Source of the DNA: Paramecium tetraurelia
Lineage: Eukaryota; Ciliophora; Oligohymenophorea; Peniculida; Parameciidae
Length of the DNA stretch: 64,000 nt
Reading direction: 5' to 3'
Assembly (NCBI RefSeq): GCF_000165425.1
Contig: NW_001799647.1
Span: 62,001 to 126,000 of the forward strand
The notes beneath the pieces are model-generated. The model worked only from the letters and a program-made list of their open reading frames with translations, was not told the origin of the DNA and made no database searches. Numbering within the stretch: the stretch's first letter is position 1; each line of letters begins with the position of its first letter. A program made the translations under genes and the position numbers. Positions 1 through 64,000 of the stretch are shown one piece after another.

Positions 1-1022
1 GACCCTGTTGTATCAACAACAAATACACAGTCTACCATTCCGAATTCACATTCTGGTACTTATGACTGCATTATAGATTGAGATTATATGACCTTTTACT
101 CATTTGGCATCTTGCTTTATAATTTGGCATGTTCTTTCTCACTTTGTCCATCTTCTTTATTCTGAATTTGAAGTAAGAGTTTTGAATCCTCTTTATTCCC
201 TGTTACTTGTGGAGAAGCATCTTTCTTGATGTATTCATCCTTATTATTCATGTTATGATCCTTTACTTATATCGAATTCAATTCTTCATTTGATTTAGGG
301 TATTTAGTGATTGAATTCATCTTTGATTTTTAGGTTACAAACAAGTCAGTTAAACTCAGTAAAGTCTTTTTACCTTATGCTGAATTTGATGTAACTATGG
401 CTTCCTATTATTTAATTTTCTTATTGGGTTCTTCCTATTTTTACTTTTCTTTTTATTAAGTATTAATATTTTGATTCACTGTTCGTGGTTTTAGAAAAGA
501 TGTAGATGAATTGCTTTTAATGGAACTTTAACCCTACCTATTTCCTTAATAAAAAATTGATTTCCACCAGTCCTAAGAAGCTTTTTTATTATTTGCATCC
601 TATTGCTACTCCTTATTTTTATCATTTTATATAATCACTTTTATACTTTATTAATCACCTCCTAGTATTTAACTTACATCGACTTATTCTTATTATTCTT
701 ACTAATCCTTAGCTACTTTAAGCAGTTTGTGATTATCCAATACTTTTGATTAGATATTGTCATCCCTCGGATTTGTATTTTTAAAGAATTCCTTCAAAGT
801 TTTTTAAGTAGTCTATAGACTCTTAACATTTTATTTATCCTATTTTATCTCCTTCTTACTGGCTTATAATTGGATCATCCGACCCTACTTTTATGGAACT
901 TAATCTGAATGTTTTTGATTAATCTTGTTTTGTCTTTAATGTTCTATGGAATTAGGAAATCTGCTCAAGTATTGTTCAGCTTCTTTTATAGTTCGCTCAA
1001 TTGATTTGGATCGCTTAGCCAT
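1..1022 (-). CDS. vWA-domain protein, N-terminal part (C-terminus off window)
   Basis: The reading frame is open from an ATG at 1020-1022 to the window edge, about 340 residues, without TGA and without an evident intron. The first 320 residues are Lys/Gln/Asn-rich and low complexity (many TAA/TAG-encoded Gln) with no fold I recognise. The last residues read VDCVFVVDTTGS, which is the beta-1 strand and the start of the DxTGS MIDAS metal site of a von Willebrand factor A domain. In protists such vWA domains occur in alpha-kinases (VWKA) and other proteins. Which one this is cannot be told, because the rest of the domain lies outside the window. It is followed, head to tail on the same strand, by the coiled-coil gene at 1098-2220. 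Confidence 0.7.
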
Positions 1023-1097
1023 AATATAATAAAATTTGATTTGCTTTGGTCATAATTATGTCGGATTTATGTGTTTTTTATACGATAATAAATACTC

Positions 1098-2220
1098 TCA
1101 TGATAATTTAGGAAACTCCTACTCGTTGGTAACATCCACCTTCTATTATTATTACTAGGCGACTTATTATGGCTCTTTTTTGGTAAATTCAGTTTCAGGG
1201 GCATTCTCATAAAATGACCTTTTGGATTTAATCAAATCAATAGCCACATCAATTTAATTTAGATAAAATGGGGCAGCCACTTTAATTTAATCAAAATATT
1301 GGAAAGTAGTTAAATCATGTTATATGAATTGATTCTAAAATTTAATAGATAATTAATACTCCTTCTTTTTTCTCGAACTTTTAGAGGTAAGAAACCACAC
1401 TATCGCACAACTCTAAAAAACTATAAAATACATTAATTTACTTAATAAGTCCTCTCTCGCTGTGTTAGATTCTTCACCAACTTACTCTTCTTCACTTTCT
1501 TCTTCTTCAACTTCAATTTCTTCAGGAGCATCAGGATCTTCAACCTATATTCTATTGTAATGTCTTTCAATCTTCTTGGTATGCTTCTCCTCTGTCTTCT
1601 TGATCTTGTCTATCTTCGAAAGGATGTAATCTCTGTGTCTTTGTAATTCCTGTTAATTTTAATATTAATCCTTCAATTTAATATAGGCTTGGATGAGGGT
1701 GAGCACTCTTGAAGCAACTCCAAGTTGGAATTGGATCCTGTCTCTTTAATTCATGATGGTGTATTTGAAATTTTATTGGTCCTTTGTAATCTTTGATATG
1801 GCTTCATTATCCTCAGCACTTTTCTCTTATTTATTTGTCAAAGCCTTCAATTTCTATTTGTTTTGATGGTATTTAGAGCGATCATCAGAATACTTTGCAA
1901 GTGTCTCTCTCAAGTGCTGCAATTTCTAGGCTGAGAATTCGTATTCATCTTGAACCAATTTAAAAGTTCCTAAACTTACTAAATGTTAGGATGTAGATGC
2001 CTCCTTGAATAAGGCTTCAACTTCATGCTAATGATATGGACATATAATATACGATAGTCTATTCGAATAGGTCGATTTCTTTCTGGATGGCTACACTCCA
2101 TTCCTTGTTTCTTAAATCGTCAAGGGTCTTGTTTGACTGAATTTCTGGATGTTTTGATACAACATTGGAAGGTTTCTTCTACTTTTGGACTGTCTTTGGT
2201 TGTTGAATAATATGATTCAT
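1098..2220 (-). CDS. Coiled-coil protein of unknown function, 347 aa
   Basis: The model has four exons and three introns (2028-2052, 25 nt; 1413-1441, 29 nt; 1335-1359, 25 nt), all GTA...TAG, and ends in TGA at 1098-1100. The summed exons give 348 whole codons. Residues about 60-200 are highly charged and helical (long Lys/Glu/Gln runs, coiled coil). An acidic stretch of Glu follows (about residues 215-235), then a Gln run and the C-terminal end EQEFPKLS. I do not recognise a family. The layout of a helical region followed by a disordered tail with a conserved-looking EFPxL end recalls RNA-binding scaffold proteins, but that is only a guess. The start ATG at 2218-2220 is the first one after an upstream in-frame TGA. 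Confidence 0.75.
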
Positions 2221-2742
2221 AAATTAATTAATTGGATATGGTGATCCAAATCAACGTATTATGAAAAGATCTGCTTAATATGTTCTGTAATTTCATAGTT
2301 AAATTAATTTCAAAATTTAAAATTCATCATTTGAAAGAGTGACGCACATAAATTCTGCATTATTAATATTTAATATTATTTTTATATAATTAATTTGTCA
2401 ATAGCCCGCATTTTCATTTGAAATCTATATTTATATATTTCTATAAAATTTTAATTATTTTATAAAAGCATATATAATAAAATATTTGCCTAATATATTT
2501 CAAAATTACATTAAAATAATTTTGCACAAAATTTAATATTGATACGATAATCATAGAACTCTATTTTTTCTTAAGGAAATGAACAATCCACACATGAATT
2601 CATTTGATTAAACATAAATATCTAAGAAAATAGATTTTTGAAATCTAAAATGCATAGCCATAGGCCCACAAATGGCATTTTTTTAATAAAAAAGTATTAA
2701 TTTCAAATTAACTCTCTGCAAGATCTTTAATATTTTTATTAA
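2221..2742. other. Intergenic, AT-rich, no gene seen
   Basis: About 520 bases of very AT-rich sequence lie between the divergent starts of the coiled-coil gene (minus) and the large membrane-protein gene (plus). TGA is frequent in all frames and no RNA gene was recognised. Promoter elements for both genes presumably lie here, but no defined motif can be named. Confidence 0.6.
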
Positions 2743-5700
2743 ATGTTTTGTTATTTCTTCATACTCTACTTGATTTAGATATGCGCATATAAGATAATGG
2801 AAAATGAAATTTCATTGTATCCAACAGTAGGAGAATACTACGAATATGACTTGTTTTAGATTATGTATTAAGATGCATATATTGTGTATGAAAAAGGAGA
2901 ATAATATTATGAATAATAAAATATGAATAAGAGAGTATACGTAAATTATGAATAAAGATGGATGTAGAGACCTAAAATTGGAAATGTAGATATTGTTAAT
3001 CAGTTTTAAGAAATTAATAGTATAAGTGGAAATTGTATATAATTATTATTATTATTATAGAATATAAATCATTATCATCTAATAATACTCATTTTGGTAC
3101 TTTATCAATGGAAAATGAAGTAATAATATATGAATGGCACAATTAAATACTTTAATAAATTGGATCATCTGTATAGATAGATACTTCATTTATTTGTTTC
3201 AATATTCATTTATCTCCATTTTTTGATATTTTGGTTGATTGCTATTAAGATGATGAATTTAAATTATTGATTGTTTAGGATTAATAATACAATACTGTAT
3301 GTACATCATAATCATCTATACCTATTAAAACCAAACTCAAATCAATGATAAATGATAATAATGATACTTATATAATATATGCTTAATATTATCAAGATTA
3401 CTGTATGCTCTCATTATTTTCAAAATAGTATTCAAATTTAAGTTAATGGAATAACAACTTTATAGATTTTGATATACCAATTAGAATAAATCCTTACATT
3501 TATATACTCACTTAACAACAGATCCTATAATGTACTATTTCTTCAAATTAAACTTTTTAACTTCAATATAATTTCACATAACCTAACATCTCCAATTTTC
3601 TTACTATCAATCTTTATTACACCATTTCGACTTATTCTTAATGTGATCAAATATTACTATAATACCCATCAGATTCTGGAGAAGAATTTTTGATAACTTC
3701 CTTTTGGGGGTGTACAAACTAAATTATAATAAAGAATATCGATAATCAATACTAATTTAATGAAGCAATTTAAACAATAGTTTAGAACAACTAGTATATA
3801 ATATTTTAATAAAAACAAATAATACATCTTTACTAAATTGGAAAACCAGTAGTCTTCTAATATAATAATAAAATTGAAACCAATTCCCTATTATACTTTA
3901 ATTTTGATAATGAATTATTTTCATTTAATGAGATGATAATTGCTTATAAGATTTAAATTCCATCGTTAAAGATCAACCTAACTAACGTATAAGTTCAAGG
4001 GAACAATTCTCATTTCTCTATAGTGTGTTTTAATTAAAAGAAGCCCCAAAACTAAAATATTTTAAAAATTAATCTCACGATATTGCCTAAGAATGATACG
4101 AATATTTATGTAATGTTCAATTAGAGTATTCCTTAGTACTAATATGCAATCATGAATAATATTAACACAAATTTTTTCAGCTTCTCAGGACCTTTCTTAA
4201 AATTTTAATAAAATAATGATACAGACTATTTTTCGTTTAGTTCAACAACTTTTACTGAGATTGGTAGTTTGAGTTATTATTATTTAGTTTCATAACTCTC
4301 AATAATGTAAAATATTTCAGAAACCTTATTATATTTCATTGGGTACAATAAATCATAACTTTAGATATTTTATTGCTCTAAGTATCCTTAGCAATCTAAA
4401 TTAAGTTATTAAAATTTAAATGTAATCTAAATTTCTGTTAACGCAACTTCCCTCTAAACTGCTTATAGTATATACCCTGAGATTCTAATAATTGGACTTA
4501 GTGATAATTAGACAATCTATTTATATTAATAACAATATGAAGTTAAAGGCGCTTATAGTAATTCAAATTAAACATTTGAATAAGAAATCTTAAATTTTTT
4601 GGTAACCTAAAATAATATTGTAATTCTATTTAGCAATTATGAAATTTCAATAATGACATTAGATTTTGAAAATATCTTAGACTTAAATTAGGAGTAAATC
4701 AATTAACTTTTTAAAACCAAAACCATTTAATTCAACCCTTAATAGATTGTTATGAATACACAATTATAATCATCCTTCTTATTTATAAATAATATTTATG
4801 ATGTTATCATAATTTCATTACAATAAAATAGCAAGCCGATCCCAATTTAATTGATTTAAGTGAATTTTGCAATTAAGCAAATTAATTTAGTTAACTAATA
4901 ACTAATTTTATCTTATATTTGCAACAATAATTAGTCTATTTGTTTTCAAGTTTGGAACGTTTAAAATTTACCTAAATATTATTATGAGAAGAATCTTTGT
5001 GAAGTTGATAATGGTAATAACGTGACTATATAATCAGATAATTTGTTCTTTTATGTCACTTTTACTAATCACACTGTTTACATCTATAATCCTTCATTAC
5101 CATATCATATGAGTTTATATTTTAAAACAATATTAAGTTCAATAAATAGTATTGCTTTTTAAAACTAAAATTCATTATTATTCAATTAATCAATTATTTT
5201 TGGGTAAAACACATTTTATTCACTTACTTAAACTTAAGGAATGATGATATCATATATGTAAAGCAATCAATATAATTTTACTTACCCATAAACTATTTAT
5301 AATTACTCTGTAACTTCTGCATTAAATCCATTAGCCATATAGAGAACTCCTAATTAAAGTATTACTTACTTAACAAATTTCACTGTAATTAAAAATAAAA
5401 CTATTTCTATTAATCTAACTCTTGATTAATAAGATAATCGCAATAATCATTTTTCATATCCAATCAATATAATTGTTGATAGATAATTCAATTCCTGCTA
5501 ACTGTTCTACAATATTAGTAATCTAAATTCTATTGATATTTTATAAGTTTAATAATTGATAGCGAAGGGTTGTGTTATTACTGAATATAAATATACTTAT
5601 AATAATTTAATAAATTTTAGTTAAGATTTGGCACATTCGTTAATAATAACTTCAATAAATAACTAGTTTGTTTCCTTACTGAATAACACTGTAATTATAA

Positions 5701-6902
5701 TATTAAATAATAACTTAAAAAATACAAGTTAGACAAATATCAATTTCACTTAATGTCTAGTTTCGACATCATACAATTACACATCTTATTCAATTTGTTA
5801 AAATGAAACTTCATAATATTTAGTTAACTTTACATTAAATTCTGAAGGCGAAATAGGAAATCTAATGTATTTACCACTTCCCCAAGCATTTTCAAATATA
5901 TTCAAAATGAGAATCAGTAAAGGCTAAATTTTCATTCTTGGTGAATTTGTTAATTAAAATCAATATTTGTATTGGTTTAACTAATCCAATAACAGTTTTA
6001 TTTAATTAACTTAAGAATTTAGCATACTGGATGATAATTAGCATAATTGTCAAGACTTTTCTGTTGACTAATTTTCATATAATGGTTATGAATAATAAAA
6101 TTTGATATTAATTTTGTAAACAATAAGGAATCAACTTTATTATCAAATAATTGAAATTAAAGGTGAAAATATTATCATAAATCCTCTAATTTATGTGATT
6201 ATTCATTATTGCAATTTTTAATATAGTTGCGTTGATTTGAATCAATTCAATTACGTTCTAATTATAAAAATAATTGATGGAAAAGTAGCAGTCCTTGTAA
6301 CTGATACATATAGTGTTAGTTATCTAGTCAATATTCTAATAAACCCTGGAAAGGCTTAATAGTCTAATTATTTAGCTGCTGTTATTAGGACTATTCCAAA
6401 TTATTTCTACCATCTTTATACTGGTAATTCTTTTTATTTTGGTGGTGTTCTGATTCAATAATATCAACTAAAGGGCGGTTATGTTATGGGAATTTATTAT
6501 TTAGATGGCTATGAAAATAAAAGTATAGTTGAACCAATTCTGATGTAAGGTTCATTTGGAACATCCGTTTCTAAGTAATATGCTGTGATTTTAAATTAAA
6601 AATATCCCAGTGGCATTGCTCTATGTCTTGACAATCCATTTATTTACCCTTTTAGTACCTAAAATATAACTTGTAATTTGGAAAGAGGTTTACAATAACG
6701 TATTGTCTACCTGGGCTGTCGTAACGCTTTTTATCATGGTATTTATAATATTACATTCAATCTCCAAATCAAAGAACATAATAGTAGAGGATAGATTTAT
6801 GCCCTACTAAGTTTAATTGTTTTAATGCTATTTTATTTTATCTATAAAATTATTTCCAACTTTAGGAGTCTAAAATATCTTAATATAGAAGTTGAATTAT
6901 GA
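2743..6902 (+). CDS. Large secreted/type I membrane protein, 1377 aa, unknown function
   Basis: With TAA/TAG as Gln the frame stays open for 4.1 kb, interrupted only by one 26-nt intron (3035-3060, GTA...TAG), to TGA at 6900-6902. The product starts with a hydrophobic leader (MFCYFFILYLIQICAYK, a likely signal peptide). A very long Asn/Ser/Thr/Tyr-rich ectodomain without obvious cysteine-rich repeats follows. One hydrophobic segment lies near the C-terminus (about residues 1345-1362, LLSLIVLMLFYFIYK), followed by a short basic tail. It is therefore predicted to sit in a surface or endomembrane with the bulk outside or lumenal. I recognise no named domain. Bases 2859-3665 are duplicated in inverted orientation at 22632-23425. 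The partial gene at 60123 has a similar start and general composition. Confidence 0.8.
2859..3665 (+). repeat. Arm 1 of a long dispersed inverted repeat
   Basis: This 807-nt segment, the 5' part of the large membrane-protein gene including its intron, matches the reverse complement of 22632-23425 almost base for base. Reading both, I found a handful of substitutions, one 14-nt stretch present only here (around 2908-2922) and one base missing here (around 3484). This arm is the intact, coding copy. Confidence 0.9.
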
Positions 6903-7806
6903 TATTTCATTTTATGATGTTAAATAAATGTAAATTAAAAAAAATTTCACAAATTTCAATAATGATATTTTTCTAACAAACTGATGTTTAAGTAATTAAG
7001 TAAATATATAAAAATTATATTTTTTTACAAAAAATTAGTATCTCAATAATTTTGTTTTGTCGAATATAATATGAAAATTCTAGAATATATGATTAAATAT
7101 TAAATTAATACAGCAGATGAATTAAGAAGATTCTAAAGTAAATAACACATTTAAATATGAGAAGTAGAAATTCAAAAGTTCTTTTAATAAAAAGATTGTA
7201 ATATATATTTAGGTTTATTTCTTAATTATTGAGAATTGAGAAGAGAAATTGAGAGTAAATATTAATTTATAACTAGCATAGTAATTTATTGAAAACTATT
7301 TTTGAAAAGAAATTATGATACATTAAAAGGAATTAACTATTATGTAGGGATAGGAATATGAAGTTATTTTAAAGGAATTAAAAATAGAATTTAGAGAAAT
7401 CTGTTTCATTAAGCACCACTAGATAAATCTTAAATAGGATTTAATTGAAATCTTAAAACTATCAATTATAGATTTAGACAAATCTGTGTATGTTTTGATC
7501 CTTGTAAGAATCCTACTATCTATAAATTAAAGAGTGGAAAATATTTAGGTACTTTAATTGGAATGAAACTGAACTAGATGAAGTCAACGTTTTAATTAAA
7601 GTATTAACATTAATTTATTATTTATATTTAATATTCTTCAAAAAATATGTAAGATTTATTTATTCTAATGAACTTAGGGCGCCGAAACATTAGTAAGATA
7701 TTAATCTATTCTTAATAGTGCATTTTTGAGTAACATATCCATGTGTCTCTACATTAGTTGTTGGATGTCTAAATATTGTTATTAAGTTCAATAAATCAAT
7801 TTAAAC
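6903..7806. other. Poorly resolved region, possibly decayed coding sequence
   Basis: No gene model holds across this 0.9 kb. A 74-residue open frame at 7342-7566 (start MQGQEYEVILKELK) and an overlapping frame with a Cys-containing stretch (VCFDPCKNPTIYKLKSGKYL, about 7484-7543) look protein-like but cannot be joined by plausible introns. Either an undetected multi-intron gene or a pseudogene is possible. From 6903 to about 7060 the sequence is plain AT-rich spacer. Confidence 0.3.
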
Positions 7807-8159
7807 ATGGATAATTTTAAATTAGACGATTACTCTACCTACCTTGCACTAACCATAGGCGGGGGATCTCTATTCATACTCTCCTTTTTATTTGGACTAT
7901 TCAGAGCATGCATACTGCATTCTAGTGTGTTTTGGGGTTAGCTTTGTTGTCTTACCTTTGGATAGACACTTATAACAATCGGTATGGGTTTTGGATAGAC
8001 ATCAAAAGATGTGGTAATATATTAGAAATAAGGACTTAGTATGGCTAAATTGACTTTACCTTTAATTACCCGGTGGCTGAATTTATTGGTATATGTGGAA
8101 TCTTTGTATAAGCATTACATAATTGTTATGAACATAGCTTGGATGAAGATTCGAAATGA
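7807..8159 (+). CDS. Small multi-pass membrane protein, about 108 aa
   Basis: The ATG at 7807 opens a frame with two hydrophobic segments (about residues 14-32, with GGGSLFILSFLFGLF, and 45-60). A 26-nt GTA...TAG intron (8014-8039) follows, then a third segment (about residues 79-92, PVAEFIGICGIFVQAL), ending in TGA at 8157-8159. Exons sum to 109 whole codons. No family is recognised. The same frame continues after this TGA for another 116 codons and contains further hydrophobic sequence, so the true gene may be longer, or the downstream part may be a separate or decayed piece. Confidence 0.5.
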
Positions 8160-8814
8160 ATTATCATATTTATTGAAATTTATAAAATATTATAGTACTA
8201 AAAATATTCTAAGGATTACTACTAGAATTGGAAATTGTAATACCTATATAATTTATTAATGGTGGTATATGTCCTAAGTGTTAGTTTATTTTCTTGTAAT
8301 GATTGTAATTTGCGGTTCAAGTTTTTGACATTAAGTTTGGTTGGAACAAGTTTAAATTAAAAGTCTAATATGTAATTTTATTCTGATTAAGTTGAACCTC
8401 AAGAGGATGTTATTAATATTATTAAAACTATTTCAATATTTTAAACAGAATTCCAATTAGAAGAAAGGTTAGTATTTAATTGGGAACTGGAGTCTGATAT
8501 CATTTGAAAAAGATAGCGTGTTATAGAGAAACTTGATTAAAATGCTTTAGTGATCGCTTAAAAGTATAAGTTTAATTTGAAATGATTGATTTAGCTACTG
8601 AACTAGGAGTTGAGTGATTTTAAGATATATTATATAAATAGGCCATGGGTTGTTGGATGTTGCTATTTATGGTTGCACCTATGAACTTCCTTAAATTAGG
8701 AGTTGGAGTATATGGATATTGGGAATGAGGGAATACTGATTAATGATTATGAGAACATAGGGTTTAATATTATATATAAAAATCAGATAATAATTTAAAT
8801 AGTTTAAAAAAAAA
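8160..8814. other. Open but unassigned sequence between two plus-strand genes
   Basis: The frame of the preceding small membrane protein is open again from 8160 to a TGA at 8505-8507, with a Met at 8263 followed by hydrophobic sequence (MVVYVLSVSLFS). After that, TGA codons come at near-random spacing. I could not build a gene with normal introns here. The last 100 bases include the presumed promoter of the Polo-like kinase gene. Confidence 0.3.
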
Positions 8815-10932
<2,118 letters not shown>

Positions 10933-11093
10933 ATAAAAGATATTCTGATAACTATAATAAAAAAATAGTTTTGTTAATTTATTCAAATTTTTAATTTGGT
11001 GATTCTGTGTTTAGAAATATTGTTTACAATCTAAAAATTAAGTAGATCTTTGCAAATAATGAAGAACTAATTTGAAAACAAAACTATGTTATA

Positions 11094-13132
11094 TCATTTA
11101 ATCAATTTATTTTTACTCCAAACTCCAATAATTGAACCAAAAGTACCATGTCCATCAACGTAATCCTGATTGAATTCTCCTTTGTAACATTCATTATTCG
11201 ATAAATATAATGCTCCTTGGCCATCCTTAAGATCATTCTTAAAATTGCCAACATACTTAACCCAATAACTAATTAGTTATCATGAACTCTTACTTTCCAA
11301 TCAGATCAAAATTCGAACAATCAAATGGAGTATCCACTTTGGTTGGTTCCTTATTGTACAATGTTCCAAATCCAGAGAATTAATCATTTTCAAATTATCC
11401 TTCATATGCCTTTTAGCCAACACCATAGAAGAGAGTACCATAACCATGCATTTTATTCTATTTCCATTAGCCTTCATAATAGCCACCTTCAACAAATTGA
11501 TATCTTCCAAAACCATCTCTTAATTGATTATATATCTCTCCTACATATGATGATCCATCTTAATATTGCTCAGTTTTGAAACATCTTGATCTATTCAATT
11601 CGATCATCTATTCCATTTCCTATCTATAATTTATGTCTTTCTTCGCAACATAACTAATTGGTATTTCAGTGTAACTTAAAGGAATGCTATTGCATGATGG
11701 ATGAGTGTCTATGGTGATTACCTGGGGATTTGATTACTAGGTAGTTTTAGTGGTATCTGAGTAAAAAGGCTTTTGTGATTCCACTAAGGATATCCGAGGT
11801 TTGGACGATACAGTGGGCACTACAAAAGGACCTATTGAGTACGATTACAACCCATTTCCTATTAACTATTCGATCTTCTCCTTATCGGTGAATTGTTTCT
11901 ATTAGGAAGAGTTTGTAAATTATAACGAAGAATTCACTAATTGTTTATTGAATGAATAGTCAACTGAAGGATAACTAGTTAATTTCTATTATTAGATAGC
12001 TGATTTGCTAGGATCTCTAATAACCATTTATTCCTAATACTTATAAAACCCCAACTCTTTCTTTTTGGTCTTCTTGATCACAATCTTTGGTTTGATTCTT
12101 AATTGCTCTAATTCAACCATAATTTTGCTGGGTCTGCTCTCAATTTGTTCTTTCAATTGATTTAATGTTTCTGGTAGGATGTCTTCCTTCAAATTCATGG
12201 GAGGCTTGGAATCCATACAAATTGCAGAACTATTGATCAAGGAATTCTCCAAGGATTTAGATACTCCTGCATCTGGATTGCCTTTCATCAGATTCATTAC
12301 TTGATTGAAATCCGGCCTGGATTCTTCATCCATCGACAACATGGCCACGATAACCTACTCATACTTAATTGAATAATTCTTCCTCAATAGAGCTAGTTTC
12401 CTTGACACATCCACATGGCCTCCTTCAAAACTGATAATAATTATAATGAATCATACTCAAAAGAATCTCGACAGTGATCCAACAAACTGGCTTGCAACAT
12501 ACACATTCCCAGACTCCATACATCACTCTTATACATATTGTGTCTGGGATATTGATTGTTCTGATTGATGGCTTCCAATAACTTTGGTGATAATTCAAAT
12601 AATTTCTAATTCTCTGGATTCTATTGAGCCATTTGAAATGCACTCTATTGAAAGTAATTGTCGCAAAGTTTTAAGGTGTGTTCATTCACATAACTAATAG
12701 TCAAAGGCCTGATGTTCTGATGCACTAAATGTGCTTCTTGCATAGTCATCAACAACTTAATTATGGTATGATATAAAGTACATTAACAAGGCCCAACAAT
12801 TAATTCCACAGTTCCTACTCTGTCCAGAATGCTCCTCTACCTTTTCTATTCGCAATCTCCTTATGCAATGAAGTAGAGTAATATTCACTTACGACATACA
12901 TTATGTGATAAGAAGTGCACAATTCCTATTCCTTCTGTATTCCACTCTCCAATATTTTCACCAAATTTGGATGTTCAACCTTTGCCCTCTTCACAAATCC
13001 ATCATGTTGACTTTCATCCTAGATTATCACTTTCCTCATTGCGCAAATCTAATTGTATTTCCTAATCAAAGTGGCTTTCCCATAGCGTGAATCCTGTATT
13101 TGTCCCTCCTACTTGCTCTCTTAGGCACCCAT
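11094..13132 (-). CDS. Kinase-like domain fused to C-terminal MORN repeats, 653 aa
   Basis: One frame joins a protein-kinase-like domain (about residues 15-330) to a Gln/Ser linker and at least five MORN repeats (about 505-650; YEGQF, GFGTLY, YVGNFKNDLKDGQG). The start is MGAQESK, a likely N-myristoylation signal. The kinase part keeps the shape (KSDVWSLGMCMLQ in subdomain IX; SMDEESRPDF near the end), but the catalytic loop reads VHQNIRPLT instead of HRDxKxxN and the DFG position reads CDNYF, so it is probably a pseudokinase. MORN repeats usually bind membranes or organise cortical structures. Introns: 12756-12781 (ends AAG), 12431-12456 (CAG), 11269-11293 (TAG). Exons sum to 654 codons. The junction near 12025-12040 is open, with no stop between the two parts. 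Confidence 0.8.
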
Positions 13133-13732
13133 TTTATATTTAACAAATATTATTTATATCTTCTATTCAATTATTATTATTTCAACTGTTAAGACAACAC
13201 TACCTCATTCAAACTAAACGAAGAATCTAATTAATCTCAAAACAAATGGTTTATTCAATTGAAACATTAATACTAATTATTCAAACCAAAATATAGAAAA
13301 TATAGAAAACGATTTCTATCCTACTACCTTATAATGTCTAAAAATATAATCACGAATATATTTTTGTTAAGAATTCTAATTTAAGGTTGTGGTTTTAAAA
13401 ATAATAGTGGTAGTTCCTTCTGTACTGGAAAGTCGAGATGGATCCAATATAAAAAGGCGTTACGATTATTGTATATTCAACCTACTCTTAAATTCTTTCC
13501 CATATCTGAATGAAATTCTAAATGAATTATAATATTTTAACAGGATGAATTTTAATTATAGAATGTAAACATTACAATGCATACACTGAACTCAAGGATA
13601 TAGACGCAAGTAATCCACTAAATTTGTTTCGGCTCTTCTTTCGATTTGCTTGTAGGATTGACATTCGAAACATGAATTATCCACATTTAAACTAAGGTAA
13701 GATTGAGTTTGATCGTATAATAAATAATGAAT
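13133..13732. other. Spacer with a possible gene remnant
   Basis: No complete gene could be built. On the plus strand an ATG at 13334 can be joined over a 22-nt GTT...TAG segment to a stretch with VVVPSVLES, KRRYDYCIFNLLLNS and FPYLNEILNEL. This faintly resembles the N-terminus of a ClpP protease, but the rest of such a protein is absent. Another open stretch (about 13575-13713) is protein-like in composition. A decayed gene is the likeliest reading, at low confidence. Confidence 0.25.
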
Positions 13733-14250
13733 TCAATGGTAATGTACAGAATGAGACAATGTACTATCTATGTCTATGGTTCTGGATTCATATGGATATG
13801 CTCCGAATTTAGGAGGGTTTCTGTAATATCTTTAGACTGCAGGTAATTTCAGTCGAGGACTGCAACTGCGTCGATGTTGATTGAAATATTTCTTGCCGCT
13901 TTCATCTTTTTGAAAGTTGTTCATTTTATCAATCATCTATTTAAGATTCTCCTAAGCTCTCGGATTACGAATTGTGCGAAATCGAGCTGAAGGGGGAGAT
14001 TTATCCACCACAAAAACTGCCCTAACCACTGGGTCTAGATTCTTAATGTAAGTAGCTATTTCAGAAGAGGCTCCACGATAATTCTTATATCTTCCAAGAA
14101 TTGTTGGATCAGAAAACAGTTTTTGATTTTCAAGTCTTGGTTCATTAAAATTAAGAGAGTATACCTTTCGATTGGATTTCGGGCGAGAATTATGCTGTTT
14201 AAATAATTGACTTTCGAAGCCATTTCCCCATCATGAAGGTTGGCATCCAT
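13733..14250 (-). CDS. Hypothetical basic protein, about 162 aa
   Basis: The ATG at 14248-14250 (MDANLHDGEMASK) opens a frame with one 29-nt intron at 14136-14164 (GTA...AAG) and ends in TGA at 13733-13735; exons give 163 whole codons. The middle is rich in Arg/Pro/Tyr (for example SPPSARFRTIRNPRA and RYYRNPPKFGAYPYESR), with no membrane segment and no domain I know. A further in-frame ATG at 14287-14289 would add 13 residues. The gene is divergent from the hypothetical gene starting at 14309, so the two share a promoter region of about 60 bases. Function unknown. Confidence 0.6.
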
Positions 14251-14308
14251 AGTAAATCGATTAAGTTCAAGTTTATTAGAGATATACATAAATAATATAT
14301 AATTATAA

Positions 14309-15213
14309 ATGATAATCTTTTAAGATAAGTAAACAAGTGGAAAATAATACACTTTCGATTATAATCAAAACATAAACTCATCTTGTATATTAATAATAGA
14401 TAAAAAGCAGCCACACCATTCTGACGCTAATGATATAGAACAATTACTGAAGAACTCTAAGAAATGCAAGTAAAGTGGATGTTGATATGCTTAAAGAAAT
14501 CAACCATGTTTAGAAGAGTATGAAATCCAAACTTTAAAGAGATTTAAGCCATCTGAACCGCTAAATTAAACAACAACCCTGTCATATTTATCATCTGCTA
14601 AAGAGATTGAGGGAGGGAGGGGAAATAATGTATCTCAATATCTCAGAAGAACTACCCAAAAAAAATGGATTAAAATAGATATATTTATTTTAGAAATCTA
14701 CAAGATAAAGTAGATGAGGATTTTATTGGAAAATAAATACAGTTTTATGGAACTTTTCTTGATCCTGGGATTTCAGGGATATAAATGTAGATATAGCATG
14801 GTTAGAAGTATTGTTCCATTTAATTCAGAAACATTAAAGAATCAGAAACAGCATAATATATAGATCCTATTAATTCTTAAGTGAAGCCAATCAAATTAAA
14901 AGTGAAAGATTATGAAATTAATTCAGGTATTGAAGGAGAAAGGGGAAGTACCCAAAGATTTAAAATCAAGGAATAGATTAAAATTTCAATTACATTTTTA
15001 GAGACATAAAACACGTTTTTAACGGTTTTGCCTACTAGATATTAGAAACTGATTAGTAATTGGAAGTAGAATGTTGAAAGTTAAGAGAAGATTGATCAAT
15101 TAATAACTCTATTATATTGGGAGGAAGTGAGTAGTTTTGTTGTTATTAATAATGCAGTGAGAATCAAAAATATTAAAAATGATTAAGAATATCGTTCTGT
15201 CGTGTTATTTTGA
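14309..15213 (+). CDS. Hypothetical protein, about 285 aa
   Basis: The model runs from the ATG at 14309 through two short introns that both end in AAG (14470-14496, 27 nt; 14630-14649, 20 nt) to TGA at 15211-15213, giving 286 whole codons. The 27-nt intron removes an in-frame TGA; the 20-nt one restores the long downstream frame (183 codons free of TGA). The product has a basic, Asn-rich N-terminal third and a mixed region with beta-rich hydrophobic/charged alternation (QFYGTFLDPGISGIQMQ; IKISITFLETQNTFLTVLPT). No family is recognised. The 3' end is uncertain: an alternative GTG...AAG splice at about 15157-15187 would switch to another frame that stays open further. Confidence 0.5.
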
Positions 15214-15444
15214 AAAAAAGAAATTAAAAATTGGTCAATTAAATTATAGAGTTGTTTCAAGAATAAAAAGAGAGGTATTCCGTAAAATTCAAAAGATATT
15301 TGATGAATTTGAAAAACAACAAGGTGTTAAAATTAAGATTTTCTATTAAAATTACAAGTATAATTTGTGCTTTTATGATCCAAGATTTTGTATATAAAAA
15401 ATATTGATTTATATATACTTATATCCTAGTCATATTAAATAGTT

Positions 15445-16209
15445 ATGTTATCTAATTTATTAATTCATAAATTTATTATCCATTTACATTTATCTTAAGG
15501 TAATTCACATTGTGATTATAAAGTAAATTACCATATCAATTGTATATTATCTAAACGTACTATGACAAACAGAAAATAGCATTGTTTATAAGCCAAAGGA
15601 TGTAAGGCTTTAACAGTAAATATTTATACATCCAAATTTATTGATGAATTTTACAAAAATATAGTTTATTTTCCCAAAATTTCATACATTTAAAATGATA
15701 CTTCAGATAACTTAATCAATTATTAATGCATAGTTATAAATCTACTAATGTCCTATAAAAATAACTAAAGAGTCAAAAAAAGTATACCTAAGGATTTTTA
15801 CGAATCAACTTCTAAAAGAGAAGGTTATAATTAGGAAATTACTTTTTATACCAAGAATATGATTTTAATTAACAAACATACCTAAATGTCTGAGTTCAAC
15901 TTTGATATTTATTATGAATAAAATTTAAATTCAAAATCGACTAAATTCTGTTCGAGCTACATCTCAAAGGAAACGAAATGCATCCTAGAGCAATCAGCAA
16001 TCCTAAGTGTTAGTCAAAACTAAGTGTGTGTAATTTCAGAAGATCAAATAAAATAATCTACTCGAACTATTGCTGATGGACACAGGAACAAGAATGCCTT
16101 CTCCAATTTCTAGTTAAATAAGTGTAGGGATAGGGAGAATTCCAAAGGACTTTTTTAATTGATATAGTTATATGTATGTATGCGTTGTCATTTTGGTAAT
16201 CTATGCTGA
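15445..16209 (+). CDS. FLYWCH-like zinc-finger protein, 254 aa
   Basis: Single exon of 255 codons from ATG 15445 to TGA 16207-16209. Near the N-terminus (about residues 20-60) the sequence has the spacing of a FLYWCH/WRKY-GCM1-type zinc finger: a Tyr-containing strand (CDYKVNYHINC), then QHCLQAKGCKALTVNIY, where C-x5-C with the CKA turn matches the usual CxxxxCxAR signature. The remainder has no recognised domain and a Cys/Ser-rich tail. Such fingers bind DNA or protein in transcription factors and in transposon-derived proteins, so an old domesticated transposase ancestry is conceivable. The final His ligands are not certain. A later in-frame ATG at 15562 is a less likely start because it would cut the finger. 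Confidence 0.5.
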
Positions 16210-16432
16210 ATACAGATAATTGATTATTGCAAATTTGAATTATACTATTTAATTCTCATTTTTTTTGGAATGAATTAATGATTAGGAATTACTTTACATT
16301 TTGAATGTGCAATTTAAGTTGTCACTTCAAGTAATATAATATTATTAATATTTGAATGAGATTATTATAAATTTTAGTCTGTGATGGTAATCGTGCTGGA
16401 GAATAAATAAATAAATAAATATAATAATAATA

Positions 16433-16866
16433 ATGAAAAAGTTCTTGAATTTCGATTTGCAAAGGTCGAGTTATGCAAATCCAGTGTTGAAGGAATTCGC
16501 TCAATTGAGTTTGTTGAAGAAGATCGAGAGTCGAAAGTTATTGGAGGTGTCAGAATTGGGGTAGAGATGCTATTCGATTGAGAAGAAGGATAATAGGTGG
16601 TTGGAATAGATTTCTGATTGTTTTGAGCATTATAAGGTTGAATTAAAGAGAGTGGGAGATATGTTAAAGTAAGCAGAATTCGAGATGATGCAGATTGAGG
16701 TAAAATAGTTGCACTCCTCCAAATATAGGATGAATTTATGACGAAGGAGATGAATTGCTATAGCTTAGTAAGTGAATTCGAGATGGAATCATGCATAAAA
16801 GATTATAAATTATAATGTTTAAATTAGAAGCAAAAAGTACTTGATAGGATTAATGAATTAAATTGA
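16433..16866 (+). CDS. Small helical hypothetical protein, 134 aa
   Basis: ATG 16433, one 29-nt GTA...TAG intron (16700-16728), TGA 16864-16866; exons give 135 codons. The product is Lys/Glu/Leu-rich with heptad-like spacing, suggesting one or two coiled helices, and shows no signal peptide or membrane segment. The same frame continues for several hundred codons after the stop, but the downstream conserved-looking part is better explained by the next gene, whose ATG at 16853 overlaps this 3' end by 14 nt in another frame. Confidence 0.55.
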
Positions 16867-17763
16867 GTATATAACAAGTAATGCATTTCGCCATAATCTC
16901 TATGGTATCGATATAAATCTAAATTGTTCCAAGCCACTCTTATTCAGCAGTACTCCCGAGTCCATCCGTAAAACTAGAGAAAGAAGTCTCGTTCTAATTC
17001 CGACGGAATATCTAAGTCAATGTTTAGATCCTAGCCGATAGTAGAGAAACCAAAGATCAGGTGTGAAACCATAGACGTGGTGATGAGATCTAAGGATTCT
17101 ATTCCAGAGGAGACCTATTCCCAAAGATTAAAGATAATAAATTAGAGAGTATGTGTTGTTAACACTTTCAATCGTATCATCAATGTGGACAGAGTGGGAC
17201 ACAGACTGCAAAGGGGCTAGCTCTTGAGGCACTTGAGGGAATTCTACAGTCAGATCATTGTCGAACAGATCAATAGAGTTCTAAAAGTGCCAGATACGTT
17301 GACACTGCAGATGTACGAATAACTAGTAATCTCATTATAACAATTGGACAGAAAGCAATACCTGAATCTCTGCTTTCAAATATACGATTTATCAGGACAA
17401 GGTGTAATCACTAGTACAAACTTGCTCTCTATCCTTTCAGTAGAGAAGAATACTTCAATTATTGAGAATGACATTCTCACTATGATTTAACTTCGGTCGA
17501 GTCTACTTAAGTCATAGTTGGATAAGAGTGAATCATCCAGGTTACCTAAACTTAGAACCATCGTAATCAACCACAAAAGAACTTCCAAGGGCAAACGGAT
17601 GATGATCTCTCAAGTCGAGGATGAAGTAGATCAAATTGTTATACATCCCATTAATAGATTGAAACTCATTGATAAAAATCAGTTTTTCAAGATCTGGAAT
17701 GACCAAATCCCTGGAATAATTTAAGACCTCTTCAAAAACTTGAATGATTATTATTATTAATGA
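16853..17763 (+). CDS. Possible EF-hand protein, about 293 aa
   Basis: From ATG 16853 and across a 29-nt intron ending in AAG (16905-16933), the frame is open to TGA 17761-17763 (294 codons). Residues about 170-195 read QIYDLSGQGVITSTNLLSIL, which has the D-x-S-G-x-G-x-I layout of a degenerate calcium-binding EF-hand loop followed by a helix. A second loop-like DKNQFFKIW sits near the end. The N-terminal part is Arg/Ser/Gln-rich. No other domain is seen. The start is chosen because it keeps the frame leading into the intron; without the intron the frame would begin inside the preceding gene. The last codons overlap the ATG of the next gene (ATGA at 17760-17763). Confidence 0.55.
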
Positions 17764-18157
17764 GTACGGAGACGACTGAATTTATTCCTAAAAGAATGGC
17801 CGTTGCTATAGCCATCTTGATCTTATTCATCTTCCACTATGCTTCCCTCCTTATTAATGCATTCTTCAAAGGCCCAGAATAAAAAGAGTATGTCAATAGG
17901 AGAGTGTTCCTACTTTGGAATCGCAGGTCTGTTATTTATATATCCATCCATTAGGTTTGTTGAGCATGTCTACAATTCAAAGCAGTGTGTTTTCAGCTAT
18001 ACTAGCCTGGCTCACCTTCGTCCCCCTTGCTGTATTACATTTGTGCATTTATGACAAATTTCAAAATTTGAACAATCACAAAGACACTCTCTGGCTGGCA
18101 TACTATGGATTACAATTTGTTTGGTTCCTAGGGATTATTATAGACTTCTATTCATGA
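17760..18157 (+). CDS. Small three-TM membrane protein, about 124 aa
   Basis: ATG 17760 overlaps the preceding TGA. Hydrophobic segments lie at about residues 13-35 (MAVAIAILILFIFHYASLLI), in the middle (SVFSAILAWLTFVPLAVLHL) and at the C-terminus (LAYYGLQFVWFLGIIIDF). To keep these in one frame I place a 23-nt GTG...CAG intron at 17904-17926, which gives 125 whole codons and TGA at 18155-18157. That donor is unusual, so the splice is tentative; a one-base error would have a similar effect. No family is recognised. Confidence 0.5.
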
Positions 18158-18230
18158 TGCATATATTTAATCATTTATCAAATCTATTCACTCTATTCAC
18201 TCGATTATTATCATAACATGAATAATAAAA

Positions 18231-19166
18231 TCAAATTATTTTCTTTGAATTCTTAATTACATTATTGAGTTATTCGGCAAACAGTCTCCTAATTCTCAGC
18301 TACTTCGGTTTGTTCTAAATTTCTGCCTCCTCCTTTGTAAACCTCCTCAATTTTGATACAACCTCCTGAGTTGATTGCACTTCCTCATTAGACTACTTAA
18401 GTAACTCAGCGATCTTCGTTATACTATGCAAGGAATGTATTGCTCTTTTCTTATCCATCTACGCAGTCATTATTTCCCTCGAGAAAAAACTTTGATCAGT
18501 CTACTTCATGGGAACACTATGATTTCTTGATTGGACTCTGCTCTCCTTATTACTCTAATCGAGAGTGATCTAATCATCTATGTCATTGAGTGCTTTGGAC
18601 ATATCTCCCTTATCCTGACATTTGACTTACACGAACTGCTTAAAGTATTGCTCATAGTTCTTGAGTTGTTCCTCGGAATTCATCTTGATCTTCTACAGTT
18701 GTAACATTGACGACAACTCTCTGAGTCTGGATTGACCAGACACCTGACTCAATAGTTTATTCGACCACAACTCATTTGTCAATATGTACCCTTTGTTCTT
18801 GTGCAACTTATGTACGAACTAATCTTGCATCTTATTATTGTGTATTTTGGCTACCACCTCCTGATAGTCTGCCTTCTGAGATATGCTCCTTGCTATTCCT
18901 GATGCCTTCTTCAAATGCATGTAATATATATCCAAATTGGAATTCTTTGTGAAGGTCTCGAAAGTCTTTCTTCTCTACACTAATTTAGGATCGGAAATGA
19001 TGTTTGGGATCTAGAATAAGTACTTAAATTTGTCAGCCTCATTCTGTATTAACTTACTTTTATCCTTCTTGTTTATTTGATTGCTATCCTGGAAATGAAC
19101 CGAACTCTTATGAACTTATGCTGATTTCATTAGATTTTAAGATGGAGACTCTAAGGAATCTCCCAT
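18231..19166 (-). CDS. Coiled-coil protein, 311 aa
   Basis: Intronless frame of 312 codons from ATG (19164-19166) to TGA (18231-18233). It is Lys/Gln/Glu/Ser-rich throughout, with long predicted helices and no signal peptide or membrane segment. I see no catalytic motif. Its tail faces the tail of the convergent small membrane-protein gene across about 70 bases. Function unknown; cytoskeletal or ciliary proteins of this composition are common in ciliates. Confidence 0.75.
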
Positions 19167-19442
19167 TATAATATTAATAATTATAAAACACATTTTTACA
19201 TGCAATATAATCTGTAATTCTGTATTATTTCAAGGTTTGGGGATGGATTACAGATTTCTATTGTAAATCAACATGTTTTAGGGAAGTTTAAGGGAAATTA
19301 AATTTTTTAATTAGTATAAATTAACCTAATTTTATTATACAAAATTGTTGAAGTAAAATAATTACACAATTTAGTTTATGTGTAATAATCTGTTTACAAT
19401 ATATAATTTGAAGTTTTTTATTTATTATTTTATGATAATAAC

Positions 19443-20582
19443 TCAAAACATGATGCCGAAAACGAATAGAATTCCTAGGGCAATTAAATTTGAATAATTT
19501 CCACTCTCGCTGAGATAGAAATCTAAAATGTCAGGTCTCATTGATTCAGACAACTCTGAAACATCTGGTTCATTATCAGTATCAGTTCTAATGTAGAAGA
19601 TACATAGATAATTATTCTCAACATCAATCCAATTTTCAAATCCATGAATACCTGGACTTGAGTAGACTGATGGTTTATCATCACTACCTGTGTCATATAC
19701 CCAGGCTCCAATAGCAAAACTATATGAATCTTCAACTTGCGTGTCTGAATCAACCTTCATGACCTCCTCTGAAACTGGCAAATCTCCTGTGTAGTCTTAG
19801 AGCATCAATTCGACAGTGGAAGCTAATAAAATAGTTTTCCCTTCAAAGGCACCCTGATTTAACAACATTCTCATGAAATTGGCATAATCAATCATTCTAA
19901 TCAGAAGCCCATCTGCAATGGCGATATTATTTCCTTTTTCTCCATCGAAGGCGGTGAAAACAGCATTTTTCATACCCAATGGAGTAGCTATATATTCATT
20001 AAATAATTCATGAAAAGTCTTACCAGAAACCTTCTCTGCAATGCCTCCAGCTATTTACATTCCAATGTCACTGTACCCAACTTTGGTACCTCCTGGAAAG
20101 TACACAGTGCTGGCTGGATATTGACCTCCATCAGCAATTCCTGAAATAGATTGTTATAAAGTAATTTGTAAATCAAAAACCCAATCATCAGCCAACTCAT
20201 AACCTGAGGTGTGAGTCATTAAATTCTTTAAAGTCAATGTTGGATTGGAATCTTTGAATTCAGGATAAAAGTCAGTTACTTTGGTATCAAGAGTCAATTA
20301 TTGCAATTCTACAAGCTTCATAATTGTGGCCATGGCAATCCATTTGCAGCCAGAAGCAATGTGAATGGTTGTATCATCATCATAAGGTTGGGTACCACTT
20401 GTGCTGAGGTGTTCCTTTAGGTAAATTGAGCCATCAGCACCTTGGATGATAATACTCATTTTATTGTCCATTATATCAAGCTTCTCGGTTATTTAGGATA
20501 TCAGATCATCCTTCGTAACACAATTAGCGCAAATTATAAGTAAAGCAGTTATCAAGGAGGGTAAGAAGTTGTTTTATTTCAT
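19443..20582 (-). CDS. Secreted beta-lactamase-family serine hydrolase, 379 aa
   Basis: Intronless, 380 codons. An N-terminal signal peptide (LPSLITALLIICANC) precedes a class C beta-lactamase/D-Ala-D-Ala-carboxypeptidase-like (PF00144) fold. The nucleophile motif S-x-x-K appears as ASGCKW (about residue 77), followed by LTLKNLMTHTSGYE, the second motif Y-S-D in KVGYSDIGMQIAGG (about 178), and typical PLGMKNAVF. Eukaryotic members (LACTB-like, esterases) hydrolyse small esters or amides; the substrate is unknown. The C-terminus ends in a hydrophobic tail (LIALGILFVFGIMF), so the mature protein may be GPI- or membrane-anchored. The short region downstream (19167-19442 side) is spacer. Confidence 0.85.
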
Positions 20583-20856
20583 TATATTATTCGAAAAAAA
20601 GATTTCTTCTCAGTTAAAAATTAAAATTGAATGACATAATATGGGTATAGGTTTGATTCACAATTTGAGCTTAATTAGATTGTGGTTTTAATTAATTGAT
20701 TCATTTTATTTACAGACTAGAAATAATAATATAATTTCTGGTAATTATGTACCCTATTCTCATTACAAAATACTGACTTCTAATATACCAATAAAATTTT
20801 AAGTATAACGTATATTTATTGATTTTATAAAAGAATTGAATATTATTAAATAAAAA

Positions 20857-22036
20857 ATGGAAAATAAAAATATAATCCTACTAATCTTTACCTATCTTGA
20901 AATCAATGATATAGCAAGATGCGAGCAAGTTTGCCAGAGTTGGCATAGCTTTATTAATTTAGACAGCTTGTAAAACAGGAAAATTTTTAGTAAATTAACT
21001 TACAATACTCCATAATAATTTAAGTGGCATTCTAAGAAAATCTATCAAATAAAAATCAAGGACTTAATTTTCTATGAAGATAATTTGTGGATAAGGAAAA
21101 AGGAAATCGTTGATACCATTTCTTAACTTGAATTAGAGTCACTCACAATCAAACTAAATTAATTCAATTTATTCGATAAGATATTGGTCAATCAAAAACA
21201 ACTCAAAAAATTAGAAATACAAATGCCCATCAATAATTCAGAATTGCAGTTACTAACTCAATTGCCTTAATTAGAAGAGTTACATCTCAGAGTTCTAAAA
21301 AAAACAGAAGAGAATCTCAAACTAGGCCAATTCCAAAATCTTAGTGCCATATCACTCCAATGGCAAGGAATGAAACCTTAAGAAGTCCTAAAAATGGTTC
21401 AAAACTCTTATGAAACTTTGAAGGAATTGGAAATTGATTCCGAAGAATTCAATCATGATGAAATGCTCCAAATCCTTAATTGCTTGAATAAGGACAAAAT
21501 AGAGAAATTGTATATTCAATACTTTTACGATTTCTCCGATCTCCACATCCTCAAACTAAGTGAATTTTATAAATTGAAAAAGTAATGTAGATTCTTTATC
21601 TAATAGGTTATCCATTTTTAGGGCTTAGAATATTGAAGAGAATTCTATGTTATAATTGTTCTAAGGTAAATAGTTCTAGAAAATCAATTTAAATTAATGT
21701 GATGGAGTTACAGACAGAGTTCTGTTTTAAATAATAAAGAATTGTTAATAACTTAAATACATTAATCTATCATGGAGCATAGACATTTACAATCATTGGG
21801 TCTCGGTATTATTCGAAGAAGCTCTTCAATTAGAGGAAGTATATTTAATTGGATGTAAATAATTAACAGATGAATGCATACCTAAAAATTTATATTCAGG
21901 CTTATTTAAAAAATTAAGACATCTAAGTTTCGAATCCTGCAATGCCGTGAGTGATGAGAAGTTGATGATGCTGAAGAGTATATTTAGGTATGTCAAGATT
22001 GTTGGTTATTATGGAGTTGAAATTGATACAATTTGA
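20857..22036 (+). CDS. F-box/leucine-rich-repeat protein, 384 aa
   Basis: The N-terminus (LIFTYLEINDIARCEQVCQSW) is an F-box, the Skp1-binding module of SCF ubiquitin ligases. It is followed by a series of leucine-rich repeats (LKKLEIQMPI, LEELHLRVL, LKELEIDSEE, LKYINLSWSI, LEEVYLIGCKQLTD, LRHLSFESCNAVSDEKL), the last ones of the Cys-containing FBXL type. One 25-nt intron (21582-21606, GTA...TAG); exons total 385 codons; TGA 22034-22036. It probably selects substrates for ubiquitination. It lies divergent from the serine-hydrolase gene. Confidence 0.85.
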
Positions 22037-22631
22037 TAAATATAAATATAATTATAATTAATCATTCATTTTAAAAACAAAATTAATTATATTCATAAAA
22101 TAAGTACTAATTATATATCCTATATAATTGGCTTCAGTATAATTCTTAGACGATATCGACCTAAAGAATATTCTAAATTTAAGTTATTTATTTATGGTAG
22201 TATGAAAATTAGTTCCTAAGTCTAACAGAAATTCATATTTATATTTCGAATAAAAGATTGCTTACTAGATAAGTTTAATTCATATTATTAGTACAAAAAC
22301 AATCCAATTAAATTCTCTTATAACTCATATAAAGGAGAAATGATTCATAAAATTCATTTATTAATAATCTGAAAAAAAATTTTTTGCTATAATTATTTTA
22401 AATTTTAGTTGCTCTATTTATTTTATATTTCTTTTTTAACCTTTATGCAAGTTAATATGAATAGAAATGAATTCTAATTCTAAATAGCGAGAAATAAATC
22501 AAATTTCAAGTGTTATTTTAGTTTATAACCTAAAGGAAATCGTAATCAGGATTATAAAAATAAACAGTATGAATAATAGTAATATTATTGTTATCAACTT
22601 CGTCTACACTTCTTGTAATAATAAATACTGT
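22037..22631. other. AT-rich spacer without a gene
   Basis: About 600 bases lie between the F-box gene and the inverted duplication. TGA is frequent in every frame on both strands and no RNA gene or repeat was recognised. The sequence next to the duplication boundary (around 22560-22632) shows no terminal inverted repeat or target-site duplication that I can see. Confidence 0.5.
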
Positions 22632-23425
22632 GTATTATAGTAATATTTGATCACATTAAGAATAAGTCGAAATGGTGTAATAAAGATTGATAGTAAGAAA
22701 ATTGGAGATGTTAGGTTATGTGAAATTATATTGAAGTTAAAAAGTTTAATTTGAAGAAATAGTACATTATAGGATCTGTTGTTAAGTGAGTATATAAATG
22801 TAAGGATTTAATTTAAATGGGTATATCAAAATCTATAAAGTTGTTATTCCATTAACTTAAATTTGAATACTATTTTGAAAATAATGAGAGCATACAGTAA
22901 TCTTGATAATATTAAGCATATATTATATAAGTATCATTATTATCATTTATCATTGATTTGAGTTTGGTTTTAATAGGTATAGATGATTATGATGTATATA
23001 CAGTATTGTATTATTAATCCTAAACAATCAATAATTTAAATTCATCATCTTAATAGCAATCAACCAAAATATCAAAAAATGGAGATAAATGAATATTGAA
23101 ACAAATAAATGAAGTATCTATCTATACAGATGATCCAATTTATTAAAGTATTTAATTGTGCCATTCATATATTATTACTTCATTTTCCATTGATAAAGTA
23201 CCAAAATGAGTATTATTAGATGATAATGATTTATATTCTATAATAATAATAATAATTATATACAATTTCCACTTATACTATTAATTTCTTAAAACTGATT
23301 AACAATATCTACATTTCCAATTTTAGGTCTCTACATCCATCTTTATTCATAATTTACATATACTCTCTTATTCATAATATTATTCTCCTTTTTCATACAC
23401 AATATGTGCATCTTAATACATAATC
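22632..23425 (-). pseudogene. Truncated inverted copy of the large membrane-protein gene
   Basis: The minus strand reproduces bases 2859-3665 (5' coding part plus the 26-nt intron) almost exactly. It lacks the start codon and signal peptide and everything after about 900 bases of the parent. Two indels break the frame: a 14-nt deletion near 23376 and a one-base insertion near 22817. Retention of the intron shows a DNA-level duplication, not a retrocopy. The flanks are unrelated to the parent. It cannot encode the parent protein, but if transcribed it would be antisense-complementary to the parent mRNA. Confidence 0.85.
22632..23425 (-). repeat. Arm 2 of the long dispersed inverted repeat
   Basis: This 794-nt arm pairs with 2859-3665; the spacer between the arms is about 19 kb. 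See the pseudogene entry for the differences. Confidence 0.9.
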
Positions 23426-23662
23426 CAATATGATTAGATTATATTAAGAATAATCAAAATTAGTAAGCTATTGGAAATAATGAGTTATTAATTTCTAATC
23501 GTAATCTTATTTATTTAAATATTGGAATAATATGAAAAAGGTTCTCTCTTATCTTCATTAGTCTTCTTGATTTGAAGATCTTTATTACCTATTGATTACT
23601 TTTGATATTAAAGAAAATTATTCTTGAGAGGTTTATATTTAAATGTTCAATCATTCACACAT

Positions 23663-25327
23663 TCATACTTTTGTTACCTGATAAGTTGAATATTTCTTTA
23701 ATTTCTAATCCCAAAATACTACATATTATCCATCATTTGTCATAGCACCATAATTGTGTTGGGTTCCACAATCGACTGATGATAGAATAATGAATTTTCC
23801 ATTGTCTAATTCCCTAATTAGATAAATATGATATTTATGTTTGATCAGTAGGAAATTCCTATTTTTATTGTATATTATAGGGAAATAATATTGATCTTCG
23901 CAATCATTGTTCTTGATATGAATAGTCTTGCTCTTACACCTTTAGAAGATTTACCATTTTTCTTCAAAGACCAAAATCCCCTAATTTTAGGTTACCCAAA
24001 GAAATTACTAGTCATTAATAAAAATAACTCTATTTCCTTTGGGTAAATATTTTAATTGATCTAAATAGTACTGCGATTCACTAGATTTAGTTGTATTCAG
24101 TATTTATTAGTTACCATTGTCACATTTTTTCTTCCATATAATATATAAATCGAATCCACAAGATACAAAAGAGGTCTCAGATTAATTATAACTTAATGAT
24201 AGAACATATTCAGAATGTTATTTCAATGATTACTTAAAAGTTAGGTAGTTATTTACAAAATCCACACTCCAAATGATAATTTATTTATCATCACTTCCTG
24301 ATATCAATTCATCTTCTCTTTGATTTAATATCAAACAATTAACAGTATCATTATGATATTAATATATATTTGAATGCCATTTATTACCATTGGCTTATTT
24401 CCAACAAATTATCTTCTTATCTGCAGAACCAGAAATAAAGTTATTTTTGAACTTACTATAAACTAGACATTTAACATGGAGACTATGCATTTAAAGTTGA
24501 TTTAATAGAGTTAATTCTCCTTTTTCAAATCTCCATATTTTTATTGACTCCATATCATTTGAAACCATGATTGATCCAGTTTTATCAAAAACTATTGTCT
24601 CACATCTACCATCTTATTTGTTATTTGTATTCTCAATCAACTTCATCTCAACCATCTCTTAAACTTAATCAACCTATTTCTTTTCTTCACTAACAGATAT
24701 TAAATCATTTGATGTTACTTCCTCATCCTCTTCTATCAAAATATATTCATTATTATTATCTTCGATTTAAATATTATTTAATCGAGTAAGACATTCTTCA
24801 TTTCCTTTGAAATTCTTAAATCTTTGTAATCTTTTGATAATTCTCTCCTTCATATATCTATTCTTTTAATTTATCTTATCTATTTACCATTTTAAATACT
24901 GTTCATCTGCAATTTTACTATCCTTCACACCTTTACTATTTTGACATCTCGAAATCTAATCAAACCTTAAAGAATTTAACCTTCTGGACCATTATTCTGC
25001 TTCTTCAATTATCTAATCTACCTCTTATAATACTATTTTTTTGAGTTGTTTTAAGAGTTTTTGAAGATTCTCTATTTCTTAAATTTTAATTGCAATATCA
25101 TTATTGACTAATTCCTTTATCTCGTTTTTTCTAAGTTCTATTTTTTATTTAATTTCTAATGTATTTGTAACCTTTAAAATATCTGATTCTAAAATCGAAT
25201 TAGTCTAAACAAATTGTTATTTTTCATTCTTATCAATTTGAGTGTCTGGAGGAATTTCGCTAATTGAATTCTGTTATTCAGGAATTTCTTTTGGTTTTTT
25301 GATATTGTTGATTACAATTCTCAACAT
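23663..25327 (-). CDS. WD40-repeat protein with N-terminal coiled coil, 554 aa
   Basis: Intronless frame of 555 codons, TGA at 23663-23665. Residues 1-230 are charged and helical. From about residue 245 several WD40 blades follow: TGSIMVSNDMESIKIWRF, FISGSADKKIICWK, DTVNCLILNQREDELISGSD with KQIIIWSV, and EYVLSLSYNQSETSFVSCG. This would form a beta-propeller scaffold. The specific family is not recognisable; ciliates have large expansions of such proteins. The start is the first ATG upstream (25325-25327). Confidence 0.85.
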
Positions 25328-25693
25328 AATTGTTTAATAAAATTTGTCACAATCACATATTAACCCAAAATTAATCATCTTAATAATTTGAGGAAATTCT
25401 AAAACAACATTCAATACCATTAGTATGAAAAAGTCTTTAATTTTAAATAACGATTTATGATAAATAATAATTTATATATAAATAGATAATTTAAATGAAA
25501 TTTTCGATCCATTGCTAATTTCATTATAATATATCAAATATTAAATTCTTGTGAATGAATCAATCATTATTATCATTAATTTAGTATCTTTATTATAGTA
25601 ACTATTTTATCAAATAAGAACACTATAACTACGAGATAAGTGAATAACAACAACTAAAAACATTAGGATGTAATATAATTTTTCATTTTTATT
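25328..25693. other. Intergenic spacer
   Basis: About 370 bases of AT-rich sequence separate the WD40 gene start from the 3' end of the Rab gene, both on the minus strand. No gene or structured element was recognised. Confidence 0.5.
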
Positions 25694-26400
<707 letters not shown>

Positions 26401-26606
26401 CAGAATTTATTAATTTTAATATTTACTTATCTAAACATTCTTAGTTTTCTATTTTTATACCTATAAAACAGATTTCAATTAATAAATTATAAATTCTAGG
26501 CATATTTATAATAACCCGATTCAGATAATTAGTAGAATTCCGTCTAACTAACACATTAGTGTATGAATAGTCAAGGCAAATTGAATAATTATATATAAAT
26601 TCTACA

Positions 26607-27287
26607 ATGTATTTAAGCAATTAAAATTATAATGCTCTTTCGAGATTAAATACAGGATCATCTTTCTTGAATCAAAAGATTTCTGTAAAGTAATAAAAAG
26701 CCTAAGAGGGTTCAGCATCATTTAATGCGACAATGAGTCCATTAAAACAATAAAGGGAATCATATCAACCCATAATAGAGGATTATTTCAATCTGCAAAT
26801 AGAAACACAAGAAGATAGAATTTGTTTCGAATGTTTGAATGGTTTCATTTGGAATATGACTTAGGGTATGGAAATAAATAAAAAAGTGGTAATTGATAAC
26901 TTGTTAGGATTGAGAAATTTAATTGATTTCATTTTGAATTCACAGTAGGAACATTCAGAAATATATCAAGAGAACAGTGGATTATAAAGTGTGAGTTCAT
27001 TTCAGATTGGATAAGCAATCAATAATTAATAAAATATTCCTGAGATCCAACTGCTTGAGTAAAAGAGATTTCTGAATGGTGTCAATCTACTTTCGGAAGA
27101 ATAACATTAGAGTGTACAAAGCAACTTAATGTTACATGAATCCCAACAAAGTGAAGGGTCTCAAGTAAATCATATGGAACCTTAGAATGAGTCAGTTGAT
27201 ATATCAAATCAGAGTTATTTTTCTGAGTACAAACGGCAAGCTTAAAATATTGAGATGGATTTATAAAGTTTTCTAAAATAAAAATGA
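26607..27287 (+). CDS. Hypothetical protein, 226 aa
   Basis: Intronless frame of 227 codons from ATG 26607 to TGA 27285-27287. It is rich in Gln, Ser, Asn and Glu, with a more hydrophobic core at about residues 55-110 (PIIEDYFNLQ, RICFECLNGFIWNM, NLLGLRNLIDFIL). No signal peptide, transmembrane segment or known motif. It faces the convergent gene at 27313 across only 25 bases. Confidence 0.65.
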
Positions 27288-27312
27288 GTCTAACATATAT
27301 TCAATATTATGA

Positions 27313-27978
27313 TCACTCTTTAATTCTGATATTGGCATGCTGAATGCTATATCGTGAAGAAAAAGCTTGGATTGTGGGAGTTTGGAGATGAGAAAAGTGA
27401 TGATGACTAACTGATTTAGTCTTGTCTGCAGTTCTATCTCTACTGTACTTGATTAAGTGCTAGTTATTTCTGATTTTGAATTAACTAAGAAGGACTGGAG
27501 GCAACTCGCTTCTTTTCACACTCCTCGTAGTTAGAGCATTCCGATCATATAAACAGCTGTCTTTGGTTTTAATGGATTTAATCATTACTGGAACCTCAAT
27601 TTTCTTTTAAGAATGATCCTTCCAATATTTCACCGTTGACATCATGATCGAAGCTCTCTTTACAGCCTTTCTCAGCGTGGCCTTATTGTCTATTTTTGGT
27701 TTTTGCATTGCATGTTGCATACAAATCAATTGAGGATAGAGACAATTCAATCGATTCATTTTCTATCCTGAAATGCCCTCTTGATAACTCTTCCTTCTCT
27801 ATTTGGTAGGCATTTCCTGTAGTTCAGGAATAAATGAAGTATTTTTATTTCGTCTAGGTTACGCAAGTGATACTAACAATGAATTACGATTCTCGTTCAC
27901 CTTCTTATAACATCTACTGCTTGTTTTAAGATACATATCTATGTCCAAATTTGATAGATATCCTTATTGAGTTTTCAT
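27313..27978 (-). CDS. Hypothetical basic protein, 221 aa
   Basis: Intronless frame of 222 codons from ATG (27976-27978) to TGA (27313-27315). It is strongly basic (many Lys/Arg, also Gln and Ser), low in acidic residues, with short motifs such as PRRNKNTSF and KRASIMMSTVKYW. It has no membrane segment. I do not recognise it; a nucleic-acid- or microtubule-binding role would fit the charge but is only inference. Confidence 0.65.
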
Positions 27979-28280
27979 TTCTTTATTATTATATAATTAA
28001 ACTATATATATTGAAATGCCAATTGATAATTGCCAGATATTCAAAGATCCTTAATTAAAATTATCTCTAAAATAACTTTAAACTCATCTCTTATTAAGAT
28101 TTTGATATCTCTATCCTATTAAAAAGGTATTACTCATAACATTTCCAATTCAACTTGATAGGATAAAAATGTCTGAGTCATTATTTTAAAGGTTTATTTT
28201 ATCCTAATTTAAATTGTTTCTCTTACTAATTGAATTTATAATAAATATCAATACTTATTCTAATAGAATATATATATAAA
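27979..28280. other. Intergenic spacer
   Basis: About 300 bases of AT-rich sequence between two minus-strand genes. Nothing recognisable. Confidence 0.5.
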
Positions 28281-29302
28281 TCATTATTATTTAGGTTTTG
28301 ATGGAGTAAATGTCAATAGATAATGAACCATTTATGCAATGACTTCTGAGTCTAGTTTTTTTAAGGGGAAGAAGAATCCATCTTTATCAGTCATAATGTC
28401 CTCAAATTCTGTGATTAATTAGGATTGATACCTGCATCAAGTATTTTCTCTTGATCTATGAATTGATTGCAGAGATGAGATCCCCTGACTACAATAATAG
28501 GTAATTTATTAATAATGGCTTCTCTAATTTCATCAAAACAATCATTAGAGTCAGCGAATAAAATATTAACAATTTTGCATCTTGGTCTTCCTTGGGTTTT
28601 ACTTATTTTCCCAGTTGCAATACTTATATTTATAGACTATCTGATACGCTTTGCATAAATTGATTTTAAATAGTGCTTCACTTCCAATGTCCACATTATC
28701 GCCTCCCATCAGGAATATGTGAGAGTGACCATTGCTTAATTCATTTTTTTCAATTTTGGTGGGATTCAATTTGGGATAGGAGACAGCTTATTCAGGTGCA
28801 ACACCGATGAGCTAATTATGCTTGAATAGGATGAATACAGTGCAATTTCTTCTGAGACTGAATTTTTCAATGCCAGTGGTTATTCCATTATCGATGATAA
28901 CTGCATCAGTATTATGACATGCTCTGGCAATACCAGCGTAGAATTTGCCACGATTAGAGTTTGGATTGTCAAAGTTGTGTCTGCAACCAATAAAATTGAC
29001 CACAGGCAATCCATCGTCTAATTTCAGTTTCGTAAGTATTTCAGTCATCGGAAAGGTTTTGGGTTGGTTATAATTAACTTTGATGAGTTTGGCTAGTTTC
29101 CCTGCTGGGAATAGGAAATCAAAGCACTTCCAGGCTTGATTTTGTTCAAGCTTTTATTGAGTCATAAACACATTGGGATCTTCAGGAGGCTTGAAAAATT
29201 GGAATATGATAGTACAATTTGGGTATCAAGTTGAAAGGTCTATTATTCTAGTTATTATTATTCGTCCTATTATTGTTATTCTTCTTCTCCTTGTTCTGAC
29301 AT
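28281..29302 (-). CDS. TRPM-homology-region (LSDAT/SLOG-like) soluble protein, 315 aa
   Basis: After a Glu/Gln-rich start, the body resembles the N-terminal homology region of TRPM channels (LSDAT, a SLOG nucleotide-binding Rossmann-like domain). Matching features are LPVVNFIGCRHNF; FYAGIARACHNTDAVIIDNG followed by ITTGIEK (compare the glycine-rich IITGGTxxGV turn); QLIGVAPEQAVSYPKLNP; GHSHIFLMGGD; and LPIIVVRGSHLCNQF. No transmembrane channel part follows, so it is a stand-alone domain, perhaps sensing a nucleotide-like ligand. Introns: 29190-29215 and 28623-28647 (both end AAG) and 28409-28431 (CAG). Exons give 316 codons; TGA 28281-28283. The glycine-rich turn is altered (DNGITTG), so binding chemistry may differ. 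Confidence 0.7.
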
Positions 29303-29318
29303 TACAATAATTAAATAA

Positions 29319-32110
29319 ATGTTTATGATTTTATTACTAACCCTTATATCAATCGCATGTGGTAATTTTTTGGGGAAGGTAAACACAGTTGAAACAGATT
29401 ATCTCAGAGTATTCTTATTTCCTCATTCCCATGACGATGTTGGATGGGTTAGGACGTTGATGGAATATTACAAGGATTCACGAGGAGTCAAATAAATTAT
29501 TAGTTCCTATATGGAATAGCTAATACATGATAAAAGTAAGCATTTCTCTTAAGTTGAGATTGCTTTCTTCTCTATGTAATCGGAATTCATTTATAATCGA
29601 TAGTTGGTGGAATGAACAGAATGACACAATGAAAGAGTAGGTCAAAGAATTAGTAAAGAACGAACAGTTGGAGTTTTTGAGTGGAGGATGGTGTATGAAT
29701 GATGAGGCCACGTCATACTATGAGGACATAATAGATCAGATGACTCTTGGACATAAATTCTTACTACAACACTTCAATTATATTCCATCGGTCGGATGGC
29801 AAGTAGATCCATTCGGACATTCCAACACCCAAGCTCTATTCTCAAACATGATGGGATTCAATGCTTGGTTTTTTGGACGTATTGATTAAGAGGATCGTTC
29901 GATTAGAGAAAAAAAGAAAGAGTTGGAATTTGTGATCCATCCTGATTGTGATCCAGGACATTCCATATTGACACATGTCAATTATTATGGTTATTACTCA
30001 TCACCTAGAGGTTTTGACTTCGATGTTACCAATCCCAATAGGTAATAGGTTACAGATTCCAATTTGTAATCTAAAACAGAAGAACTTGCTAGATATTTCA
30101 AATAACAATAAAATTCATACAAAGGCAAAATCTTAGCTCACACTCTTGGTATGGATTTCTAATGGTCAGATGCGGCCTCCTATTTTGGATAAATGGATCG
30201 AGTCATGAATAAAGTCAATAGCGATACAGAGAAATATAAAATGGTTATTCAATATGGAACACCTAAACAATATATCTAAGCATTGTACGAATAGAACATT
30301 ACCTATCCCTCCTAAAAAGAAGACTTTTTCCCTTATGCTGATTACCCCAATCAATATTGGGCAGGCTACTTCACTAGTAGATCGGCATTTAAAGGCTATG
30401 TGAGAAGAATAGGCAGATATTTCCAACAAGTCAAATTGTTTTATTCCTTCATCAAAATTAACAATCAATGCAAATCACTTTGCGATGAAAAGAACCTCAA
30501 GGATCTGGCTGAAGCATTGGGTACTGCTTAACATCACGATGCAATCACTGGAACTGCCAAATAATATGTCAACAATGATTACGTCAAAATGATCAAAACT
30601 GCCTATCAGAATATGAACAAATAAATTAGTGCTCTACTCAACACTCTTTCAAATACTAAATCAGTAGCTCATTCTACCTGTAATTTTAATGGATCTAATG
30701 TCTGTCACTCTCTACATGATCCCTTGATCAAAAATCAAACTGTCGTACTAACTGTCATTGATGTTAAAGTTAATAATGACGGAATCAAAGAATACCTTAA
30801 GATATTGGTACCTGATAAATTGTACATCAAAGCTACTGATGAAAAAGGCACTCTACTAAATGGAGAAATTCTATGTATTAATGAACAATGCATTCTTTAT
30901 ATACCAAGAATAGTTGATAATTCTAAGCTAATTCATTATTATAAACTTCAGACTGTTGCTTCATAAGATAATACCAATATTATCACAATTGAACCTGAAA
31001 CTATCGATGTCGATAAAGATACAAAACTGTTTGACAAATTCAAACTAAATTATAATGTCTATGCTTCATCCTCAGGTGCTTATGTCTTTCGACCAGATGG
31101 ATAGTCCCGTCCATATGGAAACTACGTAAAGGCCTATAAATTTACTGGAAGTCTGGTTAAATAATACTATATTGAAAAAAGTTAAATTAAAGCATGGGTT
31201 ACTGCCTTTGATGACGATGAAAACACCTTCTATGTTGATACATTTGTGGATTCTGTTAATATGTCAGATTATAGAGGAAAGGAAGTTGTCCTACAAGTCC
31301 TTACAGATATCAATAATAATAAAGTATTTTATACGGATAGCAATGGACTGACATTACAAAGACGTCAAGTCAATCACAGAGATTCATGGTAAATGACAGT
31401 TCTTGAACCAGTCTCAGGTAATTACTTCCCTGTTAATGGTGCAATCATGATTTAGAATGAAAATGGAAATTAAGCATGTGCAGTTCTCAACGATAGAGCT
31501 TAAGGAGGAACTAGTCTTAGTAATGGCGTTCTTGAATTAATGATACAAAGACGTTTAAGTAATGATGATAATAAAGGAGTCTTTGAAAGACTTGATGAGT
31601 AAGAGGAGGTTGATAACAAAAAGGTTGGAATGAGACAAATGATGTCCCATACAATCGTATTCTACAATCCTAAATCTGAATCCAATAATCTGAGACAATT
31701 ATAATATTAACAAGATCTGAAACCATTGATGTATTTCTCTACTTAAGATTAAATCGAATATTAAAAATTGGAAAATAAATTTGAAAATTTCATTGAAAAG
31801 TAATCAGATTACAATTTATGCAAATTTTATATTGAACCATGGCTAACAGAGAATTAATATTTAGTTAGAGTGCATAATTTAAGAGAAGAAGGAATCTAAA
31901 AGCTTAAATTTCCAAGTGGTTTATAATTTAAAGAAACTACTTTAACAGGCAATCAAGAACTAAAAACTTGGGAATAAAACAGATATAGTAATATACATAT
32001 TTATTCAATTTTTAGAATGGACTGACACATATGTAAAGGAAACTTAAGAAACTTATGATGAGGATCAAGTTGGACCTATGAAGATTAGAACATGGATTGT
32101 TACAATTTGA
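29319..32110 (+). CDS. Lysosomal-type alpha-mannosidase, GH38, 911 aa
   Basis: A signal peptide (MILLLTLISIACG) is followed by the glycoside hydrolase family 38 domain. The zinc-binding motif HSHDDVGW lies at about residue 36. WQVDPFGHSN (about 150) carries the catalytic Asp. GRIDQED and TAQHHDAITGTAKQ (about 394) follow. The middle and C-terminal beta-sandwich domains are present, and the length is usual for the family. It cleaves alpha-linked mannose during N-glycan breakdown in lysosome/phagosome. Two 28-nt introns, 29576-29603 (inside the conserved WWNEQ block) and 31988-32015; exons give 912 codons; TGA 32108-32110. The start lies only 16 bases from the divergent SLOG-like gene. Confidence 0.95.
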
Positions 32111-32682
32111 AATGAATATGTATCTTATAAATTAAATAAAAAAGAAATATAAACATATGAAATATACTTCTAAATACGTACAAAATCTTTAAAATTATTT
32201 TATATATTTAGAATGATTTACACAATTGTTTAATGTTTTAATTTACGCTTATCTTGACAAATGATGAGTTTGCTAAACAAAATGTTTTTGATCTGAACTT
32301 CATATCATTACCAGTTGATATATGTGTTATCCTTCGAATCCATCTCAACTTACATATATTTTTTTTCATGAAATCAGTTAAGTATTTGAAAATCAACCAG
32401 AATTAAATCTTAATTTTCTCTCTATGATATTTTGGAAATCTCAAAATATATCCACAATTATCTATAATATTACTAAAAGATAAGCTTTAATTGACAATTT
32501 TAATAAACTAAAAATACTCAAACTAATTTTTTCAAAATATGTGTGAAACTACTTAAGTAAATCAATTTATAAACAATAGGAAACAATAATAGAGTAGATA
32601 ATAAATTTGAAAAAGGGCTTTCAATTTTTAAAATAATAATAATTTTCATTTGAAATGTAAGTTATTTAACATTATATAAATA
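32111..32682. other. Intergenic, AT-rich
   Basis: About 570 bases between the mannosidase and the B-box gene. No frame is open for more than about 60 codons, and no RNA gene or repeat was recognised. Confidence 0.5.
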
Positions 32683-34092
32683 ATGAGCAATTTAAATTAA
32701 AAAAATTGCGTTCATCACAATAGAGAATTAACCTATTTCTGTGAATCATGCGAAGAACCAATCTGCAAGCTTTGTACTACCCTGGGACCGCATAATTACA
32801 CTGTAAGTTAATAAGGAATGAATTTAGTTACATCGAATTAATTCATTGTAAGAGGCATTTAAGATGAGAGTTGAACATATAAAATAAGAAATATTGCATA
32901 ATATTTTACCAAAGAGAGATGAAATATTTGCTTAGATTAATAGAATTGAATATAGAATTCAGGAGATCAAATATGTGAAAAATATTATTGAGCGAGATTG
33001 CAGAGCTGAAATGAATGGAATAGAGGACCGCCTAAATTAAGCTGAATAAATGAAATAAACAATTCTACAACATTAAATATCAGTGATATAATCGTAAGTA
33101 TTCTTGTATATGGGATTTTAGAGATTTAGATGAAATGAATGACTTGGCAATTTAGTTTTTTAATTTGACAAAAAAGAATGATTACCTTGAATTTCTATTT
33201 GATAGCTAGAGTCTATTAGATAGGATTGAGTTTTTGATTGCTAAACCTTATAACAAAGGAATAGATGAGATTCCGGATGATTTACCTCGAGAATTAACTG
33301 ACTTAAGATTACTACTAGGAAAGATGGAGGGACAATAGCAAATGCTTGAGATTCTGAATGAGATAATATGGAGAATGATAAACGAAAGAAAACAAGAGGA
33401 GGAATTATCATAATAAATATTAAGAAGACACTCTGAGAATGAAATTAAAGAGTGGCAAAAGTTGGTAGAATTCTTTACTGAATAATTGAAAGAATCAGAA
33501 ATGATATGCTATTTTTGTAATGAGCCATTAAACATAAAAACAATAAATAAAAGTTGCAAGAAAAATAAGGATCATTCTCCTGAGAATTGTAAAAGTGAAT
33601 TCTATTTTAGTTGTTGGATACACAGTTGAGAAACCAACAGATTAATAGATAGGAACCAAGAGACATTTTTATGGACACGCAGTTTTGCAAGCCAAAATGC
33701 CATAATTATAGGAAGAGAAAAAGAAATTGCCTAGTGCAGTGATAATCGAGGGAATTATGTCGAAGATAAAAGTTAGAATCCAAGATAAGTAGATTAAACT
33801 ATTAGAAATCTTTTAGGAACATGATAATGATAAGAATGGTATAGAATTTCAAATAGTCATTTTAGGTTTTGTAAATGAGATCATTTTCAATTATATTATG
33901 CAAGAGCATTTACAATTGATTGATGAGGAGATTGAAAATATAGTGATGTTTATGGATTGCAAGAGTGATATTAATTACAATATACTTTTTAATATGTTGA
34001 AAAGTTCAAATTTGATTTAAAAAATGGAGGGCGATTTAGTCCAAAAATATAGGCCACCAAAGAGTAAAAAAAGAACACCATCCTAAAATTGA
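32683..34092 (+). CDS. B-box zinc-finger coiled-coil protein (TRIM-like, no RING), 444 aa
   Basis: Residues 9-40 form a B-box 2 zinc finger: C-x2-H, then CESCEEPICKLCTTLGPHNYTLH supplies the remaining Cys/His ligands. A long helical coiled coil follows (about 45-250), then a Cys-containing patch (MICYFCNEPL...SCKKNKDH). The C-terminal half has an EF-hand-like stretch (EHDNDKNGIEFQ). Introns 32803-32827, 33094-33121 and 33589-33610 (all GTA...TAG) give 445 whole codons ending TGA 34090-34092. The third intron is needed to avoid a TGA at 33627 and to join the long downstream frame. TRIM-like proteins are often E3 ligases or scaffolds, but no RING is visible here. Confidence 0.7.
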
Positions 34093-34424
34093 CATTTAAG
34101 GCTATTAAATTATAATATACATTCGTTTTTATTAATTATCAATGTTGAGAATTAAATAAATGAAAGTGGAGAGGTCAACAAAATATTGTCTTTTTTATCT
34201 TCAATTGTCATGCAAAATGATTTAAATTGCATTTCCAAATGAGAGTTATAATTGACGATATCAGTATCGATTTTGAGAACATCCCAATTAATGATTTATA
34301 AATAATTGTATCATATATATAAGTATAAATACTAATAATTAAACCGATTTAGTGAAAAAAATCTTTGATTTTAGATTCATGGGTCATATTTTATTGTGAT
34401 AAATATTAAATGTAATCTTAATCT
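34093..34424. other. Intergenic spacer
   Basis: About 330 bases of AT-rich sequence between two plus-strand genes; nothing recognised. Confidence 0.5.
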
Positions 34425-35693
34425 ATGAAATCTAATGGAAGTGTACTTCTGGATTACTTCAAGAGTCTTGGGGAGGGGGATTGGAATATCGATCTGACTC
34501 AATATTAGAAATCGGTCGATTTTAAATTAAGTTAGAAAGTGATAACATTTGGGGAAGTGCAAGAGTTTTACACATTTGAAGATCAAAAGTAAGCGTAAAG
34601 TTAAAGTAGGACTTTCTTTTAAATGCATTCACAAACCTAATGGACAGACCAAGAATGGAAAATATTGATTTGGATAGTGATATAGTATTGTACGATGCAC
34701 AAAATGAATCTTTTAAAAATGGTATGTTGGATGATGATAATTAGAACGATTGGGAGATGGTTGAGAAGTTGATTAAATTCAAAAGTAGTTTAAATTGTTA
34801 ATATAAATGGCTATGTCATGTGATCGGAAGAGAGGATAGATTGCAGTGGTGTTAGGAAGAAGAGCAGATGTTAAAAGTGGAAGTTGAAAATAGTAAGAAT
34901 TTGAAATGGCACGAAATTCAGTTTTAGATATTCACCAAATCAAATGGCCGATATTTCAAGAAAGCCAAACAATGTAGAGAGAGATGGAACAATTATTTGG
35001 ATCCCAGAATCAATAGGTATAATCAAAGAGAGGTGTTTTAATAGGAGTTATTGGAAACCGGAGGAGGATTTGTGTTTGATGAAATTAGCCCAGTCTGAAG
35101 GATTGAAATGGTCTAAGATTTCTTATAAGATGAAAAATAGAACTGAAAATTAAGTGAAAAATAGATTCAAGAGTCTAATAAACAAAGAGTCGAAAGGTTC
35201 ACAAATGTAATTAGATATGGATTAACTTATAAATAACATCATCTAAAAATTAGTTCCCTAATAATGTAATGCTAGTAGCGATTAAATGCAAGAACAAAAA
35301 CCTTAAAAAGTAATCTGTTTAGATAGGAATATTAATTATATATAATAACAATAATTTTTGATATACTAATATCAGTACTACTTGGCATAGCAGCAATATC
35401 AGATGTGTTATAATTACTATTAGGGAGAGCAATCAATCAAAAGTGAAGACTGTCACTCTGAGAAGATCTCCAGATCAAATAGCTTTTGTGGCTTATTAGA
35501 TAAGCTATCCTTAGATTCAAAGTCTCTGACCCAAGAATTAAACAAACAATATGTCTAGGAAATCGAAGTTCCAATCAATAATAATATCACAAAATCTTAG
35601 TAATAAATCGCTATTCCTGATTTCCTATCATAAAATCAAGGAAAAGTCAAATCTAACAAACAAAGATTCAAGTTTTCTTCTGGAGATTAATGA
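34425..35693 (+). CDS. Myb-like DNA-binding protein, 405 aa
   Basis: Several tandem Myb/SANT-type tryptophan motifs are visible in the first 270 residues: WTDQEWKILIW, WHEIQ...KQCRERWNNYLDPRI, and a well-formed final repeat RSYWKPEEDLCLMKLAQSEG with LKWSKISYKMKNRTENQVKN. The RERWNNYLDP and NQVKNRFKSL helices are typical recognition helices of R2R3-type factors. The C-terminal 130 residues are Gln/Ser-rich. It is expected to be nuclear and bind DNA as a transcription factor. Introns 34722-34744 and 35017-35044 (TAG); exons give 406 codons; TGA 35691-35693. Confidence 0.85.
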
Positions 35694-35730
35694 TTAATTA
35701 TTAATATTTTTTATTTAGAATAAATCAAAC

Positions 35731-35832
35731 ATGTGGTTTTTCAGATCGCTCAGAGCTCTCCAATTAGGATACCCAGCTTATGTCTGTTGGATGATTAAGG
35801 GAACATAACCCAGTCATGCCCATGAAGAATGA
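35731..35832 (+). CDS. Possible tiny protein, 33 aa
   Basis: A 34-codon frame from ATG 35731 to TGA 35830-35832. Its start, MWFFRSLRALQLGYPAYVCW, combines Arg with hydrophobic residues in the manner of a mitochondrial targeting or small inner-membrane protein. Base composition here is less AT-rich than the flanks, which supports coding. It may also be an exon of a larger gene that I cannot resolve. No homolog can be named. Confidence 0.35.
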
Positions 35833-36898
35833 AACATTTAATCATTTGCATCATTATTATAATCACCTATAATTATCACTATTATTCTAAATTCAGATTC
35901 TTAGGTTATAAGAATGAAAAAGGGTAATAAATTGGTTATAATCATTCACACTAATCAATTAATATAAATAAATGGGATAATTCATTCAATCTCTTTAATC
36001 TGATTGAAATAAGAATGGATTGAAATACTGTGAGCATTAAATAATTATTCATAGAAATAGTAACAAAATTCCTAATGCAAAAGTGGAAAAGAAAATTAGA
36101 AAATAAAGACAAATGAGAGCAATATAGTCTCTATTCTACAATAATATTATCAAAAATCCATTATTCAAATACGGGATTTTAATAATTCTTTGAGTGATAT
36201 TAATTGCCTTATTTAAGAGGTGCCAAGGTAAATAACTCAAGTAATTAATGCTGTTTGACTGAAAAGTGATAAGATTAAAGTCATATATATTTGCTAAGAG
36301 CTTTTGTTAATTAATAATATTTGATTACCAAATAAATATAGAGGGAATTATGTTTAGTGAGATAAGCCTACTATTATGTTAAGGTTTAAAAAGATGAAAA
36401 TAACTTTAGCATATATTAATCATAATTTTGTATTAAAATGTTCTAAATATCTACATTTCCAAATGATGTTATTCAAAAAATAGGCTAAGCAAATGATCTC
36501 ATACATACTATTATTAATAGTTTCTACTTCATAAATTTACCTCATTTGAGTAGACATATCTTCCAAGTCTAAATTTATGATTATGTAGGATTCTTGATAT
36601 CAATCAACTCAACATCTTCTCTAATCTGGGACACCAATTTTATAGGTTTTTATGAAAAACAAATGATTTTGATAAACTAATTATTGTTATGTAATATATA
36701 AGATTTGAAATATCATTATAAGTTGCAATCTAATTATATATACTACATAATAATACAAAAAAATATTAAGATCTAGTTAAGTTAGCTATAAAAAGGGCAT
36801 ATCATTAATAATATGTAAATATATGATTCATTTGAGTGATTAATATAAAATAATTGAATAACACTATTTAATTTAAAAATTAAAATTTTACCGTTCAC
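35833..36898. other. Long spacer with one interrupted open frame
   Basis: From an ATG at about 35969 the frame reads about 11 codons, meets a TGA, then continues for about 60 codons (NKNGLKYCEHQIIIHRNSNK...). This looks like a decayed short gene with an EF-hand-like loop. From about 36200 to 36898 the sequence is AT-rich with no gene or RNA recognised. The region presumably includes the promoter of the phosphatase gene at 36899. Confidence 0.3.
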
Positions 36899-38402
36899 AT
36901 GTATGAATTGAGAAGACCATTATCTGAAAAGAATTTAGGAAGGTACATTCCAGAACAAACGAGACCAAGCTCAGCTAACTAGATGAAATAATTAACTCAA
37001 ATGAAGAGTTCGACTTAATTGAGCAAATAAAATTTTTAGTATAAGGATTAGAAGGAGAACATGGAGATTAGATCTAATTTATAAGAGACTGCAAATAAGA
37101 AGCCAAACACTAAAGAAATCTTTGAATATAGAAAATTATAAGATAAATTATCATATTTGGAGTAAAAGATCATAAATATCAAAACTCATATTGATAATAG
37201 TTAGAGGTAAACAAAGCAAGGATTAGCATCCAGGTTTTTTAATACGAAAACCAATGATTAATAATAGCAATAACAGGAAAACGTTAATAAACCAAAAGTT
37301 AGCAAGAATGATCTTGATTTGAACTCAATGCAAAATAAATTGAAATCAAGCACTTTGGTAAACGACCCAAGAATCATATCAAATGATAATCTCAATAAAA
37401 AGCCTTCCTTATCAACCTTTGTCACTTAATAGAAAACAAGCTGCGAAGCGAGTATCTAGAAAATAATCTAAATTCATCCTGAATCAGCTAAAGGAATGGC
37501 TTAGAAAATAGCATTTTCAAACAATTAGAGAGAAAGATCAACTAGGTCAGAAACTCAATTTTTATATTATATTTCATCAGTGATAAGATGCTATATGACA
37601 CCAGAAATCACAAAACCCATATAATAGGTGAGAGAGCATTTAGTTTAATCAATATCAGCTGCTTCATTTTCTAAGATGAAGAATTCCTAACAGTATGAGG
37701 AGAAGAAAGTAAATCTGCCACCTATTTCATTAAAAAAAACAATAGTGTTTGATTTAGATGAAACGTTAATTCATTGTAATGAGTCATTAAAGGTACCTGG
37801 TGATGTAATATTGCCTATAAGATTTCCGACTGGAGATGTAATTGAGGTACGATATATCATTTCGAATTAGGCATCCATTAACATTAGACCTTATGCTCAA
37901 TAGGTGTTATAGACATTGAGTAGACACTTTGAATTGATTGTATTCACAGCTTCACATTCTTGTTATGCAAATGTTGTGATTGATTATTTGGATCCAACAA
38001 AATAATGGATATCGCATCGATTCTTCAGAGAGAGTTGTGTATAGACTGAAGAGGGAGCATACGTGAAAGATCTAAGGTATTGAATGATTGTTTTTGGTTA
38101 GAGTCATTGGAAACAGACAGTTATCGGATCTGGTACTGATAGATAATGCTGCATATTCATTTTGTATGCAGCAATTAAATGGTATTCCGATCCTGAATTT
38201 CTATGATAATAAATCTGATTAAGTATGAAATATAATGGAGTATAAATAGGAATTACTTTATTTACAAAACTATTTAATGGCTATGAAGTATGCGAAGGAC
38301 GTGAGACAATTTAATTAACAATATTTAAAATTGGATAGATTTGGAGAGTTCAAGGATCCAATTTAGTTATTAGAGACATTGTTCAAAGAGTATATACCAT
38401 GA
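36899..38402 (+). CDS. FCP1/SCP-type (HAD) protein phosphatase, 475 aa
   Basis: A Lys/Gln/Ser-rich N-terminal half of about 275 residues, probably disordered, leads to an FCP1-homology (NIF, HAD superfamily) catalytic domain. KKTIVFDLDETLIHCNES contains the DxDxT nucleophile (about residue 284). INIRPYAQQVLQTLSRHFEL with IVFTAS, and LVLIDNAAYSFC, carry the remaining motifs. Such enzymes dephosphorylate Ser/Thr, for example in the RNA polymerase II tail (SCP) or lipin (Dullard). Introns 37847-37870, 38077-38101 and 38223-38249, all TAG; exons give 476 codons; TGA 38400-38402. Confidence 0.9.
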
Positions 38403-38438
38403 TTTATTAAAAATTATAATTAACAGTTTATTTTGAAT

Positions 38439-39563
38439 ATGCAAAGATAACCACTCTCATAGATTGACTATAATTAAGATAATAGAGGAGCGACACCTAA
38501 AAATGCACAATTCAAAACTAACACTCTTCATAGCGATTATAAAAGCAATCAAAATTATAATGTTTAATTCAAAGTTAAACCGCAGATCTAAGAACAACAG
38601 AATTCAATAATAATGAGTCCAGCTCCTCTACGTCGGAACACAATTCAGCAACTCGTAACTTCACCATTACGAAAAAATTACAGCTAGAAACACATCGAAA
38701 TCCACTCTCCAGGATATCGAGGTATCTCACAGCAACCTAGAACCAATCATTTATTAACAGAAGTGCAATTCATAAAAGATTAGAATTAGAAATTACAACA
38801 AGATATTTTTAAATTGGAATCATAAATTTAAAGAGGCAATAGTACATAATTTATCAGAGAACTAGAAAATAAAATTATTATGTTATAAACTTTAAATGAT
38901 AAATTGAATCAAGATAATAGTTAATTGTTAAGAATTAGCGATATTAAAGGATTACGTAAAGAAAAGGAGTAATAGTAAACTGAATTATTGTAGATGCAAG
39001 AAGAATATGATGGATTGCTATAAAAATTGGAACAATTCAATTGCGAGAATCTTTAGGGTTTGGATTAATTCAATGAATATACCAAACTCCAATCCTTAGT
39101 ACAAGACCTTGAATCCAAAGTCACAGGCTTAATCTTAGAAAATGAATAATTGAATACAATTTATTCTGAATTCTCAGATTTGGATTAAGAAGTATAATAA
39201 TTGCAATTGGAACTGCAATCTTAACAAATCTAATATCAGAAATCAAAGCATGATGAAGTTCAGTATAGATACAAATACGATTCAGCTATGCATGAGGAGA
39301 AGATGCAAAAATAAAAGTTGAATTCTCAAAGAAATACTCATCTAGATAAACTTAATGATAAAGTATGATAATCTATTTAACTCTTAGATTAAGTAACTAG
39401 AAGGGGAAAATAAGAAGCTAAAGAATTTGGTTACAGATATCGATTATGATGACGAAATAAAAGAACTTGAAGATAGAGTATTTATAATTAATTAAATATT
39501 TAGATTTCAATCATAGGCTAAAATAATAGAAAATTAGAACATTAGTTATTATAATAAGAATGA
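38439..39563 (+). CDS. Coiled-coil protein, 357 aa
   Basis: ATG 38439, introns 39363-39387 and 39478-39503 (both TAG), TGA 39561-39563; exons give 358 codons. The first 110 residues are Asn/Ser/Pro-rich, and the rest is a Gln/Glu/Leu/Lys-rich continuous coiled coil. It starts 36 bases after the phosphatase gene. No catalytic or membrane feature is seen. A structural role, for instance basal body or cortex, is likely by analogy only. Confidence 0.75.
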
Positions 39564-39580
39564 TGATAATTTATAATTAA

Positions 39581-40155
39581 TCATACAAATATCTCGTAAC
39601 TATTTATCTATTTCTCGTGAATCATCTTTTACAATTTTTGAACCAATTTCTTATTAAAGGGTTACTAAATAAATTAATTAACTTATAATTTGAAATAAAA
39701 TTTAGTAATTTAAAATGAAGGCAATTTGGAAAATTTATTGTTAAATATTTTAAATGATTCATCATTAATTCCAATATCTTACACAGATAACCATAATTTT
39801 GCACAATTTCCTTAACTCGCGCAAAGCTTTGGATACTATTACAATCGTTTTTTTCCGATTGGGGCGTAATATACATCCAAATTTACATCTTTCAAATTTA
39901 GAGGTACATAAAAGCTTGCATTAGAGCATCAATTCCTTCCCTGGTGATTTTATTATTGTAAAGTGAAATATCCATAAATGATAATCAATTCAAATTAGTA
40001 GCAGGTACACTTCATTTTCTTATGGTTTCTAATATGGAGTAAAACCGATTTAAAGATGAATTATAGTATCTTTATTTTAATGTAAGAATCTTATCTACAA
40101 TAATAATTGAGACTGAATCAAGGAGACCGTCAAAAATAGATTTATAGGAAGCCAT
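39581..40155 (-). pseudogene. Decayed leucine-rich-repeat gene
   Basis: From ATG 40153-40155 the minus frame gives MASYKSIFDGLLDSV and later a clear LRR unit, LSFMDISLYNNKITREGIDALMQA. Two in-frame TGAs lie between them (about 40025 and 40000), and the continuation with LNLKDVNLDVYYAPIGKKRL lies in a different frame up to TGA 39581-39583. I found no set of introns that joins these pieces, so I read it as a broken LRR gene. An intact gene with unusual splicing cannot be excluded. It is convergent with the coiled-coil gene and divergent from DNA ligase. Confidence 0.45.
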
Positions 40156-40193
40156 GTAAATAATTGTAATTTAATTAAATTATTACGCGCCTT

Positions 40194-42287
40194 ATGCAAA
40201 AAAACATTGCCTCATACTTCAAATCAAGCAAGAAAGGAGAAGATTAGAATGATTAGGTTAAGGAATAACAATTTATAGAGGAAAACCTCAAGAAGGAGAA
40301 ACTAATAGCTGAATTAAAAGTGCCTTCTACAAAATCGAAACAACTCAATCCAGAGGTGAAAGGTGCAGTTCTATTCATGGATATGGCAGAATTATATGAA
40401 CAAGTAGAGTGTACTTTCAATATCAAAGGTTGGAGAAATAAAAGGGTAGAATTCTAAGGATGCTATAAAAGAATTAGTGGCCAAATTGTTTATTAGAATC
40501 ATGAAGGAAAATAGAGAGGAATTTGTACCTGCATATTTGTTTAGCATTTTGAAATTGGGACCTGATTATGAATCATGGGAATTAGGGATTGGACAAAGGA
40601 ATCATTGTAAAATCCATCAGTGCTGTGTCTGGGAAGAGTGTATATAAAATATAACTATGAAAAGGAAAAATAAGTAAGAGACTTAATGAACACATTGGGA
40701 GATTTAGGTTTGGCGATTGAAAAATCAAAATCCACTTAAACGTAATTAAACAAGTTTTTTGTATCTCAGACTGTCAAGGAGGAAGTGAAATTAACAATGA
40801 TTTAAGTTTTTAACACTTTATAGTAATTGCAAAAATAAGAAGGCACAGGAAGTTCATTGGAGAAAGAGAGAATTCTGACCAATCTATTAAGAATGGCTAA
40901 ACCCATTGAAGCCAAATATATAATAAGATTCATAGAGAAGAATCTCAAGATTGGAGCAGCTGAAAAGACTATGTAAGCTGCTTTAGCTCGAGCATTCTAA
41001 TTGTATCACAAGGGGAATGTGGAGGGAGATTATGAAAGCATAATAAATCAAGCATTATGTGAATGTCCGAATTACAAAAAGATTATTGATACTCTATTCA
41101 GCATTTAAAGTTTAAAGGAGGTTCCTGAAGTATGTCATATTATACCAGGAGTGCCCTGTAAACCCATGTTGGCTAAGCCTATGAAATCAATATAGATGAT
41201 ATTTTAGAGATTCGAAAATATGAAATTTACATGTGAATATAAATATGATGGTTTAAGAGGTCAGATTCATTTTGAAAATGGTCAAGTGAGTATATTTTCA
41301 AGGAATCTAGAGAACATGACTCAAACATACCCAGATATTGTTACCTACATTCACACTCATTATAAGCATTTGGATGGTTTTATAATTGATTCTGAAATTG
41401 TTGCTTATGATGTTGCAAATAATAGAATCTTACCATTTCAAACTCTAACAAGTAGAGCTAAAAAGAATGTTGATTAGAATCAAATTGAAATTCAAGTTTG
41501 TTTATACATATTTGATTTACTATATTTGAATAGGCAAAGTTTTTTGAAAGAGACTTTGGAGAAAAGAAGATAGACTTTGAGAGAAACATTCAAGGAGGAG
41601 GAAGGAAAGCTGAAGTTTGCAACATCCAGAGACTCAGAAAATTTTGAAGAAATTGAAGAATTTCTGTTAAATTCAATAAAAATGGGATGTGAAGGTTTAA
41701 TGATCAAGACTTTAGAGGTCAATTCGCAATATGAACCAGCCAAAAGATCATTTAATTGGTTGAAATTAAAAAAGGATTATTTAGATAATGGATTGTCTGA
41801 TACATTTGATTTAGTACCTATTGGTGCTTGTTATGGAACAGGAAAAAGAAAGGGATTCTACGGAAGCTATTTGCTGGCCTGTTATAATGAAGATATGGAT
41901 TAATATGAAACCACTTGCAAGATTGGCACAGGATTTAGTGATGAAAATTTGGAGAAGTTCTTTTAATTCTTCCAAGAATACTTAATTCCTCATCCATTGT
42001 CAGAATATAAATGCGATGGAGTGAATATGGATGTTTGGTTTAGTCCTGTTGTTGTTTGGGAGATCAAGAGTGCTGACATCCAAATATCACCCATCTATAG
42101 TGCTTGTTCAACAATTTTATAATTAAATAATAAAGGAGTGGGATTGAGATTTCCAAGATTGATTAAAGTGCGAGAAGACAAGAAGCCTAATGAAGCCACT
42201 AGTTCATAATTTTTATATGATGTATATAAATAATAGGCTGTTGTGGCCAGCAATAATACATTTGAGTAGGATGATGATTTTTATTGA
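40194..42287 (+). CDS. LIG1: ATP-dependent DNA ligase I, about 680 aa, with apparent +1 frameshift
   Basis: The N-terminus [14 protein letters not shown] is a PCNA-interacting (PIP) box, as in DNA ligase I. A DNA-binding domain with ELGIGQ...SGKS follows. The adenylation motif KYDGLRG has the active-site Lys at about residue 333. [28 protein letters not shown] and the motif V region NWLKLKKDY follow, then an OB-fold end. It seals Okazaki-fragment nicks. Introns 40404-40428 and 40640-40664 both end in AAG and are supported by the ligase motifs around them. Between GIGQ and the conserved IIVKSIS block (around 40594-40600) one extra base breaks the frame; elsewhere the gene is intact to TGA 42285-42287. 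That could be an assembly error, a real mutation or programmed frameshifting. Confidence 0.9.
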
Positions 42288-42303
42288 TTTTTAAGTTTGG
42301 TAT

Positions 42304-44796
42304 TCAAATTATTAATTTTATGATATTGGGGATGAAAATATTTAACAATGCTATTTACTTTACGTTTAGATTGTGAGTAATAGTTGGGCAATTTGAATAT
42401 TCTAAAAAACTATAATTGTGACTGTCCCAGAGTAAGCATTTAATCGATTTCATTGTTACTATCATCTATTTTGGAATTTCATATCTACTCACAATTTCTT
42501 CATATTTCTAATTGAATTAGCAACATTCTTGTTTAATTTATTTCCATTCCGAATCATCATTCTTATGTGTCATTCTAAGATTAACATAATAATATTACCC
42601 AAATTGCTGAATGAACCAATCTACTATGATCTAATTCTAATTGTTTACCCATATGCCATCGATAAATTCATCGTTTGATTGAATTGCCATCAAATAACCA
42701 TATTTATCAATGTAAAACTATCATTTAATCAAATTATATATTACTGTTTTATAATCTCTTCTAACATTGAAGTATTTTTCTATAATATCTGATTTAAATG
42801 ATAACCCAGTGCTTTGATTCCAAACTTAATTGAAATGACAAAATTAAATTTGTAATTTTTGAATCCTTTAAGTAATAAACTCGTTGATTATATTACTCTG
42901 GTTTTCTAATTAAGTGATTATTATGATGTTGGTGGGTTCTTAAAATTCATCCTCAATGGATGCCAATTTATTTAAAATTATAAGTATTTACTTCTCAAAA
43001 TCATCATACAAAACAAAGAGCAAAGTGTTAATGGTTATTTTAATGGATTCATCGAAATCCATCAATTTCTCATTTATTGATATCTGGTAATCTATGCCAT
43101 GATATATATATTTCTTAATCAAATTCATACCATTACCGCACAGATTCTAAGTTTTTATTGACTTAAATTAGATGATATGTTATTCCTATTATTATTTCAA
43201 TAACTTTAACTCATCTAAGTTCTTGATTGCAATAGATTTATTATGTAATTCATACATGTCCAGAAAAACAAATGAGTCTCTCATTTGATTAGTCCACTCC
43301 AGTTTATCTTATTCAAGAATTCTCATTATTTTGCTTTCACTTTTCTAATCTGTCTACCATTCTATATTTCTTCGTTTAATTAGAAATAGTTTCAATTTGA
43401 AGTGGAACTATTACGTGAAATCCTATAGGAAATCCATCAAATCAATTTTATTGAATGTGTAAGTGTGAGGAATGGAATAAACGTTTAAATCAGGGTCCTA
43501 ATATAATGCAAGATCAATACTTTCCATCTCAATCCAATTGATTCTTTTAATTCTCTACAAGTTTCTGTGAGTATTTTCTATTTCTGAATAGATGCTGCAG
43601 GATATATTGAAGGTAACAAGTATGTTTTAGTAACTTCTTTGAATTTTTGTTCATCAAAATCATAATTAAAATAGATCTGTTTAATGAGTTCAAATTAAAA
43701 TGGTTCTCCTGGATGATATTTAGATAATATCTATGGTAAGCGACCACTCTTAAACAATTACTTGAAATCCTTATATTAAACATAGCTGATAGTCTCACTG
43801 GATTGGTAGATTTGTTATTGCAAAATCTATTATTTTGTTAATGTATGTTTTGGTGTTTATGGCTTATTCTTACTGATATATGATGAATAATGAATGTGTA
43901 ATTCTTTCAGTAACTTCTTTTCATATTTAATTGCCTTAGATTTCTGAGAACTAACGTCATCAAATTCTTCACAGATTTAATCTGGTTTTTTGGGTACGTA
44001 AAATTCAGGTGTTTCTGCTCTGATTACTTTGCCTTATGGATCAATGATGATGAATATATCTTCTTTGGTTTATTCTTCGATGTGAAATACTTGATTTGAA
44101 TTGAAATCTAAAATACTCTGTGATAATTATACACTAATGATGTTCAGGCACGTTTTCATTGATATCTATGAATTTCATATGCCATCCATATTTATTGATA
44201 AATTTTTATAAATCTACATATTTATGTGTTGAGGTCCAATTTATCAAACCATAAAACTCATATTGAGCAAACTTAAAGATTTTCGATAACTTAATGGTGA
44301 TGATTTATTAGAATTTATAGAATTGCTTAAGACTTTGCAACTTATACAATTACAATTGCAAAAATATAGTGTATTTTCCATTGTTGCTAAAATTGATTAA
44401 TTATGATTGTTTGACATCCACAAACTTTACAAAAATCTGTTGGGGAAAGAAGTCATTTTTCATTAGGGTTGTGTGAATAGTTGCTTAAGTGATTGCTGGT
44501 TTGAAATTTCGAAGAGGCCTCAATAAAATAATAGATTATGGATGTGAATCCAAGAATGAGTGCATATAATTTCTAGATTCCAAATTGCTTTGCATCCACT
44601 TATCTGCACTCTTTATGATTCTCCTCTTCTATAATACCCACTCCTTCCTCTGCTTGATGTAGCAATAGTTGTAAACAGATGTGTATATGATGATGGTCTC
44701 AACAAACTGTCCCTCTGTCAATTAATCCAACAACAGATACAAACTATCAGATGAAGCCTTTTCCTCATTCTAAGGACGACTACCTAGACATCCCAT
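42304..44796 (-). CDS. Large protein with dual-acylation start, 805 aa, unknown function
   Basis: ATG 44794-44796 begins MGCLGSRPQ, a good N-myristoylation plus palmitoylation signal. Introns 44108-44132, 43498-43520 and 42718-42744 (all TAG) give 806 whole codons ending TGA 42304-42306. The sequence is rich in Ile, Lys, Phe, Tyr and Gln, with aromatic alternating stretches (KYTIFLQLQLYKLQ, FFPQQIFVKFVDV, QYYYVNLRMTH). I see no transmembrane helix and no catalytic motif. The repeated pattern of Trp/Tyr-Asp-Lys-Tyr-Gly segments (FINKYGWHMKF, FYIDKYGYLMAI) suggests at least two related modules. It is convergent with DNA ligase, 17 bases apart. Family not recognised. Confidence 0.75.
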
Positions 44797-45553
44797 CAGA
44801 TAATTAATATTTAATTATTTTACACATTTTCATATATATTCATAAATAAATGAAATTCCATCTCACTTAACTGAATCACTTCATCTATAACTCAACTGTG
44901 AGATAATTATGTTAATCACAATTGTTAAAGAAAATCGTAGATTATTCAGGAAATTCCAAGAAGATCTTACACTCACAATTATTAGACATTATAGGATGGA
45001 ATTGAATTTTACTGCAGAAATGGTCTTGAAATAGTTATTGATTCTTAAAAGTTTACAAATTTTGATGTTCTGAAGTGAGGGTTTCAAATTAAAATAAAAT
45101 CTAAACAATTTGCATGGACTGTTCTATTAAAAGAGAAATAATAAAGCAGCATTCTAGTTGATTTATATTGGAAAGTTTTGAATGACATCTGAATTTCAAT
45201 TGTATATTGGAATAGAAAAGAAAACAATTTATTAATGATTGTTATAGCAATATGGAATGCATGATATAGATTTAAAAGTTATATTGCACTTGCATTTACA
45301 TAACTAAATGATGTAAGTACAATCACTCTAATTGAAATTTAATAACTTTGTGATATTACTGAGTATTGATTATCATCTTAGAAATAATGGGTATTATTTA
45401 CTTAAATGGCAATTGTAATTTGGTTCAATGATTGTAATTAAGTTCCATGTTTGTAATAGATGATTAATCTAAAAAGTTTGAAGTGTCTTTTCAATTGTTT
45501 ATTCAGAATATGGAGTGTTAATGATCCATTATAATATTATTATATATATTATT
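44797..45553. other. Probable decayed coding region
   Basis: A plus frame reads DGIEFYCRNGLEIVIDSQKF and continues past TGA codons with GFQIKIKSKQFAWTVLLKEK. These stretches look like protein, but the TGAs cannot be removed by plausible introns. A second short frame starts at ATG 44910. The likeliest reading is an old pseudogene upstream of the BEACH gene. The last 100 bases are AT-rich promoter-like spacer. Confidence 0.3.
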
Positions 45554-51718
<6,165 letters not shown>

Positions 51719-51769
51719 TATATTTTGATTATTTAGATGTCTAAAATAAATATACAATAAAAACAAAGA

Positions 51770-52207
51770 TCATTCTAAAACAAAGGCCAACCAATCTTTT
51801 TCGGATATTTAAAGGGGAGTTGATAAGTTGGCTTACAAATCAGTTGATATGGGATCCTATTAGTTTGGTTACACATTGGATTAAAAATAAGGTTTTTGAA
51901 TTGATTTGATTCTAATTTATTTTTTCTATAAAAATGATGGTCTTGAACTAAAACACAAATCCACTGAGAAATGCTTTCGTTTTTGAAAGGAGGACTCAGG
52001 TCTGTCGTTAACGATGGCCTTCTTATCGATGTGACAAATCTTATCAAGTATGAGTTTGGCTTGCTTTTGAGTAGGAGTAACGTAATGCAATTATAAAATT
52101 GGTTATTTGGCATAAAAGTTCTTATGTTTGGAGAAACGTGGTTTAAATGCAAACGGTTATTAATCAGGAATGAGGAGATTGACTAGTTCATTTGATTTAT
52201 GTCTCAT
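51770..52207 (-). CDS. Hypothetical protein, 145 aa
   Basis: Intronless frame of 146 codons from ATG 52205-52207 to TGA 51770-51772. It is basic and Gln/Ser/Lys-rich, with no membrane segment and no motif I recognise. Its 5' end is only 21 bases from the ATG of the divergent SRPK-type kinase gene, and its 3' end faces the BEACH gene. Confidence 0.6.
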
Positions 52208-52228
52208 TAATATTAAAATATTTATAAA

Positions 52229-54321
<2,093 letters not shown>

Positions 54322-54366
54322 GTATTAAAATACATATATTGATTTGAAAGATTATTAATTATTTTA

Positions 54367-55393
54367 ATGAGTTGTTTTTCTGTTCAGAAACATGTCAATT
54401 ATGGAGAGGTGATTTTAATAGTTGGAGATTGTCACAAGATATAATGGAATGTGTAGAATGGAATTTAAATGCAATGGAATTAAGATGATATCTGGACTGT
54501 CACACTGGACTCCTGTTGTTTACCTATGAATTATCGTTATGTAGTTGTTAAGTAAGACAGCAGACAGATAGTTCAATGGGAAGATGGAATCAACAGAGTG
54601 TTCAATTCTCATCAAGATGTTCAGGATGTTTGGGGTCATCTTCGTATTACTCTAAAACTCATGAATTACCCTGATTCCAACATAACTCTCAATCTCTACA
54701 CTCAAACAGGAAGACACAAGATTCCGCTCAACAGAATTGAGGGTGAATGCACACAAACTTTTCAGATCCCGAATAAATCTATTCATTAATTGGCTTATAA
54801 ATACCAATCCAATGAAAAGTGGGAAAGAGGGGGTGTGCGAATGATCCAATCCCATCCAATTATCAACAATGTCATGCATGTAACTGACTCAAGTGTAGAT
54901 TTCAACCTGAATTATAATCGCGTTTTTGAAAACTTATACGTTGGTTCATTTATTTATATAGAGTAATTATTTATTGTAATATAATAGTGAAATCCGCATT
55001 CTATAAGATTTGGGTGTAAATGCCATACTCAACTTACAGACTGTTGAAGATCTAATCAACAAGGATTTGCCAGAAGATTATTTTGATTAACTTCATTGTC
55101 AAAGCCAATCTCTTGGTATCATCTATTTGCAATGTCCAATTAAGGATTGTAATAAGAGATCCTATCTCTAAAATGGAGGCGATGCCTATTAGATCCTCAG
55201 GAAACTGCTGGATCAAGGCAAATGCGTGTATGTCCATTGCACTGATGGGATTCAAAGGAGTGTTCAAACCATTATACTCTACATGGTTTAGGATTTGAAT
55301 TACACTCTAGAGTAGGCCATCGAATTAGTTCAAGTCATTAGACCAAGATCGAAACCTATTCGTGAAGTACTATAAAAAGTCTTAAATCTTTGA
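54367..55393 (+). CDS. Laforin-like glucan phosphatase (CBM20 + dual-specificity phosphatase), 333 aa
   Basis: The N-terminal 110 residues form a starch-binding CBM20 module: VNYGEVILIVGDCHKIQWNV, a Trp-containing DDIWTVTLD, and YRYVVVKQDSRQIVQWEDG. The C-terminal dual-specificity phosphatase domain starts at NRVFENLYVGSF and contains LGVNAILNLQTVEDL and the active site HCTDGIQRS (C-x5-R, about residue 281). This order is that of laforin, which removes phosphate from glycogen or starch-like glucan; a ciliate storing amylopectin/glycogen would use it. One 25-nt intron (54963-54987, TAG); exons give 334 codons; TGA 55391-55393. It lies 45 bases after the SRPK gene. Confidence 0.88.
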
Positions 55394-55414
55394 TATCCAA
55401 ATTTTATGTAATCA

Positions 55415-55766
55415 TCATTTTATTAATACATTAATTTCATTTAATAACTAATTCTCTATTTCTATTTGTTTTGAATTGACCCATTTCCCATTGACATAGT
55501 TGAAACGTTGAGGCCCACTTATGGGAGATGAGTACCACAACTATTTGTTGGGAGTCTGTCTGTTAATCACAAAGGATTTCCCATTCGGTAGATGCACATT
55601 GAGGACACCATCTGAGAATGAAGTTTCCACATTCTCAAAATTCTCAATCTTGTCATTCAATGTCTTTTAATTTATCATTTATTATTGTTACACTTAATTA
55701 GAGATTGCTCAGTTTCAGGAATTGAGTGGTAGTGAATTCTGTGCAAAACTTAAATGTTCTTAACAT
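55415..55766 (-). CDS. Frataxin, 107 aa
   Basis: After a short N-terminal stretch with Arg/Lys/Ser/Thr, likely a mitochondrial presequence, comes the frataxin fold: DKIENFENVETSFSDGVLNV, LPNGKSFVINRQTPNKQLWY, SSPISGPQRFNY. The acidic first helix and the QTPNKQLWYSSPxSGP signature are diagnostic. Frataxin acts in the mitochondrial matrix as allosteric activator/iron partner of Fe-S cluster assembly. One 28-nt intron (55664-55691, ending AAG) gives 108 codons; TGA 55415-55417. The preprotein is short compared with animal frataxins. Confidence 0.92.
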
Positions 55767-55799
55767 TTTTATTATTATATATTAATTTAAATTTGAAAC

Positions 55800-57370
55800 A
55801 TGTTGCAGAGTATATCAATCTCGGATTACAAACAATCCCCTTAATCTATATTCAACTCTCTTCAATCACAAGGGGTCATCAGATCAGTCAATCTAAATTC
55901 AGGAATCAAGTCATCAGCCATCAAATCAAGTGGATCCAAAAGATTACACTCAGAGTGCAACTCTGAATTACAATGTATCTCCATTCATAACTAAACCCAG
56001 TGTCTGTTAGCAGTGAGAATTCCAAATAACGCTCATGTTCTATGCAATCCAATCGACCCACTATTACAAGGTAGTTATCGCACAATTAATCCATCATTGA
56101 CACTGTCAATAAGAAGATGACCTCAGAAACTAAGGAGAATAAGTTCGTCTCCATCAATCAACATGAGTAAGTCTCGGATTTCAATTAAAAAAACTCAAAA
56201 GAACAGCAAACTCTGATCAATTTATAAAATAAGGTTACTATTTTGATAGAGGAGAATTAAAAACTCATCCTTATTAATGAGTAATTGATGTAAGAGTTAG
56301 AAAAAGCTAAGATTGCTTATGAAACCAATAATCAGACTGTATTATTATAATCATTATAAAGAGAAACACAATCACTCTAACAAACAGTTATGTAATACAA
56401 AAAAATCAATAATTAACAATCTTAATAAGTCTTAGAATTGCAATAAATACTCAATGAGAGAGAAGAATTGAATATAGAATAAAAATCTATAACAAATCAA
56501 TAACTCATTGAATCCTAATAGACAAATAAGATATTCAAAGAGCAATTTCTGTAATTGGCATAAAAATATCTGCTAAAATGCTTTGAAATAGAGAGATTGC
56601 AAACTGTTGAAAAAGTGTGGTCAGATAAAATCACTATTGTGTTAAAGGAGAATGAGAATTTGAATCTAATGGTATAATAGCGATTGAATGAGCAGATACA
56701 ATTGCAATAATAGTACAAATAGCAAAATGAATTAATACTCAAATTGGAATAAGAGATAGTCTCACTATAATAATAGCACAAAGACTAGAACTACATCATA
56801 AATAAGAAGTATTAAGATCAAATTCAAATGATTGCAGATCTGAATAAATAGACTGAGTAAAGAAATGAAGAAAATAAGAAATTAAATGAATTGTTGCAAC
56901 AATAAGAGTACAAGTGGAGATAATCCTGCATCGAATTCGAGAAGGAGATGAAGCAATCTTATTCCAATAAATTGAATATAGAGATCAAACACTAAGTTTA
57001 GGTTATTCACGACGATTATTAGAAATCGTTAACGAATTATGCTTAAACAATAGCTGTTTTGTAGGGTCAAATGCAAATTTTATAGAAGTAGAATGAGTAG
57101 CTCCACAAAGCAAATTCTTAAAATTCCAATTTGAAGGAATGGAAACATGAGAAGCAATTGTACTTTGAAATAATCTAAGAATTGCAATAGAAAGTAACTG
57201 AATTGACAAGTTAATTGTCTACGATATTGAATTACAATACAAATTATGTTAGTGATTACAATAGTTTAGGAATCTAGGAATAATTGAATAAATTGGAAGA
57301 TTGTTAAAAGTACAATTAGAAGATGTATAAGAAATGTTAATAAATATTTAACTAAAAATTTTATGTTTGA
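55800..57370 (+). CDS. Long coiled-coil protein, 514 aa
   Basis: ATG 55800; a 26-nt intron ending in CAG (55975-56000) switches to the long frame ending at TGA 57368-57370; exons give 515 codons. About the first 115 residues are Ser/Asn/Gln-rich; the rest is an almost unbroken Gln/Leu/Lys/Glu coiled coil with many TAA/TAG glutamines. No motor, membrane or enzyme motif. Such proteins in Paramecium often belong to basal bodies, striated rootlets or the infraciliary lattice, but nothing here identifies which. Confidence 0.75.
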
Positions 57371-57416
57371 TAAAATGATATATAAATTGATAAATGAATT
57401 AAATTAAGAATAGAAA

Positions 57417-58728
57417 TCATTTATTTTCCAGTTGAAATGAGTCATCATCCATTTGAGGTTCATCTTCTTCTAGTTGTTTGCTAATTTGTGGTAATTAAGT
57501 CAATTTGTGTTAAGTTGATGGTGCTCCTTTGATGATGACATAACATAGTACCTTTAAGAATTTAATCTTGTTAATTAAGATTAATGAGTAATTTGCCTAT
57601 CTAGAAACCACAAGCAGCACAATCAATTTCGCACTTTTGGTTGATTGAGACCAAAGTTCCGAATCTGCTCTTGTTATCCTCGATGACAAAGTTACTCTTG
57701 GATAACTTGATTGTGGCATGATGTCGAGATACAGTGATGTCCTATGCCTTGATATCGCATTGGAAACCTCTACCCTTGGATGATAGCTATTTAAAGACTT
57801 ACTAATTTAATGTTGTCTTGTAAAAGAGCATGTATCAGATAGATCTCGCAACAAACATTCTTCTCTCTATTGACATTCTGAATAACAGAAATTGGATTAC
57901 TTCGACTAGAATGTACTGCAATTCAGGTCTTTCAAGAGTGAATAGATCGAAATATTCATTCTCAAATTGAACTCTTATTGGTAGGCTCTCCTTGCAAATG
58001 GTGCACTCATGTTGCTTCTTCCTATTATTAAATATGGTTCTGGTTACCATTTCAATGATAATCCAAATTGAGTCTCCTCCCGTGTGATATTGGAGTCTAC
58101 CCAATAACGCATGCATTCTAAATGCACTGCCTGACTATTGCCTGCACATTTGCAAATGTTAGTTAAAAACAACTAATCCCTACTCTAATTGCCTTCCATG
58201 AAACAGAATCGGCATTAGTAAATTTTATTGATGTCATTTATTTGTTGGCAATCCTGATGCTTGATTGGAGCATGTAAAATTTCCATCTGTATGTTTCTTT
58301 CTTCAAAGACTCTGTATTCACTAACAGAATGAGTAACATAAGTACACTCTTCCTAGACGAATAATTGAATTGACTACAATGGGATACTCAGATCCACTTG
58401 ATGATTTAATGTCTTTTACAACAATAAATGTAGGCTGAGTCACAGATAATATGATTTCATATTGATTTGCTATTTGAATTCTTGATAAAACAACTTACTT
58501 TATTTGTTCACCTTCAGTAGTATCTTTTTATTACTCTTAGTATCATTACTCTCAAAGTAAACTGAATCTGCCATATGAAGAGATTATACTTTCTTCATAA
58601 ATGGTTGTCGACCCACCTCGAAATTTCCACATATGAAAAGTGTCAGTTTATTCATGATCTATTAGACCCATACCTTATTTGGTATCCTGTTTTATTAGCA
58701 CTTCCAAATTATTTTTGTAGGCAGGCAT
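57417..58728 (-). CDS. RING-CH (MARCH-type) zinc finger plus FHA domain protein, 377 aa
   Basis: Residues about 147-225 make a RING-CH finger: CRFCFMEG, ICKCAGN, AVHLECMRYWVDS, then CTICKESLP, the C4HC3 pattern of MARCH E3 ligases. From about 265 an FHA phosphothreonine-binding domain follows: KLGRGFQCDIKAQDITVSRHHA, then NKSRFGTLV. No transmembrane helices follow the RING-CH, unlike typical MARCH proteins. It may ubiquitinate phosphorylated partners. Seven introns: 58568-58589 (CAG), 58470-58498, 58321-58345, 58022-58047, 57878-57900 (CAG), 57775-57802 and 57527-57551 (both AAG). Exons give 378 codons; TGA 57417-57419. The AAG splices place the FHA GRG turn and an acidic tail in frame. Start ATG 58726-58728. 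Confidence 0.85.
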
Positions 58729-58944
58729 TAAAATAATCATTTTTTTTAATATTTATTAATGCTCATTTGCTATAAAAGAATAATAATTATTAAATTATTT
58801 ATTAAATAATGTGTGTTATTTCATTCATATTTTATTATTTTACCTTCTAGAATTTAAAAATTCTTCTGATTTCGAGAATTTACTAAAAATTGTTTCAAAA
58901 CCATATGAAACTAATTCTTATAGAATTATTAATCTAAAATCACA

Positions 58945-59409
58945 ATGAATCAAAGTTAATATCAAGTTGCCTTTAAAAACTATTGGTGTCATCTATGTTA
59001 AAAGGAATCACATTATCGTTTAGAGGGTGAATTAATAAATTCAGAATAATTCTGTTAAAATTGTGGATGTGTTTTAGAACAAATAGTTACCAAACAATAT
59101 CATCCCAAACAATTCTAAGTCTATCAATAACCAGTAAGATTACAGAGAGTGTATTATCACATAATTTTCTATTAAAATAATGACGATGAACATTAAAATA
59201 ATGGAGCCACTGAAGATCAAATTAAAAACATGAAGAGATAAACCCATGAAGGGGAACAGGAGCAGACTTGTTACATCTGTCAAGATGATTTCAAAAATGG
59301 AGAGTAAATTGCCATGATGAATTGTAATCATGGTTTCCATGAGGATTGCATTGCAAAATGGTTGAGAATGAACAATTCTTGTCCAGTTTGCAGATGTAAA
59401 CAAAATTGA
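58945..59409 (+). CDS. RING-H2 finger protein, probable E3 ubiquitin ligase, 154 aa
   Basis: Intronless, 155 codons from ATG 58945 to TGA 59407-59409. The C-terminus is a canonical RING-H2: [19 protein letters not shown], then [20 protein letters not shown] and CR, with the Cys/His ligands complete. The N-terminal part has extra CxxC pairs (YWCHLC; FCQNCGC) resembling the small zinc ribbon found in RNF115/126-type ligases. It is soluble, without membrane segments. Confidence 0.88.
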
Positions 59410-59471
59410 TTAATCTTTGTTATGTGTTTTACTTCTCTTATTATTAGCAGTAAAATATAAATATATTAACA

Positions 59472-60116
59472 TCATTCATATAAATGCAATGATCTGCATT
59501 CATCATCAGTGTATTATTGTTTAACATTTTTAAGAAAGTCATAAATTAATTGATTTTCTGACTATTCAGTGTTGGTTTTAGTTGGAATTAGAAGTTCGTT
59601 TTTTAGTATTTCAATTTCATCTTCTTTCCCTTTCAATTCTTTCTAGAGCAACATTATTTAGTTGGAGAAGATCTCTGCCTATTGCAATAGTAGGTAGGCA
59701 TCTTAATATTGAAATTGCAGATTTTTATGTTAACTTGACAATTCCTCGATATATTAGATCATCTTATTATTTTAGTATGTTCGATCTATCAAAGCCTATT
59801 TGAGGGATTGTTATTCTTATTGCATATTGGCTATTTGCTAATTTAACTGTTGAGTTTCATATTAAAATTATAACTGTTACTATTGTAAAGCAGAACGCAA
59901 TTTATTATTTTCGTCTTTCAATTGCTCAATAAGTTAATGCAACTTTTAGATTTCTTGTTACTCATCAGTTAATGTTTTTTGTTTTTCTATGGGTTCGAAT
60001 GTTCTTTCTAGGGGTTGTTTCAAAGTTGAAAAGTAAGTGTTTGGAATGTGATATTAGGAACATTTGCGTAAAGGAGAGGGTGTGCATTTTTTATCAGAAA
60101 CAGTCTTATAAAACAT
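59472..60116 (-). CDS. Coiled-coil protein, 214 aa
   Basis: Intronless frame of 215 codons from ATG 60114-60116 to TGA 59472-59474. A Pro/Lys-containing start of about 50 residues leads into a Gln/Leu/Glu/Lys coiled coil (for example IQKLHQLIEQLKDENNKLRS). No other feature. It is divergent from the large secreted-protein gene, whose ATG lies only 6 bases away. Confidence 0.7.
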
Positions 60117-60122
60117 AATAAA

Positions 60123-63100
60123 ATGTATATTATTTTGATATTGTTGTAATTTGTTAAATCAAAGGAAATAATAAACTTGGAGATTGATAAATCATATAAA
60201 TATTATGGGTAAGTGTATGTAAATCTAAAACATTAGAGAGGTGCCAAACTCATGGCTCCATTATCCAGTCTATCATTATAAATTAGAGGTTCCACAAGAT
60301 AGAGAAGTCTTTGTTTTTTTAGCAACATTAAATGATGCTCGTCCATAATATTAGTTATACATGAGTTAAAAGGAAATTAAGTAAGTATTTATTTAGTATT
60401 TAAGACAGGTCCATAATGCTTAAGAATGCAAATTTGAAAATTTAATTGTTTGTCAAATAAAATCATAGCAACACATATCAAAGATAACATATTACTTTGT
60501 AGTGCTCTGTCTATTTAATTGTCACTATGAACTAAAAATAATGACCATGAATACTTTTGTCGAAGGAGTGATGATCATGAAATAAGAAAAAGAAAAACCA
60601 TTTAAACTAAATTTAGCTAATATTTAATACGATAGACTTTGTCTTAAGCTCATTCATTTCCTTAAGTTTATTTCTTTTAATATTTACATAAACATGAACG
60701 AAACAATTCCTACTACATCAGAATTTGATATTGAATAATTATTTCTCAAAGAAGGACTTGTGTGTTTACAGAGAAATTACACTTATCCTTAAAGTGTAAT
60801 GACGGCATTCATTAATTAGGAAGGTTACTTTCTCATTCTTCTTAACCCCTTTTAAAAATTCCATGAAATCAGTTTAAATCAACAATGGAATGATCAAATA
60901 CTTAGGGGTAATGTAAATTATTATAAATTGATTATCAAAGATTTCAAAGAACATATGTTGATGTTTTATGTGAACTGTAAAACTCATTCAGTTTTCATTT
61001 ACGTGTAACCCTGCATCGAAGACAGATGTAAACGTGATTATTTGGATTTTGATTGGCAATACTAATTCGATAAAGAGTAGTATAATTATTATACTATTCC
61101 TACATATAAAATGATTTACACAGAAGTCTATTTGATCTCAATCAATACAAAGGATGAGATGGTAGAGTACGAATTAGAAGTGAAAATAAGTGACAACCCA
61201 AGGTAGATGCTTATTCACTCAAAGGTGAATGCTGGAGTCTTAGAGAAGAATTAAGTTGCTTTATATTTATTCAAATCTATTGATTAATTGGAGATAGTCA
61301 ATACAAGGGTAATAGCAAATTTTCCAAAAGGACACGGAGTTTTATTAAGCAAATAATGCTTTAAAGATTCTGAAGAGATGGCAATTATAGATGACATATA
61401 AGAATACCTCTAAAAAGCAGATCCAGATAATTATTATAATTGTTCAATCACTCCAGATCAGGCATCATCTTTTCCTTCTGATGATCTCCAAATTTCAAAT
61501 TTCGTAGGAATCTAATATGATACTACTGCTGGAAATAAGAATGTAACTTAATTCTGGTTTGAAAAAATATCTTTTAACTTTGTGTACGTACTTGCAATAT
61601 ACAGTTACGTTGATTTCATGAGATTCTCATTGACGACTTAACAGGTTATCAATAATCCTATACTTCAATTTGATAAATTTACAATCAATTATAAATATAT
61701 AAAGTAACAAACTAATGACCATTATTAGATTTAGACTTTTTCACTTAAAAAACCTGATTTACAGAATTATTTCGTTTTTGCAGCCTATGAAGGAGAATCA
61801 AATATAATATTTGTAATCGCAAATACCATCAAATCTATCCATTATGAGACCAAATTAACGACTTCAGAAATTGAATTTATTAGTTTGGATGAAGAAGTGG
61901 GCCACTCTTATACAATTCAAATCTAAGCAACAACCAACTTGAAATATTCAGTTATTGAAATTTTAAAAAGTACAGTCACACCAGAAATTAAATACATTCC
62001 CTTACATTTTGGGGTTCAATTCAAAACTATTGATTTAGATCTTTACTTCAGCTTGGAAATAACTGAGAATGCTAACTTCTATATAAATCTGAAATCATTA
62101 TGGGGTAACTTTATTTGTTACATATTTGGTAGTGATAACTTCATAGGGAGCAAATCTCCCTATGAATCTAATCTAACCTTAACAAGCTTTTAGCAAACTT
62201 TAATTATTGAAAATCCAAAATAGTTTTATTACCTGTATGTTAAAACTTCCTCTCGTGAAGTAAGTGAATCATATCAAATAATGTATTATCAACAGAGTTC
62301 CTTTTTTGCAACTATTCCTTGGCGATACATTTTATGGTTTGCTAGAAGATTAAAAAACCTTATATTTTTTCTACTAATCAATCTAAAATAGCAAATAAAT
62401 ATAAATTATTGTAACATATTAATCTGAATATAATAATAACAACAATCTCTAAATTTATATCAGTAGCATTAACAAATATCCTGATTAATTTAATTATGAA
62501 TACCTAATTAAACCAAACTCCAATCACATAACCATTCCTAACATCATTTATGACAGCATCCTATAAATTGGAGTTTACAGCAGAGGATCCAACAAGTACA
62601 CCCTTCTAATTCAAGATTCTGATTCTGCGATTTTATTAAAAGATAATATCGTTTAAACAAGGCCAATCTAGAACTAACAGCATTTCTACTTTTACTATTT
62701 AATTCCTAAGAATATCATTAATCCTATTAAGATTTAAGCAATTACTAAATTCAATTTAATCGAATTATTGTGTAATATTGTTGATTATGACTCTAATAAT
62801 ATAGAAAAAGAGAATTACCCAACTTTTTCCAAACATGACATAAAAGAGTTATTTAGTGCCAGTCCATCCAATAAATTGCTTTTCATAAATGAAACCAATC
62901 TAATGAAATGCTAAAATTAAGGCTGCATCCTGTTAATAAATGCTTATGTATTAGGACATTTTGATTATTTCAATGTCATGGTATCCTCAAAATATACTGT
63001 CATTAGAAATCTAGAGATGATTATTGGATATGCCAGCTAAAATAGCATGTCTTATTACTACTTTGAGATTAGCGAAGTAATAATGGATATCCAAATTACT

Positions 63101-64000
63101 GTTAGAGCATTATAAGAATGTAAATGCGATATTTATGTCTAGAAATCTAAAGGACAAGATAATATCCTTTATCCTTCTATTGATAAATACACTTATAAAT
63201 TTACATCAGATACGCTAACAATCTCAGAAAAGGATAATATAGGACAATATATGATCGGTGTAACGTCTCAAAATTGCATCTTTGAAATAATGTTACATCT
63301 TGGAGGTTTCTAGTTGCATTACATTCACAACGGATAATTTGTTGAAACTTCAATTAATGATAACGTTTAATATTATTACTTGAATACCCACTAAGAACCA
63401 TTTCGAATAATGATTTATAATATGAGGAACATCATTGCCTCAATAAGGATTGAAAATAACAATGAAACAATGGAGTTGGCTAATAATAGTGATCTTTTTG
63501 GAGGAATAATGTAAATTGATAAGGATGTATGCTAATCTTGCACATATATTTTATCTCTTCATCCAATTAGACCAACTGCATTATCTATACTTCTTATATA
63601 TAATAAAATTCCATTTTCTATTCCGTATGGTAGAATTTATTATGACTAATGCCTAACTACTTGTGAATTCGAACTTACCCCAGGAGAGTTGAATTTATTT
63701 GTCTACTCAAAATCTATCACTTTGACTTTTAACTTTAAAATTAAACGCTTTATTAAAATGGATCTAACCTACTCTAACCACTTGATCCCAATAAATGAAA
63801 CCTGCATTTTACAAATTGGGAAGGATGCTTATTATTCTATCAATCTAAGCAATCGTGAAAATCCAATCATTTTATAATTAGGTCGAGTATTCAATAGCAA
63901 AAATACTATAAGTCGTAATTAATCATTATTTAATTTTAAAATTGACAGAATTGATTAGGAGTATGTAATCTAAGTTTCAAGTTAATCTGATGTAATAATT
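60123..64000 (+). CDS. Very large secreted/membrane protein, partial (over 1280 aa), unknown function
   Basis: A hydrophobic leader (MYIILILLQFVKSK) suggests a signal peptide. A 22-nt TAG intron at 60215-60236 joins it to a frame open almost to the window end. The ectodomain is Asn/Tyr/Ile/Ser-rich with scattered Cys pairs (KCQNQGCILLI) and no recognised domain. Near 62326-62330 the coding potential changes frame (from SYQIMYYQQSSFFATIP to DTFYGLLEDQKTLYF). No normal intron explains this, so a one-base insertion is likely. A short GTT...AAG segment at about 62235-62256 is a less likely alternative splice. Layout resembles the gene at 2743-6902. The C-terminus lies beyond the window. Confidence 0.75.

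Follow-up and report, generated by a model that had tools for sequence, protein, structure and literature searches.

The near-identical inverted repeat in this stretch of Paramecium tetraurelia DNA is best explained by ectopic gene conversion within a family of membrane-protein genes, a reading that we would give about four chances in five. An intact gene, A, and a pseudogene, B, would be old inverted paralogs on the same chromosome, separated by ~19 kb. B would have lost its function, with an internal deletion of ~1.3 kb and a 3' part that drifted to ~65% identity, and sequence from A would later have overwritten the 5' 0.8 kb of B by non-allelic conversion, most probably in the germline micronucleus. 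On its 3' side, the conversion would have ended where the deletion in B stops the homology. Since then, B would have lost 14 nt and acquired a few clustered changes, and a single substitution would have arisen in A. Related inverted genes on C218, the WGD-partner contig, appear to have undergone the same type of exchange, pointing to repeated, patchy conversion of the 5' module of the family, and B most likely no longer has a function and is a relic whose similarity to A has been maintained by conversion. The tract, the remnant, the collinearity, and the C218 patchwork are observed; the direction of the conversion, the nucleus in which it took place, and the loss of function in B are inferred. 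The window, the whole 64-kb stretch analyzed here, corresponds to C228:62001-126000 (29% GC) in an assembly of 69.07 Mb and 231 contigs. Its GC content, the use of ciliate code 6, a tiny intron, and paired collinear contigs are what a member of the P. aurelia group would show. Window coordinates carry the prefix w, and the features are collected in Table 1.

Table 1. Features of the A/B locus and of the related genes on C218
Feature	Position	Strand	Remarks
Gene A, parent	w2743-6902	+	ATG w2743, TGA w6902; 26-nt intron; 1377 aa, code 6
Intron of gene A	w3035-3060	+	26 nt, inside arm A, identical in B
Arm A	w2859-3668	+	near-identical tract (BLASTN); 5' coding part of gene A with intron
14 nt of A absent from B	w2908-2921	+	
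Clustered A/B change	w3476-3486	+	extra C in B next to 3476; substitutions at 3480, 3484, 3486
Arm B	w22629-23425	-	near-identical tract of pseudogene B (BLASTN, difference list); frame broken
3' remnant of pseudogene B	w22042-22628	-	collinear with A from ~w4977 on
F-box gene	w20635-22036	+	transcribed towards B; two overlapping frames, joined by inference
WD40 gene	w23663-25609	-	upstream of B, same strand; Pfam WD40 1.4e-14
P55	C218 ~54.5-58.4 kb	-	family copy
P73	C218 ~72.8-76.8 kb	+	family copy
P98 (L013)	C218 ~98.0-101.7 kb	-	full-length family copy
P120 (L015)	C218 ~120.4-124.4 kb	+	full-length family copy

Gene A is intact: once the intron is removed, translation runs to a single terminal stop. 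Judged by eye, the protein begins with a hydrophobic, signal-peptide-like stretch and has a membrane span at its C terminus. It contains 40 N-glycosylation motifs (sequons) with a large sequon-rich part, and 24 cysteines among its 1377 residues; a Pfam search with the exon-2 frame gave no family at threshold (best E, 0.79). The family occupies at least 12 further places in the genome, according to a search whose 24 matches include A and B and in some cases are pieces of one gene. Used as a DNA query, the arm-A tract has at least seven places in the genome (A, B, four on C218, and one on C22), and all those found belong to this membrane-protein family, which speaks against a mobile element.

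The preliminary description had reported an inverted, nearly identical pair about 19 kb apart, and both the self-BLASTN of the window and the alignment of the two arms bear this out, with a small correction of its ends (3665 and 22632 are each 3 nt short of the BLASTN ends, 3668 and 22629). At E ≤ 1e-5, it is the sole repeat pair in the window besides the self-match. The arms are 97.3% identical over 811 columns, with 7 mismatches and two gaps of 14 nt and 1 nt, and with gap columns excluded 789 of 796 aligned bases are identical. Apart from the cluster listed in Table 1, the substitutions (A/B, in A coordinates) are T/C at 2878, C/T at 2940, G/A at 3301, and C/A at 3666, the last at the tract edge. 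The 14-nt deletion and the one-base insertion that had been ascribed to the copy are both seen in the list of A/B differences, and together they break the frame of arm B. Because five other copies of the family carry 11 of the 14 columns, the longer gap is a deletion in B, and a 9-nt direct repeat noted there by eye, TATGAATAA, suggests slippage as its origin. The intron likewise lies within the duplicated segment, as had been stated; its retention in B, identical over all 26 nt, rules out a processed pseudogene or retrocopy.

The copy does sit in a spacer, between the end of the F-box frame (~w22036, plus strand) and that of the WD40 gene (w23663, minus strand). Besides the 0.8-kb tract, this spacer contains the remainder of B in decayed form, a part that the preliminary description overlooked. 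The remnant aligns from w22578 down to 22042 (22027 with a longer query) with A w5063-5619, at 343 identities in 530 aligned bases (~65%) and with local alignment scores of 115 and 121.5. The stretch w22613-22536 is matched at the protein level as well, and the first nucleotides past the junction are matched by eye only. What is deleted from B is the interior of the gene, A w3669 to ~4976.

Several comparisons address how far such a match exceeds the background. The score of 115 between the 592-nt flank and A was reached by none of 1044 background windows drawn from the same contigs under three of four scoring schemes, by one of the 1044 under the fourth, and by none of 84 GC-matched windows under any of the four. 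When C228 was tiled in 280 windows (both strands, gene A excluded), the flank window scored 121.5 against A and was surpassed only by the two windows of the tract. The first 125 nt of the flank scored 56 against A w4900-5299, with 0 of 500 shuffles as good; when A was divided into 19 stretches of 400 nt, the 17 that do not contain the homologous place scored 39.5 or less against them. For the first 140 nt, P73, P98, and P120, three of the five other copies, have their best local match at the homologous place, with scores within the shuffle range. By eye, the remnant peptides YYYKK, DEVDN-NNITI, and HTVYFYNP correspond to YYYEK, CEVDNGNNVTI, and HTVYIYNP in A. A tblastn search of the A protein against the flank gave a collinear match at E = 0.002 (composition correction off) and a non-collinear rival at E = 0.003, so that the protein-level evidence by itself is weak. 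The nhmmer results speak against the remnant: gene A alone did not find it, and a family profile gave E = 7.2 there. The alignment and the background comparisons indicate that B is probably an old pseudogene that has lost ~1.3 kb from its interior, and in which only the 5' 0.8 kb is almost exactly like A.

Across the junction, identity drops from 99% in the tract to ~65% in the remnant, and the tract ends sharply. This juxtaposition excludes a single duplication as the source of both parts and implies that the 5' part was renewed later; a step of this kind is a hallmark of gene conversion. The competing history is a recent partial inverted duplication, in which 0.8 kb of A was copied once into the spacer with no conversion. 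It would account for the high identity and the sharp ends, and it is in keeping with the 5' side of B, where we found no clear remnant of A (11, 59, and 124 of 500 shuffles were as good for 80, 120, and 160 nt), so that diverged homology flanking the tract is recognizable on the 3' side only. Against it, a decayed, collinear part of gene A continues from the 3' end of the copy, and a fresh insert would have had to land in register and in orientation beside the old remnant of its own parent. Moreover, recent single-gene duplications are reported to be rare in P. aurelia, with a median of 28 per genome (PMC10195154). We therefore regard this history as unlikely. The preliminary description had left a choice between recent duplication and ongoing homogenization; the old ~65% remnant of the same gene 3' of the copy leaves the former unsupported, and this remnant, together with the same patchwork in the relatives on C218, speaks for the latter.

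The direction of the conversion can be approached through the other copies of the family. At w3486 all five agree with A, and at w3480 four of five do, so B would have changed at both sites; at w3301 B shares A with the five other copies and gene A carries G, which places this substitution in gene A. The remaining substitutions (w3484, 2878, 2940, and 3666) have no polarity. The polarized differences thus fit a transfer of sequence from A to B by conversion, after which both copies mutated. Dividing the three to four lone substitutions in ~790 sites by the published rate per site and division (1.94 to 2.44 x 10^-11; PMC11334263), we place the last exchange roughly 10^8 cell divisions ago. By our own calculation, a divergence of this size is within expectation for large Paramecium populations.

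These differences also bear on the idea that B is an assembly artefact, with A copied there by a faulty join. Near identity over a tract longer than a short read is what such an error would give. B nevertheless carries a deletion, an insertion, and substitutions that are not in A, the decayed flank next to it is unique, its base at w3301 is that of the five other copies and not that of A, and a similar pair is present on C218. An artefact is thus very improbable.

The setting of the pair can be compared with C218, which, in reverse, is collinear with the 43-100 kb region of C228; the flanking blocks are 69-85% identical, with most of the longest at 81-85%. The four family copies on C218 alternate in orientation (- + - +) at a spacing of ~18-25 kb, among genes collinear with C228. 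On the collinear map, gene A corresponds to P98 in both place and orientation. Their identity, 46-71% in most 200-column windows, is below that of the flanking blocks, so the sequences do not show that A and P98 are simple ohnologs. Collinear blocks on either side of A and B, and those lying between them, have the same orientation relative to C218; recombination between the arms that inverts the 19-kb segment was considered on this basis, and no net inversion was seen.

B lies within C228 81186-87668, and the C218 counterpart of this interval, 66737-77386, holds the full-length P73 in matching orientation. This positional match suggests that the inverted pair is older than the WGD. By rough arithmetic, in which 8.6 kb of two eligible intervals is divided by ~52 kb and multiplied by one half for orientation, such a match would arise by chance with a probability of ~8%. 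The whole flank of B scored no better than shuffles against 13 other family copies or loci, so B would descend from the line of A or have once been fully homogenized with it, and the match with P73 could be the coincidence (~0.08) just calculated. For the two remaining C218 copies, sliding local alignment over the corresponding sites of C228 revealed no convincing relic, and tblastx gave weak matches only. The beta-lactamase-like, F-box, and WD40 genes of C228 81186-87668 have no counterpart above the search threshold in the 90 kb of C218 that were compared. Other local repeats of 89-91% identity occur on C218, away from the family matches (67479-68290 with 70964-71785, and 59271-59807 with 92142-92673).

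The C218 genes P98 and P120 show the same kind of patchwork as A and B. They lie in opposite orientations, their 5' segments 18.7 kb apart, and in the segment that matches the A/B tract (A w3030-3600) they are identical at 546 of 565 sites (96.6%), compared with 78.2-83.9% for the other nine pairs among the five copies. In the next segment they fall to 429 of 762 (56.3%), and further on they agree at 194 of 194 sites. The low 56.3% is due to P120, which differs from every copy there (51.7-57.3% against each of the four others, which range from 65.7 to 77.0% among themselves). In both copies, gene sequence extends beyond the tract on the 3' side, and on the 5' side identity falls to 45-66%. Examined in finer windows, the two genes share at least two near-identical tracts, one of ~0.5 kb at 96-100% (100-column windows) and one of 395 nt at 97.7%; the segments separating these are as low as 48-65%. 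P98 and P120 are mosaic genes, whichever way the mosaic arose. Pairs of at least 200 nt and at least 93% identity, counted separately inside 84 kb of C228, 90 kb of C218, and 20 kb of C22, number two, and both belong to this family. In both A/B and P98/P120, then, a sub-genic, near-identical tract with sharp ends lies in otherwise diverged paralogs. A run-based permutation test was significant in 15 of 15 pairs and, being so unspecific, does not separate conversion from uneven conservation. If the same 5' module has been exchanged in both pairs, the simplest reason would be that the members are still similar enough there to recombine.

Gene conversion as a process is known in Paramecium. It is reported to be widespread between WGD paralogs of the P. 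aurelia complex (PMC11334263; PMC10195154), where sequence copied between paralogs makes them look younger than their duplication (PMC10195154, PMC5485702, PMC11334263). A and B share this property and differ in that the partners lie on one chromosome, inverted and 19 kb apart, one of them a pseudogene, and in that the tract covers 0.8 kb, only part of a gene, and stops at the deletion of the partner. Paramecium surface antigens are cysteine-rich, GPI-anchored proteins; gene A is set apart from their isogenes by an exon-2 frame with no Pfam match, 24 cysteines, and a C-terminal membrane span. The likeness lies in genomic organization: most of those isogenes, which encode large proteins of the cell surface, are described as having arisen by duplication within a chromosome, and a pseudogene has been reported among them (PMC9788069). 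Searches of the open-licence PMC literature turned up no title or abstract opening that describes the A/B locus. A resolved intrachromosomal, inverted conversion with a pseudogene partner would be a new and useful example: the tract ends are visible, the dead partner bears marker mutations, and the WGD-partner chromosome has a parallel case. It also cautions against taking high identity between local repeats in genomes of this kind as proof of a recent duplication.

B may also have a role in gene silencing. As a natural truncated gene, it would give rise to transcripts from which 23-nt siRNAs are made that silence or tune A, a proposal that we consider distinctly unlikely and that could be compatible with the conversion history. 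B is truncated at both its 5' and its 3' ends and keeps a long identity to an intact gene; in being a truncated homolog of a full-length gene, it resembles the truncated transgenes that silence homologous loci in trans through the RDR3 pathway in P. tetraurelia, with accumulation of siRNAs (PMC4937312). The same source reports secondary siRNAs even at ~2x the endogenous copy number, and its authors propose that pseudogenes could act like truncated transgenes. B differs from these in being a natural, single-locus pseudogene, and the transgenes as reported had their own promoter, whereas the start region of B is not recognizable. In P. tetraurelia serotype 51A, small-RNA clusters are reported at 117 of 2435 predicted pseudogenes (~5%), leaving ~95% without a cluster (PMC6735861). 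Pseudogene-triggered silencing in this species is thus plausible, credible but not usual. The sense strand of B folded no better than shuffles (z = -0.26), trans duplexes being outside the reach of this test.

A read-through hairpin joining both arms, as the preliminary description proposed, is unlikely: it would need one ~20-kb transcript across several genes, and 3' UTRs in P. tetraurelia are reported to average 44.6 nt (PMC5485702). RNA antisense to A made by way of the F-box gene would require ~0.6 kb of read-through. Slightly less likely than silencing by B as such is a coupling of the two processes, in which the 5' 0.8 kb of B, kept matched to A by recurrent conversion, supplies siRNAs that tune A, with the exchange of the 5' module on C218 as a parallel. 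If this were true, B would be a pseudogene regulator maintained by gene conversion; in any case, it offers a concrete natural locus for the proposal of pseudogene-triggered silencing in trans.

Around B, the F-box gene has a Pfam F-box-like match (1.1e-8) on w20635-21633 only, and beside it lies a gene with a beta-lactamase domain (w19443-20609; Pfam PF00144, 2.6e-28). Rfam gave no match at the gathering score in the window, and ARAGORN, run with the bacterial code, found no tRNA in it; the promoter and terminator scan of the B spacer used bacterial models, which are uninformative for a ciliate. At the other end of the pair, the start region of gene A (w2829-2906) contains a short near-repeat 66 nt apart, AGGAGAATACTA at 2829 and AGGAGAATAATA at 2895, and by eye the extra repeat unit appears to distinguish gene A from the C218 copies, from which it is seemingly missing.
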